A DNA stretch of 64,000 bases from Micromonospora pallida (GTDB taxonomy: Bacteria > Actinomycetota > Actinomycetes > Mycobacteriales > Micromonosporaceae): positions 186,001 through 250,000 of the forward strand of contig NZ_FMHW01000002.1 of NCBI RefSeq assembly GCF_900090325.1, written 5' to 3'. Made by a program: the position numbers and the translations under genes. The notes beneath the pieces were generated by a model. The model ran no database searches, was not told where the DNA came from, and saw nothing but the letters and a program-made list of their open reading frames with translations. Positions 1 to 64,000 of the stretch are shown here, in pieces (within the stretch, counting starts at the first letter, position 1; the number at the start of each line of letters is the position of its first letter).

Positions 1-437
1 CCGACCAGGACCATCGCCTGGAGCGTGCCCAACCGGCGGCGCGCGCCCAGGTCGCGCGGATGGCCGACCAGCCGGCGCAGCGGATCCTGGAACGCCAGTA
101 CCGCCGTCGCGCCGAGCACCAGAAACGGTACGACCAGCTCGAACGCGCGGGCCGGGGTGTTCAACAGCAGCCAGGTGCCGGCGACCGCGCCGAGCACGGC
201 CGTCGGCAGCAGGGACAGCACCGTACGCCGGGACGGCAGGTCCCGCCAGCTCCCCGCCACGCTTGCCAGGTAGCCGGGGCAGACAGCCACCGAGTTGCTC
301 ACGTTCGCCGGCACCGGCGGCAGGCCCACCGCGAGCAACGCCGGAAACGTGATCAGTGAACCGCCACCGGCCACCGCGTTGACCGTACCCGCGGCGAGAC
401 CGGCGACCAGCAGCAGCGCGGCATCCGAGACATCCAT
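1..437 (-). CDS. TSUP-family membrane transporter (TauE/SafE type), 3' part cut by window edge
   Basis: Reading leftward from the ATG at 437, the frame stays open to base 1, giving about 145 residues of an integral membrane protein. The N-terminus has the Asn-Ala-Val-Ala-Gly-Gly-Gly-Ser stretch followed by a hydrophobic segment, typical of the TSUP (sulfite exporter TauE/SafE) family. A second repeat half would be expected beyond the edge. Members export or import small anions such as sulfite or sulfoacetate, but the substrate cannot be read from sequence. It is transcribed away from rnpB, with a 194-base gap between the two. Confidence 0.85.
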   Translation of the reverse strand, partial: MDVSDAALLLVAGLAAGTVNAVAGGGSLITFPALLAVGLPPVPANVSNSVAVCPGYLASVAGSWRDLPSRRTVLSLLPTAVLGAVAGTWLLLNTPARAFELVVPFLVLGATAVLAFQDPLRRLVGHPRDLGARRRLGTLQAMVLV

Positions 438-631
438 GGCGACCCGAGGCTACCCAGGCACCCGCCGGAACGCACCAGGGCCAGGCTTCCGCTCCCGGCA
501 AACGGGAAGAGCCGTCTCGGAACCCCCGCTTCGCTGTCGTCCGTGCGGCTCGCTGTCCGCCGTTTCATGCTTGGCTGGGACGTGAGCGGGCCGGCAATAA
601 CCGCCGCCGTCGCGTCGTTAGGATGAGGAAC

Positions 632-1063
<432 letters not shown>

Positions 1064-1066
1064 CCA

Positions 1067-1100
1067 CCAGCTCAGAGACCTGATCGGGGCTCTGAGCTGG
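1067..1100 (+). terminator. Perfect hairpin just after rnpB, duplicated at 3437-3470
   Basis: CCAGCTCAGAG (1067-1077) pairs perfectly with CTCTGAGCTGG (1090-1100) across a 12-base loop. The second copy at 3437-3470 keeps the stem perfect while the loop differs. The position suits a factor-dependent or hairpin terminator for rnpB. Because it travels with the att arm, an integrase or excisionase site is an alternative. There is no T-run. Confidence 0.45.
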
Positions 1101-1152
1101 TTCTATGTCCGGGCGTCGATGGTCGTTCTTGGTCAACTTCGGTCGGCATTTG

Positions 1153-1190
1153 ACGCCCTGGGAACGCCCTGACGCCCTGGAGACGCCCTG
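1153..1190 (+). repeat. Cluster of ACGCCCTG direct repeats next to att copy 1
   Basis: ACGCCCTG occurs at 1153, 1164, 1172 and 1183. One copy plus a one-base variant stand at 3333 and 3344, left of att copy 2. Clusters of short direct repeats on both sides of a crossover site are typical of arm-type binding sites for tyrosine integrases. This role is inferred. Confidence 0.4.
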
Positions 1191-1406
1191 ATCTTGAACG
1201 TGGAGCGTCAGTTTGGAAGAGCGTGCTCAACCGGTCGTGATGCCCGAAACGCCTGCGGCTGGCGGTGGAAGCTTGTGCCCCTGGTGCCCGCTCGTGACCG
1301 CTGCGTTTCCCGAGTACTGGCCCGTGGATGGCCCGGATCAGCCCGGGCTTTAGAGGTCACGACCGCCCTGCGTCGGCGATTGCTGCTGGCTCGTATCCTG
1401 CGGGCC

Positions 1407-1805
1407 ATGCCCGAAGATCCGCTCAGCTCGCGCCCACCACTCAGGCGAGCGCCCCGTACGTTCATCACCGCGCTGCTGGTGTTCGGCGTGGTGGTGCCAT
1501 CCATCATCATCCGTGAGCTGATCGAAGGCGCGATGGGCAGTGGCCCGCTCGCAGATCTCGGCGGGATCGCAGTTCCGATGGCGGCCACTGCCTGGCTTGC
1601 GCCGCGTGCTTCCTACCGTCGCCGCGACGCGCTGTGGTGGCTCGCCGGCGGGTTCGGCCTCTACATCTTCGTGGTGATCGCTTGGCGGGTAGCCTTCCTG
1701 CCCTACCGTGATTGGCCGCCTCGACCCGATGAGGTATCTCGGGTCCGCTGGCTGCGCGACAGTCAACGGCTCGGGTTGTGGTACCTGCCTGGGGCAGCAA
1801 AGTAG
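1407..1805 (+). CDS. Small multi-pass membrane protein of unknown function
   Basis: 132 residues from the ATG at 1407. The frame is open further upstream to 1194, but that part is Arg-rich and lies in the att arm, so the internal ATG is preferred. It has three hydrophobic segments, roughly residues 15-35, 43-60 and 72-92, with basic loops and a charged C-terminus. I recognise no family. It sits inside the element between the two att copies, so it is probably accessory cargo. An operon partner is not evident. Confidence 0.5.
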   Translation: MPEDPLSSRPPLRRAPRTFITALLVFGVVVPSIIIRELIEGAMGSGPLADLGGIAVPMAATAWLAPRASYRRRDALWWLAGGFGLYIFVVIAWRVAFLPYRDWPPRPDEVSRVRWLRDSQRLGLWYLPGAAK

Positions 1806-1890
1806 GTGGTGGTGGCCGAGCGGTTGAAGGCGGATCTCTGAGGAGGGCCGGGGTTCGGGGCGGAGCCCCGAGGTCTTCGAGTCCTGGTCG
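1806..1890 (+). pseudogene. Degenerate tRNA-Ser-like sequence
   Basis: Bases 1811-1831 read like the D-arm of a serine tRNA (GCCGAGCGGTTGAAGGC, with a 3-bp GCC/GGC stem). A 6-bp hairpin at 1856-1870 is placed like the long variable arm of a class II tRNA, and a TTCGAGTCC-like T-arm segment follows. The anticodon stem and the acceptor stem do not pair, so this is not a working tRNA. The total length of about 85 bases fits tRNA-Ser. From 1891 to 2189 I see no gene. Confidence 0.3.
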
Positions 1891-2189
1891 TCCTCAAGCG
1901 TGGCCGGCCGGCCCGGCCGATGCCGGCCGAAGGTCGCCAGCAGGCCGGGACCGGGCCGGCGCGGTCCGCTTGCGGGCCGCCTTGATCCCATAGAGGCCAA
2001 TTCGGCAATCAGCTCGGCAACTGCTCTTTCCCGTCACGGGAGATGCTTGACACGCACGTCCCGCCTGATGCCCGACATGATCCTCAAGGCGCGTCGCGGA
2101 GGTCCCTCACGGTCCGCGATAGGGACGCGCGCATCGCGCGTGTGTGACGGATGGGGCAGCAATTGTCTCTGGCTGGTAGACATACCGCC

Positions 2190-2452
2190 ATGGCCGAGAT
2201 TCTGCCAACGCCGACTTCGCCCTGCCCTACATGTGGTGGCACGCGTGTGGCTACGGGCGTGCGTACCGACATAGACCAGCAGAGCATCCGGTTGTGCCGG
2301 CCATCACGGCGGGGATGGGGCACTCGAGACGTGACGTCAGTCCGCGCTTTGGCCTGTGTCAGTTGTGGCCTCGTAACTTTCCACGTGGCAGACCTTCCCG
2401 CCTCCAGGCCGAGGCGGCTAAGCATCCTGAGCTGTTCAGGTGGGAGGATTAG
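2190..2452 (+). pseudogene. Zinc-ribbon protein disrupted by a frameshift
   Basis: From the ATG at 2190 the frame encodes a CPTCGG knuckle, a spacer of about 45 residues and a second CVSCG knuckle followed by a Phe-His stretch, an ordinary two-CxxC zinc ribbon. Near base 2394 the sensible reading moves to another frame, which continues as a Gln-Ala-Glu-rich helix and stops at 2452. Restoring one C near 2394 joins the two halves. The gene lies just before the integrase remnant. In actinomycete elements small zinc-ribbon proteins often sit beside int, but its role here is unknown. Confidence 0.5.
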
Positions 2453-2467
2453 CCGGGCCAGCCCGCT

Positions 2468-2650
2468 GTGCTTGTTGATCCACGCCCGCATCCGCTCATT
2501 AAGGCCCTCGCCTCGTACCTCGGCCATGCCGACCCCGGCTTCACGCTCCGGGTCTACACGCACCTGATGCCGGCCAGCGAGGAACGCACCCGCAACGCCC
2601 TCGACAGCCTGTTTGGGCCTGCCACCGGGGGCCTGGGATCACGCCCGTGA
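2468..2650 (+). pseudogene. Truncated tyrosine recombinase (integrase), C-terminal end only
   Basis: Only about 55 residues of the family's roughly 380-450 remain. They hold the final catalytic part of a tyrosine integrase: a YLGHADPGFT block with the last active-site His, then LRVYTHLM with the nucleophilic Tyr, then the usual basic helix and C-terminal Leu-Phe-Gly. The N-terminal and central domains, and the catalytic Arg region, are absent upstream. It would once have catalysed insertion at the rnpB site. It ends about 750 bases from att copy 2. Confidence 0.8.
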
Positions 2651-3312
2651 CAGCGCTGTACCTGAGGGCCAGACTCGGCCGGGTGGACTTCGTTGAGTTG
2701 GGTGCGGTCATTGCCCCATCTGGTGTCTTGGTCCTCGCGACGGTCGGGCACCTCGACTACATCTGGCCGAGCATTGGCGAGCGGCTGTCCGATCGTGCGG
2801 CGGCGGTCGCTGCCACAGGTGGGGGCCATATCCAGGAATGGCTTTTCGAGGCGGTCGCCGTACCTGTCGACGCCGACCGTCCACTTCCCGTGCTGGCGGC
2901 CGTCCAGCCTTCTCCGTTCTTCGGCGAGGCCGCCATCACGATGCTTGAGGTTCGTCTGGGCGGAGAGGGCGCCGGCCGGTTGCTCGGTGACCTTCCGGCC
3001 GACCGGTGCGGCATGGTCCTGGGCGACGCCGTTGCGCTCGACTCGTGGGTCGGCCTATCCGTGGAGCCGCATACCGACTACGACAACTTCCGTCGGTCCG
3101 CCAGGAACCATCCGCTGCACGTCGGCCCGGTCGAGGTTGCCGGCTGCCCAGTCCTCGGCATCGGCTGGGGCGAGGGTGACCATTCGATGCGGCACCGGGG
3201 AGAGCGGGCGGCGGGTTACGTCTACCCGGCGACGGTTACCAGTGACGACTCGTCCGGAACCGTTCTGCGGTGGGACGTTGACCCCGCCAAGGTTCGACCT
3301 CCGACGGCCTGA
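2647..3312 (+). CDS. Hypothetical protein, element cargo
   Basis: 221 residues if the GTG at 2647 is used, overlapping the integrase stop. A GTG at 2683 would shorten it by 12. The protein is soluble, with no signal peptide or membrane helix. It is rich in Val, Ala and Asp, with a Gly-Trp-Gly-Glu-Gly segment near residue 175 and a run of acidic and aromatic residues at about 140-150. I recognise no family. It ends about 90 bases before att copy 2 and is the only apparently intact larger gene inside the element. Confidence 0.55.
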   Translation: MTALYLRARLGRVDFVELGAVIAPSGVLVLATVGHLDYIWPSIGERLSDRAAAVAATGGGHIQEWLFEAVAVPVDADRPLPVLAAVQPSPFFGEAAITMLEVRLGGEGAGRLLGDLPADRCGMVLGDAVALDSWVGLSVEPHTDYDNFRRSARNHPLHVGPVEVAGCPVLGIGWGEGDHSMRHRGERAAGYVYPATVTSDDSSGTVLRWDVDPAKVRPPTA

Positions 3313-3402
3313 GGGCGGCCTGATTCTCTCTGACGCCCTGGCGATGCCCTGAGCAGGTACCTGGCGAACGAAACGCCTGCTCAGGGCAGGATTCACCTTC
3401 AT

Positions 3403-3447
3403 AATCCGGCGTGCAGGTCGACTCGTCCGTCGCCCACCAGCTCAGAG
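3403..3447 (+). repeat. att copy 2 (duplicated rnpB 3' end)
   Basis: This is a second copy of the rnpB 3' end without the rest of rnpB, so it is not a functional RNA gene. It is followed by the same inverted repeat (3437-3447 with 3460-3470) and the same diverged arm to about 3552 as copy 1. Confidence 0.8.
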
Positions 3448-3470
3448 CCCCGATCAAGGCTCTGAGCTGG

Positions 3471-3894
3471 TTGTATGATCGGACGTCGATGGCCGTTGTT
3501 GGTCGACTCTGACCGACATTTGACGGCCTGGCGCCGGCCTGGTCTTGGACCAAATGCATCAGGATTCATCTATGGGATGTGGTGTGGCCTTGCCTCAGCG
3601 ACGCGCCGCACGATGCTCCGGCTGCCATCCCCGGACCGCAAGATGCCGACGGTCCCCAGCCATCCCGGAGTCTGAGGCCCCAGCCGGAGCCGCTTTGACC
3701 TGGGCGTACGACTCGCTGCGCTTGCCGGCCAGCCTTGCCCTCGGCGGACCGCTGGCCGACGTGGTGAGCGGCGCGGCAGGGCAGGCCCTGCCTCCGCTGG
3801 CCGGCGCGGTTGAGTTGGGCAGCTTCCTTCTAGGGCGTCGTCCACGTCCCCAGCGGCAGCAGCAGGATCAGGGGGCCGCACATAGGCTGCGACC
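3471..3894. other. No supported gene; diverged att arm then unassigned sequence
   Basis: Bases 3471-3552 are the second copy of the arm found at 1101-1200. From 3553 to 3894 there is one open plus-strand frame without ribosome-binding site or recognisable domain, so I do not call it. Confidence 0.5.
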
Positions 3895-4821
3895 ATGAAG
3901 CAGCTGGAGCCTACTGGCGCCATGCTCGCCTGGGCGGCTCGGCAGGTGGCCGAGAGCGCGACAGCGGTCGTGATCAATGGGCTACGCGAGGGCGGCAACC
4001 CGTGGTTGCTGTGGATCCAGCACGACGGGCGCACGAGCGAAGCGGTCCTCAAGGTAGCTGACCCGAATAATGTGGCCGGCTTCGCCAGCGAAGTCGCGGC
4101 GCTGCGCGTGGCCGAGAAGCACCACATCCCGGCACCGGTGATCCTCGGGCTCGACACCAGGACCAGCGAGACCAGCACCAGTACCAGCACCCGGATCGTG
4201 CTCGAGACCGTCGTGCCCGGACACAGCACGATTCCGGTCGAGCCGACACCGGCACGGCTCCGCGCTCTAGGTGCTGCAGCCGCCGCGCTCTACGCCGTCG
4301 CCGTCGCGCCTTCGCCGGACCTGCCGATACGAACTCGCCCGATCCCGGCCAGCGACTTCATCCGGCAGCGCCGGCTCGGCACCGACCACACGACGTCCTT
4401 GCTGCAAACCGCCGACGCACGCCTCAGCCGACTTCCGGTGCCGACCGGCAGGTTGGTGTTCGTGCACGGTGACCTCTGGCAGGGCAACATGTTGTGGGAT
4501 GGTGACACGCTCGCTGGCATCGTCGACTGGGACATGGCCGGTGTCGGCCACCACGGCATCGACCTGTCCTCGCTGCGCCTGGACGCGGCCCTCATGTTCG
4601 GCTGCGAAGCAGCGGAAGCGGTGTTGGCTGGGTGGGAACGTACGACGGGGAAACTGGCGCCGGACCTTGCCTTCTGGGACGCGACTGCCGCGCTCAACAT
4701 GCCAGGGGACCTGGCCGTGTTCGTCCCCGCCATCCACGACCAGGGCAGACGGGACCTCACCGCCAGCACTTTGAACGAGCGCCGCGACACTTTTCTCGGC
4801 CGCGCGCTCGATCGGCTCTAA
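3895..4821 (+). CDS. Aminoglycoside phosphotransferase (APH)-family kinase
   Basis: 308 residues, normal for the APH/choline-kinase fold. The N-lobe has a Val-Leu-Lys ATP-binding strand near residue 50. The catalytic loop reads HGDLWQGN (His191 to Asn198) and the metal-binding motif is IVDWD (Asp211, Asp213). All key residues of a working small-molecule kinase are present. Family members phosphorylate aminoglycosides, macrolides, fructosamines or homoserine. The substrate is not predictable and resistance is only one option. A Thr-Ser repeat at about residues 86-100 is an unusual linker. It stands alone, to the right of the second att copy, and may be element cargo. Confidence 0.85.
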   Translation: MKQLEPTGAMLAWAARQVAESATAVVINGLREGGNPWLLWIQHDGRTSEAVLKVADPNNVAGFASEVAALRVAEKHHIPAPVILGLDTRTSETSTSTSTRIVLETVVPGHSTIPVEPTPARLRALGAAAAALYAVAVAPSPDLPIRTRPIPASDFIRQRRLGTDHTTSLLQTADARLSRLPVPTGRLVFVHGDLWQGNMLWDGDTLAGIVDWDMAGVGHHGIDLSSLRLDAALMFGCEAAEAVLAGWERTTGKLAPDLAFWDATAALNMPGDLAVFVPAIHDQGRRDLTASTLNERRDTFLGRALDRL

Positions 4822-5143
4822 TCCGCCAGGCGCGCCGGGCGAGACCGGCCGCCAGGCCGGGCTGGTTCGATGCCCTAGGTTGAGCCGATGCTGGATGCAG
4901 TCCTCGACGCGTTGCTGGAGTGCTTGGCCTTCATAGAACTCAGCGAAGACGACACGGTCGACTCCCATGCGGCTGTTGGAGGAGCCGGCGAAGGCGACGC
5001 GTAATCCCACCCACGTGTCGATCGGCCGGAGCTACGCTCTGTACGTTTTCCGCTGTCCGGCCTCCTTTGACCATCCGCCCGCCACCGCCATGCAGTGACG
5101 GTCCCTGAGCGTTGGCCCTTGAGCGACGCACTACTTTCGGTAT
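4822..5143. other. Region without a confident gene
   Basis: A minus-strand frame from a GTG at 5010 leftward encodes about 46 residues that look protein-like (Gly-Ser-Ser-Asn-Ser, then Val-Phe-Ala-Glu-Phe-Tyr) with mostly G/C third positions. It then runs antisense into the kinase gene. It may be the leftover of a decayed gene. Nothing else is visible. Confidence 0.3.
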
Positions 5144-5155
5144 GTGGGTGCTTCC

Positions 5156-5899
5156 ATGGCCGGGCAGGTGTCACCGAACGCAGACGAAGTCGTCAGTGCC
5201 GTCCGGAGGGTCTGGCCCGATGTCGAGGCCGTCGTGATGGTGGGCAGCTTTGCCCGGGGCGAGGCGCACCCACTCTCCGATCTCGACGTCATCGGCCTCG
5301 GCAACGATCTGCCCGAGTACGAGCTGACGGTGTGGAACTCCCGCCTGATGGCGTTGCAGGGTAGGTCGGTGGCCCAGGCACAGAAGGACCTCCTCGACCC
5401 TGCGGTTTGCGTCCAGGCGGTGCCCTCCTGGCGTGGCGCACGGATTCTGTACGACCCGGATGGCGTCGTCGCCGCTGTGCAGGCCCAGGCGCAGGCATGG
5501 GACTGGCCGCTGGTGCAGGGGAAGCTCGAGCAGTGGACGGCCAAGACCGTCACCGACTTCGCCGAGGAGGCACTGAAGCTACTGGCGGCGATCCGGGACC
5601 GGAGAGATGTCGCGGCGGTTGTCCAGGCGCAGTTGATCGCGGTTCAGTTGACGCCGATCATGGCCGCCGCTCATCACGAGCTATTCGCCAGCGAGAACGA
5701 CCTGTGGCACGGCACCGCTGGCGACCCCAGGTGGTACGAGGCTCTCGCGCGGGTCCTACGGTCTGATCGACGATCTGCAGCGCTGGGCGCTGTCGGTCTC
5801 TACCTGTACGCGGTGGACGCGACGTACGCGTGGATGACGCAGACCCAGCGCGCCGTGGTGGAACTCGTCCGGACGAGCGCGGAAGAGCTGGACAGTTGA
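5156..5899 (+). CDS. Nucleotidyltransferase-domain protein
   Basis: 247 residues from the ATG at 5156; a GTG at 5144 in frame is an alternative. The N-terminus has the minimal nucleotidyltransferase signature: GSFARGEAHPLSDLD at about residues 29-43, giving the Gly-Ser and Asp-x-Asp metal ligands. A largely helical C-terminal half follows. The pattern is that of the antibiotic nucleotidyltransferase / MNT group, sometimes paired with HEPN partners, but no HEPN gene adjoins it. The target is unknown. Like the kinase upstream, it lies in the accessory zone right of the second att copy. Confidence 0.75.
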   Translation: MAGQVSPNADEVVSAVRRVWPDVEAVVMVGSFARGEAHPLSDLDVIGLGNDLPEYELTVWNSRLMALQGRSVAQAQKDLLDPAVCVQAVPSWRGARILYDPDGVVAAVQAQAQAWDWPLVQGKLEQWTAKTVTDFAEEALKLLAAIRDRRDVAAVVQAQLIAVQLTPIMAAAHHELFASENDLWHGTAGDPRWYEALARVLRSDRRSAALGAVGLYLYAVDATYAWMTQTQRAVVELVRTSAEELDS

Positions 5900-5934
5900 C
5901 CAGGGCCGCCGGCTTTCGTGTCGCTCCATGGGCT

Positions 5935-6509
5935 TCACCTCAGGTGTGCGCGTTCGTCGACGACTCGGTGCGGTTCGGTGAGGAAGAGGTCGACGGGGGC
6001 GGGGCCGTGGGCGATGTTGAGTGTGTCCAGGCGGTAGAACCAGTCGCCGCCGCAGAAGCTGCTGAAGCGGTAGTTGACCTGCCAGCGTAGCCACCGGCCC
6101 GGGGCGAGTCGTACGGCAGGCGGACGGCGGTGGCGGCGGGGCATCCCCAGGTGGAGGGGATCAGTTCGACGCGGAGGAGCCCGTCGGCGAGATCGAGGCG
6201 GACAGCGTCCCTGGCCGGCAACTCGGTGCGCACACTGGCGTGTGGCCGGAAGTCGTCGTTCTCGTCCATCGTGACCTCGTGGGTGAGGAGCGCGCCCCGC
6301 TCGGGTAGGCGAAAGGCCACCGGCAGGGCGTTGCGGCGGGTGGCCGGCCGACCTCCGCGTGACTGCTTGGTCCAGACGGCGCGGACCCACTGGGCGACGA
6401 CATCCACGGTGCGGATGCTGCCGGCTTCCTGAGCCGCCGGCAATCCGGATTGCGAGCCGGATGCCCGACGTGGAACCGTGGTGGCATGTCGAAGCCACGA
6501 AAGGCGCAT
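5935..6509 (-). pseudogene. Hypothetical gene with a single-base frameshift
   Basis: Reading leftward, a protein-like frame runs from about 6420-6509 to near 6105 (segment MDENDDF at 6269, then a Leu/Val-rich domain ending LPYDSP). The continuation with aromatic and charged character (GRWLRWQVNYRF to a TGA at 5935) lies in the next frame. The switch falls at a run of four C residues near 6100. Five would fuse the halves as Ser-Pro-Pro-Gly-Arg. I do not recognise the family. The start is unresolved because several GTGs are possible. A sequencing slip would make the gene intact. Confidence 0.55.
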
Positions 6510-6939
6510 GCCGCGTAGACGGCCCGCGCAACTTCGTACCGAATATGTCCGTCAGCGGCCGCTGAACGTGGCCGCACTGGGAGTTCCGCCAACGAGTCCC
6601 CGCATCCCGGGGCTGTCCCGACGGGGTATGCGGGCGATCGAGCAGCTCGAACGTTCCCGGCTGTGGGACCAGGCGGTGTCTGACGCCTTGCGGGACTGGT
6701 CGTGGCTCGTCCACCATCCCGAAAGCGCGATGTGGGACCCTGCCGAACGCTGCGGGGTTCAGGAGTGCTGTCCGGATCCAGACGAGGCGCGGTTCATCCT
6801 GGGGTTGGCTGTTTCCGTCCTGCTGACCGGGGACGCCCGCATCCTGCGCATGCAGGTCACTGCCCTCGACAAGGTGAGGCGACGGACCGTGCGGCACCCC
6901 TTCGAGATCGGCAACCGGACGGGGAGAGCTCCAGCATGA
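6478..6939 (+). CDS. Hypothetical protein coupled to a methyltransferase
   Basis: Up to 153 residues. The recognisable protein begins near a GTG at 6568, which would give 123 residues, and the first 30 codons look less natural. It is mostly helical, with a Cys-Gly-Val-Gln-Glu-Cys-Cys segment, a hydrophobic stretch and a basic C-terminus. No family is recognised. Its TGA overlaps the next gene's ATG (ATGA at 6936), the best evidence that it is translated and works with the methyltransferase. Confidence 0.5.
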   Translation: MVACRSHERRMPRRRPAQLRTEYVRQRPLNVAALGVPPTSPRIPGLSRRGMRAIEQLERSRLWDQAVSDALRDWSWLVHHPESAMWDPAERCGVQECCPDPDEARFILGLAVSVLLTGDARILRMQVTALDKVRRRTVRHPFEIGNRTGRAPA

Positions 6940-7574
6940 GCGGCGACGACGAACGCGACCAGGTGCGACGAGGGTACGACGCGCTCTCCTACCACTACCG
7001 CAGCGACGACGCGGACGACGGACAGTACGCGCCCTGGCTCGCCGACCTGCGACGGCGCCTGCCGACCCCGGCGGCGGTCCTCGATCTCGGCTGCGGTTGC
7101 GGAGTGCCGGTGGCGCGCTCCCTCGCCGAGGCCGGGCACCACGTCACCGGCGTCGACATCAGCGACGTGCAGGTGGAGCGGGCTCGCCGCCTGGTGCCCA
7201 CCGGCACCTTCCTCCGCGCCGACGCCACCCGGCTCGACCTTCCGGCGGCGTCGTTCGACGCCGTGGTCTGCCTCTATGCCCTCATCCACATGCCGCTGGC
7301 CGACCAGCCGGGTCTCATCGACCGGATCGCCACCTGGCTGCGCCCTGGCGGCTGGCTGCTGACCACTGTCGGCAAGGACGCCTGGACCGGTGCGGAGGAC
7401 AACTGGCTCGGCGGCCCCGCCGCCATGTGGTGGAGCCATGCCGACGCCGCCACCTACCGGTCCTGGTTGGATCGGGCGGGGCTGATGGTCACCACCGAGG
7501 AGTTCGTCCCGGAAGGCACCGGTGGGCACACCCTCTTCTGGGCTCGGCGACCGCCAGCGGTGGCGACGGCGTGA
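6936..7574 (+). CDS. Class I SAM-dependent methyltransferase
   Basis: 212 residues. The start is the ATG at 6936, with GGGGAGA ten bases upstream and a four-base overlap with the previous stop. SAM-binding motif I reads LDLGCGCGV at about residues 47-55, the acidic end of strand 2 is Val-Asp-Ile, and the motif IV/post-II region has Phe-Asp-Ala-Val-Val-Cys. A Leu-Arg-Pro-Gly-Gly loop matches methyltransferase family 11. The substrate is not predictable. An aromatic C-terminal cap suggests a small molecule. Confidence 0.85.
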   Translation: MSGDDERDQVRRGYDALSYHYRSDDADDGQYAPWLADLRRRLPTPAAVLDLGCGCGVPVARSLAEAGHHVTGVDISDVQVERARRLVPTGTFLRADATRLDLPAASFDAVVCLYALIHMPLADQPGLIDRIATWLRPGGWLLTTVGKDAWTGAEDNWLGGPAAMWWSHADAATYRSWLDRAGLMVTTEEFVPEGTGGHTLFWARRPPAVATA

Positions 7575-7669
7575 CCCGACGGCGTCGGCCGGGACCAAGA
7601 CCCGCCGGGACCAGCGTCGGCCGGGACCGGGGGGCCGGCGGGGTCCGCGCGGGTGGGGATACTGAGCCG

Positions 7670-8146
7670 GTGACCGAAGAGGACGTCGTACGGTTCGTCA
7701 GCAGTATGCCGGGAGTAACGGTGTTCACCGCCGGGCCGGACAACGGTGCCCCGGAGGTGGCCTGGGGTGACCGGTTCATCTACCACGATCCGGAGGGCGA
7801 CCTGCCCGCCGATCGCAAGTTCCCGTTCGCGACCATCGTCGTCACGGACTACCCGGGCTTCGACACGGCCTCCGACCTGGACCGCGACGGCGTGTTCCGG
7901 GTCAACGTCGCGGTCGGCCGCGAGGTCTTCGCGGAGCTGTTCGGCCACCCGCCGGCCGCGCACGGCGAACACCACACCGAGTACGACTACGCCGCCCTGG
8001 ACCGGATCGTGCCCCACCCGGTGTACGCCACGCAGGGGTGGGCGTCGGTGCTGAACCCGGGGGAGGAGACCGCCGAGCGGACCCGGTCCCTGCTGGCCGG
8101 GGCACACGCCCGCGCCGCCGCCCGGTCCCGCCGACGAGCCGGCTGA
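7670..8146 (+). CDS. DUF6194-family protein
   Basis: 158 residues from the GTG at 7670. It has the family layout: an N-terminal helix ending Leu/Met-Pro-Gly-Val, then a strand with Gly-Asp-Arg-Phe-Ile-Tyr, a Pro-Phe-Ala-Thr-Ile-Val-Val block, Asp-Arg-Asp-Gly-Val-Phe-Arg-Val-Asn-Val-Ala-Val-Gly, and a His-Pro-Val-Tyr near the end. Function is unknown for the family. Length is normal. It stands alone and converges on the OsmC gene. Confidence 0.75.
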   Translation: MTEEDVVRFVSSMPGVTVFTAGPDNGAPEVAWGDRFIYHDPEGDLPADRKFPFATIVVTDYPGFDTASDLDRDGVFRVNVAVGREVFAELFGHPPAAHGEHHTEYDYAALDRIVPHPVYATQGWASVLNPGEETAERTRSLLAGAHARAAARSRRRAG

Positions 8147-8233
8147 GACCGCGCCGGCGAGCCGACCGAGATCCCATCGCCCGGGGCCGCTGGTGGACAC
8201 TCGGAGGGGCGCGTGGCGACGCGAGGGCGGTGT

Positions 8234-8725
8234 TCAGCCGCGCGGGGCAGGCTGTGCGTCGTCGGCGGTGACGGTCGGCTCGTGGGTGACCGGGAAGTTG
8301 ACCGAGCTGGCGATGAAGCAGCTCGCGTGGGCGTCGTGGTGCAGGGCGACGGCCTTCTCCAGCATCGCGGGCGAGGCGACCCGGACGGTGGGACGGAGCA
8401 CCGCCGAGGTGAAGCGACCACCCTCGCCCTCCTGCGCCATGGTGCCGTGCGCGTGGTCGACGTACCCGGTGACGACCACGCCGTGGCGGGCGCAGAGCGC
8501 GAGGTACGACAGCATGTGGCATTGCGCGAGCGCGGCGAGCAGCAGTTGTTCCGGGTTCCACCGGGCCGGATCGCCCCGGAACGCCGGGTCGGCGCTGCCG
8601 GCGATGGGCGCCGGACCCTCGGCGGTCACCTCGTGTTCCCGACCGTAGTCGCGGTAGCCGCTGGTGCCGGTGCCCCGGTCCCCGGTCCAGGTGACCACCG
8701 TGTCGTACGAGTGCAGTCGCGTCAT
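8234..8725 (-). CDS. OsmC-family peroxiredoxin-like protein
   Basis: 163 residues with the OsmC/Ohr fold. The conserved first-Cys helix appears as Pro-Glu-Gln-Leu-Leu-Leu-Ala-Ala-Leu-Ala-Gln-Cys-His, and the second Cys sits in His-Ala-Ser-Cys-Phe-Ile-Ala near residue 139. Both redox cysteines expected for reduction of organic hydroperoxides are therefore present. Its ATG overlaps the upstream dioxygenase stop by four bases (8722-8725), so the two are translated together and probably serve one pathway. Confidence 0.9.
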   Translation of the reverse strand: MTRLHSYDTVVTWTGDRGTGTSGYRDYGREHEVTAEGPAPIAGSADPAFRGDPARWNPEQLLLAALAQCHMLSYLALCARHGVVVTGYVDHAHGTMAQEGEGGRFTSAVLRPTVRVASPAMLEKAVALHHDAHASCFIASSVNFPVTHEPTVTADDAQPAPRG

Positions 8726-9672
8726 ACCGCGATCCTGCCGTCCCGGCCGGTGTCCAGCCAGAGCCGGATCAGGTCGCGGCGGAGGGCCGGGTCGGGGTGG
8801 TCCTCGTACGCGGTGCGGCTGTGCAGCACCACCCGGTTGTTGAGGAATTGCAGGTCACCGGGGCGCAGGTCCATGGTGAGCGTGAAGCGCGGGTCGTTGG
8901 TGATCCGGTCGAGGGCGGCCATGGCCTCGACCTGGGCCGGAGTCAGCGGCGGCACGTGCGCGCCGCGCTGGGCCGAGCGGATGTAGTCGGGCCCGTAGTG
9001 GGCGACCAGCCCGCCCTCGTCGTCGCGTGTGTAGATCGGGTGCTGGTGGAAGCTCTCCGGCCCGTCGCCGGTGCGGCGGTCGTGCCACCACGGCTGGTAG
9101 AGCACGTCGGCCAGGTCCGGTCGGGTACGCACGATCTCGTTGTGTACGGCCACCGAGCTGACGATGGTGCTGAGCCCGCCGGAACGCGCCGGCCGGACGC
9201 AGAGCAGCGCCACGACGTCGGTGGGGTCGGCGTGGAAGCCGAGTCGCTGGCGGTGCTGGTAGCTGCGGGTCGTCGGGTGGGCCGGGTCCGCGCCCTCGTC
9301 CCGTACGTGCAGCACGGGCACCCGCTGTGGCCCCTGGGGCACGACGGTGCCGACGTGGCTGGCGACACCCAGCGCCAGGATCTCGCAGTGCTGCTCGGTC
9401 AGGCCGCCGACCGGTGCCCCGGTGACCAGGGCGAAGCCGCGACCGTCAGTCACCTCGGTGGCCAGCCGCGCCAGCACGGGTCCGAGCGTCGGTAGTGGGA
9501 AGACCTGGGCGGAGATCTCCTCGAGGGGCACGCCGGCCGCTGCCACGGTGTCGACCGCGGCGCGCAGTTCGGCCCGGTGCGCCTCGGTGAGGGTCAGCCG
9601 CCATCCGTCGTCGTGGGTCGTCTGGTCGCCCCGCCAATCGGCCGGGTGGCGTACCTCGCTGATCACTGCCAT
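8722..9672 (-). CDS. TauD/clavaminate-synthase-type Fe(II)/2-oxoglutarate dioxygenase
   Basis: 316 residues, the usual size for the TauD/TfdA and asparagine-oxygenase group. Iron ligands: the HxD pair at His147 and Asp149 in a Phe-His-Ala-Asp-Pro-Thr-Asp motif, and the distal His in Val-Val-Leu-His-Ser-Arg. The following Arg would hold 2-oxoglutarate. Such enzymes hydroxylate amino acids, taurine or other acids; the substrate is unknown. It is the first gene of a two-gene operon with OsmC. The next gene upstream is the Roadblock pair, separated by a terminator. Confidence 0.85.
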   Translation of the reverse strand: MAVISEVRHPADWRGDQTTHDDGWRLTLTEAHRAELRAAVDTVAAAGVPLEEISAQVFPLPTLGPVLARLATEVTDGRGFALVTGAPVGGLTEQHCEILALGVASHVGTVVPQGPQRVPVLHVRDEGADPAHPTTRSYQHRQRLGFHADPTDVVALLCVRPARSGGLSTIVSSVAVHNEIVRTRPDLADVLYQPWWHDRRTGDGPESFHQHPIYTRDDEGGLVAHYGPDYIRSAQRGAHVPPLTPAQVEAMAALDRITNDPRFTLTMDLRPGDLQFLNNRVVLHSRTAYEDHPDPALRRDLIRLWLDTGRDGRIAV

Positions 9673-9852
9673 CGGGCCGTACCTCCGGGGACGGGCCCGG
9701 AACCGTCACCGGGCTTTCGTCCCATCATCAGCCGGTGGTGGCCGGGAGGCCCGTCCGGTCTGCCAAGGGCATAACCACCCCGGAGCCCGTTCGCCCAGGG
9801 GCCGCCGCCTCGAGGCCCGCCAATCCCGGAACCCGCCGCCACGACCCCGGCT

Positions 9853-9882
9853 GTCGCGGGCGGAAGCTGGTCCGCCCGCGAC
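9853..9882 (-). terminator. Terminator of the Roadblock operon
   Basis: GTCGCGGGCGGA (9853-9864) and TCCGCCCGCGAC (9871-9882) form a perfect 12-bp stem with a six-base loop, 34 bases past the last stop of the leftward Roadblock operon. No U-tract, as is common in actinobacteria. The rest of 9673-9915 holds no gene. Confidence 0.7.
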
Positions 9883-9915
9883 GGCTCGGGTGGTGGTGTG
9901 AAGATCAGGGCGGGG

Positions 9916-10395
9916 TCAGAAGCCGACGAGCAGGTCGGCGAGGCGCTCGGCCACGCCGGGGGCGTGCAGGTGCAGCCGGGCCACGTTCACCGCGTCCTCG
10001 CCGACCACCGCGAGCAGGGCTTGGCCGTTGACCGCGTAGACGCTCAGGTAGCCGGCCGAGTTTCGGACGGTGGACTGCTGGAACGCCCCCTGCCCGAGGC
10101 TCAGACCGATCTGCCGGCCGAGGCCGAAGGTGCTGGCGGCGAGCGCGGCCAGGTCGTCCGGGTGTGCCCCGTTGGGCATGGTGTGGGTGATGAGTAGCCC
10201 GTCGACCCCACCCAGGACGCAACCGGTGACGCCGGGGATCTGGAGCCGCAACTCGGCCAGTTCGGTGTTGATCGCCGCGTACGGCAGGGAACGATTGCCG
10301 GCGAGCGACGGCGGGAGCCGTTCCGGCGGCGGCAGGGAATCAGGCTGGCGGACCCGCCGGGGGAGGGCTGTCGCGCCCGGGACGAGGCCGTTCAC
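9916..10395 (-). CDS. Roadblock/LC7-domain protein, second of a pair
   Basis: 159 residues. After a Pro-rich N-terminal tail of about 40 residues comes a single Roadblock/LC7 domain: a helix, then Ile-Pro-Gly-Val-Thr-Gly-Cys-Val-Leu-Gly-Gly-Val-Asp-Gly-Leu, a Gly-Leu-Gly loop, and a C-terminal strand Ala-Leu-Leu-Ala-Val-Val-Gly. In bacteria such domains bind small Ras-like GTPases (MglB type). The GTG start overlaps the upstream stop (GTGA at 10392-10395). No GTPase, histidine kinase or DUF742 gene adjoins it, so this is not a Streptomyces conservon. Confidence 0.75.
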   Translation of the reverse strand: MNGLVPGATALPRRVRQPDSLPPPERLPPSLAGNRSLPYAAINTELAELRLQIPGVTGCVLGGVDGLLITHTMPNGAHPDDLAALAASTFGLGRQIGLSLGQGAFQQSTVRNSAGYLSVYAVNGQALLAVVGEDAVNVARLHLHAPGVAERLADLLVGF

Positions 10396-10763
10396 AACTC
10401 CAGGCTTTCCTCGATGGTGCGGAGCTGGTGCCGGGCGAGGGCCAGGTTGGCGCGGTTCTTGCTCAGCATCAGGTAGAGGAACAGGCCCTTGCCGTGCAGA
10501 CCGGTCAGCGGCCGGATCACGTGGTACTGCCTACCGAGGGTGATGAGCATGTCCTCGATCTCGTCGTTCAGGTTGAGCATCTCGATGGTGCGCATCTTGG
10601 CGCGCACCACGTCGGTGTTGCCGGCGGCGGCCACGGTCAGGTCCAGCTCGGCAGTGCCCCCCGCCACGCCGAGCGTCATCCCGCTGGTGTAGTCCACCAG
10701 TGCGACACCGATAGCGCCCTCGATCTGCATCGCGCCCTTCAACGCGATGTCAAGGTTCGCCAC
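10392..10763 (-). CDS. Roadblock/LC7-like protein, first of a pair
   Basis: 123 residues starting at the GTG at 10763, chosen because a strong GGGGGGAAG ribosome site lies just upstream and the longer frame loses similarity. The domain shows Ile-Glu-Gly-Ala-Ile-Gly-Val-Ala-Leu-Val-Asp-Tyr-Thr-Ser-Gly-Met and a C-terminal Gly-Lys-Gly-Leu-Phe-Leu-Tyr-Leu-Met strand, with no extra domains. It probably dimerises with the downstream partner, with which it overlaps by four bases. The output could be GTPase control or polarity, by analogy only. Confidence 0.7.
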   Translation of the reverse strand: MANLDIALKGAMQIEGAIGVALVDYTSGMTLGVAGGTAELDLTVAAAGNTDVVRAKMRTIEMLNLNDEIEDMLITLGRQYHVIRPLTGLHGKGLFLYLMLSKNRANLALARHQLRTIEESLEL

Positions 10764-11144
10764 GACTTCCCCCCAGTCAGCGGAACGGTGCTGCTGACGC
10801 ACGTGCGCACGGGCGTCCGCGCTCGACGCAACACCTTTGGAATGTTGCAAAGAGGCTTGCACATCGCCCTGGTGGGCGCACCTGGCCGGCGGCCCAACCA
10901 CCTGACCAGCCGGCCGGGAGCACACCACTGATCAGCGGAAACATGCCGTCCGGCGGATGGCTCCGGCTGGTCGGGTGGGTTGGGCATCCGGTCGGGTGAG
11001 CGCTGTGGTGTCCCGGCCGGTCACCCTGGCGGGCGTTCTTCGCCGTTTCGGCCCGCCCCGCCGGGAGCACGTCTACTGTGGAGGACATCGGCATCTTCGG
11101 ATGGTCCGGTGGCGGCCGGTCGCCTCCCGGTGCACAGTGATGTC
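10764..11144. other. Divergent intergenic region between Roadblock operon and small gene
   Basis: It holds the ribosome site for the leftward Roadblock operon and a short inverted repeat CAACA/TGTTG near 10830-10848, a possible operator. No gene is supported. The rightward gene starts at 11145. Confidence 0.4.
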
Positions 11145-11345
11145 ATGAGCGACAGCGGACACGGAAGTTACTACTGGTGCCTACGGCACCACCGGGTCGA
11201 GACCGAGGCCGACAAGTGTCCGGCCAAGTTCGTGCTCGGCCCGTATCCCTCGGCGGCTGCCGCCGAGAACGCCCTACAGACCGTGCAGGACCGGAACGAG
11301 GCGTGGGAGGCCGAGGACGCCCGCTGGGCCGGGGAGGACAGATGA
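11145..11345 (+). CDS. Small conserved actinobacterial protein of unknown function
   Basis: 66 residues from the ATG at 11145. It begins with a Tyr-Tyr-Trp-Cys-Leu-Arg-His-His-Arg-Val-Glu segment followed by one further Cys (Asp-Lys-Cys-Pro), then Leu-Gly-Pro-Tyr-Pro-Ser and a helix rich in Ala, Glu and Asp. The Cys-His-His-Cys set could bind a metal, but only four ligands are present in unusual spacing. Proteins of this pattern are common in actinomycetes without known role. It is followed after 82 bases by the histone-like gene. Confidence 0.65.
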   Translation: MSDSGHGSYYWCLRHHRVETEADKCPAKFVLGPYPSAAAAENALQTVQDRNEAWEAEDARWAGEDR

Positions 11346-11427
11346 GCGGTGCGGGACGCCCCGTGCCGAGGATCTCCGGGCTCCGGACGGAGTCCCGCGA
11401 GCGCATGTCCGCAAGGAGGGAGACGAC

Positions 11428-12426
11428 ATGGCCGAAGCACGTAAGGCCACCACCCGCCCGGCCGCCGCCCGTACCACCGCGAAGAAGACCGCAGCGGCGG
11501 AGCGGAACACCGGTGCCAGCCGGACGACCCCGGTCCGGAAGTCCACCACGACGGCTCGCCGGGGCACCGCGGGCGGGGTGATGACGACCGGTGCCACCAC
11601 CGCCCGGCGGACGGGCTCGGTCGCCCGACAGGCGCCGGCCGGGAAGGCCACCGCCACGGGAGAGGCGAAGGCCACTCCCGCCACCCGGAAGACCACGACG
11701 GCGGCCAAGCGGACCACCACCGGCGAGACGAAGCAGACCAGCGCGGCGAAGCGGACCAGCGCGGCGAAGCGGACCAGCGCGGCGACGAAACGAACCGGCT
11801 CCGCCACGACCAGCCGCGCCGCCGACGCGGGCCGGAAGGCGACCACCGCGAAGCGGACCGCGTCGACCACGGCCACGAAGGCGACGGGCGCGACGAGACC
11901 CACCGCAACGGCGGGCAAGAGCAGGCCCACTGCCACGGCCGGGAAGAGCACGGCGGCGAAGCGGGCGGCGACGGCCGCTCGGAACACCACGACCGCCCGG
12001 TCCGCCGCCGCGAAGGCGACGGCGGCAGTGCGGAAGGCGGCCCCAGCAGGGGCGCGCAAGACGACGGCGGCAGTGCGGAAGACGCCCACGACGGCCCGTA
12101 AGGCGGCCACGTCGGCGACCCGTCCGGCGGTCCGGAAGGCGACCACAGCCACCCAGACCCCGATCCGCAAGGCCGCGTCGACCCGGCCGGCGGCCACCAC
12201 GTCGACGGCGAGACAGGCGCCGGCCCGTACGCCTGCCGCCACCGTGGCCGCCGCCCGGCGAGAGGCCCGGACCAGCACGTCGACCGCCTCCTCGAAGCGG
12301 GCCACCTCGGCCCGCAAGACCGCCGGCCGGAAGGTGGTCGCGGGCCGGTCGACGGTCAAGCCCGCGACCCGCAGCGCCCCGGCCCGGGCCCGGAGAGCCA
12401 CCGGCCCGGCGGAGCCAACCGCCTGA
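11428..12426 (+). CDS. Histone-H1-like basic low-complexity protein
   Basis: 332 residues from the ATG at 11428, preceded by an excellent AAGGAGGGAG ribosome site. Almost the whole chain is Ala, Thr, Lys and Arg with short motifs such as Ala-Lys-Arg-Thr and Arg-Lys-Ala-Thr; there is no globular domain, and Asp and aromatic residues are nearly absent. Composition matches eukaryotic H1 tails, AlgP, HctB and the C-tail of mycobacterial HU. It therefore probably binds and compacts DNA. Bases 11737-11785 are a tandem 18-bp repeat, which suggests growth by slippage. A long antisense frame is a composition shadow. Confidence 0.7.
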   Translation: MAEARKATTRPAAARTTAKKTAAAERNTGASRTTPVRKSTTTARRGTAGGVMTTGATTARRTGSVARQAPAGKATATGEAKATPATRKTTTAAKRTTTGETKQTSAAKRTSAAKRTSAATKRTGSATTSRAADAGRKATTAKRTASTTATKATGATRPTATAGKSRPTATAGKSTAAKRAATAARNTTTARSAAAKATAAVRKAAPAGARKTTAAVRKTPTTARKAATSATRPAVRKATTATQTPIRKAASTRPAATTSTARQAPARTPAATVAAARREARTSTSTASSKRATSARKTAGRKVVAGRSTVKPATRSAPARARRATGPAEPTA

Positions 12427-12511
12427 CCGCCGTACGGCCGCTGCCGACCGGCCGGCGGGGGCGGCGTCGCCATCCGAGCGGAACTGGCAGTGCGCTGCCA
12501 GGATTGGTCCC

Positions 12512-13936
12512 GTGGTCATTCGACGCGTACTGGCACCCCGCATCGACTTCGGCGCGCTGCGGCGGGAACTGGGGCTGCCCGACCATTTCCCACCGGAGGC
12601 GCAGCGGGAGGCGGACGAGGCGGCGGCGCGACCGCTGCCGGCGCTCGCCGACCGGACCGACGTGCCGCTGGTCACCCTCGACCCGCCCACCTCCCGGGAC
12701 CTGGACCAGGCGATGTGCCTGACCCGCCGGCCGGGCGGCGGCTACCGGGTGCGGTACGCGATTGCCGACGTCGCCACCCACGTACGCCCGGGCGGGGCGC
12801 TGGAGGCGGAGACCTGGCGGCGGGGCCAGACGGTCTACCTGCCCGACGGCAACGTGCCGCTGCACCCGGAGACGCTCAGCGAGGGCGCGGCGAGCCTGCT
12901 GCCCGACGTCGAGCGGGCGGCGGTGCTCTGGACCATCGACCTGGACGCCGACGCGACCACCGTCGGCGTGCACCTGGAACGGGCCCGGGTCCGCAGCCGC
13001 GCGAAACTCGACTACCGGGGCGTGCAGGCCGACGCCGACGCGGGTCGGCTGGCCGAGCCGATCGCTCTCCTGCCGGAACTGGGCGCCCTGCTGACCGCGC
13101 GGGGGCTGCGGCGCGGGGCGATCAACCTGCCCCTGCCCGAGCAGGACGTCGAACCCGACGGCGACGGTTGGCGGCTGGTGTTGCGCGGGCCGGTGCCGAT
13201 GGAGGAGCACAACGCCCAGATCTCGCTGCTGACCGGGATGGCCGCCGCCGACCTCATGCTCGCCGGCCGGATCGGACTGCTCCGGACGATGCCTGGCCCG
13301 AGACCGGAGGCGGTCGACCGGTTGCGGGCCGCCGCCGCCCCGCTCGGTGTGGACTGGCCGGACGGGGCGTCCGTCGGCGAGGTGGTGGCCCGGCTCGACC
13401 CGGCCCGGCCCCGGGCGGCGGCCTTCGTCGACCAGGCCGCTGAGCTGCTGCGCGGTGCCGCGTACACGGCCTTCGACGGCGAGGTGCCGGCCGAGCCGGG
13501 GCACGGTGGGGTGGCCGCCGCGTACGCCCACGTCACCGCGCCGCTGCGTCGGCTCGCCGACCGGTACGCCACCGAGGTCTGCCTCGCCCTGTACGAGGAG
13601 CGGCCGGTGCCCGAGTGGGCGCGTACGGCGTTGCCGAGGCTGCCGGAGACGATGACGAGCACCGACCGGACCGCCTCGGCCGCCAGCCGGGGTGCCGTCG
13701 AGTTGGCCGAGGCGGTGCTGCTGGCCGACCGGGTGGGGGAGACGTTCGAGGCGGCGGTGGTGGACGTGGACGCCCCCGTCACCCGTCCGGGCCGCCAGCC
13801 CGGCGGCACGGTGGCGCTGGACGCGCCGCCGGTGCGGGCCCGCTGCACCGGCGAACTGCCGCTCGGGGAGCGGGTCACCGTCCGCCTGGTCACCGCCGAT
13901 CCGACCACCCGCCGGGTGGCCTTCGCCCGCGCCTGA
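12512..13936 (+). CDS. RNB-domain exoribonuclease (RNase II/R-like)
   Basis: 474 residues from the GTG at 12512. The catalytic RNB signature is clear: a Thr-Leu-Asp-Pro-Pro-Thr-Ser-Arg-Asp-Leu-Asp-Gln-Ala block near residue 65, an Ile-Ala-Asp-Val-Ala-Thr-His-Val strand, and Leu-Pro-Asp-Gly-Asn-Val-Pro-Leu-His-Pro. These give the Asp cluster that holds magnesium. A His-Val-Thr-Ala-Pro-Leu-Arg-Arg segment near residue 345 matches the RNB C-terminal core. It lacks the cold-shock and most of the S1 region of RNase R, as is usual for this actinobacterial subgroup. It should degrade RNA 3' to 5'. Confidence 0.88.
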   Translation: MVIRRVLAPRIDFGALRRELGLPDHFPPEAQREADEAAARPLPALADRTDVPLVTLDPPTSRDLDQAMCLTRRPGGGYRVRYAIADVATHVRPGGALEAETWRRGQTVYLPDGNVPLHPETLSEGAASLLPDVERAAVLWTIDLDADATTVGVHLERARVRSRAKLDYRGVQADADAGRLAEPIALLPELGALLTARGLRRGAINLPLPEQDVEPDGDGWRLVLRGPVPMEEHNAQISLLTGMAAADLMLAGRIGLLRTMPGPRPEAVDRLRAAAAPLGVDWPDGASVGEVVARLDPARPRAAAFVDQAAELLRGAAYTAFDGEVPAEPGHGGVAAAYAHVTAPLRRLADRYATEVCLALYEERPVPEWARTALPRLPETMTSTDRTASAASRGAVELAEAVLLADRVGETFEAAVVDVDAPVTRPGRQPGGTVALDAPPVRARCTGELPLGERVTVRLVTADPTTRRVAFARA

Positions 13937-13944
13937 ACGAGGGC

Positions 13945-13989
13945 AAAGGCCGCCGCCTGAGCGCGGACGACGGCCGACCGGCGGCCTTT
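13945..13989 (+). terminator. Terminator after the RNB nuclease gene
   Basis: AAAGGCCGCC at 13945 pairs with GGCGGCCTTT ending at 13989, a 10-bp stem flanked by A and T runs, eight bases past the stop codon. Confidence 0.75.
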
Positions 13990-14043
13990 CTCACCACCGG
14001 CGGCGCTGTCGCCCCACGAGTGGTGTTTGCGAGGATGAGCCCC

Positions 14044-14742
14044 ATGGCATACGACGCGAGCGCGCTGCCCGACGTGTCCGGGCTGACCGTGGGCATCATC
14101 GGCGGTACCGGCGACCAGGGGCGGGGGCTCGCCTACCGGTTCGCCCGGGCCGGGCAGACCGTGCTGATCGGCTCCCGGTCCGCCGAGCGGGCCGAGGAGT
14201 CCGCCCGGGAGATCGCCGCGCTGCCCGGGGTGCCCGCCGACGCCACCGTCACCGGAGCCGGCAACGAGGAGGTCGCCCGGCGAGCCGACATCGTGATCGT
14301 CGCGGTGCCCTGGGAGGGGCACGCCGCCACCGTCGCCGCCCTGGCCGAGCCGCTCGCCGGCAAGATCGTCGTGGACTGTGTGAACCCGCTCGGCTTCGAC
14401 AAGCAGGGCCCGTACGCGCTGACCGTCGAGGAGGGCAGCGCCGTCCAGCAGGCCGCCGCGCTGCTGCCCGACTCCCGGGTGTGCGCCGCGTTCAACCACG
14501 TCAGCGCGCCCCTGCTGGCCGACCCGGAGGTCGACCGGATCCAGTTGGACGTGCTGGTCTGCACCGAGGACCGGGAGGCCGCCGGGGTGGTCGCCGCGCT
14601 GGCCGCCCGGATCCCCGGCATGCGGGGCATCTACGCCGGCCGGTTGCGCAACGCCCACCAGATCGAGGCGTTCACCGCCAACCTGATCGCCATCAACAAG
14701 CGCTACAAGGCGCACGCCGGCATCCGGGTCACCGACCTGTGA
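14044..14742 (+). CDS. npdG: F420:NADPH oxidoreductase (NADPH-dependent F420 reductase)
   Basis: 232 residues. An N-terminal Rossmann fold reads GIIGGTGDQGRGLAYRFA at about residues 16-33, followed by Gly-Ser-Arg-Ser for the NADP 2'-phosphate, Val-Ala-Val-Pro-Trp at 90, and Asp-Cys-Val-Asn-Pro-Leu. The family passes hydride between NADPH and the deazaflavin F420. F420 enzymes are common in actinomycetes. Length is normal. It stands alone, between two terminators. Confidence is high for family, moderate for the preferred direction of hydride transfer. Confidence 0.88.
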   Translation: MAYDASALPDVSGLTVGIIGGTGDQGRGLAYRFARAGQTVLIGSRSAERAEESAREIAALPGVPADATVTGAGNEEVARRADIVIVAVPWEGHAATVAALAEPLAGKIVVDCVNPLGFDKQGPYALTVEEGSAVQQAAALLPDSRVCAAFNHVSAPLLADPEVDRIQLDVLVCTEDREAAGVVAALAARIPGMRGIYAGRLRNAHQIEAFTANLIAINKRYKAHAGIRVTDL

Positions 14743-15086
14743 GCCGGTGCCGCCGGTAGCCGGGCGGCCGACCAGGCCAGCCAGGTCCGGGTGAGCGTAC
14801 GGCCGGCCAACCCGGCCAGCCGTGGCCCGTGCGCGGTCGCGACCGCCGTACGCCCGGTCAGCCACCGCGTCCGGTAGCCCGGGATCCCAAGTCACCCACC
14901 CGCCGATTGTGGCCGTGCCCCACCGCCACTGCGACCGGCCGGGGCCGGTCCGGCAACCACGCCGACCGGCGGGGCCTGGGTCCGGCGGGAGGGCAACCAC
15001 CGCGACCGGCCGGGGTCGGGGACCGATCCGGCAGTACTGCGACCGGCGGAGGTCGGGCCGGGCAGGTGCCCGGCCCGACCCGTACC
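14743..15086. repeat. Non-coding stretch with degenerate GC-rich repeats
   Basis: Between 14930 and 15050 a loose unit containing CGACCGGC and GGCAACCAC/GGCAGTACTG variants recurs about four times at 50-70 base spacing. No gene is supported. The last 36 bases carry the panB terminator. Confidence 0.5.
15051..15080 (-). terminator. Terminator of panB
   Basis: GGTCGGGCCGGGC and GCCCGGCCCGACC form a perfect 13-bp stem with a four-base loop, seven bases beyond the panB stop on the leftward strand. Confidence 0.75.
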
Positions 15087-16007
15087 TCAGAAGGTGTGCT
15101 CGGCGGCCGGGAACTCCCCGGCGCGGACCTCGTCGGCGAACCGACGGGTCGCGTCGGTCAGCACCCCGGCCAGGTCGGCGTAGCGCTTGACGAACCGGGG
15201 AGCCTTCCCGCCGCGTAGGCCGGCCATGTCCTGCCAGACCAGCACCTGCGCGTCGGTGTCCGGACCGGCGCCGATGCCCACGGTCGGGATGGTCAGCGTG
15301 CTGGTCACCCGCTTGGCGACCTCGCCGGGCACCATCTCCAGCACCACCGCGAAGGCGCCCGCCTCGGCCACCGCCCGCGCGTCCGCGAGGACCTCGTCGC
15401 CGGCCTCGCCGCGCCCCTGCACCCGGTACCCGCCGATGGTGTGCTCCCGTTGCGGGGTGAAGCCGACGTGTGCCATCACCGGGATGCCGGCCCCGGTGAT
15501 CGCCTCGACCTGCGCGGCGTAGCGGCGGCCGCCCTCCAGCTTCACCGCGTGGCAGCCGCCCTCCTTCATGAACCGCACCGCCGTCCGCAGCGCCTGTGTC
15601 GGCCCCTCCTCGTACGAGCCGAAGGGCAGGTCGGCCACGACCAGTGAGTGTCGGGTCGCCCGGACCACCGCCCGGACCAGGGAGAGCATCTCGTCGACGG
15701 TCACCGGCAGGGTCGTCTCGTGCCCGAAGACGTTGTTCGCCGCCGAGTCGCCGACCAGCAGCACCGGGATACCGGCCTGGTCGAAGATCGCGGCGGTGTA
15801 CTGGTCGTACGCGGTCAGCATCGGCCACCGCTCGCCGCGCTCCTTGGCGGCGAGCAGGTCCCGGGTGCGTACCCGCCGGGTCGCCGGGCCGCCGTAGAGC
15901 GCCGTCACCTCGGCCGGCGCGTCCGCTGTCATCCCGGCCGGCGCCTCTGCCGGGGGGTTGCCGGTCGGGCGGTTGGTGGGCACGGCACCGCTCGTTGCAT
16001 CGGACAT
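15087..16007 (-). CDS. panB: 3-methyl-2-oxobutanoate hydroxymethyltransferase
   Basis: 306 residues. It makes ketopantoate from 2-oxoisovalerate and methylene-tetrahydrofolate, the first pantothenate step. After a Pro/Ala-rich 35-residue tail come the diagnostic segments: Met-Leu-Thr-Ala-Tyr-Asp, Leu-Leu-Val-Gly-Asp-Ser, the metal-binding Asp in [27 protein letters not shown], and Thr-Val-Gly-Ile-Gly-Ala-Gly. Neighbouring glnA2 and nadE match the usual actinobacterial order. It is separately terminated on the left. Confidence 0.95.
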
Positions 16008-16175
16008 GTCCGCTCCTCTCGCCTCGAGGCCGCCCTCGCGGTCCCCGGGTCACCCGCATCGTCGCACCGCCCGAGGGCGGCCCGGCAGAGCGCAGTGGAG
16101 GATGTCACAACCGGTGGGCGACCGGTCCCGGACCGGCCGCCCACGAGCGGTGACCCAGCCCTGCTCGGGCGCGGC

Positions 16176-17939
16176 TCAGCCGTGCTCGCGCCACCGGTTG
16201 GTGATCGGCAACCGCCGATCGCGGCCGAACGCCTTCATCGAGATCTTCGTGCCCGGCGCGGACTGCCGGCGCTTGTACTCGGCGGTATCCACCAACCGCA
16301 GCACCCGGTCGATCAGAGCTGGGTCGTGTCCGGCCTCGACCAGTCCGTCCCGGCCCAGGTCGCCGTCGACGTAGCCGATCAGGATCGGGTCGAGCACCGC
16401 GTAGTCGGGCAGGGTGTCGCTGTCGAGCTGCCCGGGACTCAGCTCGGCGCTCGGCGGCTTGCCGATCGAGTTCTCCGGGATCGGCGGCGTCTCGTCCCGG
16501 CTGGCCGCGTCGGCGTTACGCCACTTCGCCAACCGCCAGATCAGCGTCTTCCAGACGTCCTTGACCGGGTTGTAGCCGCCGACCGAGTCGCCGTAGAGGG
16601 TGGAGTAGCCGACCGCCAGCTCACTCTTGTTGCCGGTGGTGAGGACGAGGTGCCCCTCCTGGTTGGACAACGCCATGAGGATCACCCCACGAACCCGGGC
16701 CTGGAGATTCTCCACGCTCACTCCGGACAGCGACATGTTCGCCAGGAAGGTGTCCACCATCGGCTGGATCGGCTCGACCCGGTAGTCCAGGCCGGTCCGC
16801 TTGGCCAGCTCCGCCGCGTCCTCCCGGGAGTGCTCGGAGGAGTGCTGGCTGGGCAGGGAGACCCCGACCACCCGCTGCGGGCCGAGCGCGTCGACCGCGA
16901 GGGCCGCCACCACCGCCGAGTCGATGCCGCCGGAGAGGCCGAGCACCACCGACGGGAACCGGTTCTTGTCGACGTAGCCGCGCAGCCCCAGCACCAGGGC
17001 CTGCCACACCTCGGCCTCGTCGGCGGCCGGCTCGATGATCCCGCCGAGGGCCGGCGGTCCGGCCGGCGCGGCCCCGGCGTCGCTGATCCGGGTACGGCTC
17101 ACCCGCATCCCGTCGGCCAACTCTCCGGAGGCCGGCGCGCCCCGGTCGGGGGCGGCCGGCAGGTCCAGGTCGTGCACCAGCAGGTGCTCGACGAACTGCG
17201 GGCCCCGGGCGAGCAGCGTGCCGTCGGCGGCCACCACCATCGAGTCGCCCTCGAAGACCAGCTCGTCCTGGCCGCCGATCATGTTGACGTACGCGATGGC
17301 CGCCCCGGCCTCGACGGCCCGGCGGCTGACCAGCGGCCGCCGGATATCGTCCTTGTTCAGCTCGTACGGCGAGCCGTTGATGTTGACCACCAGCCCGACG
17401 CCGGCCTGCCGGGCCACCGCGAACGGGCCGCCGGCCTGCCAGAGGTCCTCGCAGATGGTCAGCGCCACGTCCACCCCGCCCACCCGCACCACGGTCAGCG
17501 TGTCGCCCGGCACGAAGTAGCGGTCCTCGTCGAAGACGCCGTAGTTGGGCAGGTGGTGCTTGAAGTAGGTGGCCGCCACCGTTCCGCCGTGCAGCACCGC
17601 GGCGGCGTTGCGGGCCCCCCGCCCCGGCTCGGCGTCCGAGCTGACCTGCGGCGGCCCGTCGGCGTCCAGGTAGCCGACCACGACCGGGAGGTCCCCGAAA
17701 CCGTCGGCGGCCAGCTCGGCGGCGAGCCGGTGCAGCGCGTCCCGGGACGCGGCCACGAACGACCGGCGGAAGACCAGGTCCTCGACCGGGTAGCCGGTCA
17801 GCACCATCTCCGGGAAGGCGACGAGCTGGGCACCGGCGTCCGCCGCCCGGCGGGTCCAGGCGCGGACCAGTTCGGCGTTGCCGACGAGGTCGCCGACGGT
17901 GGGGTTGACCTGGGCGAGGGCGAGGCGCAGGGTGGGCAT
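16176..17939 (-). CDS. nadE: Glutamine-dependent NAD+ synthetase
   Basis: 587 residues in two domains. The N-terminal nitrilase-type amidase (1 to about 260) has the Glu in the strand near residue 45, a Lys in Lys-His-His-Leu-Pro-Asn-Tyr and the nucleophile in Thr-Ile-Cys-Glu-Asp. The C-terminal synthetase has the PP-loop Leu-Ser-Gly-Gly-Ile-Asp-Ser-Ala near residue 340. Ammonia freed from glutamine is used to amidate adenylated nicotinate dinucleotide. It is divergent from glnA2. The short intergenic region holds a GlnR-type half site that could serve either gene. Confidence 0.95.
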   Translation of the reverse strand: MPTLRLALAQVNPTVGDLVGNAELVRAWTRRAADAGAQLVAFPEMVLTGYPVEDLVFRRSFVAASRDALHRLAAELAADGFGDLPVVVGYLDADGPPQVSSDAEPGRGARNAAAVLHGGTVAATYFKHHLPNYGVFDEDRYFVPGDTLTVVRVGGVDVALTICEDLWQAGGPFAVARQAGVGLVVNINGSPYELNKDDIRRPLVSRRAVEAGAAIAYVNMIGGQDELVFEGDSMVVAADGTLLARGPQFVEHLLVHDLDLPAAPDRGAPASGELADGMRVSRTRISDAGAAPAGPPALGGIIEPAADEAEVWQALVLGLRGYVDKNRFPSVVLGLSGGIDSAVVAALAVDALGPQRVVGVSLPSQHSSEHSREDAAELAKRTGLDYRVEPIQPMVDTFLANMSLSGVSVENLQARVRGVILMALSNQEGHLVLTTGNKSELAVGYSTLYGDSVGGYNPVKDVWKTLIWRLAKWRNADAASRDETPPIPENSIGKPPSAELSPGQLDSDTLPDYAVLDPILIGYVDGDLGRDGLVEAGHDPALIDRVLRLVDTAEYKRRQSAPGTKISMKAFGRDRRLPITNRWREHG

Positions 17940-18104
17940 GTCCTCATCTTGCCCCAGCCGACCCGGCTGGGCGCGGCGGGCAGCGTTCGGCGACGAACCG
18001 GGGTCGGCGTGGCGTCGACTCGGCGGGGCGGTGCCGGTGCGCGGCGACCAGGGCGCGGATCGTGGCGACGGTGGGACACCCGGGGTGTCGGGGCGGGCGG
18101 TCGC

Positions 18105-18120
18105 GTAACGTCAGCGAAAC
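18105..18120 (+). promoter_or_regulatory. GlnR half-box upstream of glnA2
   Basis: GTAAC, six bases, then GAAAC at 18105-18120 is a perfect match to one half of the actinomycete GlnR box. A second half at the same register (18127-18142) is not conserved. It lies 77 bases before the glnA2 start, a plausible operator position. Confidence 0.55.
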
Positions 18121-18196
18121 GAGGCCGGTGGACACTGGTCGGTCAGGCCGTTGCCGGGGTGGACCGGCGACGGGGTTTCACGTGCGAGGGGTGGAA

Positions 18197-19546
18197 GTGG
18201 ACCGTCAGCAGGAGTTCGTCCTCCGTACGCTGGAAGAGCGGGACATCCGTTTCGTCCGGCTGTGGTTCACCGACGTGCTCGGCACGCTCAAGAGCGTCTC
18301 CGTCGCGCCCGCCGAACTGGAGGCGGCCTTCGAGGAGGGCATCGGGTTCGACGGCTCGGCGATCGAGGGCTTCGCCCGGGTCTTCGAGTCCGACATGGTG
18401 GCCATGCCCGACCCGACCACCTTCCAGGTCTTCCCCTTCGAGGGCGGGGTCAGCGGCGAGAGCGCCCGGATGTTCTGCGACATCCTCCTGCCCGACGGCA
18501 GCCCGTCCTGGGCCGACCCGCGCCACGTCCTGCGCCGGGCGCTGTCCCGGGCGGCGGACAAGGGCTTCACCTTCTACACCCACCCGGAGATCGAGTTCTT
18601 CCTGCTGGAGAACAGCCCGCAGGACGGTTCGGTGCCGGTCCCGGTGGACACCGGCGGCTACTTCGAGCACACCACCCACGCGGTGGCCCGGGACTTCCGG
18701 CGGCAGGCGGTGCTCGCGCTGGAGCGGATCGGCATCTCGGTCGAGTTCAGCCACCACGAGGTCGCCCCCGGCCAGCAGGAGATCGACCTGCGCTACGCCG
18801 ACGCGCTGACCACCGCCGACAACATCATGACCTTCCGGCACGTGGTGAAGGAGGTCGCGCTCTCCACCGGCGTGCACGCCACCTTCATGCCGAAGCCCTT
18901 CACCGACCAGCCGGGCAGCGGCATGCACACCCACCTGTCGCTGTTCGAGGGCGAGCGCAACGCGTTCCACGACGCCGACGACCCGATGAAGCTCTCCAAG
19001 GTGGCGAAGTCCTTCATCGCGGGCCTGCTGCGGCACGCCCGGGAGTACACCGCGGTGACCAACCAGTGGGTCAACTCGTACAAGCGGCTCTTCCCACTGG
19101 CGCTGCCGGACCGGATCACCGAGAGCCCCGCGTACGTCTGCTGGGGTCACCTCAACCGCTCCGCGCTGGTGCGGGTCCCCGCGTACGGCAAGCCGAACTC
19201 GGCCCGGATCGAGGTCCGCTCGCCGGACTCGGCGGCCAACCCGTACCTGGCCTTCGCGGTCATGCTCGGCGCCGGGCTCAAGGGCATCGAGGAGGGCTAC
19301 GAGCTGCCGCCGGGGGCCGAGGACGACGTCTGGTCGCTGTCCAGCGCGGAGCGCCGGGCGATGGGGTACGAGGCGCTGCCGGAGAACCTGGCCGAGGCGA
19401 TCGACGTGATGGCCGGCTCGGAGCTGATCGCGGAGGTGCTCGGCGAGCACGTCTTCGACTTCTTCCTCCGCAACAAGCGGGCCGAGTGGGAGCAGTACCG
19501 CCGCGAGGTCACCCCCTACGAGCGGCAGCGCTACCTCTCCCTCTGA
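18197..19546 (+). CDS. glnA2: Type I glutamine synthetase, GlnA2 type
   Basis: 449 residues. The GTG at 18197 is chosen because the protein then starts Val-Asp-Arg-Gln-Gln-Glu-Phe, like mycobacterial GlnA2. Beta-grasp domain first, then catalytic signatures Gly-Phe-Asp-Gly-Ser-Ala, His-Pro-Glu-Ile-Glu-Phe-Phe, Glu-Phe-Ser-His-His-Glu-Val-Ala-Pro-Gly-Gln, Phe-Met-Pro-Lys-Pro and Asn-Ser-Tyr-Lys-Arg-Leu. At the position of the regulatory Tyr it has Trp379, so GlnE should not adenylylate it there. In other actinomycetes GlnA2-type enzymes may act on glutamate or polyamines; here the substrate is unproved. Confidence 0.92.
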   Translation: MDRQQEFVLRTLEERDIRFVRLWFTDVLGTLKSVSVAPAELEAAFEEGIGFDGSAIEGFARVFESDMVAMPDPTTFQVFPFEGGVSGESARMFCDILLPDGSPSWADPRHVLRRALSRAADKGFTFYTHPEIEFFLLENSPQDGSVPVPVDTGGYFEHTTHAVARDFRRQAVLALERIGISVEFSHHEVAPGQQEIDLRYADALTTADNIMTFRHVVKEVALSTGVHATFMPKPFTDQPGSGMHTHLSLFEGERNAFHDADDPMKLSKVAKSFIAGLLRHAREYTAVTNQWVNSYKRLFPLALPDRITESPAYVCWGHLNRSALVRVPAYGKPNSARIEVRSPDSAANPYLAFAVMLGAGLKGIEEGYELPPGAEDDVWSLSSAERRAMGYEALPENLAEAIDVMAGSELIAEVLGEHVFDFFLRNKRAEWEQYRREVTPYERQRYLSL

Positions 19547-19625
19547 GGCGGTTGCGGCCTGCCGCTATCGTCTCGACCACGTGCCGGCGTCCCCTGACCG
19601 GCACCCCTCGCGTGGGAGGCAGTCG

Positions 19626-20051
19626 GTGCTGGAGGACCTGCTCACCGGAGCGTTGCAGAGCATCGTGTTCGGAATCGTCGGCGTCGTGTTGATGGCGGCC
19701 GGTTTCGGCCTGGTCGACGCGCTCACCCCCGGCAAGCTCCGGGATCTCATCTGGGTTCGGCGCAACGGCAACGCCGCGTTGCTGCTCGCCGCGAACCAGC
19801 TCGGCATCGCCGGGATCGTGTTCACCGCCATCTTCACCAGTTACGACGACTTCGGTCGGGGACTCGCCTCGACGGCGCTCTTCGGGCTGGTCGGCCTGGT
19901 CATCATGGCGCTGGCGTTCTTCGTGCTCGACCTGCTCACCCCGGGCAAGCTGGGCGAGATCATCTGCTCCGACGAGCCGCACCCGGCGGCGCGGGTCAGC
20001 GCGGCCACCCACTTCGGGGCCGCGCTGATCGTCTGCGCCTGCATCGCCTGA
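19626..20051 (+). CDS. DUF350-family membrane protein
   Basis: 141 residues from the GTG at 19626, with GGGAGG eight bases upstream. Four membrane helices are arranged as two similar halves, each with the Asp-x-Leu-Thr-Pro-Gly-Lys-Leu motif (residues about 33-40 and 102-109), the mark of DUF350. Function of the family is unknown. Members often neighbour glutathionylspermidine-synthase-like or other ATP-grasp genes, which are not seen here. It follows glnA2 by 79 bases. Confidence 0.85.
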   Translation: MLEDLLTGALQSIVFGIVGVVLMAAGFGLVDALTPGKLRDLIWVRRNGNAALLLAANQLGIAGIVFTAIFTSYDDFGRGLASTALFGLVGLVIMALAFFVLDLLTPGKLGEIICSDEPHPAARVSAATHFGAALIVCACIA

Positions 20052-20107
20052 CCCGCCCTCTGAGCCGCCCTGCCGTTTCCGGCGGGCCAGCATCCACACC
20101 CACCGCC

Positions 20108-20156
20108 GATTCCTGGCCGGTTACCGTCGCGATTGGACGGTAGCCGGCCAAGAATC
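20108..20156. repeat. Long palindrome, TACCGTC family, copy 1
   Basis: Two 21-base arms (20108-20128, 20136-20156) with two mismatches and a seven-base loop ending TTG. The inner core TACCGTC-N7-GACGGTA is shared with the palindrome at 51194-51238. It lies between the DUF350 stop and the NACHT start and may terminate the former. Confidence 0.8.
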
Positions 20157-20245
20157 ACCCGGGAGCCCCCCGCGTGGCGGGGCGACGGGCGGTGGCGGCG
20201 GGCCGGCATGCTGGTGGCCGGAGAGCCAGGGGAGGGACGCGGACC

Positions 20246-23200
20246 GTGCCGGATGTGCTCAGCTACGCCGACGCCGTACGCCTGCTCGGCGGGGAGCGGA
20301 GTCGTTTCGTCGAGGCGTTCGACCGGCTGGCGGGCTGGACGATGCTCGCCGGGGCGGGGCCGCTACCGGCGCTGCTGAGTCTCTTCGACGCCAAGAGTGA
20401 GCTGGTCCGGCTCGGCCGGGACCTGCTGCGGCACCTCTCCGAGCAACGCTCCGGCCTGTCCCGGTACGGCCGGACGCAACGGTTGGAGGCGGCGCACGCG
20501 GTCATCGCGGTGACCGCCTTCTTCGAGGTGCTGGACGAGGCCGACCTGCCGTTCGCCTTCGCCGACCTGGAGATCGACAAGCCCGAGCAGCTCGCCGTGG
20601 CCGGCGGCGGCGATCCACTGCGGACGGTCGTCGCGCAGATGTTCACCCTGGCCGCCCGTACCCCCGGCGCCCACCTGCCCTACGCCGAGCTTCGCCGGAC
20701 ACTCGGCGAGCACTACCAGGAACTCGGCACCCGCCTGGTCGAGCACGTGACCGGCCTGGCCGCATGGGAGCGGCTGCCCACCCACCAGCAGCAGGCGTTC
20801 CAGGACGTGGTGGGTCGGTTACCGGCCGAGGCGGTGGCGCGACACCGGGACCTGCTCACCGCGTTGGCGACGGACTTCCCCGAGGTGGCGTACTGGTCGG
20901 GGCTGCACGAGCACCAGGCCACCCGGGACGAGGTTCGGCAGCTCACCGCCGGCCTGGCCGAGCTGCGCCGGGTGCTCGCCGGGATCTCCACCGGCCGGCT
21001 GCCGGACGACCGGCGGGCCGCCCTGGCGCGGGCGCACGCGGCGAAACTCGGCCGGCCGATCGTCGAGTCGGCGGAGGCGCCGGACGGCCTCCAGGTGCCC
21101 CTGCTCGGCGAGGCGTACGTGCCGCCCCGATGCCGGGTGGCGGTCCTGGGGCGGGGGGCATGGCCCAGCGACGAGGACTGGTGGGACAGGCAGGACGTCC
21201 GGGACGACCTGGCGGACGTCCTGACCGGTCACCTGACCTCGCCGGTCGCCACCCGGGCGCCGCTGTTGGTGCTCGGCCAGCCCGGCTCCGGCAAGTCGGT
21301 GTTGACCCGGGTGCTCGCCGCCCAGCTCCCACCGGCCGACTTCCTGGCGGTCCGGGTGCCGCTGCGCGAGGTGAGCGTCGAGGCCGATCTCCAGGACCAG
21401 ATCGAACAGGCGATCCGGTACGACACCGGGGAACGGCTGGACTGGCCGGCGCTGGCCCGCTCCGCCGGGGACGCGCTGCCGGTGGTGCTCCTCGACGGCT
21501 TCGACGAGCTGCTCCAGGCCACCGGCGTGACCCAGACGGACTACCTGCTGCGGGTCGCCCGCTTCCAGCAACGGGAGGCCGAGCAGGGACGACCGGTGGC
21601 GGTGCTGGTCACCAGCCGGACGAGCGTCGCCGACCGGGCCAAGCCGCCACCGGAGACGGTCGCGCTGCGCCTGGAACCGTTCGACGAGCCCCGGGTACGG
21701 CGCTGGGTGACCACCTGGAACCGGGTCAACGCGGACCGGTTCGCCCCGCTCGGCGTACCACCGTTGGACCCGGCGGCGGTGCTCGCCCACCGGGAACTCG
21801 CCGAACAGCCGCTGCTGCTGCTGATGCTCGCGCTCTACGCCGCCGCCGGCCACGACCTGCGGGCCGCCGGGGATCTGCGCCGGGCCGAGCTGTACGAACG
21901 GCTGCTGCGCAGCTTCGCCCGGCGCGAGGTGGAGAAGCACCGGCCGGGGATCACCGATCGGATGTCGGACCGGGCCACCGAGGAGGAGCTGCGCCGGCTC
22001 GCGGTGGTGGCGTTCGGCATGTTCAACCGGGGCGTCCAGTGGGTCACCGAGGACGACCTGGAGGCGGACCTGGCCGCACTGCCCTTCCTGGCCGGGCCGC
22101 CGGCGGGACGTGGCGGCAGCGACCTGCGGGCCCCGCTGCGTCCCGCCGAGATCGTGCTCGGGCGGTTCTTCTTCGTGCACCGGTCCCAGGCCACCCGGGA
22201 CGACCAGCGGGTGGCGACGTACGAGTTCCTGCATGCCACCTTCGGCGAGTTCCTGATCGCCCGGACGATCGCCCTGGTCCTGCGCGACCTGACCGCCGTG
22301 GCCGCCGCCAGCAGCCTGCGGCCGGACCTCGACGACGATCCGCTGGCCGCGCTGCTCTCCTCCGTCACGCTCACCGGGCGGGCGCAGATCGTCACCTTCC
22401 TCACCGAGCTGCTCCGGTCGTGGGACGTCAACCGCCGGGACGACGCGACGAACGTGCTGCTCCGGCTCTTCCGGGCCGTGCACGACCCCCGTCCACCCCG
22501 CCGCTTCGAGCAGTACGCGCCCCGGCCGCTCCCGGTGCCGGCACGGCACGCCGTGTACAGCGCGAACCTGCTCGTCCTGATCCTGTGCGCGGCCTACGAG
22601 ATCCAGGGTCAGGACCTCTATCCCGACACGGTGGAACCCCGGGAGCCGTGGCGCGGGCAGGCCCTGCTCTGGCGGTCGCAGCTCGACGAGAACGAGTACG
22701 GGGACCTGACCAGCGCGATCGCCCTCGACCGGCTGGACTGGGGCATCCGATGGGACATCCGGCTGAGTCTCGCCTCCCCCGACTGGCAGCCGCGGCCGGT
22801 GGACCTCGGCTGGACGTACGGCCTGGGCACCGGTGGCTCGACGTACCTGTCCGGGGACTTCTCCGCCCTGCGGCAGCGGGCGAACTTCGAGTGCTGGAGC
22901 GACGGTGAGGATCTCCTCCTGCACGCCCTGGAACCGTTGGAGAATGCCCCGCTCCGGCTCGGGGCAGCGGTCGGCAGCCGGACCCGCTGGAAGTCAGGGC
23001 CGCACATCCTGCTCGGGATGTGGTTCGGGCCGATCTCCGGAGGGGAATGGATCGGCGAGGACGAGCAGTACCGGCCCGTGGTGCGCGTGATGCCGGACTT
23101 CATGTCCGCCCGGGAGCGCAGCCAACTGGCGGCCATGCTGCTCGACCGGCTCAGTGTGGACTCTGCGGTTCGTCCCCGGGTCGTGGCCCGGGTGCTCGAA

Positions 23201-23596
23201 GACCTCGCGAATGTCGAGAGCTGGGACGTCGTCAGTGGCTGTTCCTTCGTCCGGTGCTGCCTGGCCTTCCTGGGGCGCGACCCGGTGGTCGACGTGATCC
23301 TCGCCGACCAGCTCGACGCGCTGCCCGCCCGGATGTCGGCAGACATCAACCCGCAGTTCGAGATGTTGCTGGCCGAGGCGCACGTCCGGCTCACCGAGCT
23401 GAACCGCGGGCGGTACCGGTACGCGGCGTCGCAGGTCGCCCGGATGACCCCATGGTTCGCTACCACCCGCCCCGACCTGGTCGAACGACTGGGCCGGCTG
23501 GTGGCACCCGACGACGCCGTACGCGGACCGTGGCAGCGGGTGCCCCACCCGGGCGTTGATCAGGAGGCTCGCGTCACCGGGGGTGCCGGATCCTGA
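20246..23596 (+). CDS. NACHT-type STAND NTPase
   Basis: 1116 residues from the GTG at 20246, with a strong AGGGGAGGG site upstream. Residues 1-310 are a helical N-terminal domain resembling the NNH-type domains found before bacterial NACHT modules; no nuclease, protease or TIR motif is visible. The NTPase has Walker A GQPGSGKS (Lys350) and Walker B LLDGFDE (Asp417 to Glu421), followed by NACHT helices with Glu-Phe-Leu-His and Phe-Gly-Glu-Phe-Leu near residue 665. Residues 700-1116 form an unassigned C-terminal region where a sensor is expected; no WD40 or TPR pattern is obvious. Bacterial NACHT proteins include antiphage defence genes. It is a single gene without partners, and its last codons come from a palindromic repeat. 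Confidence 0.85.
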   Translation: MPDVLSYADAVRLLGGERSRFVEAFDRLAGWTMLAGAGPLPALLSLFDAKSELVRLGRDLLRHLSEQRSGLSRYGRTQRLEAAHAVIAVTAFFEVLDEADLPFAFADLEIDKPEQLAVAGGGDPLRTVVAQMFTLAARTPGAHLPYAELRRTLGEHYQELGTRLVEHVTGLAAWERLPTHQQQAFQDVVGRLPAEAVARHRDLLTALATDFPEVAYWSGLHEHQATRDEVRQLTAGLAELRRVLAGISTGRLPDDRRAALARAHAAKLGRPIVESAEAPDGLQVPLLGEAYVPPRCRVAVLGRGAWPSDEDWWDRQDVRDDLADVLTGHLTSPVATRAPLLVLGQPGSGKSVLTRVLAAQLPPADFLAVRVPLREVSVEADLQDQIEQAIRYDTGERLDWPALARSAGDALPVVLLDGFDELLQATGVTQTDYLLRVARFQQREAEQGRPVAVLVTSRTSVADRAKPPPETVALRLEPFDEPRVRRWVTTWNRVNADRFAPLGVPPLDPAAVLAHRELAEQPLLLLMLALYAAAGHDLRAAGDLRRAELYERLLRSFARREVEKHRPGITDRMSDRATEEELRRLAVVAFGMFNRGVQWVTEDDLEADLAALPFLAGPPAGRGGSDLRAPLRPAEIVLGRFFFVHRSQATRDDQRVATYEFLHATFGEFLIARTIALVLRDLTAVAAASSLRPDLDDDPLAALLSSVTLTGRAQIVTFLTELLRSWDVNRRDDATNVLLRLFRAVHDPRPPRRFEQYAPRPLPVPARHAVYSANLLVLILCAAYEIQGQDLYPDTVEPREPWRGQALLWRSQLDENEYGDLTSAIALDRLDWGIRWDIRLSLASPDWQPRPVDLGWTYGLGTGGSTYLSGDFSALRQRANFECWSDGEDLLLHALEPLENAPLRLGAAVGSRTRWKSGPHILLGMWFGPISGGEWIGEDEQYRPVVRVMPDFMSARERSQLAAMLLDRLSVDSAVRPRVVARVLEDLANVESWDVVSGCSFVRCCLAFLGRDPVVDVILADQLDALPARMSADINPQFEMLLAEAHVRLTELNRGRYRYAASQVARMTPWFATTRPDLVERLGRLVAPDDAVRGPWQRVPHPGVDQEARVTGGAGS

Positions 23597-23612
23597 CGCG
23601 AACCTCCTGATC
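23558..23612. repeat. Long palindrome, GATCAGGAGG family, overlapping the NACHT 3' end
   Basis: Arms of 19 bases at 23558-23576 and 23594-23612 with a single mismatch and a 17-base loop. The NACHT stop codon is at 23594, so the left arm and loop encode the protein's last 12 or so residues. It may also act as the gene's terminator. Confidence 0.8.
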
Positions 23613-23694
23613 GCCCCGACGGTCACCGGCCCCTCGATCAGCGGCCGATGGTCAGAGGCCGACGATCAGCGGCCCCTCGGTCAGCGGGCGGCGG

Positions 23695-24129
23695 TCAGCG
23701 GCCGGGGCGGCCGCCCCAGTGGCCGCCGGGGAAGACGCCGGCCTCGGCCGCCGCGGTGATGGCATCGGCCTGCTCCTGGGTGAGCTTGCCGTCCTTGACC
23801 GCCTGGGCCAGCCGCTCCTTCAGCGCGGCCTGCCGGTCGGCGGTGTCGCCACCGCGCCATCCACCGCGCTCCGGACGGTCACCCTTACGCTCCTCGCGCA
23901 GCTTCTCCAGGGCGGCGGTCACCTTGTCGGCCGGGACGCCCAGCTCCTTGGCGAGTGCCTCGGCGAAGGCGGTCTGCCGCTCGGCGCGGTCGGTGTTCGA
24001 GTTCTCACTCGCGTTGGAACTCGGCGCGGTCGTCTCGTTGTCGCCCGCGAAGGCGACCGTGGGCGCGGCGATCCCCAGCGTGAGCACGCCGGCTGCCACG
24101 AGCCCGCCGATCAGGTGTTTCCTGGCCAT
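23695..24129 (-). CDS. Secreted small helical protein
   Basis: 144 residues. A clear signal peptide (Lys, hydrophobic core, Ala-Phe-Ala-Gly cleavage near residue 28) precedes a Thr/Ser/Asn-rich linker and a charged helical domain with two similar segments: Ala-Lys-Glu-Leu-Gly-Val-Pro-Ala-Asp-Lys-Val and Asp-Gly-Lys-Leu-Thr-Gln-Glu-Gln-Ala-Asp-Ala-Ile. The tail is Gly- and Arg-rich. The pattern of short Leu/Gln/Ala helices resembles YckD/DUF2680-type exported proteins; function unknown. It converges on the NACHT gene. Confidence 0.75.
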   Translation of the reverse strand: MARKHLIGGLVAAGVLTLGIAAPTVAFAGDNETTAPSSNASENSNTDRAERQTAFAEALAKELGVPADKVTAALEKLREERKGDRPERGGWRGGDTADRQAALKERLAQAVKDGKLTQEQADAITAAAEAGVFPGGHWGGRPGR

Positions 24130-24296
24130 CGTTCCTCCTGGTTTCCGGTGTGTCGACTCCGACGACGGTGGCCCTGGTTGCTGGAATCCACCCGTGGAGA
24201 GCCTGTCATTCCGCTGGGAATCGGAGGAGTGAAATCGGTAAAACCGGACCCGGAGTCGGAAAGGTGGCAGCAGTCGATCCGGGTGACCCGAGCCCG

Positions 24297-25232
24297 TCAG
24301 TGGACGGCGGGGGTGACGGTCAGGGTGCCGTGGTCGGTGTCGAGGGTGGCGGGGGTGCCGACGGGGACGGTGAGCTGGTGGGGCCCGTGGCCGATCGGCA
24401 GGCCACCGAGCACCGGTATGCCCAGGTCACCGAGGCGGTCGGTCAGGACGTCGACCACGGTGGTGTCCCAGCCGTCGGCGCAGCCGGTGAACTGGCCGAC
24501 CGCGACCCCGGCGACGCCGTCCAGCGCCCCGGACCGGCGGAGCTGGGTGAGCATCCGGTCGACCTTGTACGGCGGCTCCTGCACGTCCTCGAGGAGTAGA
24601 ACCGCCCCGGTGAGGTCCGGCATGTCCCGGGTGCCGAGCGAGGCGACGAGCAGGCAGAGGTTTCCGCCGAGCAACGTCCCCCGCGCCCGCCCCGGCACCC
24701 GCACGCCGAAGGTCTCCTCGGTCGGGTCGGCGGCCACGGTGACCGGTTCGGTGGTCATCAGCGCGGCGTGCAGGGACTCCGCCGAGCGCAGCGAGGTGCG
24801 TTCGTCCCGCCAGGCGGCCCCCGGCCCGTGCACGCTGGCCAGTCGGGCGCCCCGCCAGAGCGCGAGCTGGAGGGCGGTGATGTCGGAGAAGCCGGCGACC
24901 ACCTTTGGATCCCGGCGTACGAGGGTCATGTCGATCGCGTCGACCACGCGCTGTGCGCCGTACCCGCCCCGGGTGCAGACGATCCCGCGTACCTCCGGGT
25001 CGGCGAACGCGGTGTTCAAGTCGGCGGCGCGCAGGTCGTCCGTGCCGGCCAGGTAGCCGTGCCGGGCGTAGGCGTTCGGGGCCACCACGGGGCGCAGCCC
25101 CCAGCCGGTGAGCAGCTCGATGCCCCGGGCCACCAGCTCCGGCCGGGTCGGCCCGGACGGCGACACCAGCATGACCGTGTCGTCCAGGCGGAGGGCGGGC
25201 GGACGGACCACGTCGTCAGGGGTACGGCTCAC
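24297..25232 (-). CDS. LD-carboxypeptidase (peptidase family S66)
   Basis: 311 residues from the GTG at 25232. The N-terminal nucleophile segment has Val-Ser-Pro-Ser-Gly-Pro, then Cys-Thr-Arg-Gly-Gly-Tyr-Gly, Gly-Phe-Ser-Asp-Ile-Thr-Ala-Leu, His-Gly-Pro, and Leu-Leu-Gly-Gly-Asn-Leu. The C-terminal half holds Leu-Glu-Asp-Val-Gln-Glu-Pro-Pro-Tyr and a terminal Gly-His-Gly that supply catalytic Glu and His. Relatives cut the L,D bond of tetrapeptides in cell-wall recycling or immunity peptides (MccF). The cytoplasmic location fits recycling. It is divergent from the amidotransferase with an 88-base gap. Confidence 0.88.
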   Translation of the reverse strand: MSRTPDDVVRPPALRLDDTVMLVSPSGPTRPELVARGIELLTGWGLRPVVAPNAYARHGYLAGTDDLRAADLNTAFADPEVRGIVCTRGGYGAQRVVDAIDMTLVRRDPKVVAGFSDITALQLALWRGARLASVHGPGAAWRDERTSLRSAESLHAALMTTEPVTVAADPTEETFGVRVPGRARGTLLGGNLCLLVASLGTRDMPDLTGAVLLLEDVQEPPYKVDRMLTQLRRSGALDGVAGVAVGQFTGCADGWDTTVVDVLTDRLGDLGIPVLGGLPIGHGPHQLTVPVGTPATLDTDHGTLTVTPAVH

Positions 25233-25320
25233 AGCGGCAGAGCCTAGTCCCGGGGCCGTGCCGCCCGGCGGTGGAGCCTGTCCGGTGGTGGCGCATGGGC
25301 CACCGGATAGCCTCGACGTC

Positions 25321-26088
25321 GTGGCAACCGCGCTGGTGATCGAGAACGACCCGACCGACGACCCCCGTCGACTGGGGGAGTGGCTGACCGAGGCCGGGCT
25401 GGAGCTGCGGGTCCTGCGCCCGTACGCCGGTGACGAGCTGCCCGCCGACCTCGACGGGTACGCGGCCCTGGTGGTGCTCGGCGGCGAACAGCACCCGTAC
25501 CCGCAGCCGGACGGCACACCCGGCGCGCCCTGGTTCCCCGCCCTGGAGGGGTTGCTGCGCAAGGCGGTGCGCCACCGGGTGCCCACCCTCGGGATCTGTC
25601 TCGGCGGTCAGCTCCTCGCCACCGCGCACGCCGGCGAGGTGATGCGGAGCCCGTCCGGCCCCGAGGTCGGGCCCTGCGTGGTCGGCAAGCGGGACGCCGC
25701 CGAGACCGACCCGCTCTTCCGGTACGTGCCGTTGATCCCCGACGTGCTCCAGTGGCACGTCGACGAGATCACCGAGCTGCCCCGGGGCGCGACGCTGCTC
25801 GCCGCCTCCACCCGCTACCCGCACCAGGCGTTCCGGATGGGCGACCGGGCCTGGGGTTTCCAGTTCCACATCGAGTGCGACACCGCCATGATCGCCGACT
25901 GGGCGACCGACTCGGCGCTGCTGGCCCGGCTCGGCTACGACCCGGAGATGGTGGTCGCCGCCTGCGATGCGGTGATGGTCGACCTCGAGGAGGTCTGGCA
26001 GCCCTTCGCCGCCCGGTTCGCCGCGCTCGCCCTCGGCGAGCTGGACGACGACAAGCCCCGGACCACCCTTCCCCTGCTGGGGCACTGA
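25321..26088 (+). CDS. Class I glutamine amidotransferase-like protein
   Basis: 255 residues from the GTG at 25321. The GATase triad is present: Cys in Gly-Ile-Cys-Leu-Gly-Gly-Gln near residue 95, and His with Glu in Phe-Gln-Phe-His-Ile-Glu-Cys near residue 182. A Val-Val-Leu-Gly-Gly-Glu-Gln oxyanion strand lies near 59. It lacks a fused synthetase. Only six bases separate it from glnE, so the pair is probably one transcript and its role may touch glutamine metabolism, although the acceptor is unknown. Confidence 0.85.
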   Translation: MATALVIENDPTDDPRRLGEWLTEAGLELRVLRPYAGDELPADLDGYAALVVLGGEQHPYPQPDGTPGAPWFPALEGLLRKAVRHRVPTLGICLGGQLLATAHAGEVMRSPSGPEVGPCVVGKRDAAETDPLFRYVPLIPDVLQWHVDEITELPRGATLLAASTRYPHQAFRMGDRAWGFQFHIECDTAMIADWATDSALLARLGYDPEMVVAACDAVMVDLEEVWQPFAARFAALALGELDDDKPRTTLPLLGH

Positions 26089-26094
26089 CCCGGT

Positions 26095-29000
26095 ATGACC
26101 AGATCCACCAGGACCAACCGCCTTGCCCGGTACGGCTTCGGGGTCGGCGACGACCGGGGCGTCCGCGCCGCCGACCTGCTCGGCCCGGACGGGCTCGGGT
26201 TGTGGCGGCCCGAGGCGCAGGAGCCGGTCGACGGGTCGGCCGCCGAGCTGCTGACCGAGCTTTCCCGCGCCGCCGACCCGGACCTGGCCCTGCGCCAGTT
26301 GCACCGGATCGTGGAAGCCGAGCGCCGGGCCGTGGAACCGGCCGGTCGCCGCGCGACCGAGCAGGCCGACGGTCAGGCGTCGGAACCGGCCGGTCGCCGC
26401 GCGTCGGAGCAGGACGAACGGCGTACCGCCGAGGAGTCGACCCTGCTGGCGGCGGTGCGCGACGATCCGGGGCTGTGTCGCCGGCTGGTCGCGGTGCTGG
26501 GCGCGTCCTCGGCGCTCGGTGACCATCTGGTGGCCAACCCGGACCACTGGCGGGTGCTCGCCGCCAGCCCGAACGGGCACGTGCCCACCGCCGACGGGCG
26601 GCTCGGGCCGCTCGGCGAGGGCAAGCCGATCCCGGCGCTGCGCGCGGCGTACCGGTTGGCGCTGCTGGGCATCGCGGTGGCCGACCTGACCGGCAACCGG
26701 ACCCTGGAACAGACCATGGCGGCGCTCTCCGCGCTCGCCGACGCCACCCTGACCGCCGCCTACGACATCGCGGTCGGCGAGCTGCCCGAGGGCACGCCGG
26801 TGCCCCGGTTGGCCGTGGTGGCGATGGGCAAGTGCGGCGGCGGGGAGCTGAACTACGTCTCCGACGTCGACGTGATCTTCGTGGCCGACGACGACGCCGA
26901 CCTGACCGTGGCCACCACCCTCGCCACCCGGCTGATCCACGTCTGCGGGCTGGTCGCCTGGCCGGTCGACGCCGCGCTGCGGCCCGAGGGCAACCGGGGG
27001 CCGCTGGTCCGCACCCTCGCCAGCCACCTGGCCTACTACCGCCGCTGGGCCCGCACCTGGGAGTTCCAGGCGCTGCTCAAGGCCCGCCCGGCCGCCGGCG
27101 ACCTGGCCCTGGCCCAGGAGTGGATCGACCAGCTCGCGCCACTGGTCTGGCGGGCGGCCGAGCGGCCGGAGGCGGTCGAGGACGTCCGCGCCATGCGCCG
27201 CAAGATCATCGAGAACATCCCGCCGAAGGAGCTGGAACGCGAGATCAAACGCGGTCCGGGCGGGCTGCGCGACATCGAGTTCGCCGTGCAGTTGCTGCAG
27301 CTGGTGCACGGCCGGGGCGACGAGTCGCTGCGCCATCCGGGCACCATTCCGGCGCTGCGCGCCCTGGTCGCTGGCGGCTACGTGGGCCGCGCCGACGGCG
27401 AGGGACTGCTGCGCGGCTACCGGTTCCTGCGCGGCGTCGAACACCGCCTCCAGCTCCAGGGCCTGCGCCGCACCCACACCGTGCCGGCCGAACCGGCCGG
27501 GCTGCGCTGGCTCGCCGCCGCGCTCGGCTACACCGCCGAACCGGGCCGCAGCGCCGTCGAGGCGTTCCGGGCCGACTGGGTCACCCACGCCACCGAGGTA
27601 CGCCGACTGCACGCGAAGCTGCTCTACCGGCCGCTGCTGGAGTCGGTCGCCCGGGTCCCCGCCGACGGGCTGCGGCTGACCCCGGAGGCGGCCCGAAACC
27701 GGCTGGAGATCCTCGGCTTCGCCGACCCGGCCGGGGCGTTGCGACACCTTGAGGCCCTCACCGGCGGGGTGAGCCGCACCGCCGCCATCCAGCGCACCCT
27801 GCTGCCGGTGCTGCTCAGCGAGTTCGCCGACGCCCCGGAACCGGACCGGGGACTGCTCAACTACCGGCAGGTCTCCGACAAACTCGGCAGCACCCCCTGG
27901 TACCTGCGGGTCCTACGGGACGAGGGGCCGGTGGCCCGGCGGCTGGCCCGGGTGCTGTCGCTGTCCCGGTACGCCACCGACCTGCTCGCCCGGGAGCCGG
28001 AGGCGCTGCGCCTACTGGCCGAGGAGAGCGAGCTGACCCCGCGCCCCCGCGAGGTGCTCTGCGACGGGTTCACCGCCGCAGCGGCCCGACACACCGACCC
28101 GGTCCAGGCCACCCGCGCGGTGCGTGCGCTGCGCCGCCGCGAGCTGGTCCGACTCGCCTGCGCCGACGTGCTCAGCCGGGCCGGCTCGCTCGCCCCACGG
28201 GCCGCCCGGGACACCCCGCTCGACGTCAGCGGCGTCGGCGCCGCCCTGGCCGCGGTCACCGACGCCACCCTCGCCGCCGCGCTGCGCATCGCCCGTGCCG
28301 CCCGGCCCGGTCCGCCCGGACTCCGGTTCGCGGTGATCGGCATGGGGCGCCTCGGCGGCTACGAGTCGAACTACCTCTCCGACGCCGACGTGCTCTTCGT
28401 CTACGACGCCCCGCCCGGAGTGGCGGAGAGCACCGCCAGCGCCGCCGCCCACGGCATCGCCGAGGAACTGCGCCGGCTGCTCGGCATGCCGGCCCCCGAC
28501 CCGGCCCTCGGCGTGGACGCCGACCTGCGCCCGGAGGGCCGGCAGGGCCCGCTGGTGCGCAGCCTCGCCGCCTACGCCCAGTACTACGCCCGCTGGTCGA
28601 AGGTATGGGAGGCGCAGGCGCTGCTGCGTGCCCGCTTCGTCTGCGGCGACGCCGATCTCGGCGCGGAGTTCGAGGCGATGATCGAGCCGGTGCGCTACCC
28701 GGTCGACGGGCTCAGCCGGGAGCAGATCGTCGAGATCCGCCGGATCAAGGCGCGGGTGGAGACCGAACGCCTGCCCCGCAACGCCGATCCGGCCACCCAC
28801 ACCAAACTCGGCCGGGGTGGGCTCGCCGACGTCGAGTGGGCGGTGCAGCTCCTCCAACTCCGGTACGCCGGTCGGCATCCGGAACTGCGCGGTACGCGTA
28901 CCCTCGGGGCGCTGGCCGCCGCCCGCGACGCCGGACTGGTCGACCCGGCCGACGCGGCGGCGATGGCCGCCGGCTGGACGACGGCCGCGCAGGTCCGCAA

Positions 29001-29172
29001 CGCGCTGATGCTGGTCCGGGGCCGCTCCGGCGACCAACTGCCCCGGCACGGGGTGGAACTTGCCGGGGTGGTCCAGCTCCTCGGCGCGGACGACCCGGGC
29101 GAGTTCCTCGACGAGTACCTGCGCACCGCCCGGCGCTGCCGCACCGCGATGGAACACGTCCTCGATGCCTGA
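26095..29172 (+). CDS. glnE: Bifunctional glutamine-synthetase adenylyltransferase / adenylyl-removing enzyme
   Basis: 1025 residues, slightly longer than usual. Two nucleotidyltransferase domains each carry their signature: Gly-Gly-Glu-Leu-Asn-Tyr-Val-Ser-Asp-Val-Asp-Val near residue 247 and Gly-Gly-Tyr-Glu-Ser-Asn-Tyr-Leu-Ser-Asp-Ala-Asp-Val near residue 760. The first should remove and the second add AMP on the regulatory Tyr of GlnA. Helical linkers follow each. The N-terminal part has an Arg/Glu-rich insert with a 48-bp tandem repeat at 26335-26403. Its target here is GlnA (Tyr402) and not GlnA2. Confidence 0.95.
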   Translation: MTRSTRTNRLARYGFGVGDDRGVRAADLLGPDGLGLWRPEAQEPVDGSAAELLTELSRAADPDLALRQLHRIVEAERRAVEPAGRRATEQADGQASEPAGRRASEQDERRTAEESTLLAAVRDDPGLCRRLVAVLGASSALGDHLVANPDHWRVLAASPNGHVPTADGRLGPLGEGKPIPALRAAYRLALLGIAVADLTGNRTLEQTMAALSALADATLTAAYDIAVGELPEGTPVPRLAVVAMGKCGGGELNYVSDVDVIFVADDDADLTVATTLATRLIHVCGLVAWPVDAALRPEGNRGPLVRTLASHLAYYRRWARTWEFQALLKARPAAGDLALAQEWIDQLAPLVWRAAERPEAVEDVRAMRRKIIENIPPKELEREIKRGPGGLRDIEFAVQLLQLVHGRGDESLRHPGTIPALRALVAGGYVGRADGEGLLRGYRFLRGVEHRLQLQGLRRTHTVPAEPAGLRWLAAALGYTAEPGRSAVEAFRADWVTHATEVRRLHAKLLYRPLLESVARVPADGLRLTPEAARNRLEILGFADPAGALRHLEALTGGVSRTAAIQRTLLPVLLSEFADAPEPDRGLLNYRQVSDKLGSTPWYLRVLRDEGPVARRLARVLSLSRYATDLLAREPEALRLLAEESELTPRPREVLCDGFTAAAARHTDPVQATRAVRALRRRELVRLACADVLSRAGSLAPRAARDTPLDVSGVGAALAAVTDATLAAALRIARAARPGPPGLRFAVIGMGRLGGYESNYLSDADVLFVYDAPPGVAESTASAAAHGIAEELRRLLGMPAPDPALGVDADLRPEGRQGPLVRSLAAYAQYYARWSKVWEAQALLRARFVCGDADLGAEFEAMIEPVRYPVDGLSREQIVEIRRIKARVETERLPRNADPATHTKLGRGGLADVEWAVQLLQLRYAGRHPELRGTRTLGALAAARDAGLVDPADAAAMAAGWTTAAQVRNALMLVRGRSGDQLPRHGVELAGVVQLLGADDPGEFLDEYLRTARRCRTAMEHVLDA

Positions 29173-30931
29173 CCCGGTGCCGCCCCCGGCCGTCGCCCGA
29201 CCCGCCCGCTCCGCCGGTTCCGTCGCCCGGTCGGCTGACTCGGCCGGTACCGGAGCGCGGTCGGCTGACTCCGCTGCCCGGTCGGCCGACTCCGCCGGTG
29301 CCGGCGCGGGGTCGGCTGCCGCGGCCCGGCCGGAGCGGCGTTGGTCGGTCCCGGCGCTGGTCACCGGGACCGCCCTGCTGCTGGCGGTGGCGTTCCTGCT
29401 TGCCCCCCCGATGGGCACCGACCTGGCCGCCCAGGTTGCCCGCGCCGACTTCGTCGACCGGCACGGCACCGCCCCGGTCGATCTCGGCTGGTACGGCGGC
29501 GTCCACCAGTTCGGCTACAGCCTGCTCACCGCCGGCCTGGGCGCCCTGTTCGGGGTACGGATGGTCGGCGCGGTCGCCGCGGTGGTCTCCGCCGCCGCGC
29601 TGGGCTGGCTGTTCGTCCGGCACCGCGCCCGGCGTCCGTTGCTGGCCGGGGTGCTCGGCGCGATCGTGCTGGTCGGCAATCTGGCCAGCGGCCGGATCAC
29701 CTTCGCGGTCGGGTTGGCCCTCGGGCTGCTCGCCCTGGTGGCGGTCTCCGCCGACCGGCCGTCCCGTCCGCTGCGGCTCGCCCTGGCGGCGTTGCTCGCC
29801 GCCCTCGCCACCTGGGCCAGCCCGGTCGCCGGGCTGTTCACCGGGCTGGCCGGCGCGGCGCTGCTCCTGGCCGGCCTGCGGCGCGGCTCCGGTCCGGGCC
29901 GCCCACTGCCTGGCGGCTGGCGGGCCGACCGGCCGCTCGGCGAGGCGCTGACGCTCTGCACAGCGCCGGCCGTCGCGCTCGCCCCGATGGCGGTGCTGTT
30001 CGGCAACGGCGGCACCCAGCCGTACACCGCAGAGTCGATGCGGATCAACGTGGCGCTGACCGTGCTGGTGTTCGCGATGCTGCCCCGGCGGCGTCGGGTG
30101 CTGCGCACCGGGGCCGCGCTGACCGTGCTGCTGCTGGTCGGCGCGTACTACCTGCCGACCCCGATCGGGTCGAACGCGCTGCGGCTGCCGATGCTGTTCG
30201 CGCTGCCGGTGCTGGCCGGCTACGCGGCGCTGCCCACCGGATGGCTGGCCGCGCTGCTCGCCGCCACGGTCTGGTGGCAGAACCCGGTGATGACCTCCGA
30301 CCTGGGGCGGGCCGGCTCGCCCGAGTCGTCCGCCGCCTTCTACCGGCCGCTCGCCGACGAGTTGGCCCGTCGCGCCCCGGTCGGCCGGGTCGAGGTGGTG
30401 CCGCTGCGCGACCACTGGGAGTCGGCGTACCTGCCGTCGACCGTGCCGCTGGCCCGGGGCTGGGAGCGGCAGGTCGACACCGACCGCAACGCGCTCTTCT
30501 ACCGCACCGGCCTGGACGCCGACACGTACGCCGACTGGCTGCGCGACAACGCCGTGCAGTACGTCGCGCTTGCTCCGGACAGCGTGCCCGACCGGTGGGC
30601 CCGGGAGGAGGCCGCCCTGGTCGACGGCGGGCTGCCGTACCTGCGGCAGGTCTGGGCCGACGACACCTGGCGGCTCTACGCGGTCACCGACCCGACGCCG
30701 CTGGTGGCCGTCCCCGGCCGGCTGGTCGCCGCCGACCCGGGTGGGGTGCGGTTCACCGCCCCGACGGCCGCCGGTGACCTGGTGGTCCGCGTCCGGTGGT
30801 CCCGGTGGCTCAGCCTGGAGGGGCCGGGCGGCTGCCTCACCCGGGGGCCGGACGACTGGGTCACGGTTCGCGTCGAGGCGGCGGGGGAGTACCGGCTGAC
30901 CAGCGCGCTGCGCCCCCGGGGAGGATGCTGA
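29165..30931 (+). CDS. Large polytopic membrane protein, possibly glycosyltransferase-related
   Basis: 588 residues from the ATG at 29165, overlapping the glnE stop by eight bases. An Ala/Arg/Ser-rich tail of about 58 residues built from a repeated Arg-Ser-Ala-Asp-Ser-Ala unit precedes about 11 membrane helices and a C-terminal soluble domain from about residue 390. A first external loop after helix 1 contains Asp-Phe-Val-Asp-Arg-His-Gly-Thr-Ala-Pro-Val-Asp-Leu-Gly-Trp-Tyr-Gly. The topology resembles GT-C transferases. I do not recognise a named family. The following mannosyltransferase-like gene supports a cell-envelope glycan role. Confidence 0.7.
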   Translation: MPDPVPPPAVARPARSAGSVARSADSAGTGARSADSAARSADSAGAGAGSAAAARPERRWSVPALVTGTALLLAVAFLLAPPMGTDLAAQVARADFVDRHGTAPVDLGWYGGVHQFGYSLLTAGLGALFGVRMVGAVAAVVSAAALGWLFVRHRARRPLLAGVLGAIVLVGNLASGRITFAVGLALGLLALVAVSADRPSRPLRLALAALLAALATWASPVAGLFTGLAGAALLLAGLRRGSGPGRPLPGGWRADRPLGEALTLCTAPAVALAPMAVLFGNGGTQPYTAESMRINVALTVLVFAMLPRRRRVLRTGAALTVLLLVGAYYLPTPIGSNALRLPMLFALPVLAGYAALPTGWLAALLAATVWWQNPVMTSDLGRAGSPESSAAFYRPLADELARRAPVGRVEVVPLRDHWESAYLPSTVPLARGWERQVDTDRNALFYRTGLDADTYADWLRDNAVQYVALAPDSVPDRWAREEAALVDGGLPYLRQVWADDTWRLYAVTDPTPLVAVPGRLVAADPGGVRFTAPTAAGDLVVRVRWSRWLSLEGPGGCLTRGPDDWVTVRVEAAGEYRLTSALRPRGGC

Positions 30932-30932
30932 G

Positions 30933-32570
30933 TTGACGCGGAGGACCGAGGACGGCGACGACCCGTCCGCCCGCTGGGGCAACGGCGATGGTCGCGGGGC
31001 CGACCCGGCCGCCGGCCGCGGTAGCGGTGACCCCGCCGGTCGCGGGGCCACCCTTCGCCGGGTCGACCCGGCCGACGTGGGGCGGCTGCGGCTGGTGCGC
31101 TGGGGCGGGCTGGCCGGTGCGGTGCTGCTCGCCGTCGCGTCCTGGCTCGGCGGGGTCTTTCCGGAGTTCACCGGTGGGGTCACCCCGCTCTCCATCTGGC
31201 GGGGCGAGCACGGCCCGCTGCTGCTCGCCGCCTGGCTGCTCGGCGCCGCCGCGCTGGTCCCCGCGTGGTGGACCGCCCGGCACCGCGTCAGGTCGACCCG
31301 CTGGGCGTACCTGACGGTGGGGCTGTGGACGCTGCCGCTGCTGGTCGCCGTGCCGAGCGGCAGTCGGGACGTCTACTCGTACGCCTGCCAGGGCTGGGTG
31401 TACGCCGCCGGCGGCGACCCGTACGCCGGCGGGGTGGCCGCCGCCGGCTGCCCCTGGCTGGACACGATCTCCCCGATCTGGCGGGACACGCCCGCCCCGT
31501 ACGGCCCGGTCTTCGTGCTGCTCGCCGGGGCCGCCGCCGCGCTCGGTGGCTCGCTGCTCGGCACGGTCGCGCTGCTGCGGGTGGCCGCCGTGCTCGGGGT
31601 GCTGCTCGCCGCCGCCTGCCTGCCCGGGCTGGCCCGCGCCGCCGGGGTGCCCGCCCAGCGGGCCGTCTGGTTGGTGCTGGCCTGCCCCCTGGTCGGCGTG
31701 CACATGGTCGCCGGGGCACACAACGACGCGGTGATGGTCGGCCTGCTCCTCGCCGGGCTGCTGGTGGTGGTCCGGCACCCCGGTCAGCGGCCCCGGCTGC
31801 TGCTCGGCGGGCTGCTCCTCGGGCTGGCCGTGGCGGTCAAGGTCACCGCGCTGGTGGTGCTGCCGTTCGCGGCCCTGGCCGCGGTGGCCGGGATCTTCAC
31901 CTTCCGGGCGCTGCTCCGTGACGGGGTCTGGGTGCTCGCCGGGGCGCTGGCCGCCCTGCTCGCCAGCTCGGCGGCCTCCGGACTCGGGTTCGGCTGGGTC
32001 GGCGGGCTGGCCCACAGCGGCGACACCCAGCAGTGGACCTCCCCACCGACCGCCGTGGGCTTCACCGTCGACTACGCCGCGCGGCTGTTCGGCCGGGACG
32101 CGAACGCCGTCCCGGTGACCCGGGCGGTGGCGGTGGTGCTGCTCGCGGTGCTGCTGGTGGTGCTCTGGTTCCGCGCCTGGCACGGGCTGCGCCGGCTCAG
32201 CGGCGTCCGGCAGCGGGTGGCCCGGCTGGCCGCCGCCCGGCCCCGCGTGGCGCTGACCGGGGCCGGGCTGGCGCTGGCCGCCACGGTCGCGCTCGCCCCG
32301 GTCTTCCACCCCTGGTACGCCGTCTGGCCGCTGGCGGTGCTGGCGGTCGTCGCCACCCGGACGACCTGGTTCCTGCTGCCCTGCGCGGTGGCGTCCTTCC
32401 TCACCCTGCCCGACGGCACCAACCTGGCCCGGTTCACCAAGGCCCCAGGCGCCCTGCTGATGACCGCCCTGGTGCTCTGGCTGGTCGTGCGCGCCATCCG
32501 CTCTGGTGGTAGCAGGGGACCCCTGTTACCGCATTTTGATGAGCAGGGGTCCCCTGCTACCACCCAGTAA
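30933..32570 (+). CDS. Polyprenol-phosphate-mannose-dependent alpha-1,6-mannosyltransferase-like (MptB-like) protein
   Basis: 545 residues from the TTG at 30933, chosen because GGGGAGG lies just upstream. GT-C topology with about 12 helices. The first large external loop has Pro-Ser-Gly-Ser-Arg-Asp-Val-Tyr-Ser-Tyr-Ala-Cys-Gln-Gly, with the acidic residue expected for lipid-phosphate sugar donors. Ala-His-Asn-Asp-Ala and Phe-His-Pro-Trp-Tyr segments match the MptA/MptB group, which extends mannan of lipomannan. The last 20 residues are encoded by a dispersed palindrome at 32508-32561. It starts one base after the preceding stop, in one operon. Confidence 0.72.
   Translation: MTRRTEDGDDPSARWGNGDGRGADPAAGRGSGDPAGRGATLRRVDPADVGRLRLVRWGGLAGAVLLAVASWLGGVFPEFTGGVTPLSIWRGEHGPLLLAAWLLGAAALVPAWWTARHRVRSTRWAYLTVGLWTLPLLVAVPSGSRDVYSYACQGWVYAAGGDPYAGGVAAAGCPWLDTISPIWRDTPAPYGPVFVLLAGAAAALGGSLLGTVALLRVAAVLGVLLAAACLPGLARAAGVPAQRAVWLVLACPLVGVHMVAGAHNDAVMVGLLLAGLLVVVRHPGQRPRLLLGGLLLGLAVAVKVTALVVLPFAALAAVAGIFTFRALLRDGVWVLAGALAALLASSAASGLGFGWVGGLAHSGDTQQWTSPPTAVGFTVDYAARLFGRDANAVPVTRAVAVVLLAVLLVVLWFRAWHGLRRLSGVRQRVARLAAARPRVALTGAGLALAATVALAPVFHPWYAVWPLAVLAVVATRTTWFLLPCAVASFLTLPDGTNLARFTKAPGALLMTALVLWLVVRAIRSGGSRGPLLPHFDEQGSPATTQ
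32508..32561. repeat. CAGGGGWCCCCTG palindrome, copy 1, inside the MptB-like C-terminus
   Basis: Perfect 18-base arms (GGTAGCAGGGGACCCCTG and its complement) around an 18-base loop. Each arm is itself a 13-base palindrome. It encodes Gly-Ser-Arg-Gly-Pro-Leu-Leu-Pro-His-Phe-Asp-Glu-Gln-Gly in the host gene. Other copies lie at 56946 and 63322. Confidence 0.9.
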
Positions 32571-32708
32571 GGTCAGCGTCGAACCGCGACACGACACGAC
32601 ACGACACGCCGAAAGATGAACGACTTTCGTTCTGGCGGGCCGTGGCACCATACCTCTGTCGTCCGTCGCATCGACGCGGTTCGTCAAGGGGTTGGGTGGA
32701 GTCGCCAC

Positions 32709-34463
32709 ATGGTTTCAGGTCGATCGACTGCCCGGCCGTGGTTGCCGTACACCGCGGCCATTGTGGCCGGATTCGCGGTCATCACGGCGGCCTATCTGAT
32801 CGCCCGGCCGGCGGCGGACATCGATTGCACGCCGCTGGAGGTCAGCTCGTCGATCGAGAAGGACGTGCTGCTCGGCGAGCTGGCGGAACGCTACAACAAG
32901 AGCGATCGGCGGGTCGGTGACGGGTGCGCCGTCGTGGCGGTGCACGGCCTCGCCTCCGGCGCGGCGACGGACGCGCTGGCCGGCGAATGGGCAGTCAAGC
33001 AGCCCGGCCTGCCACGGCCACAGGTGTGGTTGCCGACGTCAAGCCTGTGGACCGGACAGTTGACGTTGCTGGACGAGGCCGCCGGGCGCCCGGCGCAGAC
33101 CCCCGGCCAGTACCCGTCGATCGCGAACAGCCCGCTGGTCATCGCCATGCCGCAGCCGAAGGGTGAGCTGATCCAACAGCAGGGTCCGCTCGGCTGGGGC
33201 GAAATCCTGGGCTCGTCGGGGCGCGCGGGCTGGGCCGCCTTCGGTCGGCCCGAGTGGGGGCGATTCACGTTCGGCAAGGTCAACCCGCACCAGTCCACCT
33301 CTGGGCTGGCGGCCACGATCGCGTCGTACTACGCGGCCATCAACCGGGCCAGTGACCTCACCGAGAGTGACCTCGCGAATCCGGCGGTGACCCAGTTCGT
33401 CCGCCGCATCGAGGCCAACGTGTCCCACTACAGCGACGACATCGTGGAACTGTTGAAGAACCGCGCCGAGGCGGACCTCGCCGGCACGGCGGCCCCGACG
33501 GACATGAGCGCGGTGGTGACGCAGGAGGAGTTGGTCTACCAGTACAACGAGGGGGAACTGAGCCCGACCCGGGGCGAGAAGCCGAAGGTTCCGCTGGTCG
33601 CGATATATCCGAAGGAGGGCACGTTCAACCTTGACCACCCGTACGTGGTGCTCCCCTCGGCCAGCCCGGAGCAACGTGACGCCGCTGCCGACTTCCTGGC
33701 GTTCCTCCGGGAGACGCCGCAGCAGCAGAGCCTCAGCCGGCACGGGTTCCGCGACCACGAGCGGACCGCGTCCGGCCCGGTGATCGCCTCCGTCGGCGGG
33801 CGCGGGGCCCAGGATCTCACCTACTTCGACCAGCCGGATCCCACCGTGGTCAAGGCGATCCTCAGCGGTTGGGGCACGCTGCGCAAGAAGGCGAACATCC
33901 TCGTGGCCGTCGACACGTCCGGTTCGATGAACGCAAGGATCGGTGACCGGACCAGGTTCCAGGTGGCGACCCGGGCCGCCGCCAAGGGCTTCAGCCTCCT
34001 GAACTCCGAGGACCAGGTCGCGCTCTGGTCGTTCTCGTCCGAGACGGAGCAGCGGCCGAAGTCGCCGTACAGCGAGGAGGTCCGACTGTCGGCGTTCGAC
34101 CAGAAGGCGCTCACCAATGAGCTCGACAACCTCCACGTCGAGGGCGGCACCGCGCTGTACGCCACCGTACGGGCGGCACACCGGCACATGCTCAAGAACT
34201 ACGACCAGTCCCGGATCAACGCGGTGGTCGTACTGACGGACGGCAAGAACGAGTACAACAAGGACAACGATCTCGCCCGGCTGCTTCAGGATGTCGCGTT
34301 GGACCCGGAACGACCGATCAAGATCTTCTGCATCGCCTTCGATGAGCAGTCCGACTTCGAAAGGCTGGACCGGATCGCCAAGGCGTCCGCGGGCAAGGCG
34401 TTCGACGCCCGCGACCCGGCGAAGATCGACGACGCGTTCGTCAAGCTGGTCAGTAGCTTCTAG
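32709..34463 (+). CDS. Membrane-anchored substrate-binding protein fused to a VWA domain
   Basis: 584 residues from the ATG at 32709. One N-terminal membrane helix (about 11-33), then an extracellular solute-binding-like domain to about residue 370 (Ile-Glu-Lys-Asp-Val-Leu-Leu start, Asn-Pro-His-Gln-Ser-Thr-Ser-Gly pocket loop). The C-terminal VWA domain has an intact MIDAS: Asp402-x-Ser404-x-Ser406, Thr in Gly-Gly-Thr-Ala-Leu and Asp in Leu-Thr-Asp-Gly-Lys. It should sit outside the cell and bind a partner through a metal ion. A similar fusion is common in actinomycetes, role unknown. It is convergent with glnA. Confidence 0.8.
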   Translation: MVSGRSTARPWLPYTAAIVAGFAVITAAYLIARPAADIDCTPLEVSSSIEKDVLLGELAERYNKSDRRVGDGCAVVAVHGLASGAATDALAGEWAVKQPGLPRPQVWLPTSSLWTGQLTLLDEAAGRPAQTPGQYPSIANSPLVIAMPQPKGELIQQQGPLGWGEILGSSGRAGWAAFGRPEWGRFTFGKVNPHQSTSGLAATIASYYAAINRASDLTESDLANPAVTQFVRRIEANVSHYSDDIVELLKNRAEADLAGTAAPTDMSAVVTQEELVYQYNEGELSPTRGEKPKVPLVAIYPKEGTFNLDHPYVVLPSASPEQRDAAADFLAFLRETPQQQSLSRHGFRDHERTASGPVIASVGGRGAQDLTYFDQPDPTVVKAILSGWGTLRKKANILVAVDTSGSMNARIGDRTRFQVATRAAAKGFSLLNSEDQVALWSFSSETEQRPKSPYSEEVRLSAFDQKALTNELDNLHVEGGTALYATVRAAHRHMLKNYDQSRINAVVVLTDGKNEYNKDNDLARLLQDVALDPERPIKIFCIAFDEQSDFERLDRIAKASAGKAFDARDPAKIDDAFVKLVSSF

Positions 34464-34481
34464 CGCCGCGTGACCGCACGC

Positions 34482-34514
34482 GGAAACCCCCGGGGATCTT
34501 CCCCGGGGGTTTCC
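34482..34514. terminator. Bidirectional terminator between the VWA gene and glnA
   Basis: GGAAACCCCCGGGG pairs perfectly with CCCCGGGGGTTTCC across a five-base loop, with A and T runs inside the stem. It sits midway between converging stop codons at 34463 and 34548. Confidence 0.85.
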
Positions 34515-34547
34515 GTGGTCAGCGTTCGCTGGTACTACGGCTCGCCG

Positions 34548-35972
34548 TCAGCAGTCGAAGTACATCGCGAACTCGTGCGGGGTCGGGCGCAGACGCACCG
34601 GGTCGACCTCGTTGGCCCGCTTCCACTCCACCCAGGTGGAGATCAGGTCCGGGGTGAAGACCCCGCCGTCGAGCAGGTAGTCGTGGTCGGCCTCGAGGGC
34701 GTCGAGCACCTCGGACAGCGAGCCCGGAACCTGCTTGACGTCGCCCCACTCCTCCGGCGGCAGGTCGTACAGGTCCTTGTCGATCGGCGCCGGCGGCTCG
34801 ATCTTGCTCTTGATGCCGTCCAGACCGGCCATCATCATCGCCGAGAAGGCGAGGTAGACGTTGGCCGACGGGTCCGGCACGCGGAACTCGACCCGCTTGG
34901 CCTTCGGGTTGCTGCCGGTCACCGGGATCCGGGTGCAGGCGGAGCGGTTCCGCTGCGAGTAGACCAGGTTGACCGGGGCCTCGAAGCCCGGCACCAGCCG
35001 GCGGTACGAGTTGACCGTCGGGTTGGTGAAGGCCAGCAGCGACGGGGCGTGGTGCAGCAGGCCGCCGATGTACCAGCGGGCGGTGTCGGACAGGCCGGCG
35101 TAGCCGGTCTCGTCGTAGAACAGCGGCTCGCCGTTCTGCCAGAGGCTCTGGTGGGTGTGCATGCCGGAACCGTTGTCGCCGAAGAGCGGCTTCGGCATGA
35201 AGGTCGCGGTCTTGCCGTGGGCCCAGGTCTCGTTCTTCACGATGTACTTGAAGAGCTGGAGCTGGTCGGCCGCGTGCAGCAGGGTGGAGAACCGGTAGTT
35301 GATCTCGGACTGACCGGCGGTGCCCACCTCGTGGTGCGAGCGCTCCACGGTGAAGCCGCTGTCGACCAGCCGGCGCACGATGCTGTCCCGCAGGTCGGCG
35401 TAGTGGTCGACCGGCGGCACCGGGAAGTAGCCACCCTTGTACGGGGTCTTGTAGCCGCGGTTGCCGCCGACCTCCTCACGGCCGGTGTTCCACGCGCCCT
35501 CGATCGAGTCGATGTAGTAGAACGACTGGTGCGCGGAGGTCTCGTGGCGGATCGAGTCGAAGATGTAGAACTCCGCCTCGGCGCCGAAGTAGGCGGTGTC
35601 GGCGATGCCGCTGGCCGCCAGGTACGCCTCGGCCTTCTTCGCCACGTTGCGCGGGTCCCGGGAGTACGCCTCACGGGTGAACGGGTCGTGGATGAAGAAG
35701 TTCAGCGCGAGGGTCTTCTGCGCGCGGAAGGGGTCGATGAAGGCGGTCGCGACGTCCGGGAGCAGGAGCATGTCCGACTCGTGGATCGCCTGGAAGCCCC
35801 GGATCGACGACCCGTCGAAGGCGAGGCCCTCGGTGAAGAAGGCGTCGTCCACGGACTCGACCGGCAGATTGAAGTGCTGCATCACGCCGGGCAGGTCACA
35901 GAACCGTACGTCGACGAACTTCACGTCCTCGTTCTTGAGGTATCGCAGGAGTTCCTCGGGATTGGCGAACAC
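34548..35972 (-). CDS. glnA: Glutamine synthetase type I
   Basis: 474 residues, the usual length. The GTG at 35972 is preceded by AGGAGGA and gives the family N-terminus with [12 protein letters not shown]. Signatures: [32 protein letters not shown] and the adenylylation segment Asp-Leu-Tyr402-Asp-Leu-Pro-Pro. It makes glutamine from glutamate and ammonia. GlnE, eight genes away in the same window, should modify Tyr402. A full GlnR box stands upstream. Confidence 0.97.
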
Positions 35973-36029
35973 ACGTCCTCCTGGCACGTCCACGGGTGGC
36001 TGGCTCGCTGGCGACGTTATGGCCGCGGG

Positions 36030-36067
36030 GTTGCTCGGCCGTGTCCTTACTGTTTCTGCCGTGTTAC
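36030..36067 (-). promoter_or_regulatory. GlnR box upstream of glnA
   Basis: On the glnA strand the order is GTAAC, N6, GAAAC, N6, GACAC, N6, GCAAC, from 36067 down to 36030. The spacing is exactly that of the GlnR consensus with two half sites; the first is perfect and the second has small deviations. It lies 58 bases before the start codon. Confidence 0.75.
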
Positions 36068-36226
36068 GACCCGCCCTGGCTGCTGTTTTGTGCCGGTGAA
36101 GGCTGGCGGGGCGCACCGTTGAGCCGTCCCTGGTCCCCGTTTGGACGATACTCGCCCCGGACGTCCGACACCGCCGATCGACGTCCCCGTCGTCCGGATT
36201 TCCGCTCCCGACTAGCCTTGGCTGCT

Positions 36227-36637
36227 GTGAGCATGCCCCAGCGCCCGGTACCGCCCGCCACCGATCCCGACTTCACCCCGCCCAGTCTGGGCCGCCGGTT
36301 CGGCGCGCTGGTGGTCGACTGGGTGCTCTGCCTGCTGGTGTCCAACTTCTTCGCCGACCCGGTACGCGACGGCTGGGCCCCGGTGCTGGTGCTGGTCCTC
36401 GAGTACGGCTTCTTCCTCGGCCTCTTCGCACAGACCCCGGGCATGTACGTCACCCGGATCCGCTGCGTCTCCTGGGCCGACGGGGGCCGGGTCGGCATCC
36501 CCCGGGCGTTGCTGCGCGGCCTGCTGCTCGCCCTGGTCGTGCCGGCCCTGATCATGGACGACAAGCGCCGGGGCGTCCACGACCGCCTCGCCGGCGCGGT
36601 CGTCGTCCCCGCCCCGGCCCGACCAGCGAACCGCTGA
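36227..36637 (+). CDS. RDD-family membrane protein
   Basis: 136 residues from the GTG at 36227 (an ATG two codons on is possible). Three membrane segments are visible. The name-giving Arg and two Asp appear as [12 protein letters not shown] near residue 20 and Asp-Lys-Arg-Arg-Gly-Val-His-Asp near residue 112. Function of the family is unsettled. It always sits beside glnA in actinomycetes (Rv2219A in M. tuberculosis), divergent here, so it may share the glnA promoter region. Confidence 0.85.
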
Positions 36638-36704
36638 CCCGCCGGGTCGGCCGTCACCGGGGCGCGCCGACCCCTTCCCGGGGCCGGCCGGTGTGCCCCG
36701 GGGG

Positions 36705-38057
36705 TCAGGAAAGGTCGACCACGGTGTTCCCGACCCGGACCCGGGTGGCCGAGTCGGGCAGCAGGGCGGCGTCCCGGCCGGCCGGCTGCCACTGCCCGCC
36801 AGCGTCCGCCCAGGCCAGCGCGGCATCCTTGCGGGCCACCAGCCAACCCCGGCCGTTCGGAAGGCGCACCGCGACCGGCAGGGTCGCTCCTGGGTCCACC
36901 GCCGGGCCGACCACCGGGACCGTCTCCCCGCCGGGCCGGCGCAGCAGGACGAGGGTACGCACCGGATCACCGCCGATCCGCAGGTCGCCGGCGACGAGTT
37001 CCTCCCCGGTGGGGGTGTGCCCCACCGCGATCCAGTCCACCCCGGTCTCGGCCGGTGTGAGCGGCTCGGCCTCCCCGAGCTGAACATCCCCGAGCCGCCG
37101 CCGGGTGTCGACGATGTCGGGCACCCCGGCTGTCGGGTCGAGGATGAACAGCGCCGGCCGGGACGCCGGGTCGTCGCGGTCCGCCGGCCGCCGCCAGTCC
37201 AGCCAGCCCTCCTCGGGCCGGGCGGCGGCGGGGTCGGTCAGGTTGCCGATCCCCAGGTAACCGCCGCCCCGCTCCCGGACCGCCACCGTGTGCCGGCCAC
37301 GTTGCGCCGGTACGGCGATCCGGGCAGCCCCCCCGGTGAAGGCGACCGGCCGCCAGTCGGTACGGGTGACCCCGTCGGCCGGGTAGGTGCGCTCGACCGA
37401 ATACTCCACCTCGATCCCGACGTCCAGCACCACCAGCGTCGACCGGTCCGCACCCACCAGGAACGCCACGCTCTGCCAGCCGTCCGGGCCACCCGACGCG
37501 TAGTAGTCGGCGCCCACCTTCTCCGGCTGCCCGTCCGTCCCCGTGCCGAGGAAGCTCAGCAGCACCACCCGGGCACCGGTCTTCGGCACCCGCATCGGCT
37601 GGACCACCACCGCCGCCGGCCCGGCCGGGGTCCGGCTGGCCCACGCCACGTGCGGCGCACCGGCCGGCTGCCGGGTCACCCCAAGCCCGTACAGGGGCGA
37701 ATCGTTCCGGGTGGCGTCGTGGACGTCGACCGCCCGGCGCAGGTAGTCGGCGTCGCCGGCGAGGTCACCCCGGGTCGGCTGGTTCAGCAGCAGTTCACCC
37801 ACCGTCGACGTGGCGAACGGCACCACCGGGCCCGGCCGGTTGGCGTACCCCACACCGGTGGCCGTTCCGGCCAGGGCCAGCACCGCCACCGCCCCGACCA
37901 TCACCCGGTGCCGGTGGACCCGTCGTCGGCCGCCGCGCCGGGCCCGCTCCAGCAGGTCGGCGGGGACCGTCACGTCCTTCGCGGCCAGCGTCAGCGCCCG
38001 CCGTACCCGGGCGTCACCCGGTCCGCCTGGCGGGGGCACGGCACCGTCGTTCGTCAT
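36705..38057 (-). CDS. Membrane-anchored protein coupled to an ECF sigma factor (putative anti-sigma or sigma-dependent factor)
   Basis: 450 residues. A cytoplasmic stretch of about 50 residues rich in Arg, one membrane helix (about 54-74), then a large outer domain with many beta strands and no motif I recognise. The ATG overlaps the sigma gene stop by four bases (38054-38057), so they are translated as a pair. The topology is that of an anti-sigma factor holding the sigma at the membrane and sensing outside signals. No zinc HxxxCxxC anti-sigma motif is present, so the role is inferred from context. Confidence 0.65.
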   Translation of the reverse strand: MTNDGAVPPPGGPGDARVRRALTLAAKDVTVPADLLERARRGGRRRVHRHRVMVGAVAVLALAGTATGVGYANRPGPVVPFATSTVGELLLNQPTRGDLAGDADYLRRAVDVHDATRNDSPLYGLGVTRQPAGAPHVAWASRTPAGPAAVVVQPMRVPKTGARVVLLSFLGTGTDGQPEKVGADYYASGGPDGWQSVAFLVGADRSTLVVLDVGIEVEYSVERTYPADGVTRTDWRPVAFTGGAARIAVPAQRGRHTVAVRERGGGYLGIGNLTDPAAARPEEGWLDWRRPADRDDPASRPALFILDPTAGVPDIVDTRRRLGDVQLGEAEPLTPAETGVDWIAVGHTPTGEELVAGDLRIGGDPVRTLVLLRRPGGETVPVVGPAVDPGATLPVAVRLPNGRGWLVARKDAALAWADAGGQWQPAGRDAALLPDSATRVRVGNTVVDLS

Positions 38058-38593
38058 CGCGTACTCCTGATCGTCTGAGGGGTGAGCGGGACGGTGGCCG
38101 GCAGACCCGCGCGTAGCCTCGCTAGCCCGCGTGCGGTGTGGCTCTTCACCGCGCCCACCGAGCAGCGCATGACCTGGGCGGTCTCCGCCTCGGAGAGGTC
38201 GTCGAGGTACCGCAGTACGACGGCGGCGCGCTGCCGGGGTGGCAGCGTGCGCAGCGCGGCGAGCACGAACTGCCGGACGACGACCTCCTCGGCGTGGTCG
38301 CCGGTCGCCGGTACCTCCAGGTCGGCCAGCGCCGCCTCCCGGCGTCGCCCGCGCCACCGCCACCGGTCGATGGCCCGGTTGACCAGGATCCGGCGGGCGT
38401 ACGCGTCCGGCGCGTCCCGGGCCCGCCGCCAGCGGGCGTAGAGCCGCTCCAGCACGTCCTGGAGCAGGTCCTCCGCCGCGTGCCGGTCGCTGGTCAGCAG
38501 GTACGCCGAGCGCAGCAGCGCCGGTGAGCGGGTCCGGACGAACTCGTCGAACGAGTCCGTGCCACCCGAGTTGGGGTCGTCGAGGTCAGCCAT
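38054..38593 (-). CDS. ECF RNA polymerase sigma factor, SigE-like 70-family group
   Basis: 179 residues from the ATG at 38593 (a GTG at 38596 is in frame). Region 2 has Phe-Val-Arg-Thr-Arg, Leu-Leu-Arg-Ser-Ala-Tyr-Leu-Leu-Thr and Glu-Asp-Leu-Leu-Gln-Asp-Val. Region 4 has Leu-Pro-Pro-Arg-Gln-Arg-Ala-Ala-Val-Val-Leu-Arg-Tyr and a helix-turn-helix ending Val-Lys-Ser-His-Thr-Ala-Arg-Gly-Leu. It should direct transcription of a small regulon, probably under control of the coupled membrane protein downstream. The target promoter cannot be assigned. Confidence 0.9.
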   Translation of the reverse strand: MADLDDPNSGGTDSFDEFVRTRSPALLRSAYLLTSDRHAAEDLLQDVLERLYARWRRARDAPDAYARRILVNRAIDRWRWRGRRREAALADLEVPATGDHAEEVVVRQFVLAALRTLPPRQRAAVVLRYLDDLSEAETAQVMRCSVGAVKSHTARGLARLRAGLPATVPLTPQTIRSTR

Positions 38594-38671
38594 CACCGGG
38601 TAAGACGACGGCGCCCCGCCGAGGGTTTACCTCGTGGCGGGGCGCCGTTGGTGGATCGTGTCGGGGCAGGC

Positions 38672-39361
38672 TCAGCGACCGCGCGTCTGGCGGAACTGGC
38701 CCTTGCTGGGGCGCATGTTCTTGGGAATGGCGCCCTTGGGCAGTTGCGGGCGGGCGGTGAGCGCCTTGAGCCGCTTGTCCAGGGAGTTCACGTCCTTGCC
38801 GCTGAGATTGCGGGGCAGCCGCATCAGGGTCATGCGCAGCTTCCGGATCGGCAGTTCGCCCTCCTCCGTGCCGATCACGTAGTCGTGCAGCGGGGCGGTG
38901 CCGATCACCTTGGCCAGCCGCCGCTTCTCCTGACCGAGCAGGCCACGAACCCGCTGCGGGTTGCCCTCGGCGAGCAGGATCACGCCCGGCCGGCCGATGA
39001 CCAGGTGCACCATGTCCATCTGGGTGGTGGAGCTGACCGCCGGGGTGACCCGCCAGTCGCCGCGCATGTTCTCCATGATCGAGGCAGCCGCGCCGGGCTG
39101 TCCCTCGGCGGCGTTCATCATCGCCTGGTTCGACCGCAGGTTGAGCACGATCAGCACGGCGAGCAGGGTGAACAGGATGCCCAGCGGCAGCCAGAGCCAG
39201 CCCCAGGCGATCACCGCGACCACGGTCAGCGCGAGCGGGATCAGCACCGCGCCGGTGACCAGCGGGGCGAACCAGCGGTCCTGCTTGGCGGTGAACTTGA
39301 ACACCATCCCGATCTGCTTCAGCCGCTGGCCGAACGAGACCTTCTCCTGGGGCTTCGCCAT
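38672..39361 (-). CDS. DUF4191-family membrane protein
   Basis: 229 residues. Lys-rich N-terminus, two closely spaced membrane helices (about 32-75), then a soluble domain with Gly-Arg-Pro-Gly-Val-Ile-Leu-Leu-Ala-Glu-Gly and a basic C-terminus. This matches the actinobacterial DUF4191 proteins such as Rv2219, which stand between glnA and lipA in many genomes. Function unknown. Here the flavoprotein gene has been added between it and lipA. Confidence 0.88.
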   Translation of the reverse strand: MAKPQEKVSFGQRLKQIGMVFKFTAKQDRWFAPLVTGAVLIPLALTVVAVIAWGWLWLPLGILFTLLAVLIVLNLRSNQAMMNAAEGQPGAAASIMENMRGDWRVTPAVSSTTQMDMVHLVIGRPGVILLAEGNPQRVRGLLGQEKRRLAKVIGTAPLHDYVIGTEEGELPIRKLRMTLMRLPRNLSGKDVNSLDKRLKALTARPQLPKGAIPKNMRPSKGQFRQTRGR

Positions 39362-39529
39362 GGCGCAAAGTGTAGTGGTCGCCGTACCGGCCCGATCACC
39401 ACGGCCGGCAGCCCGCGCGTACGGGACCAGCCGGCCGGGCGGTCACCGGCTGCCGCCAGGCTCAGCCGGCCTGGTGCGGCTTCCGGTCGACGCGGGCGGT
39501 GCCGTGGCTCAGCCGGCCGACGCGGGCGC

Positions 39530-41005
39530 TCAGCCGGCGGCCCGGCGGCGCAGGACGGGTGCGGCCCGGCCGGTGCCGTGCTGGCCGGCGGCCTTCTCCT
39601 CGTGGTACTCCTCCTCGACGTTGACCGTCCAGACGTCGTGTCCGGCGTCGTCGAGGATGTTCTCCGCGGTGAGCATCGCGGTGAGCATCGAGTGGTCCTG
39701 GTTGTTGTAGCGGTGCATGCCGTTGCGTCCGACCGGGTGGACGTTCGGCACCGCCTCGGCCAGCCACCGGCGGATCGTGTCGACGGCCTGCTCGTACCCC
39801 TCGTCGTAGACCGGGTACGCCTTCGGCATCCGGACCACGTACCCGGCGTGGACCGCGCCCGGCGGGACCAGACCGAGCCGCTCCAGCTCGGCGGTGCCGA
39901 GCGCGACCAGGTCCTCGTCGGTCGAGGTCCACAGCTCGTCACCGGCGTTGACGAAGTACTCCAGCCCCAGGCAGGTCCCCCCGTCCCGCACCAGGTACGG
40001 CGACCAGGAGCCGAAGTTCTGGATCCGGCCGACCCGTACCCCCGGGGTGTGCACGTAGATCCAGTTGTCCGGGAAGCCGGCCTCGGCCGGCACCACCAGG
40101 GCCACGGTGAGGAAGTCCCGGTACCGCAGCGCGTCGGCGGCGGCCCGGACGTGTGCGGGGGCCGGCGGGTCCATCGCCCGGACCAGGTCGGAGATCGGCA
40201 TGCTGGAGACGACGTGGTCGACCTCGATCCGGCGCTCGTCGTCCGGGTCGGTGACGGTCACCGCCACCGCGCGACCGTCGGCCCGGTGCACCGTACGCAC
40301 CCAGGTGTTCAGGGTGACCGTCCCGCCGGCCTTGCCGACCAGTTCGGCGCAGCGCTCCCACATCATTCCCGGCCCGTACTTCGGGTACTGGAACTCCTCG
40401 ATCAGGCTGGTGATGTCCTTCTGGTTGCGCCTCGGCAGCAGCGCGTTGCGTACCGCCCCGGCCAGCGAGAGGTTCCTGATCCGCTGGGCGGCCCAGTCGG
40501 CCTGCAACTCGGTGGCCGGGATCCCCCAGACCTTCTCCGTGTAGGTCTTGAAGAACATCCGGTAGAGGCGGGTGCCGAAGCGCGCGGAGACCCAGCCCTC
40601 GAAGTGGCTCTGGTCCTTCGGCGGCCGGATCCGGGTCCAGAGGTACGACCCGGTGCAGCGCACCGCCTCGATCAGCCCCAGGTTGCCCAGGGCGTTGCCG
40701 GCGCGCAGCGGGTAGTCGAAGAGCAGGCCCCGGTAGTGGATCCGGCTCATCCGGGGCCGCAGCAGGAAGTCGCTCTCCGGCAGGATCTCGTGCCAGAACG
40801 CCTCGACCCGGGCGACCTTGGTGAAGAACCGGTGCCCGCCGATGTCGAACCGCCAGCCGTCGCGCTCCACCGTCCGACTGATCCCGCCCACCTGGCCGTC
40901 GGCCTCGAGGACCTCGACCGACGCGTGGCGTCGGGTCAGCTCGTAGGCGGCGGTGAGGCCGGCGGGACCGGCCCCGATGACGACGGTGTGCGGCGACGTG
41001 GCCAT
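39530..41005 (-). CDS. FAD-dependent amine-oxidase/protoporphyrinogen-oxidase-like enzyme
   Basis: 491 residues. The N-terminus has the dinucleotide fold VIGAGPAGLTAAYEL at about residues 8-22 and the second FAD motif Gly-Gly-Ile-Ser-Arg-Thr, then Phe-Asp-Ile-Gly-Gly-His-Arg-Phe. The overall pattern (Phe-Phe-Lys-Thr-Tyr-Thr-Glu-Lys-Val-Trp-Gly, Tyr-Pro-Lys-Tyr-Gly-Pro-Gly) fits a group annotated as UDP-galactopyranose-mutase-like or protoporphyrinogen-oxidase-like, often next to envelope polysaccharide genes. The substrate is not known. Upstream, CTTCGA and TCGAAG arms near 41010-41060 could be an operator. Confidence 0.8.
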   Translation of the reverse strand: MATSPHTVVIGAGPAGLTAAYELTRRHASVEVLEADGQVGGISRTVERDGWRFDIGGHRFFTKVARVEAFWHEILPESDFLLRPRMSRIHYRGLLFDYPLRAGNALGNLGLIEAVRCTGSYLWTRIRPPKDQSHFEGWVSARFGTRLYRMFFKTYTEKVWGIPATELQADWAAQRIRNLSLAGAVRNALLPRRNQKDITSLIEEFQYPKYGPGMMWERCAELVGKAGGTVTLNTWVRTVHRADGRAVAVTVTDPDDERRIEVDHVVSSMPISDLVRAMDPPAPAHVRAAADALRYRDFLTVALVVPAEAGFPDNWIYVHTPGVRVGRIQNFGSWSPYLVRDGGTCLGLEYFVNAGDELWTSTDEDLVALGTAELERLGLVPPGAVHAGYVVRMPKAYPVYDEGYEQAVDTIRRWLAEAVPNVHPVGRNGMHRYNNQDHSMLTAMLTAENILDDAGHDVWTVNVEEEYHEEKAAGQHGTGRAAPVLRRRAAG

Positions 41006-41149
41006 GAGTAAAATTCATCACCTTCGACGTGTGGCGGCAACCGTCGAATCGAAGGGTGAGACGGAGTGGCCGTGGCTGGGACGCGCGGAATCTAACACAC
41101 CGTAGCGGCGTGTGCGCGCCCCGACACGGGGCGGGGTGGCCGGCGGCGC

Positions 41150-42136
41150 TCAGCCGACCGGGCTGGCCGAACGCGCATCGAGGGCCTGCCGGTAGAGCCG
41201 TCCCGCCCGGTACGAGGAGCGCACCAGCGGCCCGCTCATCACCCCGGCGAACCCGATCTCCTCGGCCTCCTCGCGCAGCTCGACGAACTCCTCCGGCTTG
41301 ACCCAGCGCTCGACCGGGTGGTGGCGCGGGGTGGGGCGGAGGTACTGCGTGATGGTGATCAGCTCGCAGCCGGCCTGGTGCAGGTCCCGCAGCGCCTGGG
41401 TGACCTCGGCGCGCTCCTCGCCCATGCCGAGGATCAGGTTGCTCTTGGTGACCAGGCCGGCGGCGCGCGCCTGCCGGATCACGTCCAGGGAACGCTCGTA
41501 GCGGAACGCCGGCCGGATCCGCTTGAAGATCCGGGGCACCGTCTCGACGTTGTGCGCGAGCACCTCCGGCCGGGATCCGAAGACCTCGGCGAGCTGCTCG
41601 GGCACCGCGTTGAAGTCGGGGATCAGCAACTCGACACCGCAGTCGGCCTGGAGGGCGTGGATCTGCCGGACCGTCTCCGCGTAGAGCCACGCGCCGCCGT
41701 CGGGCAGGTCGTCCCGGGCGACGCCGGTGATCGTCGCGTAGCGCAGCCCCATCGTGGCCACCGACTCGGCGACCCGGCGCGGCTCGTCGGCGTCGAAGTC
41801 GGCCGGCTTGCCGGTGTCGATCTGGCAGAAGTCGCAGCGCCGGGTGCACTGGTCACCGCCGATGAGGAAGGTGGCCTCCCGGTCCTCCCAGCACTCGTAG
41901 ATGTTGGGGCAGCCGGCCTCCTGGCAGACGGTGTGCAGCCCCTCCCGGGAGACCAGCCCCCGCAGGGACGTGTACTCCGGCCCCATCTTGGCCTTGACCT
42001 TGATCCACGGGGGCTTCCGTTCGATCGGCGTCTCCGCGTTGCGTGCCTCGACCCGCAGCAGTCGCCGTCCCTCGGGGGCGACGGCGGTGGGGCGCGGAGC
42101 CTGGTCGGTGGTCGGCGCGGAGTGCTCGATGGTCAC
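41150..42136 (-). CDS. lipA: Lipoyl synthase
   Basis: 328 residues. Radical-SAM enzyme that inserts two sulfurs into octanoyl groups. It has both cluster motifs: an auxiliary [12 protein letters not shown] set near residue 75 and the radical-SAM Cys-Thr-Arg-Arg-Cys-Asp-Phe-Cys near residue 101. The closing Ser that ligates the auxiliary cluster appears in Arg-Ser-Ser-Tyr near the C-terminus. It works with LipB, which lies 3 kb away, and supplies lipoate to SucB in this window. Confidence 0.97.
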
Positions 42137-42269
42137 GGATCGAGCCTACGCCCGCTGGCGCCCGTCGATGCACTTCGGGCGACCGGGGTCACGCCCGGCG
42201 GTACGTGAGGCCACTCACCGCCAAAACCGCTGTCGGTGCCGGTGGGGGCGGCGGTAGTGTGCCCACCAC

Positions 42270-42552
42270 GAGCGACGACGGAGCCGAGTAGCGCCCCCGG
42301 AGCCAGTGCAGAGAGCCGCCGAAGTGCTGCGAGGCGGTCTGGCGACGGTGCGTGAAGACCCTCCCGAGCTGCGGGAAGAACGGCGGCGGGACGACCCGCG
42401 CCCAGTAGACCCCGCCCGGCTGGCCCCGGTGAAAAGGCGACGAACGAGGCTCCCGCCCACGGCGGGGGCGAAGGTGTGGTGGCACCGCGAGGTTCCCGCT
42501 CGCCCGCACCTCCCTGGGGATCGCGTTGCGATTGATCGAGGAGGTAACCAGC
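42270..42552 (+). promoter_or_regulatory. T-box riboswitch with Asp specifier, apparently translational
   Basis: Stem I carries AGTA at 42287, the AGAGAG distal element at 42311 and GAA followed by the GAC specifier at 42357-42359, opposite AGTA. Flanking helices pair (GCGCC with GGTGC; GGAG with CTCC). The T-box proper GGTGGCACCGCG is at 42478-42489; its bulge TGGC would pair with an NCCA end having G73, as Asp-tRNA does. Downstream, ACCTCC (42508-42513) can pair with GGAGGT of the ribosome site (42540-42545), around an inner ATCGC/GCGAT hairpin. Uncharged tRNA-Asp should free the ribosome site. No U-tract terminator is seen. Confidence 0.8.
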
Positions 42553-43839
42553 GTGCAACGCATCCTTTCCGCCCAACTTCCCACCCACGTCGGCACGACC
42601 GTCCGGATCGCCGGCTGGGTCCACCGCCGCCGGCTGCTCAAGTCGGTGGCCTTCCTGATCGTCCGGGACGCCACCGGAACCGCCCAGGTGGTGGTCGCCG
42701 ACCCGGCCACCCGGACCGCCGTCGAGGCGGCGACCGAGGAGACCGTCGTCGAGGTCGTCGGCACGGTCACCGCCAACCCGGCGGCCCCCGCCGGGGTCGA
42801 GCTGACCGACCCGACGGTACGACCGCTCGGCCCGCCGGCCGTGCCACCCCCGTTCGACCTGTTCCGGCCGACCCTGACCGCGAGCCTGCCGACGCAGCTC
42901 GACCATGCCCCGGTGGCGTTGCGCCACGCGCGCCGGTCGGCGGCGCTGCGCGTCTCGGCGGCGGCGGTCGCCGGGTTCCGGGCCGCCCTGGACGCCCGGG
43001 GCTTCGTGGAGATCCACACCCCGAAGATCGTCGGCTCGTCGACCGAGAGCGGGGCGAACGTCTTCGCCCTGGACTACTTCGGGCGGCCGGCGTACCTGGC
43101 CCAGTCGCCGCAGTTCTACAAGCAGCTCATGGTCGGCGTCCTCGAACGCGTCTACGAGGTCGGACCGGTGTTCCGGGCCGAGCCGCACGACACCGCCCGG
43201 CATCTGGCGCAGTACACCTCGCTCGACGCCGAGCTGGGTTTCGTTGCCGACCACCGGGACGTGATGGCGGTGCTCCGGGACACCCTCGCCGGACTGCTGG
43301 ACACCGTCGCCGACCGGGCCGGGCCGGCCCTGGCGCTGCTCGGCGCGGCCGTGCCGGCGGTCCCGGCGGAGATCCCCGCCGTGCACTTCACCGAGGCGCT
43401 GACGATCGCCGGCGCGCCGGCCGACGAGCCGGACCTCGCGCCGGCGCACGAGCGGACGCTGGGGGAGTGGGCCCGGCACGAGCACGGCTCCGACTTCCTC
43501 TTCGTCACCGGGTACCCGATGGTGAAACGCCCCTTCTACACCCACCCCGACCCGGCGCGGCCGGGCTACTCCAACGGGTTCGACCTGCTGTTCCGGGGCG
43601 TCGAGCTGGTCACCGGCGGGCAGCGGCTGCACCGGCACGCCGACTACCTGGCGGCGCTCGCCGCGCGGGGCGAACCGGTCGAGCCGTACGCGGACTACGT
43701 CGCCGCGTTCCGGCACGGCATGCCGCCGCACGGCGGCTTCGCCATCGGCCTCGAACGCCTGGTCGCCCGGCTGGTCGGCGCGGCCAACGTACGCGAGGTG
43801 ACCGCCTTCCCGCGCGACCTGCACCGACTCACGCCGTAG
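42553..43839 (+). CDS. aspS: Archaeal-type aspartyl-tRNA synthetase (likely non-discriminating)
   Basis: 428 residues from the GTG at 42553 after GAGGAGGT. An OB-fold anticodon domain (Arg-Ile-Ala-Gly-Trp-Val-His-Arg-Arg-Arg) comes first. The class II motifs follow: motif 1 with Gly-Phe-Val-Glu-Ile-His-Thr-Pro-Lys, motif 2 with Val-Gly-Pro-Val-Phe-Arg-Ala-Glu, and motif 3 with Gly-Gly-Phe-Ala-Ile-Gly-Leu-Glu-Arg. Short, without the bacterial insertion domain, so it is the archaeal/eukaryal type that charges tRNA-Asp and often tRNA-Asn. It may be the Asn-pathway enzyme or a second, drug-tolerant copy. It is controlled by the T-box leader. Confidence 0.88.
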   Translation: MQRILSAQLPTHVGTTVRIAGWVHRRRLLKSVAFLIVRDATGTAQVVVADPATRTAVEAATEETVVEVVGTVTANPAAPAGVELTDPTVRPLGPPAVPPPFDLFRPTLTASLPTQLDHAPVALRHARRSAALRVSAAAVAGFRAALDARGFVEIHTPKIVGSSTESGANVFALDYFGRPAYLAQSPQFYKQLMVGVLERVYEVGPVFRAEPHDTARHLAQYTSLDAELGFVADHRDVMAVLRDTLAGLLDTVADRAGPALALLGAAVPAVPAEIPAVHFTEALTIAGAPADEPDLAPAHERTLGEWARHEHGSDFLFVTGYPMVKRPFYTHPDPARPGYSNGFDLLFRGVELVTGGQRLHRHADYLAALAARGEPVEPYADYVAAFRHGMPPHGGFAIGLERLVARLVGAANVREVTAFPRDLHRLTP

Positions 43840-43861
43840 CGCAGCCGGCACTGGTGCCCGT

Positions 43862-43891
43862 CCGGGCCGCCCGACGTTTCGGGCGGCCCGG
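43862..43891 (+). terminator. Terminator of aspS
   Basis: CCGGGCCGCCCG and CGGGCGGCCCGG form a perfect 12-bp stem with a six-base loop, 23 bases after the aspS stop. Confidence 0.8.
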
Positions 43892-43967
43892 GCGCGGTAT
43901 GCACGAGCGGTCAGGGCCTGCGCTCGCGGCTGTCGCCGGACCCGCACGACCGGGTGGGGGAGAGGGA

Positions 43968-45101
43968 ATGGGCGAACGGCTTCGGACGGCGCTGCGCAGC
44001 CTGCTGCACGTCGGGCAGCAACAGGGTGCCCACCGGGTCGCCCTGCGGGCCGGCGTCAGCGTCCTGGTCCCGCTGCTCACGGTGCTGGCGCTGGGGCACC
44101 CCGGCTGGGCCCTCTACGCCGTGTTCGGGGCCTTCACGTCGTTGTACGGGCGCAACCACGTGCACCTGTCCCGGGCGGCGATGCAGGCGAGCGCCGGCGC
44201 CGCGCTCACCGGGTCGGTCGTGCTCGGGGTGCTCGTGGGCGCCCTGGAGTTCCGGGCCTGGGCGGCGGTCCCGGTCGCCGCGCTCGTCGCCGCCCTGGGC
44301 GCCGTCCTCGCCGCCGCGCAGGACTGGCACCCACCGGGGCCGCTGTTCCTGGTCTTTGGCTTCGGTGCCGCCGCGTTGGTCCCGCACGCCCTCTCCGACG
44401 TGCCGGTCGCCGCCGCGACGGCCGGGCTGAGCGCGCTCTTCGCGCTGGTCGTCGGCAACGTCGGTGGTCTCCTCCGCCGGGAGGCCGGCCATCCCGCCCG
44501 GTCGGCGGACGGGCGCAGGCGTCCGGCCAGGCCGTCGCAGGGGCGTAGCCGTCCTGCCCGGTCGGCGGACGGGATCAGCCGTCCCGCCCGGCCGTCGCAG
44601 GAGCGAAGCCGCCCCGGCCGGTTGGCGCGCGTGCGGGGCTGGGAGCCGGCCCGGTACGCCCTCGCGGTGGCGCTCGCCGGCGGCGTGGCCACGGCCGTCG
44701 GGATCGGCCACCCGTACTGGGCCATGGTGGCAGCCGTCGCGCCGCTCAGCGCCGTTGGCCGCACCGCCCAGCTCGTGCGGGCCGGTCATCGGGTCCTGGG
44801 CACCCTGCTCGGTCTGCTGACCAGTGCGGCGTTGCTGGCCCCGGGGTTCTCGGCGGTCACCACCGTGCTGGTGGTGGCGGGGCTGCAGATCGTCACGGAG
44901 TTGTTGGTCGGCCGTAACTACGGGCTGGCGCTGCTGTTCATCACGCCCACGGCGCTGCTGATGGGCCAGCTCGTGCAGGCCCGTCCGGTCGGGCCGCTGC
45001 TGTTCGACCGGGGCGTCGAGACGGTGATCGGCGCCGGCATCGGGGTCGCGATCATCCTCGGCCAGCCGTGGCTACGACGCGGCACCTCCGCCGTCGACTG
45101 A
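43968..45101 (+). CDS. FUSC-family inner-membrane protein
   Basis: 377 residues from the ATG at 43968, chosen for its GGGGAGAGGGA site; an upstream ATG at 43899 is too close to the terminator. Six or so N-terminal helices, a long hydrophilic Arg/Pro/Ser linker at about residues 175-222, then a second block of about five helices with His-Pro-Tyr-Trp-Ala-Met, the usual FUSC signature. Such proteins resemble aromatic-acid or fusaric-acid exporters; the partner membrane fusion protein is missing. The linker is built from a 60-bp tandem repeat. Confidence 0.8.
   Translation: MGERLRTALRSLLHVGQQQGAHRVALRAGVSVLVPLLTVLALGHPGWALYAVFGAFTSLYGRNHVHLSRAAMQASAGAALTGSVVLGVLVGALEFRAWAAVPVAALVAALGAVLAAAQDWHPPGPLFLVFGFGAAALVPHALSDVPVAAATAGLSALFALVVGNVGGLLRREAGHPARSADGRRRPARPSQGRSRPARSADGISRPARPSQERSRPGRLARVRGWEPARYALAVALAGGVATAVGIGHPYWAMVAAVAPLSAVGRTAQLVRAGHRVLGTLLGLLTSAALLAPGFSAVTTVLVVAGLQIVTELLVGRNYGLALLFITPTALLMGQLVQARPVGPLLFDRGVETVIGAGIGVAIILGQPWLRRGTSAVD
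44496..44640 (+). repeat. 60-bp tandem repeat in the FUSC linker
   Basis: Units begin at 44496 and 44556 with a partial third, each encoding Ala-Arg-Ser-Ala-Asp-Gly, then Arg-Pro-Ala-Arg-Pro-Ser-Gln. The unit length is divisible by three, so the frame is kept. Confidence 0.75.
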
Positions 45102-45127
45102 CCGACGACGGCCGCGAGCGTGGCGGC

Positions 45128-45769
45128 TCAGCTCTGGACGAGGGTGCCCAGGTGTCGCTCGACCACCGGGAGCGCGTCGGCCACGGTGACCGGGCGGCCC
45201 AGCTCCGCGCTGAGCGAGGTGACGCCGGCGTCCCGGATGCCGCAGGGCACGATCCGGTCGTAGTACGTCAGGTCGCAGTCGCAGTTGAGCGCGAAGCCGT
45301 GCTGGGTGACGCCCCGGGAGACCCGGATGCCGATCGCGGCGACCTTGCGGGCCGGGCCCCGGTCGTCGGCCGGCACCCACACCCCGCTGCGCCCCTCCAC
45401 CCGGTCGGCGACCAGCCCGAACTCGGCGCAGACGTCGATCAGGAGCTGTTCGGTCCGGCGGACGTAGGCGACCACGTCCACCGGGTCGGGCAGTCGCACG
45501 ATCGGGTAGCCGACGAGCTGGCCCGGCCCGTGCCAGGTGATCTTGCCGCCCCGGTCCACGTCGATCACCGGGGTGCCGTCCATCGGCCGGTCCCACGGTT
45601 CGGTGCGCTTACCGGCGGTGTAGACGCTCGGGTGCTCCAGCAGCAGTACGGTGTCGGGGCTCTCGCCGGCCACCACCGCCTCGTGCAGTCGGCGCTGCTC
45701 GTCCCAGGCGGTCTGGTAGTCGAGGAGCCCAGCGCGAACCGCGCTCAAACCAGAGGTCGTCGTGCTCAC
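45128..45769 (-). CDS. lipB: Octanoyl-[acyl-carrier-protein]:protein N-octanoyltransferase
   Basis: 213 residues. The family signatures are complete: [22 protein letters not shown], the catalytic Lys in Ala-Arg-Lys-Val-Ala-Ala-Ile-Gly, and the catalytic Cys in Ile-Val-Pro-Cys-Gly-Ile near residue 176. It moves octanoate from ACP to lipoyl domains such as those of SucB, for LipA to complete. In relatives lipB and lipA adjoin; here aspS and the FUSC gene lie between. Confidence 0.96.
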
Positions 45770-45881
45770 GCTCCCACCCTAGCCCCACCCCACCCCGCCA
45801 CCCCGGTGAGCCGCCTCACTGCCCCGCCCGGCCGACGGGCGGCGAGGGCGGCGACCAGCGGCGAGGGCGAGAGGGTGGGGG

Positions 45882-47708
45882 TCAGCGCGGTGGGAGGGAC
45901 CAGAGCCAGACGTCGTGGACGCGTTGTGGGGGGCCGAGCAGTTCGGTGGCGGTGCGGCGCAGCGCCTCCTCGTCGATGTCGTACTTCGCGCCGTGTACCT
46001 GGTCGGCGAGGACGATTGCCTCGACCCGCCAGTGCCGCAGGTCGGCGCGGACCAGTTCCCGGGTGCCGTCGGTGATGATCGGCGTCCGTCCGGTCCGTCC
46101 GGCCTGGTCCATCAGCGAGTCGAAGGTACGCGGCACCGGTCCGATCCGGCCCCGCCCGTCCGGCCCGCCGGGGCCGAGGAAGAACCCGGCCGGCAGGGCG
46201 AACTCACCCTGCTGGTGGGCCAGGGCGTACGCCTGCCAGCGCTGCCCGTCCGGGGTGACGTCCACGGTCAGCGGGATCGGGGTCAGCACCCCACCGGGGG
46301 AGACGTGCTTCCGCCACGCGCCCGAGGTGATGAACTCCGGGATCGGCTCGCGGGCGATGGTCAGCAGGGGGGTGGGCAGTAACGGCAGCAGCGCCACCGC
46401 GTACCCGACCGCCCAGGCCAGCCCGGTCGGACGGTGCCGGGGCGGGTCGGCGCGCAGCCGGTCGACGGTGTACGCCAGCAGCAGCCCGATCACCGGGGCG
46501 ACCACCAGCGCCAGCCGGGCCGGCAGCGCGGCGTTGATCACCGGAAGCTGGCCCAGCCACTCGAACGGCAGCGGGAACCCGGTCCGCTCGCCGTCGACGA
46601 CGGCCTGCGGCCCCCAGGAGAGCACGGTGAACACCACGGCGGTCACCCCGAGCGCGAAGAGGGTGGCCCGACGGGTGGCGGTGGCGTGTCGCCAGAGGAA
46701 GCCGAAGCAGACCAGCACGAGCAGCAGCAACGGAACGCCGAAGAACGAGTTCTCCTCGGTCGGGTTCGGGGCCAGCGACGTACGGAGGCCGGCCTCGCCG
46801 GCCAGCGACCGGCGCGGGTACGCCAGGTACGCCGCCATGTCCTCGGAGTGGACCACCGGGTCGAAGCCGGTGCCGTGGAACCGTTGCGGCCCGGCGAAGT
46901 GCAGCCAGAGCGGGTACGCCAGCAGCGCCCCGGCGACCACGGCGGTGACCGCGATCCCGCGCAGGAAGCACGGCAGCGCGGCCCGGACGGCGACCCGGTT
47001 CGCCGGGTGCGCCGCCCAGACGGCGAGGAAGACGGTGAGGGCGAGGGCGGTGAAGAACAGCCCCTCGGCGGCGATCGAGAAGGCGACCGCGACCAGCACC
47101 CCGAAGATCGCCCCGTTGCGCAGCCAGCGGCCCGACTCGCGGAGCGCGAACAGCCGCCAGACCAGCAGCGGCACCAGCCAGCCGGCGCTCCAGTTCAGAT
47201 GGGCGTTGGCGTGCGAGACCATGCCGGGGGAGAAGGCGATCACCAGCGCCCCGACGCCGGCGGCGAGCCGGGTGGGCACCAGGTGCCGGGAGAGCAGCCA
47301 GTACCAGGCCAGCGCGGTGGCGGCCAGGTTGAGGGTGAGGATGACCAGGAACGTCGCGGGCGGCCCGATCAGGTACGTCAGCGGCGCGAACACCGCCGCG
47401 TACACGGTGATCGAGGTGTTGACCGCGAGGTTGACCCCGTCCGGGACGTTGAGCAGGTACGTGAAGAGCGGGTTGTCGCCGTGGGTGAGCGCGTGCGCGC
47501 CGAAGGCCAGCAACCACTCGAAGAGGGCCTGGTCGCTGGAGTTGACGGTGATCGCCCGTCCGTTCGGGTTCTGCCAGAGGCCGCTGGTCACCCACACTGC
47601 CAGGGCGAGCGCGACCAGCGCCATCACCAGGTCTGCCCGGCGGTTCCGGGGCGGGACGGACGACGGCGCGGGCGGCGGCCCGGTGACCATGGACGGGGAA
47701 GTCGGCAC
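45882..47708 (-). CDS. Large polytopic membrane protein, GT-C glycosyltransferase-like
   Basis: 608 residues from the GTG at 47708; the ATG at 47690 is an alternative. After a 25-residue Pro-rich tail come about 12 membrane helices. The first external loop holds an Asn-Ser-Ser-Asp-Gln motif with the acidic residue placed as in GT-C enzymes, then Phe-Glu-Trp-Leu-Leu-Ala. A soluble C-terminal domain of about 150 residues ends the chain. No named family is recognised with certainty. Similar proteins are frequent in actinomycetes and are often labelled membrane glycosyltransferases. Confidence 0.7.
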   Translation of the reverse strand: MPTSPSMVTGPPPAPSSVPPRNRRADLVMALVALALAVWVTSGLWQNPNGRAITVNSSDQALFEWLLAFGAHALTHGDNPLFTYLLNVPDGVNLAVNTSITVYAAVFAPLTYLIGPPATFLVILTLNLAATALAWYWLLSRHLVPTRLAAGVGALVIAFSPGMVSHANAHLNWSAGWLVPLLVWRLFALRESGRWLRNGAIFGVLVAVAFSIAAEGLFFTALALTVFLAVWAAHPANRVAVRAALPCFLRGIAVTAVVAGALLAYPLWLHFAGPQRFHGTGFDPVVHSEDMAAYLAYPRRSLAGEAGLRTSLAPNPTEENSFFGVPLLLLVLVCFGFLWRHATATRRATLFALGVTAVVFTVLSWGPQAVVDGERTGFPLPFEWLGQLPVINAALPARLALVVAPVIGLLLAYTVDRLRADPPRHRPTGLAWAVGYAVALLPLLPTPLLTIAREPIPEFITSGAWRKHVSPGGVLTPIPLTVDVTPDGQRWQAYALAHQQGEFALPAGFFLGPGGPDGRGRIGPVPRTFDSLMDQAGRTGRTPIITDGTRELVRADLRHWRVEAIVLADQVHGAKYDIDEEALRRTATELLGPPQRVHDVWLWSLPPR

Positions 47709-47856
47709 GGAGCGGACGTTACCAACCGTCACCTGACAGACCGGCCAGACACCGAAGTGCGGGACAGCCGGCGTGTCCACACGTTTAAGAGTGTGAATGT
47801 GTTAACGGGCGCCATGTCATGGATTCGTCATTCCGGCGTAACGTCGCGGCAATTGA

Positions 47857-47872
47857 AGTGACTCAGTTCACA
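47857..47872. promoter_or_regulatory. CRP-like inverted repeat before the esterase gene
   Basis: AGTGA-N6-TCACA, one base away from the CRP consensus TGTGA-N6-TCACA. It ends 13 bases before the GTG, next to the ribosome site, so it would act as a repressor site if used. The evidence is a single motif. Confidence 0.3.
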
Positions 47873-47885
47873 TCTGGAGGCCGCC

Positions 47886-49082
47886 GTGCGTCGACCCCCG
47901 TCCGTCCTCTCCCGGCTCGCCGCCGCGCTGGCCGGAGCCGTCCTCGCCGTCACGGGGGCCGCCATGGCCGCCACCCCCGCGCAGGCCGCCAGCCTGACCC
48001 CGGTCAGCGGCTTCGGTTCCAACCCCGGCAACCTCGGCATGTACTCTTACCGACCGGACGGCCTGCCGGGCAACGCCCCCGCCGTGGTGCTGCTGCACGG
48101 CTGCTCGCAGAACGCCACCGGCTACTTCAACAACTCCGGCTGGCGCAAGTTCGCCGACCAGTGGCAGTTCGCGCTGATCCTCGCCGAGCAGAAGTCCGCC
48201 AACAACTCCAGCACCTGCTTCAACTGGTTCGAGGTCGGCGACACCACTCGGGGCCAGGGCGAGGCGCTCTCCATCAAGCAGATGGTCGACTACGCGCGGG
48301 CGAACTACGGCATCAACCCCGGCCGGGTGTACATCAGCGGGCTCTCCGCCGGGGGCGCGATGGTCTCCGCCATGCTCGCCACCTACCCGGACACCTTCGC
48401 CGCCGGCTCCGTCATCGCGGGGGTGCCGTACCGCTGCGCCACCAGCACGATCAACGCGTTCTCCTGCATGAACCCCGGCGTGAACAAGACCCCCGCCCAG
48501 TGGGGCGACCTGGCCCGGAACGGCTACCCCGGCTACACCGGCGCCCGGCCGAAGGTGGCCATCTGGCACGGGACCTCCGACTTCGTCGTGGGCGCGGCCA
48601 ACGCCACCGAGTCCCGTGACCAGTGGACCAACGTGCTCGGCATCTCCCAGACCCCGATCAGCACCACCAACCTGCCTGCCGGCACCACGCTGGAGACGTA
48701 CAGCGGCGACCAGGTACGCGTCTACCGGATCTCCGGCATGGGCCACGGCACCCCGGTCGACCCGGGCAGCGGTGCCGACCAGTGCGGTACCGCCGCCGCG
48801 TACTTCCTGGACACCATCTGCTCGGCGTACCGGGACGCGCTCTACTTCGGCCTGGGCGGCTCCACCGGCCCGTCGCCCACCGCCAGCCCCACCACGGCGC
48901 CCCCGCCCACCCCCACCTGCGTGACCGCCAGCAACTACGCCCACGTCACCGCCGGCCGGGCCTACCAGTCCGGCGGGTACGCCTACGCCGCCGGCTCGAA
49001 CGAGCGGATGGGCCTCTACAACACCTTCACCAGCACCACCCTCAAGCAGACCGGCACGAACCACTGGGTCATCGGCTGCTGA
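47886..49082 (+). CDS. Secreted PHB-depolymerase-family esterase
   Basis: 398 residues. Signal peptide (Arg-Arg, hydrophobic core, Ala-Gln-Ala near residue 37). The alpha/beta-hydrolase domain has the oxyanion segment Leu-Leu-His-Gly-Cys-Ser-Gln-Asn, the nucleophile in Gly-Leu-Ser154-Ala-Gly, Asp232 in His-Gly-Thr-Ser-Asp and His287 in Gly-Met-Gly-His-Gly. A Pro/Thr-rich linker (about 325-345) leads to a small C-terminal module starting Cys-Val-Thr-Ala-Ser-Asn-Tyr and ending Cys, like the substrate-binding tail of other depolymerases. It probably acts on polyesters or acylated polymers outside the cell. Confidence 0.9.
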   Translation: MRRPPSVLSRLAAALAGAVLAVTGAAMAATPAQAASLTPVSGFGSNPGNLGMYSYRPDGLPGNAPAVVLLHGCSQNATGYFNNSGWRKFADQWQFALILAEQKSANNSSTCFNWFEVGDTTRGQGEALSIKQMVDYARANYGINPGRVYISGLSAGGAMVSAMLATYPDTFAAGSVIAGVPYRCATSTINAFSCMNPGVNKTPAQWGDLARNGYPGYTGARPKVAIWHGTSDFVVGAANATESRDQWTNVLGISQTPISTTNLPAGTTLETYSGDQVRVYRISGMGHGTPVDPGSGADQCGTAAAYFLDTICSAYRDALYFGLGGSTGPSPTASPTTAPPPTPTCVTASNYAHVTAGRAYQSGGYAYAAGSNERMGLYNTFTSTTLKQTGTNHWVIGC

Positions 49083-49090
49083 ACCGCACA

Positions 49091-49136
49091 GGAGGGTCCC
49101 TCACCGGGCGACGCCCGCGGCGTGGGGGACCCTTCC
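49091..49136 (+). terminator. Terminator after the esterase gene
   Basis: A GGAGGGTCCCTCAC arm (49091-49104) pairs with a GTGGGGGACCCTTCC arm (49122-49136) with one bulged base, eight bases after the stop. It also lies before the converging TIGR01777 gene. Confidence 0.65.
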
Positions 49137-49259
49137 CCGTGTCCGACTAGACCGGAGCGCGCCCCGGCGGTGGCTCGGCCCGGCGGGCTCGCTCCGCCCG
49201 CCACGGTGCGTCGGCACCGACCGGTCGGCCCCGGAGCCACGTCCGCTGCGGCGTGGCCG

Positions 49260-50177
49260 CTATTCGTGCAGAGCGGCGTGTAGGGCGCCGGGCAGGTCCG
49301 GGTGGCGGAAGGGGAAGCCGGCGCGGTAGGGGCGGCCGGCCCGGGTCAGCACCCCGGGCAGGACGCGGGCGCTGGTCAGCGCCTCGTGGGCGAAACCGCC
49401 CAACGCGATCTTCAACGCCAGCGCCGGGATCGGCATGATCGCCGGTCGGTGCAGTTGCCGGGCCAACTCCCGGGTGAACTCCTTGTTCCGGACCGGGTTC
49501 GGGCCGACGACGTTCACCGGGCCGGCCACGTCCTCCCGGTCGAGCAGATGGACCACCGCGTCGAGCCAGTCGACCATTGCGATCCACGGCAGCCACTGCC
49601 GGCCGTTGCCGAGCTTCCCGCCGATGCCCAGCCGGAACGGGAGAAGTTGCGGCTTGAGCAGGCCGCCGTCGCGGTGCAGCGGCAGGCCGGTGCGTAGTCG
49701 CACCACCCGTACCCCGGCCTCCTCGGCGGGGCGGGTCGCTCCCTCCCACGCCCGGACGACGTCGGCGAGGAACCCCTCGCCAGCCGGGGCGTCCTCGTCC
49801 ACGGACCGGTCGCCGGTGTTGCCGTACCAGCCGACGGCCGAGGCGTTCAGCAGCGTCTTCGGGCGGTCCTCGGTCGGCAGCCGGGCCATCGTGATCGCCA
49901 GGGTGCTCGTGGTGTCGACCCGGCTGGAACGGATCAACGCCCGGTACTCGTCGTTCCAGCGCTTGTCCCCGACCCCGGCCCCGGCCAGGTTGATCACCGC
50001 GTCCGACGTGGCGACCACCGCCGGGTCGAGTCGCGCGGTGCCCGGATCCCACTGCACCTCGCCCGGGTGGCTCGTCGGTCGGCGTACCAGTCGGGTGATC
50101 TCGTGTCCATCGGCCGCGAGCCGGGCGATCAGCCGGGTGCCCAGGAAGCCGGACGCGCCGGCCATGAGGATCCGCAT
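49260..50177 (-). CDS. TIGR01777-family NAD(P)-binding epimerase-like protein
   Basis: 305 residues. The N-terminus has the extended-SDR fold MAGASGFLGTRL at about residues 5-16; then Val-Ile-Asn-Leu-Ala-Gly, Asn-Ala-Ser-Ala-Val-Gly-Trp-Tyr-Gly and a C-terminal domain with Pro-Ala-Leu-Ala-Leu-Lys. It corresponds to Rv2216, which sits between lipB and sucB in mycobacteria. The substrate is unknown; an E. coli relative is YfcH. Position in the conserved block supports orthology. Confidence 0.9.
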   Translation of the reverse strand: MRILMAGASGFLGTRLIARLAADGHEITRLVRRPTSHPGEVQWDPGTARLDPAVVATSDAVINLAGAGVGDKRWNDEYRALIRSSRVDTTSTLAITMARLPTEDRPKTLLNASAVGWYGNTGDRSVDEDAPAGEGFLADVVRAWEGATRPAEEAGVRVVRLRTGLPLHRDGGLLKPQLLPFRLGIGGKLGNGRQWLPWIAMVDWLDAVVHLLDREDVAGPVNVVGPNPVRNKEFTRELARQLHRPAIMPIPALALKIALGGFAHEALTSARVLPGVLTRAGRPYRAGFPFRHPDLPGALHAALHE

Positions 50178-50213
50178 GCCCCATCTTCGCGCGAAACGAT
50201 GCCGGAGGCGCGG

Positions 50214-50495
50214 TCAGCCCGGATCGTGGTCCACTCCGGTCACCCGATCCCCGCAGGCCCAGCCGAGGAAGCGGGCGAAGAGCTGCGGCGGCTCGGGCAC
50301 GTCGTGCGGGTTGAGCCGGTAGAGGTCGGTCACCGCCTCGTGGAGCTGCCCGGCCAGGTAGACGCAGAATCCGATCCGGTCGTCGGCGTACTCCCGGCTG
50401 AGGGTGAGGCGCGCGACCGCGCACGGCCACGGGTGGGCGCAGGCCCGGCACAACCAGATCGGGCGTACGGGAGTGTGCGGTCGGGGCGGTGTCAC
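50214..50495 (-). CDS. Hypothetical protein commonly paired with a small GntR regulator
   Basis: 93 residues from a GTG at 50495; the frame is open to 50594, but that part is an Arg/Pro-rich extension. Near the N-terminus is Trp-Leu-Cys-Arg-Ala-Cys-Ala-His-Pro-Trp-Pro-Cys, a Cys-rich knuckle, then helices with Tyr-Leu-Ala-Gly-Gln-Leu and a C-terminal Phe-Leu-Gly-Trp. Proteins of this kind stand next to short GntR genes in many actinomycetes and are sometimes misnamed flavin reductases. It diverges from such a gene here. Confidence 0.65.
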   Translation of the reverse strand: MTPPRPHTPVRPIWLCRACAHPWPCAVARLTLSREYADDRIGFCVYLAGQLHEAVTDLYRLNPHDVPEPPQLFARFLGWACGDRVTGVDHDPG

Positions 50496-50594
50496 CAGTG
50501 CCCGCCGTTGCGCCGGCGAGGATCGCGGGGCGGCTCGGTGGGCACCGGAAACCTGCGGTCGGGGCAGGAGGACCAGCGCAGGCCGCAGGAACAC

Positions 50595-50892
50595 CAGCGC
50601 CGCCAGCCGCGCCAGGTCGGCCGGTGCCGAGGTGCCAGGGGTACGGGGTCGGAGGGTCGCGGTGGCGTCATGGGTCCTCCCGGTACGGGGCGCGGCGGGG
50701 CACCCGGCCGACCGGCGGGGAAGTGGTCGGCCGGGCGCGTCCTGCAGGACGACCAGCTCCAGGTGTGCAGACCAGGGAGCCGGTCGTCGTCAACTTATAC
50801 TTAGTACCACTCAGAGATCAACCACCGACTACCGCTTACTTGTCAGTAGAAGATGGGCGTGATCAAATGGCGGTGCAGACCAGGGAGTCACC
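50595..50892. promoter_or_regulatory. Divergent promoter region with a low-GC patch and a 15-bp direct repeat
   Basis: GTGCAGACCAGGGAG occurs at 50765-50779 and again at 50873-50887, the second just before the GntR start. Between them lies an AT-richer block (about 50790-50850) with a TATACTTAGTA sequence, likely the promoters and operator of the pair. No gene is supported in the stretch. Confidence 0.5.
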
Positions 50893-51117
50893 ATGCCCGC
50901 CAAACCGAAATGGGCGCAGCTCGCGGAGCACATCCGTGAGCGGATCGCGTCCGGAGAACTCGCCCCCGGTGACAAGTTGCCGTCCACTGCTCAGTTGTGT
51001 CGAGAGCACGGCGTGTCAGCCGGGGTGGTCAATCACGCCATGATCGTGCTCAAGACCGAGGGGCTCGTCGAGGGCGTACACGGGCTCGGGGTGTTCGTCA
51101 CCGAGCGGCCGGAGTAG
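50893..51117 (+). CDS. Short GntR-family winged-helix regulator without effector domain
   Basis: 74 residues. Only the DNA-binding part is present: Leu-Arg/Glu-His-Ile-Arg-Glu-Arg-Ile-Ala-Ser-Gly-Glu-Leu-Ala-Pro-Gly-Asp, then Leu-Pro-Ser, the recognition helix Gly-Val-Ser-Ala-Gly-Val-Val-Asn-His-Ala, and the wing with Gly-Leu-Gly-Val-Phe-Val. Full GntR proteins add a 150-residue ligand domain, which is missing here, as in regulators of actinomycete plasmids and integrative elements. It presumably acts on the divergent gene and itself. Confidence 0.85.
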   Translation: MPAKPKWAQLAEHIRERIASGELAPGDKLPSTAQLCREHGVSAGVVNHAMIVLKTEGLVEGVHGLGVFVTERPE

Positions 51118-51131
51118 GCCTCCGCGCGGCC

Positions 51132-51181
51132 CTGACCCACGCCGGCCTGACCCACGCCGGGTCTGGGCCGGCGTGGGTCAG
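51132..51181 (+). terminator. Terminator after the GntR gene
   Basis: CTGACCCACGCCGG stands twice in tandem (51132-51145, 51147-51160). Either copy can pair with CCGGCGTGGGTCAG at 51168-51181, giving a perfect 14-bp stem with a seven-base loop from the second. Confidence 0.75.
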
Positions 51182-51193
51182 TCGTGCCGCCGA

Positions 51194-51238
51194 ATCTTGG
51201 ACAGTTACCGTCTTCGTTGGACGGTAACTGTCCAAGAT
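51194..51238. repeat. Long palindrome, TACCGTC family, copy 2
   Basis: Perfect 19-base arms (51194-51212, 51220-51238) around a seven-base loop ending TTG. The inner core and loop match the palindrome at 20108-20156 while the outer arms differ in both copies in a paired way. It follows the GntR terminator. Confidence 0.85.
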
Positions 51239-51332
51239 CTGGAGGTGCGGCCGGGCGAACGCGGTCGAGGCCCAGTTCGGGCCGCGACGTCAGGGGTGTG
51301 CGCGGCCACCGCAGGACGTTCTGTCCGGCATC

Positions 51333-51653
51333 ATGGTCGCCGTGAGTGCTGACGACTGGGTCACCATCGCGGCCTACGAGAACACGCCTGGCTGCCGACA
51401 GCCGCTGGCTGCCGTCCGCGCTTGACTGCGGGACCGTGGCATCGACTGGATGCCGTTCGGGTCGAGCGAGATCTACTTCGATCTGGCCTGCGGTGTTGGT
51501 TCTGACGGTCACTGGCACGGCTGGTTCGACGTCCGGGTCCGGGCCGCCGCTCTTCGCCGCCTCGGGCTGCATCCCGACCAACCGACCGCGACGGTCACCG
51601 GGCCGACACCGCCCGGCTGGTGGCATGCCGCCGCGGAACGCGACGCCCGATGA
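51333..51653 (+). pseudogene. Hypothetical gene broken by an in-frame TGA
   Basis: From the ATG at 51333 a frame encodes 30 residues, then a TGA at 51423. The same frame continues for 75 codons with protein-like content (Asp-Gly-His-Trp-His-Gly-Trp-Phe-Asp-Val-Arg-Val-Arg) and stops at 51653. A single base change (CGA to TGA) would explain it. I do not recognise the family. It lies in the accessory patch between the GntR gene and the monooxygenase. Confidence 0.6.
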
Positions 51654-51655
51654 CG

Positions 51656-52024
51656 TCAGCGATCGCCTCTGAGACTCGGGTCCGGGTCGGGGTGGTGGAT
51701 GCTGCGCAGGTCGTACAGCTTCGGATCGCTGTGCTCGATGAGCGTGCCGATCTCGGTCAGGTGCGGACGAGCCTCGGGCATCCGGAGCATGGCCTGGAAG
51801 TGCGCGGCGCTGGCCCACTGGGCGTAGTTGACCACCCGGGTGCCGTCCTGGCTGGCGTGTACGTTGGCCGACCGGAACCCCGGCACCGTGGCGAAGAAGT
51901 CCTTCGTCGTGCGGTCGAGAGCGGCCACCAGTTCGGCCTGTCGGTCCGGGAGCACGGTGAACACGTTGATCAGCGTGACCAGGTCGGCGTCGGTGCTGAT
52001 GACGGTGTGCGGAGTGGTCGACAA
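51656..52024 (-). CDS. Antibiotic-biosynthesis-monooxygenase (ABM)-fold protein
   Basis: 122 residues from a TTG at 52024, preferred because GGAGGA stands nine bases upstream and the frame has no better codon there. It has the small ferredoxin-like ABM fold: Leu-Val-Thr-Leu-Ile-Asn-Val-Phe-Thr-Val, Thr-Val-Pro-Gly-Phe-Arg-Ser-Ala-Asn-Val-His, and Val-Asn-Tyr-Ala-Gln-Trp. Relatives are monooxygenases or quinone/polyketide-modifying enzymes. It stands alone. Confidence 0.8.
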   Translation of the reverse strand: MSTTPHTVISTDADLVTLINVFTVLPDRQAELVAALDRTTKDFFATVPGFRSANVHASQDGTRVVNYAQWASAAHFQAMLRMPEARPHLTEIGTLIEHSDPKLYDLRSIHHPDPDPSLRGDR

Positions 52025-52220
52025 GGCGCGTCCTCCGGGTGCCGAAGGCCATGAGGCGGCCCGTCGGCTCGTGGGGTGGGTGCACGATCGTCCCGTGGGT
52101 CCCGCGCCTCAATGCCCCCGGCGGTCTCCTTGCCGGATGCACCGCGACGCTGACGATCACCCTACATGGATCACATCGACCGCGGGCATCGCCTCGACCG
52201 GCCCGCGAGTCTCCGTCGAG

Positions 52221-52637
52221 CTACGGCCGCTCCACTGCTCGCACAGTGACCAGGTCTTCGAGACCGACGAAGTCGCTCGGGTTGGTGGTGTACAGGGGCA
52301 GGTCGTGAGCATGTGCGACGGAAGCGATCATCAGGTCCGCGACCCTGCGGCGGGGGGTGCGGCCGGTGAGCAGTACCGCCGCTGCCAGCAGTCCGAAGGA
52401 TCTCGCCGCCTCGGCGTCGAACGGAAGTGGGTCGAACGTCGCCTCAGCGTGTTGCAGGACGCTGGTACGCCGAGCCCGTTCCCGGGGATCGTCGGTGTGG
52501 TGCGGGCCGGCGGACAGTTCGGCGAGGGTCACCGCGCAGATCACCAGCTCGTCTGGTAGTTGGTCCGGTGCCAGAGCGGGCAGGTGGATGACGATGTTGG
52601 TGTCGACGAGCCCTCGGCTCGGTGGCTCACCACTCAC
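52221..52637 (-). CDS. vapC: PIN-domain toxin, VapC type
   Basis: 138 residues from the GTG at 52637. PIN-domain acidic residues are in place: Leu-Val-Asp-Thr-Asn near residue 11, Glu in Thr-Leu-Ala-Glu-Leu-Ser near 43, and Asp in Asp-Leu-Met-Ile-Ala near 99, followed by Thr-Thr-Asn-Pro-Ser-Asp-Phe. It should be a ribonuclease held in check by the antitoxin encoded just upstream, with which it overlaps by 11 bases. Confidence 0.9.
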   Translation of the reverse strand: MSGEPPSRGLVDTNIVIHLPALAPDQLPDELVICAVTLAELSAGPHHTDDPRERARRTSVLQHAEATFDPLPFDAEAARSFGLLAAAVLLTGRTPRRRVADLMIASVAHAHDLPLYTTNPSDFVGLEDLVTVRAVERP

Positions 52638-52896
52638 GGTCGAGCAGGTCCTGCTCGGCGAGAGCATCGATGTCCTGACGGAACCTCTCCGCGTCGAGGA
52701 GCGGGGCGGTGGCGAACGCGGCCAGCACCTCCGTCCGTGGAACGAAGGTGCGCCGCCGCAGCGGGATGAGCTTCCCGATGGGGGTGCCGTTGCGGGTGAT
52801 GACGAAGGACGCGCCGTGCTCGACGTCACGCATGATCGCACCGGAGTCGTTACGCAGTTCGCGCTGGCTGATTTCTCGGTGAGCTGGCTCGGCCAT
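52627..52896 (-). CDS. Antitoxin, Phd/YefM-like (prevent-host-death) family
   Basis: 89 residues. The N-terminal DNA-binding half has Ile-Ser-Gln-Arg-Glu-Leu-Arg-Asn-Asp-Ser-Gly, Val-Glu-His-Gly-Ala-Ser-Phe-Val-Ile-Thr-Arg-Asn-Gly and Pro-Ile-Gly-Lys-Leu. The C-terminal half, with the Phe-Arg-Gln-Asp-Ile-Asp motif, should bind the PIN toxin. First gene of the pair, so it probably represses their joint promoter. Confidence 0.9.
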   Translation of the reverse strand: MAEPAHREISQRELRNDSGAIMRDVEHGASFVITRNGTPIGKLIPLRRRTFVPRTEVLAAFATAPLLDAERFRQDIDALAEQDLLDREW

Positions 52897-52991
52897 GGGT
52901 CGAGTCTATCCAGGTGTGCTACGAGGTGCTACGACATCGCCAGCACGTCGAGCGCCTCGCCCTGGCTTTCGGCGAGCCGGAAGTCCATGAA

Positions 52992-53028
52992 CACGAAAGG
53001 GGCGCCCCGGCAGGGACGCCCCTTCGTG
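52992..53028 (-). terminator. Terminator of sucB
   Basis: CACGAAAGGGGCG and CGCCCCTTCGTG form a 12-bp stem with one bulged A, ten bases past the sucB stop on the leftward strand. Confidence 0.75.
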
Positions 53029-53038
53029 GTGAACAGGA

Positions 53039-54838
53039 TCAGGACAGGCCGAGCTCCGCCTCGAAGTTGCCGGCCTCCAGGCGCTCCTTGACCGCGACCA
53101 GGAAGCGGGCCGCGTCGGCGCCGTCGATCAGCCGGTGGTCGTAGGAGAGGGCCAGGTAGACCATCGAACGGACGGCGATCACCTCGCCCAGCTCCGGGTC
53201 GTTCACCACGACCGGACGCTTGACGACCGCACCGGTACCGAGCATCGCCGACTGCGGCGACGGCACGATCGGGGTGTCGAAGAGCGCGCCCCGGCTACCG
53301 GTGTTGGTGAGGGTGAAGGTCGCCCCGGCGATCTCGTCCGGGCCGATCTTGTTGGTCCGGGTCCGGTCGGCCAGGTCGGCGATCCGCTTGGCCAGCCCGC
53401 CCAGGTTCAGGTCACCGGCGTCGTGCACGACCGGCACCATCAGGCCCCGCTCGGTGTCCACCGCGATGCCCAGGTTCTCGGACTTCGGGTAGGTGATCGT
53501 GCCGGCGTCGAGGTCCATGCTGGCGTTGACCACCGGGTACGCCTGGAGCGCCTCGACCGCCGCCAGCGCGAAGAACGGCAGGAAGGACAGCTTCACGCCG
53601 TGCCGCGCCAGGAAGGCGTCCTTGGCCCGGGCCCGCAGCTTGGCGACCTTGGTGACGTCCACCTCGACCACCGTGGTGAGCTGCGCCATCTCGTGCAGCG
53701 ACTCCTGCATCCGCTTGGCAATGACCGCGCGGATCCGGGGCATCTTCTCGGTGGTGCCCCGCTTGGCGCTGGGCTGCGCCTTCGGCTGGGCGGGGGCGGC
53801 CGGGGCCTGCGCCGGGGCGGCGGCGGGCGTCGGCGCGGCCTTGGCCGCCTTGGCCTTCTCCACCGCGTCCAGCACGTCCTGCTTGCGGATCCGGCCACCG
53901 ACCCCGGTGCCGCTGATCGAGGAGAGGTCGACGCCGTGCTCGGCGGCGAGCTTGCGTACCAGCGGGGTCACGTAGCCGGCGCCCTCCTCGCCGCCGGCCT
54001 GCGCCGGGGCGGACGGACGCTGCGGGGCGGCCGGGGTGGCCTGCTGCTCGGCCTTAACCGGCTGTGCCGCCGTCTCGGCCTCGGCGGCCGGCTCGTTGTA
54101 GGACACGCCCGGGGTCGGCTCCTGCGCGGCGGGCTTGGCCTCGGGCTTCGGCTCTGGCTTGGCCTCGGCCTTGGGCTCCGGCTTCGGCTCGGGCTTGGCC
54201 TCGGCCGGGGCGGCACCGGCCGCGCCGACTACCGCCAGGGTGGCGCCGACGGGGGCGGTCTCGTCCTCGGCGACCTTGATCTCCAGCAGGGTGCCGGCGA
54301 CGGGGGACGGGATCTCGGTGTCGACCTTGTCGGTCGAGACCTCGAGCAGCGGCTCGTCGACCTCGACCGTGTCGCCGACCTGCTTGAGCCAGCGGGTGAC
54401 CGTACCCTCGGTGACGCTCTCGCCCAGGGCCGGCAGAGTGACCGGGGTGCCCTCGCCCGACGGGGCCGGAGCGGCCTCGGCCTTGACCTGCTCCTGCTCC
54501 GGCTCGGGGCCGGTGCCCTCGGCGGCGGCGGTCGGCTCGGCCTGCTCGGCCGGGGCCGCCTGCTCCTCCTGCTCGGCGGGAGCGCCGCCGGCCTGCTCGC
54601 CCTCTCCGGCGATGACGGCGAGTTCACTGCCGACCTCGGCGGTCTCGTCCTCGCCCACCACGATCCGGCTCAGCACACCCGCCGCCGGGGACGGGATCTC
54701 GGTGTCGACCTTGTCGGTCGAGACCTCGAGCAGCGGCTCGTCGACCTCGACCGTGTCGCCCTCCTGCTTGAGCCAGCGCGTGACGGTGCCCTCGGTGACG
54801 CTTTCGCCGAGCCGGGGCATGGTGACCGATACCGGCAT
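53039..54838 (-). CDS. sucB: Dihydrolipoamide acyltransferase (E2) with two lipoyl domains
   Basis: 599 residues. Two lipoyl domains (about 1-75 and 130-205), each with the lipoylated Lys in Thr-Asp-Lys-Val-Asp-Thr-Glu, are joined by Ala/Glu/Pro linkers. A subunit-binding domain follows near 290-330, then the catalytic domain with Ser-Tyr-Asp-His-Arg-Leu-Ile-Asp-Gly near residue 567. In actinobacteria this protein (DlaT/SucB) serves pyruvate dehydrogenase as well as 2-oxoglutarate dehydrogenase. It follows lpd by 74 bases in one operon. A 74-bp stretch is identical between the two lipoyl domains. Confidence 0.95.
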
Positions 54839-54912
54839 CTTTCAAGACTCCTTCGTAACCTGGGTACGGATCCTCGCCCGCTTGCCGCCGGACGTCGCGG
54901 ATGTGGGTGTGA

Positions 54913-56304
54913 TCAGGCGTGTGCGTGCAGCGGCTTGCCCGCCAGCGCGAGGTGCGCCTCGCCGAGGGCCTCGTTCTGGGTCGGGTGAGCGTGCACGAGC
55001 TGCGCCACCTCGGCCGGGTAGGCCTCCCAGTTGTAGATGAGCTGGGCCTCGCCGATCAGCTCACCGACCCGGGCGCCGACCATGTGCACGCCGACCACCG
55101 GACCGTCCTCGACCCGGACCAGCTTGATGAAGCCGGTGGTCTTGAGGATCTGGCTCTTGCCGTTGCCACCCAGGTTGTAGTTGTAGGTCTTGATCTTGTC
55201 GGCGCCGTACTGCTCCTTGGCCTTGGCCTCGGTGAGACCGACCGAGGCCAGCTCCGGGTCGCAGTAGGTGACCCGGGGGATGCCCGCCTCGTCGATCACG
55301 GCCGGGTTCCGGCCGGCGATCTCCTCGGCGACGAAGATGCCCTGCTGGAAGCCGCGGTGCGCGAGCTGGAGGCCGGGGACGATGTCACCGACGGCGTAGA
55401 CGTTCGGCACGCCGGTACGCAGCCGCTCGTCGGTCAGCACGTAGCCCCGGTCGATCTTGACGCCCTGCTGCTCGTACCCGAGGTCGGCGGTGACCGGACC
55501 GCGGCCGACGGCCACGAGCAGCACCTCGGCCTCGATGGTCTCGCCACCGGCGATGGTGACCTTGACGCCCTGCTCGGTCTTCTCGACCTTCTCGAACGGC
55601 TTGCCGACCTTGAAGTTGATCTTCCGCTTGCGGAACGCCCGCTCCAGCGCCTTCGACGACTCCTCGTCCTCGGCGGCGACCAGCCGGGGCAGCGCCTCGA
55701 TGATCGTCACGTCCACACCGAAGGACTTCCACACGCTGGCGAACTCGACGCCGATCACGCCGCCGCCGAGCACGATCGCCGAGGCGGGCACCCGGTCCAG
55801 GGTCAGCGCGTGATCGCTGGTGATGATCCGCTCGCCGTCGACGTCCAGGCCGGGCAGGCTGCGGGCGTACGAGCCGGTGGCCAGCACGATGTTGCGGCCG
55901 GTGTAACGCTTCCCGTCGGCCTCGACGACGTTCGGGCCGACCAGCCGGCCGGCGCCCGACACGAAGGTGATGTTCTTCGAGCTGCCGACCAGGCCCTGGA
56001 GGCCCTTGTACAGGCGGGCGACGACACCGTCCTTGTACGAGTTGACGCCGGCCATGTCGATGCCCACCAGCTCGGCCTTGACACCGAACTGCTCCGACTC
56101 CCGGGTGCTGTCGGCGATCTCCGCCGCGTGCAGCAGCGCCTTGGTCGGGATGCAGCCGTTGTGCAGGCAGGTGCCGCCGAGCTTGCCCTTCTCGATCAGC
56201 GCGACCTTGAGGTCCAGTTGGGCGGCGCGCAGTGCCGCCGCATAGCCGCCGCTGCCTCCTCCGAGGATGACAACGTCGAAGGTCGCGTCGTTCGGCTCGC
56301 TCAC
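54913..56304 (-). CDS. lpdA: Dihydrolipoyl dehydrogenase (E3)
   Basis: 463 residues from the GTG at 56304. FAD fold with Gly-Gly-Gly-Ser-Gly-Gly near residue 15, the redox pair in Gly-Thr-Cys-Leu-His-Asn-Gly-Cys-Ile-Pro near 45-52, NAD fold with Gly-Gly-Gly-Val-Ile-Gly-Val-Glu near 187, and the C-terminal His-Glu pair in His-Ala-His-Pro-Thr-Gln-Asn-Glu. It reoxidises the lipoyl arms of SucB, encoded next in the operon. Confidence 0.96.
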   Translation of the reverse strand: MSEPNDATFDVVILGGGSGGYAAALRAAQLDLKVALIEKGKLGGTCLHNGCIPTKALLHAAEIADSTRESEQFGVKAELVGIDMAGVNSYKDGVVARLYKGLQGLVGSSKNITFVSGAGRLVGPNVVEADGKRYTGRNIVLATGSYARSLPGLDVDGERIITSDHALTLDRVPASAIVLGGGVIGVEFASVWKSFGVDVTIIEALPRLVAAEDEESSKALERAFRKRKINFKVGKPFEKVEKTEQGVKVTIAGGETIEAEVLLVAVGRGPVTADLGYEQQGVKIDRGYVLTDERLRTGVPNVYAVGDIVPGLQLAHRGFQQGIFVAEEIAGRNPAVIDEAGIPRVTYCDPELASVGLTEAKAKEQYGADKIKTYNYNLGGNGKSQILKTTGFIKLVRVEDGPVVGVHMVGARVGELIGEAQLIYNWEAYPAEVAQLVHAHPTQNEALGEAHLALAGKPLHAHA

Positions 56305-56480
56305 ACTCAACTCCCAGGTCGCGTCGCTGCTACGAGGGTCATGCCAGGAAAAGGGCATACTCGCCTCGGTCATCTTGTCACCTGCCCTCGCAGGGCGCGT
56401 ACTGAGGTGCTCAACGACACGTCGAGGACACGTACGCTTGGCGGAAGCCTTCTCGAGACGGTGGGTGGAGGGGATGGCCG

Positions 56481-56813
56481 GTGGCCCTGTTCCGACGACG
56501 ACGCAAGCCCAGCGGTGACACGGGATCGGGGCGCGCGGCCGAGCGCGCCGCGCTGGAACACCTGGAGAACTTCGTCCGGACCAGACGGGGGGTCGAGGCG
56601 TTCATCGAACCGCAGACCACCGTGACCGAGACCACCGTGATGTTGATCGCCGACGACGGGGAGTGGACCCGGCGGCGCATCGACTCACCGGAGAACGCCC
56701 GCCGCTTCGCCCACCGGCTCGCTATCCCCATCTACGACGTGCGGCTGGTCGGCTACCCGCAACGGATGCGCGACTACAACGAGCGACGCAAGCGCCGCCC
56801 CGAACTCTACTGA
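56481..56813 (+). CDS. Conserved hypothetical protein
   Basis: 110 residues from a GTG at 56481 (preceded by GGAGGGGATGG). Basic N-terminus (Phe-Arg-Arg-Arg-Arg-Lys), then a helix and a strand pattern with Val-Met-Leu-Ile-Ala-Asp-Asp-Gly-Glu-Trp, and Tyr-Asp-Val-Arg-Leu-Val-Gly-Tyr-Pro-Gln-Arg-Met. The C-terminus is again strongly basic. The pattern is widespread in actinomycetes next to lpd or pepA; role unknown. Confidence 0.75.
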   Translation: MALFRRRRKPSGDTGSGRAAERAALEHLENFVRTRRGVEAFIEPQTTVTETTVMLIADDGEWTRRRIDSPENARRFAHRLAIPIYDVRLVGYPQRMRDYNERRKRRPELY

Positions 56814-56872
56814 CCGCGCCGTCCCCAGCTCTACTGACCGGAGTCGTGCCGGCCCTGCCCGGCGACGCTCCG

Positions 56873-56938
56873 GGTGGGTCGGGCGGCGCCCTGAGGTGGG
56901 TCGGGCGGTGCCCTGAGGTGGGTCGGGCGGCGCCCTGA
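56873..56938 (+). repeat. Three tandem copies of a 22-bp unit
   Basis: GGTGGGTCGGGCGGCGCCCTGA at 56873, 56895 (one change) and 56917. No spacers or palindromic character, so not CRISPR. It directly precedes the palindrome at 56946. Confidence 0.9.
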
Positions 56939-56945
56939 GGTGTTT

Positions 56946-56995
56946 GCAGGGGTCCCCTGTTACCGCTTTGTGCGTAACAGGGGACCCCTGCTACC
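56946..56995. repeat. CAGGGGWCCCCTG palindrome, copy 2, between converging genes
   Basis: Perfect 18-base arms (GCAGGGGTCCCCTGTTAC and its complement) with a ten-base loop, partly different in its middle from the other copies. It ends four bases before the pepA stop at 56999 and may terminate both converging genes. Confidence 0.9.
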
Positions 56996-56998
56996 ACC

Positions 56999-58570
56999 TC
57001 AGCCCTCGGCGGCGATGTCCTCGACGAGCTGGACGAGGGTCCGGACCGGCACGCCGGTGCCGCCCTTGGTCCAGTAGCCGGTTGCCTCACCCGAGTGGTA
57101 GCTCGGCCCGGCGATGTCGATGTGCGCCCAGGCCACGCCGTCGGTGACGAACTCGCGCAGGAAGGTGCCGCCCTGGAGCATGTGCCCGGCCCGGTCCATC
57201 CCCGCGTTGATCTGGGAGATGTCGGCGACCTCGGAGTCCATGCCCTTGCGGACGTCCTCCGGCAGCGGCATCGGCCAGGCCGGCTCGCCGACCGCGTCGC
57301 CGACCGTCCGGACGCGCTCGCAGAGTTCCGGCGTACCCATCACCCCGGCGACCCGCTTGCCGAGGGCGACCACCTGCCCACCGGTCAGAGTGGAGGTCTC
57401 GAAGAGGTAGTCGCAGCCGTCCGCGCAGGCCCGCGCGATCGCGTCGGCCAGGATCATCCGGCCCTCGGCGTCGGTGTTGAGCACTTCGACGCGCTTGCCG
57501 TTGAACATGGTGATCACGTCACCCGGCCGGTACGCCGTACCCGACGGCATGTTCTCCGCCATCGGCACGTACGCGGTCACCGCCACCGACGGCTTCAGCG
57601 CCGCGACGGCCAGCATGGTCGCCGCGACCGCCGCCGCACCGCCCATGTCGGACTTCATCTCCCACATGCCCTGGGACGGCTTGATGGAGATGCCGCCGGT
57701 GTCGAAGGTGATGCCCTTGCCGACCAGCGCGACCCGCTTGCCGGTGGCACCGCCCGCCGGGGTGTACGTGAGCTTGACCAGGCGCGGCGGAGCCTCCGAG
57801 CCCTGCCCGACGGCGATGATGCCGCCGTAGCCCCCGGCGGCCAGGGCCGCCTCGTCGAGCACCTCGACGGTCAGGCCGGCCGCCCGGGCGGCCTCGCCCA
57901 CCAGCTCCGCGAAGACCGGCGGACGCTTCTCGTTGGGGGCGATGTTCACCCAGTCGCGGCTGAGCCGGACCGCGCCGGCCACCGTCCGCGCCCGCTCGGC
58001 CTCGGCCAGCGCGGTCGCGTCCCCGGCGTCCGGGACCGCCACCAGCACCTCGGCGACCGGCTCCCGCCGGGTCGGCTGCGGCTTGGTCTTGTAGCCGGCG
58101 AAGCGGTACCCGCCGAGCAGCGCGCCCTCGGCGACCGCGCGCAGCGCCGCCGGGGCGTCCGCGTCGTCGGGCAGCGGCAGGCTCAGCGCCACCCGCCCGG
58201 CGCCGGCCAGCGCGCGGACCACCGATCCGGCGGCCCGGCGCAGCGTCTCCGGGGCCGGGGCGGCACCGGTCGGCTCCGGACCCAGCCCGACCGCGGCGAC
58301 CAGCGGCGCGGTGATCGTGCCCAGCGTGGCGAGCTTGATCACCTCGCCGGGAGCGCCGGTCGCGCCGAGCAGGGCCAGCGTCTCGGTCAGCTTGCCGTCG
58401 AAGGCGGCGGCGATGCTCTCCGCGCCGCTGCCGAGGAGCAGGGAACCGGCAGGCCCGCTGGTAGCGTCCTGCTCACCGGTCTGGCTGTGTACGCCGATCA
58501 CGATGGCGTCAACGGCAAGCTCGGCGGGGTCGGTGTCGACCAGGCTCAGGGTGGTGCTGGGCGATGTCAC
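56999..58570 (-). CDS. pepA: Leucyl aminopeptidase (M17)
   Basis: 523 residues from the GTG at 58570. The C-terminal catalytic domain has Val-Gly-Lys-Gly-Ile-Thr-Phe-Asp-Thr-Gly-Gly, Met-Lys-Ser-Asp-Met-Gly-Gly and Asn-Thr-Asp-Ala-Glu-Gly-Arg, giving the Lys, three Asp and Glu that hold two metal ions, and the Arg. The N-terminal domain is more variable. It removes N-terminal residues from peptides in the cytoplasm. Divergent from gcvT, as in M. tuberculosis (pepB). Confidence 0.95.
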   Translation of the reverse strand: MTSPSTTLSLVDTDPAELAVDAIVIGVHSQTGEQDATSGPAGSLLLGSGAESIAAAFDGKLTETLALLGATGAPGEVIKLATLGTITAPLVAAVGLGPEPTGAAPAPETLRRAAGSVVRALAGAGRVALSLPLPDDADAPAALRAVAEGALLGGYRFAGYKTKPQPTRREPVAEVLVAVPDAGDATALAEAERARTVAGAVRLSRDWVNIAPNEKRPPVFAELVGEAARAAGLTVEVLDEAALAAGGYGGIIAVGQGSEAPPRLVKLTYTPAGGATGKRVALVGKGITFDTGGISIKPSQGMWEMKSDMGGAAAVAATMLAVAALKPSVAVTAYVPMAENMPSGTAYRPGDVITMFNGKRVEVLNTDAEGRMILADAIARACADGCDYLFETSTLTGGQVVALGKRVAGVMGTPELCERVRTVGDAVGEPAWPMPLPEDVRKGMDSEVADISQINAGMDRAGHMLQGGTFLREFVTDGVAWAHIDIAGPSYHSGEATGYWTKGGTGVPVRTLVQLVEDIAAEG

Positions 58571-58729
58571 TGAAGCTACTCCGGGCGGGCCGGGCCGGTC
58601 GCGGGTTGCGTCCGGCGGTGATGGTCTCCGGGGGCAACCTACCCGGCCGGGGACGATGCTGTCCCGCCCGTGGTCCTGGCGGGTCCCGCCGATGCTAACG
58701 ACCAGCGTGGCCCCCGGTAAGTTTCCACC

Positions 58730-59860
58730 ATGACCGACGTGACCTCCGACGTGACCGCGACCCGGCCCCGTCGTTCCCCGCTGCACGAGCGGCACGCCGC
58801 CGCAGGTGCGAAGTTCGCCCCCTTCGGGGGTTGGGAGATGCCCCTGGAGTACGCCGGGGGCGGCGTTCTCAAGGAGCACACCGCGGTCCGGGAGGCCGTC
58901 GGCGTCTTCGACGTATCCCACCTCGGCAAGGTGCGGGTGACGGGAACCGGCGCGGCCGAGTTCGTCAACTCCTGCCTCAGCAACGACCTCGGCCGGATCG
59001 GCCCGGGGCGGGCGCAGTACACCCTCTGCTGCGACGACGCCACCGGCGGCGTGGTCGACGACATCATCGCCTACCTGCACGACGACGGGCACGTCTTCCT
59101 CATCCCGAACGCCGCGAACACCGCCGAGGTGACCCGTCGACTGCGCGCCGCCGCGCCGTCGTCGGTCACCGTCACCGACGAGCACGAGGCGTACGCCGTC
59201 CTGGCCGTGCAGGGGCCGCGCTCGGCGGCGCTGCTGGAGGCCCTCGGCCTGCCCACCGCGCACGAGTACATGAGCTTCTCCACCGCCACCCTCGACGGCG
59301 TGGACCTGACCGTCTGCCGGACCGGCTACACCGGCGAACTCGGCTACGAACTGGTGGTGCCCGCCGCGCACGCGGTGGTCGTCTGGGACGCTCTGTTCGC
59401 CGCCGGGACGGAGTTCGGGCTGCGCGCCTGCGGTCTGGCCGCGCGGGACACCCTGCGCACCGAGATGGGGTATCCGCTGCACGGGCAGGACCTGTCGCTG
59501 GAGATCACCCCGGTGCAGGCCCGGTGCGGCTGGGCGGTCGGCTGGACCAAGCCGGCCTTCTGGGGCCGGGACGCGCTGCTCGCCGAGAAGGCCGCCGGTC
59601 CGCGTCGTACCCTGCGCGGCCTGGTGGCGGTGGACCGGGCGATCCCCCGTGCCGGCATGACCGCGCACGTCGGCGACGCCCCGGTCGGCACGGTCACCAG
59701 CGGCACCTTCTCGCCCACCCTCAAGCAGGGCATCGCCCTGGCCCTGCTCGACACGGCCGCGAACCTGGCCGACGGCGACGAGGTCGAGATCGACGTACGG
59801 GGCCGCCGCGCCCGCATGCGCGTGACCCGCCCGCCTTTCGTCCAGCCCTCCGTCAAGTAG
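58730..59860 (+). CDS. gcvT: Aminomethyltransferase, glycine cleavage T-protein
   Basis: 376 residues. Signatures: [21 protein letters not shown], the folate-binding Asp-Asp in the Gly-Val-Val-Asp-Asp-Ile-Ile-Ala-Tyr stretch near residue 106, and Arg-Thr-Gly-Tyr-Thr-Gly-Glu near 198. It passes the aminomethyl group from the lipoyl H-protein to tetrahydrofolate. gcvH and gcvP are not in the window. No glycine riboswitch is visible upstream. Its end overlaps the converging gene by eight bases. Confidence 0.95.
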
Positions 59861-61157
59861 CCCGGGGGTTGTCGCCGGAGTCCAGGACAGCCTGGGTCCA
59901 GCCGCCCTCGAGGACGCCGGTGGGGGCCAGCAGGGCCCAGTCGACGATGTCGGTCGACTCCACCACGACGGGGGCGCCGATGCGGACCTGCGGGTCGTTC
60001 GTGGCGTCGCTGGCGCTGGTGGCGCTGATCCGCTCCGGGGTGTCCCACGAGGTCACCGCCGCCCAGACGAACTCCGGGCCGTCGTCACCGGGGAGGCCGT
60101 ACTTCACCACGAGCTGCGTCTCGGCCGGCAGCGCGCCGGCCAGGAACCGGGCCCGGACGTCCGGCAGCGCGGCCCGGGCGGTGGCCACCGCCTTCGACAT
60201 GGCGTCGCCTTGGCGGGCGTACCGCACGTCCGGCTGGATGCCGGAGAACAGGGTGGCGCAGGCCGAGGCGAAGTAGCGTCCGGGCGGCCCGGGGTGTCCG
60301 GTCGGCGGGTGCAGGCTGAGGAACGAGTCCGCCTCTGGATCCGTCGCCGGATCCAGTTCCAGCCGCAGCAGCACCGGCGCGGTCGCCCCGTGCTGCTCCG
60401 GGTTGCCGTACGCCACCGCGATGTCGTGCCCGGTCACGGTGGTGAGCACCGGAAGCTGGACGAACGCCGGCACCTCCTCGCCGGCCAGCCCGTCGGTCCA
60501 GGTCCGCAGCAGCCGACGGGCCGCCCCGGTCAGCACCGCGCCCCACGCCCGGGTCAGGTGGTCCGGCACCCCCTGGGTCTGCAACTCCAGCAGCCCGAAC
60601 CGGCGCAGCCCCTTGGTGGTGAACCAGAGCCCGCCGGTGTCCGAGGAGTACGGCACCAGCACCCAGTCGACCAGCCGGATCCGGCCCTGCTCGTCGGGGA
60701 GCGAACGCAGCGCGGTCGCCGGGTCGAGGAACTGCAACCCGAACACGTCCACCACGTCCCCGCCGACCGTCTCGGCGACGGCGGCGGCCACCGCGCGGGC
60801 GGCCCACTCGTGGGCCGGCGGCCATCCCGGCCGGTACTCGGCCCGGACCACCACCACGTGGGTCGCCTCGGCCAGCCGCCCCAGCTGCGCGTCGGTCGCC
60901 CCGAACGCGGTCAGCAGGTCCGGCGGGATCGCCGGGAACTCCTCGATCGGCCGGGTGTCGACGCTCATCAGCGGGCTCGCCAGCATCTGCCGGGCCAGCC
61001 CGTGCACCGGTTCGGCCAGCCGTCCGGTCAGCCCGGCCACCGCCGTCCGGGTGCTCACCCTCGGCAGCCCGCGCATCGGGACCAGATAGGTCGCGGTCAG
61101 TGTCTCCGGTACCGGAAGGGGTAGGAAATCGTCCGTGATGAGCAATTCTTCCCCCAT
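59853..61157 (-). CDS. Hypothetical protein with a DUF2314-like C-terminus
   Basis: 434 residues, cytoplasmic. The C-terminal 60 residues (Phe-Val-Trp-Ala-Ala-Val-Thr-Ser-Trp, later Ile-Val-Asp-Trp-Ala-Leu) resemble DUF2314. The larger N-terminal part is unassigned, with Phe-Gly-Leu-Gln-Phe-Leu-Asp and Leu-Leu-Glu-Leu-Gln-Thr-Gln-Gly segments. Acidic and rich in Leu, Val and Ala. No catalytic motif is apparent. It converges on gcvT and lies 51 bases beyond cobS on the same strand. Confidence 0.7.
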
Positions 61158-61208
61158 TGCCGTGCCGGTGCTGTCGGGGGAGAACGCTACCCGGCAGGTG
61201 AGCCGTCC

Positions 61209-61982
61209 TCAGCCAGACAGGACTACTCCCAGGTAGACCACGGTCGTGGCGACCTCCACGTTGGCGCCGAGCACGTCGCCGGTGACCCCGCCGAGTCGGC
61301 GTACCAGGTGGCGCAGGAGCAGCAGCACGGCGGCGAGCGCGGCGGCGACGGCGAGCGGCCCCTGCCACGGGCGACCCGGCACCGCCGCGAGCGCCGGCAG
61401 CGCGACGGCGACCGCCCCGGCGGCCACCGCGACCGGCCCGACCGTGCCGGCCACCAGCGCGCCGAGCCCCTCCGGGCGGGCCGCCGGGACCCCGCGCCGG
61501 CAGGCCAGGGTGACCCCGAACCGGCCGGCGGCGGTCGCGGTGACCACCGCCGCGAGGGTCGTCGGCCACGACCGGGTGGCCAGCTCCGCGAGCACCGCGC
61601 TCTGCGTCAGGAGGACGAGCACCAGCGCGGCCACCCCGAACGGGCCCACGTCCGGCTTCTTCATGATCTCCAACGCGGCGGCGCCCCGCCGGTACGAGCC
61701 CAGCGCGTCGACCGTGTCGGCCAGTCCGTCCAGGTGCAGGCCCCTGGTGAGCAGCGCGCCGCAGCCGACCGTCACCACGGCGGCGACCAGGGGCGGGGCC
61801 ACCCAGGCCAGGCCGAGCAGCACCCCACCGAGGACCAGCCCGAGCGCCGCCCCGACCAGCGGCGCGACTGCCATCGCCGGGCCGGCGGCGGCCCGGTCCA
61901 CCCGGCCGGGACGGAGCGGGGCGATGGTGAACGTGGTGACCGCCAGCCGCAGGCCGGCACCGAGATGGTGCTCAGCCGGCAT
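61209..61982 (-). CDS. cobS: Adenosylcobinamide-GDP ribazoletransferase
   Basis: 257 residues, six or so membrane helices. Family marks: Leu-His-Leu-Asp-Gly-Leu-Ala-Asp-Thr-Val-Asp-Ala near residue 80, then Lys-Lys-Pro-Asp-Val-Gly-Pro-Phe-Gly, and Gly-Gly-Val-Thr-Gly-Asp-Val-Leu-Gly-Ala-Asn near the end. It joins alpha-ribazole to adenosylcobinamide-GDP, the last but one step of coenzyme B12 assembly, at the membrane. Its start overlaps the cobU-cobT stop by 11 bases. Confidence 0.95.
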   Translation of the reverse strand: MPAEHHLGAGLRLAVTTFTIAPLRPGRVDRAAAGPAMAVAPLVGAALGLVLGGVLLGLAWVAPPLVAAVVTVGCGALLTRGLHLDGLADTVDALGSYRRGAAALEIMKKPDVGPFGVAALVLVLLTQSAVLAELATRSWPTTLAAVVTATAAGRFGVTLACRRGVPAARPEGLGALVAGTVGPVAVAAGAVAVALPALAAVPGRPWQGPLAVAAALAAVLLLLRHLVRRLGGVTGDVLGANVEVATTVVYLGVVLSG

Positions 61983-64000
61983 GCTGGCCGGGAGTGTCCG
62001 CCCGTTCCTCGTCGTCCGAGCCGGTGGTGGCCGGTCCGGGGCCGGACGGCTCCGGCTCGGCGAACTCGGGCGCCTCCTCGTCGTCGGCCGGTTCCGGGGT
62101 GTCGGCGTCGTCGTCCCGGGCGGGCAGCGCGGCGGCCAGCGCCAGCACCGAACGCAGCAGCGGCAGCGCGGCCAGGGCGTTCGCCCCCTCGCCGAGGTCG
62201 AGCCGGAGATCCAGCAGCGGGGTCAGGCCGAGCACGTCGGCGGCGAGCCGGACGGCCGGGTGCCCGCCGTGGTCGGGCAGCAGGCACCAGTGCCGGGTCT
62301 GCCCGGCCAGATCGCGGCCGACCATGCCGGCGGCCACGCCAACCGGGCCGTCCAGCAGCACCGGAAGGCGGCGGGCGGCCGCGCCGAGCAGGATCCCGGT
62401 GGCCACCGCGATGTCACCACCACCCAGGTCGGCCAGGACCGCCTTGGGTTCCCGCGCGGAGCCCCGGGTCCGGTGCAGGGCGTCGCGGACCGTCGCGCAG
62501 CGGGTCATCCACGCGGCGTCGTCGACCCGGCCGTCGCGGACCACCCGGCCGAGCACGGCCGGCGGTTCCGCCCCGGCCGTCGCGGCCAGCACCGCCGCCG
62601 CCGCGGCATCGGTGCCGGCGCCGCAGGCGGCCAGCACCAGCAGGTGTACGCCCGCCTCGGCGGCTTCCTCGGCGAGCCGCCAGCCGTGTCGCAGCGCCGA
62701 CTCGACCGCGTCGCCGGTCAGCGCCGGCCCGTCCTCGATCGGGGCCGCCGTCGGGGCGTCCACCACCTGGATGGTCGCCTCGCTCTCGGCGGCGAGCCGG
62801 GCCAGCACGCCGACGCCGGCCCGCGCCTGCGCGGCCCGCCGGGCGGACTCGCCGGCCACCGAACCGGCGGCGACCCCGCCCTCGTGGTCGCCGTGCAGCA
62901 GCAGCACGCGTACGGACCCCCACGCCTTCGGGGTGGGCGTGCCCTGGGTGGCGGCGGCGAAGCCGACCACCCGCTCCAGCACCCCGAGGCCCGTCCCCGG
63001 TACGTCCCGGGTGGCGAGGTGCTCCAGGGCCTGTGGGCCGGCGTGCTCGTCGGGCAGCGGCAGTTCCATGCCGCCCTGGATGACCAGGCCGGTGGCGACC
63101 ATCGGCAGCGCCATGGTCGGCGCGGCCCAGGACGTACCGACCGCCGGGTCCGGGGACGGCGCGACGACCGGGGTCAGCACCTCCGGCAGGGGCGGCTCCG
63201 CCGCCGGACCGGTGTTCGCGTCGGTGCTGGCGGTCACCAGGACGTCCGGGCCGGCGGGGCCGGCCTGCGCCGGGACAGCCACCCGGGACGCGTCGGGCGA
63301 CGTGGCTGCTGGGGCTGGGGTGGTTGCAGGGGTCCCCTGCTCATCAAAAAGCGGTAACAGGGGACCCCTGCTACCACCGCCGGCCGGGACCTGGGCGGTG
63401 GCGGTGGCGGTGGGGCCGTCCGGGGCGGCGGCGGGCAGGGCCGTGTCGGGCAGGGGGGTGCCGGGCTTCAGCCAGCAGGGCTGACCGGCCACCACCAGCG
63501 CCACCGCGTCGCAGGCGTCGGCGACGGCCCGGTTGGCCGTCCCGAGCGCGTCGGCGAAGGCCCGCCCGAGCGGGGTGGTCGGCACCAGCGACAGTCCCAC
63601 CTCCGGGCTCACCAGCACCAGCCGCGCCGGGCAGGACCGGACCGCGTCGGCCAGCTCGGCGATGGTGACGGTGTCGTCGGCCGGCTGGTGGACCGGGTCG
63701 AGCAGCACGGTCACCCAGCCGCCGAGGTCGTCCACGAGCAGCGTCTCGTGCGGCTGCGCCGAGGCGAGCACGTCGGCCAACCGGCGCGGGTCGTCGCCGG
63801 TCTCCTCGGTGGTCCAGCTCTCCGGCCGACGGCTGCGGTGCGCCGCCAGCCGGGCCGCCCACTCGGCGTCGTCCGGGTCCCCGCCGGTCGCGGTCGCCAC
63901 GTAACGGACGTTGGCCGCGTCGGCCACCAGCGATTCGGCGAACTCGGACTTGCCGGACCGGATACCGCCGAGCACCAGGACCGTGTTCCACCCGTCTACG
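61972..64000 (-). CDS. CobU-CobT fusion: adenosylcobinamide kinase/guanylyltransferase joined to NaMN:DMB phosphoribosyltransferase, 5' end at window edge
   Basis: About 670 residues visible. The CobU half has the P-loop Gly-Gly-Ile-Arg-Ser-Gly-Lys-Ser near the start and ends near residue 185. Then comes a 90-residue low-complexity linker, part of it encoded by the palindrome at 63322-63375. The CobT half shows Leu-Leu-His-Gly-Asp-His-Glu, Val-Leu-Ala-Ala-Cys-Gly-Ala-Gly, and Leu-Gly-Gly-Gly-Asp-Ile-Ala. An acidic tail follows. It carries two successive nucleotide-loop steps before CobS, encoded next. A GTG at 63975 is possible, but the frame is open to the edge (Trp-Asn-Thr-Val-Leu-Val), so the start is probably further right. 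Confidence 0.9.
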   Translation of the reverse strand, partial: VDGWNTVLVLGGIRSGKSEFAESLVADAANVRYVATATGGDPDDAEWAARLAAHRSRRPESWTTEETGDDPRRLADVLASAQPHETLLVDDLGGWVTVLLDPVHQPADDTVTIAELADAVRSCPARLVLVSPEVGLSLVPTTPLGRAFADALGTANRAVADACDAVALVVAGQPCWLKPGTPLPDTALPAAAPDGPTATATAQVPAGGGSRGPLLPLFDEQGTPATTPAPAATSPDASRVAVPAQAGPAGPDVLVTASTDANTGPAAEPPLPEVLTPVVAPSPDPAVGTSWAAPTMALPMVATGLVIQGGMELPLPDEHAGPQALEHLATRDVPGTGLGVLERVVGFAAATQGTPTPKAWGSVRVLLLHGDHEGGVAAGSVAGESARRAAQARAGVGVLARLAAESEATIQVVDAPTAAPIEDGPALTGDAVESALRHGWRLAEEAAEAGVHLLVLAACGAGTDAAAAAVLAATAGAEPPAVLGRVVRDGRVDDAAWMTRCATVRDALHRTRGSAREPKAVLADLGGGDIAVATGILLGAAARRLPVLLDGPVGVAAGMVGRDLAGQTRHWCLLPDHGGHPAVRLAADVLGLTPLLDLRLDLGEGANALAALPLLRSVLALAAALPARDDDADTPEPADDEEAPEFAEPEPSGPGPATTGSDDEERADTPGQHAG
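63322..63375. repeat. CAGGGGWCCCCTG palindrome, copy 3, inside cobU-cobT
   Basis: 18-base arms with one mismatch and the same 18-base loop as copy 1 in inverted orientation. In the host frame it encodes Gly-Ser-Arg-Gly-Pro-Leu-Leu-Pro-Leu-Phe-Asp-Glu-Gln-Gly in the linker between the two enzyme domains. Confidence 0.9.

Follow-up and report, generated by a model that had tools for sequence, protein, structure and literature searches.

A probable translational T-box riboswitch for tRNA-Asp before an accessory archaeal-type aspartyl-tRNA synthetase gene in Micromonospora pallida

The leader of an archaeal-type aspartyl-tRNA synthetase (AspRS) gene in Micromonospora pallida is very probably a translational T-box riboswitch for tRNA-Asp, placed on an accessory AspRS. 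The leader lies in a 64,000-nucleotide stretch of contig NZ_FMHW01000002.1 (the window), whose numbering is used throughout unless another contig is named; the gene is referred to as aspS2 and its product as AspRS2. The features of the leader and the gene are the following.

42272-42545, + strand: T-box riboswitch with a long Stem I, upstream of the archaeal-type aspS
42272..42369, + strand: Stem I, long form, with a GGAG/CTCC helix, specifier loop, distal AG bulge and apical loop (RF00230 and covariation)
within 42272..42369, + strand: base of Stem I, GC/GC and a K-turn-like GA region (by eye)
42287..42290, + strand: AGTA, 5' side of the specifier loop (sequence)
42310..42332, + strand: distal Stem I, with the AGAGAG bulge (42310-42315), 5' arm and apical loop, the elbow-binding region of known T-boxes (alignment to the Rfam consensus)
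42354-42356 and 42357-42359, + strand: GAA followed by the Asp specifier GAC
42371..42415, + strand: Stem II, GCGGG/CCCGC with S-turn-like AAGA / AGTA (42404-42407) (sequence reading)
42449..42469, + strand: Stem III, nine perfect pairs and a CAC loop (best hairpin immediately 5' of the antisequestrator)
42472..42511, + strand: antisequestrator, with helix A1 formed by AGGTGTGG (42472-42479) and CCGCACCT (42504-42511)
42478-42489, + strand: T-box sequence GGTGGCACCGCG
42480-42486, + strand: antisequestrator bulge TGGCACC
42487-42491 and 42499-42503, + strand: antisequestrator helix A2, GCGAG/CTCGC
42508..42545, + strand: sequestrator, ACCTCC (42508-42513) with the Shine-Dalgarno (SD) sequence GGAGGT (42540-42545) (minimum-energy fold)
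42520-42532, + strand: inner hairpin of the sequestrator, ATCGC/GCGAT
42553..43839, + strand: aspS2, archaeal-type (non-discriminating family) aspartyl-tRNA synthetase, 428 aa, GTG start at 42553

A check of the sequence places every element named in the preliminary description within 42270..42552 at the spacing given there, with GGAGGT beginning 27 bases past the end of ACCTCC. The specifier loop consists of AGUA facing GAA plus a codon, and this codon fits the AspRS gene downstream; the A1 and A2 helices enclose a bulge of the UGGN type, UGGC, the last base of which fits G73 of the tRNA-Asp of the genome. The SD helix excludes the antisequestrator, as in translational (class II) T-boxes: ACCT at 42508-42511 is common to A1 and the sequestrator, and the two folds are therefore mutually exclusive. 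The AGAGA of distal Stem I aligns to the AG bulge and apical loop of the Rfam consensus and is invariant in the 72 aligned leaders with a long Stem I (described below); AGTA is likewise invariant there, although the script that selected these rows itself required it. Simple motifs for the 5' and 3' arms of Stem II are found in 82 and 83 of 129 leaders respectively, and the Stem III hairpin takes 67 distinct arm pairs over the same 129 leaders when sought by a permissive script run without a control. Four leaders of the Actinoplanes group (L075, L076, L078 and L086) keep a long Stem I at a specifier-to-core distance of only 56-60 bases, between which Stem II would not fit.

A pattern search of the genome located one tRNA-Asp gene; it has the anticodon GUC and ends in ...GGACC-G-CCA, so that G73 faces the C of UGGC, the fit that had been proposed for the bulge. 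tRNA-Asn likewise has G73; the bulge therefore cannot tell Asp from Asn, and the distinction is made by the specifier. From this anatomy and that of known T-boxes, the switch is expected to work as follows: when uncharged tRNA is lacking, ACCUCC would pair with the SD sequence GGAGGU and translation of aspS2 is predicted to be low, while the specifier GAC in Stem I would pair with the GUC anticodon of tRNA-Asp. The 3' GCCA of an uncharged tRNA-Asp would then pair with the UGGC bulge and stabilise the A1/A2 antisequestrator; formation of A1/A2 would withdraw ACCU from the SD sequence and allow ribosome entry. A charged tRNA would make no contact with the UGGC bulge.

The Rfam T-box model RF00230 recovers the leader in two pieces, at 42272-42369 with 37.3 bits (E 7.8e-7) and, for the 3' part, at 42443-42507 with 18.1 bits (E 0.068); the leader is the sole match at E <= 0.001 in the genome. 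The expected match to the model was thus obtained, but the gathering score of 93 bits is not reached, and for this reason the leader is missed in a default Rfam scan of the window, which lists RNase P RNA only (bacterial class A, at 640-1059, 269.9 bits). The gathering score is a search cut-off, not an anatomical feature; among 394 genomes of the class, 202 have matches to RF00230 and none reaches that score, and the Rfam cut-off thereby conceals actinobacterial T-boxes.

Conservation of the leader was followed in three samples of aspS2 loci. The first comprises the window and the best 80 loci from GTDB genomes, of which 344 encoded a relative. A long Stem I is present in 72 of these 81, and GAA-GAC in all 72, the selecting pattern having left the three specifier bases free; the prediction that the GAC specifier is kept in orthologous leaders is borne out. 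The nine others are L017, L034, L066 and six from Catellatospora. The T-box core is found in 80 of the 81, and the conservation proposed for its TGGC bulge holds in 76 of these cores and gives way to TGGT in the other four. The second sample, the best 30 loci of the same family (111 of 150 genomes were above the family cut-off), has the core in 30/30. Class-wide, 21 of 394 genomes contain an aspS2 match at E <= 1e-80 and the core lies upstream of 20 of these genes (19 loci and the window); the remaining one, L240, shows no T-box core upstream, and its match begins only at residue 85. Over all aspS2 loci examined the core is kept in 129/131, switch and gene being conserved jointly. The pool excluding L240 holds 130 leaders (the window, 80, 30 and 19), with a few genomes entered twice and 120 distinct sequences among the 129 that keep a core. 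A long Stem I reading GAA-GAC is present in 112 (109 by script, together with L102, L121 and L225) and a short form in 15; two have lost Stem I, and in one nothing is left. The bulge is UGGU in 10 of the 120 distinct leaders, where only a G-U pair with G73 would form. Control is dispensable or lost in L240, in the one Micromonospora leader that has no T-box and in the two that have no Stem I. A short palindromic element of the GGAAGGGCCCC...GGGGCCCTTNTTAAC type occurs in nine of the 130 leaders (L017, L034, L066, L022, L060, L064, L065, L069 and L119); in the first three of these, Stem I or the entire T-box is gone beside it.

The 15 leaders with no long Stem I but a short form are seven of the Catellatospora type, L109, L230 and L232-L237, the last being six leaders from three other families (f29, f39 and f2). 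The Catellatospora hairpin reads CCGG[AGUGACGC]CCGG, and in L230 a basal GGAG/CUCC helix closes the loop CAGACA; GAC lies in a hairpin loop closed by 4-6 pairs in L232-L235 and L237 and by three pairs in L236. A comparison of 95-base stretches taken upstream of the T-box leaves GAC as the sole triplet held by some hairpin loop in all 15, and the only loop triplet common to the four short-form groups; the test requires a stem of at least four pairs (three for L236) and asks only if any hairpin loop holds the triplet. The hairpins named here were chosen by eye, and several leaders contain higher-ranking hairpins with GAC. An Ile-like AUC specifier, considered for the Catellatospora leaders, was dropped given that GAC is the one loop triplet shared by all 15. 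On an unrooted tree of 72 AspRS2 proteins, the Catellatospora type and L232-L237 each form one side of a branch, and six or more changes of the long form are required by the supported branches. Provided that the long form came first, we read these as three probable shortenings (in Catellatospora, L230 and L232-L237) and three losses (in L017, L034 and L066); L109 may be a further change. The long, truncated and very short versions of Stem I within a single orthologous switch offer a natural series for learning which parts of the stem tRNA recognition needs.

Covariation and folding bear on the individual helices. In the 72-row alignment, double changes occur in 15 of the 26 predicted pairs of Stem I. 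Counts for the antisequestrator and the SD helix come from an alignment of 46 leaders (38 distinct) out of the 80 that have a core; the 34 T-box leaders left out of it mostly have a longer or different spacer before the SD sequence. In the antisequestrator 98.2% of cells are paired and five of 13 pairs show double changes, a count as high being reached in 0/500 shuffles. For ACCUCC/GGAGGU, 95.2% of cells are paired in the 46 leaders, but the compensatory changes anticipated for this helix failed to appear, with a double change in 0/6 pairs of the 46-leader alignment; the SD strand is under constraint from ribosome pairing. Outside this subset some clades have an SD helix of 8-10 pairs, such as ACCUCCAGGG/UCCUGGAGGU in L232 and ACACCUCC/GGAGGUGU in L095 and L106. 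In L228 and L229 the strands differ together (CACUCC/GGAGUG), a matched change that is only suggestive because the folding calculation gives no switching there. In 49 of 129 leaders the script detected no SD helix starting from A1. Within the spacer before the SD sequence, GCGTTGC (42523-42529) is near-invariant in the 46-row alignment, the two rows of Nonomuraea excepted, and is kept even where the surrounding hairpin changes.

Of 128 leaders, 79 gain more than 0.2 in the predicted probability of an unpaired SD sequence when A1 is forced to form, one loses more than 0.2 and 48 change less; the mean over the 128 goes from 0.18 in the free fold to 0.46. The proposal of an SD-sequestering helix accordingly stands for the fold of the window, where the value moves from 0.10 to 0.56, while 48 of the 128 leaders lack clear predicted switching. 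With the spacer of the window shuffled, 12 of 300 sequences switch as strongly and 14 of 300 hide the SD sequence equally well. Plain folding energies of three leader segments show no excess over shuffles (z -0.39, 0.34 and -0.91), and a simple scan finds no promoter-like site.

The gene downstream encodes an archaeal-type AspRS, in agreement with the preliminary description: AspRS2 scores 526.4 bits against NF003483 (aspartate--tRNA(Asn) ligase), above the equivalog cut-off of 353, and 328.7 bits against the related TIGR00458, under its cut-off of 368.4. The nearest solved structure is Thermus thermophilus AspRS2 (1n9w, E 7e-113), which is named non-discriminating and archaeal-type; the alignment gives His (in GWVH) and Pro (in PAAPAG) as in the Thermus enzyme, where the archaeal 1b8a has Trp and Lys. 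These positions, in the anticodon-binding domain, are presumably determinants of tRNA-Asn recognition. In the protein tree AspRS2 shares a supported group of 20 rows with Micromonospora species. The second, bacterial-type aspS that had been suspected is present elsewhere in the genome (C2:3633411-3635153, 840 bits), with no RF00230 match there in the genome scan, as is the amidotransferase gene gatB (468 bits), 4.3 Mb from aspS2. No asnS is found above cut-off in the genome, the top asnS match being aspS2 itself, below the cut-off. With bacterial-type aspS and gatB present and no asnS above cut-off, AspRS2 is an accessory and probably non-discriminating copy, and the tRNA-dependent asparagine route should already be supplied by the main AspRS. 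The divergent neighbour upstream of aspS2 is a radical-SAM gene that is lipA-like (41150-42136; LIAS_N 23.9 bits, under the cut-off of 27), and several leaders of Micromonospora and Catellatospora show the lipA side again, as judged by eye; a gene of the lipoyl-ligase family (lipB-like) follows further downstream of aspS2, at 45128-45769.

T-boxes elsewhere in the class were read at 90 loci (30 and 60), which come from the upper part of the match list and are not a random sample. Assigned by the top BLAST match among their open frames (in the first 30 loci, a frame directly downstream of the T-box), 83 adjoin ileS, the established target, six an AspRS2-type gene and one serS; actinobacterial translational T-boxes are thus not for ileS alone. 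The ileS yardstick, L125, scores 522 bits against TIGR00392 on a cut-off piece, and the core has UGGU in all 83 ileS loci read. The serS leader (L143 / L241, G372:C45:63072-63318) is a T-box with a long Stem I, GAA-UCC and a UGGC bulge; a POT-family transporter gene lies near this serS. A distant AspRS2, 38% identical and with 481 bits against NF003483, stands behind a GAC/UGGC T-box at L128 / L242 (G330:C1:7679957-7680192). Transposase and phage tail genes lie a few kb from this last locus (the tail genes about 4 kb), which suggests mobility. G372 and G330 belong to one genus (g70, family f21).

Three other readings of the leader have to be weighed. A T-box that acts by transcription attenuation, or through Rho, and not by hiding the SD sequence would agree with the long Stem I, a kind typical of transcriptional T-boxes in the available part of PMC7583486 (which gives most translational T-boxes a short Stem I and few a long one), and with the 48 leaders of 128 in which SD hiding is not predicted. 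It is nonetheless improbable: no terminator-like site is found at 42140-42620, which leaves an intrinsic terminator in the leader unsupported; in the window the 3' strand of A1 leads directly into the SD complement; and the SD helix reaches up to 10 pairs in other clades.

Fainter still is the chance that the specifier is read one base on, as ACC, ACA or ACG, and that the leader senses tRNA-Thr. A shifted frame has a counterpart in the ileS loci, 58 of 83 of which carry AUC one base farther from GAA (GAA-N-AUC-AC), but here GAC is invariant while the following base varies, the short loops have GAC alone in common, the downstream gene encodes an AspRS, and UGGC suits G73 of tRNA-Asp; a pattern search for tRNA-Thr, for comparison of base 73, gave no match. 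The serS leader reads UCC immediately 3' of GAA, in the same frame as GAC, and so argues that the codon is read directly after GAA. About as doubtful is a degenerate T-box relic of no present function; the unreached gathering score and the damage to three Micromonospora leaders would suit a relic, whereas the compensatory changes in Stem I and the antisequestrator, GAC in 72/72 long Stem I rows and the retention of the core in 129 of 131 loci speak against it. A translational T-box for tRNA-Asp remains by far the best account.

Since aspS2 supplies a second AspRS in addition to the bacterial-type enzyme, the switch would most likely boost AspRS capacity when charging of tRNA-Asp fails, be it by aspartate shortage or by weakness or inhibition of the main enzyme. 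A wider and more tentative idea, which we hold possible but not favoured, is that T-boxes of Actinobacteria serve as alarm switches for spare synthetases (the archaeal-type AspRS and one SerRS), off until charging by the resident enzyme fails, and that, if the long form is older, the Asp Stem I underwent three or more shortenings, which left GAC in a tiny hairpin loop. If this were true, these cassettes would be inducible backups or protection against synthetase inhibitors; archaeal-type AspRS2 as an inducible spare enzyme is in any case a testable idea.

Translational ileS T-boxes of Actinobacteria were reportedly described by Sherwood in 2015. In the part of PMC1262725 available, T-boxes of Actinobacteria are reported only before ileS, and these share with the window a Stem I specifier, an antisequestrator with a UGGN bulge and SD sequestration with no terminator. 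The present leaders differ from them in the specifier (GAC here, AUC there), in a bulge that is mostly UGGC and in the target, an accessory archaeal-type AspRS. Studies by Saad in 2012 and 2013 are said, by their titles, to concern T-box control of tRNA-dependent amidation in Clostridium, the later one with a T-box RNA that reads two codons and binds two tRNAs. A legend in PMC2494555 gives Clostridium acetobutylicum three aspS genes, one of them with a T-box, and excerpts of the same source count 32 T-boxes in 12 actinobacterial genomes and mention eighteen for Symbiobacterium. C. acetobutylicum resembles the present case in that an extra AspRS gene carries a T-box and the genome forms asparagine by the tRNA-dependent route; unlike in that Firmicute, with its two codons (by title), a single invariant GAC is used here and gatB is 4.3 Mb away.

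Asp-specific T-boxes in general share the specifier, GAC having 0.94 for Asp in the specifier table of TBDB as excerpted from PMC7778990; the present ones are set apart by an SD-pairing platform with no terminator, in Actinobacteria. The same excerpts state that TBDB applied a class II model of its own to reference genomes of Actinobacteria, and members of this group may therefore stand in TBDB without comment. The archaeal-type non-discriminating AspRS2 of Thermus and Deinococcus (1n9w; PMC4206432, in the portion available) resembles AspRS2 in family, in being a second AspRS beside a bacterial one and in its His and Pro; in contrast, the M. pallida genome has no asnS above cut-off, so that the main AspRS should already serve tRNA-Asn, and AspRS2 here carries a T-box. 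Titles and abstract openings among the literature matches listed hold no description of an Asp T-box in Actinobacteria. The mechanism is known; as far as the literature examined shows, part of it in excerpt, specificity for tRNA-Asp and an accessory AspRS as target are new in the actinobacterial translational class, described for ileS, to which tRNA-Asp and one case of tRNA-Ser are now added.
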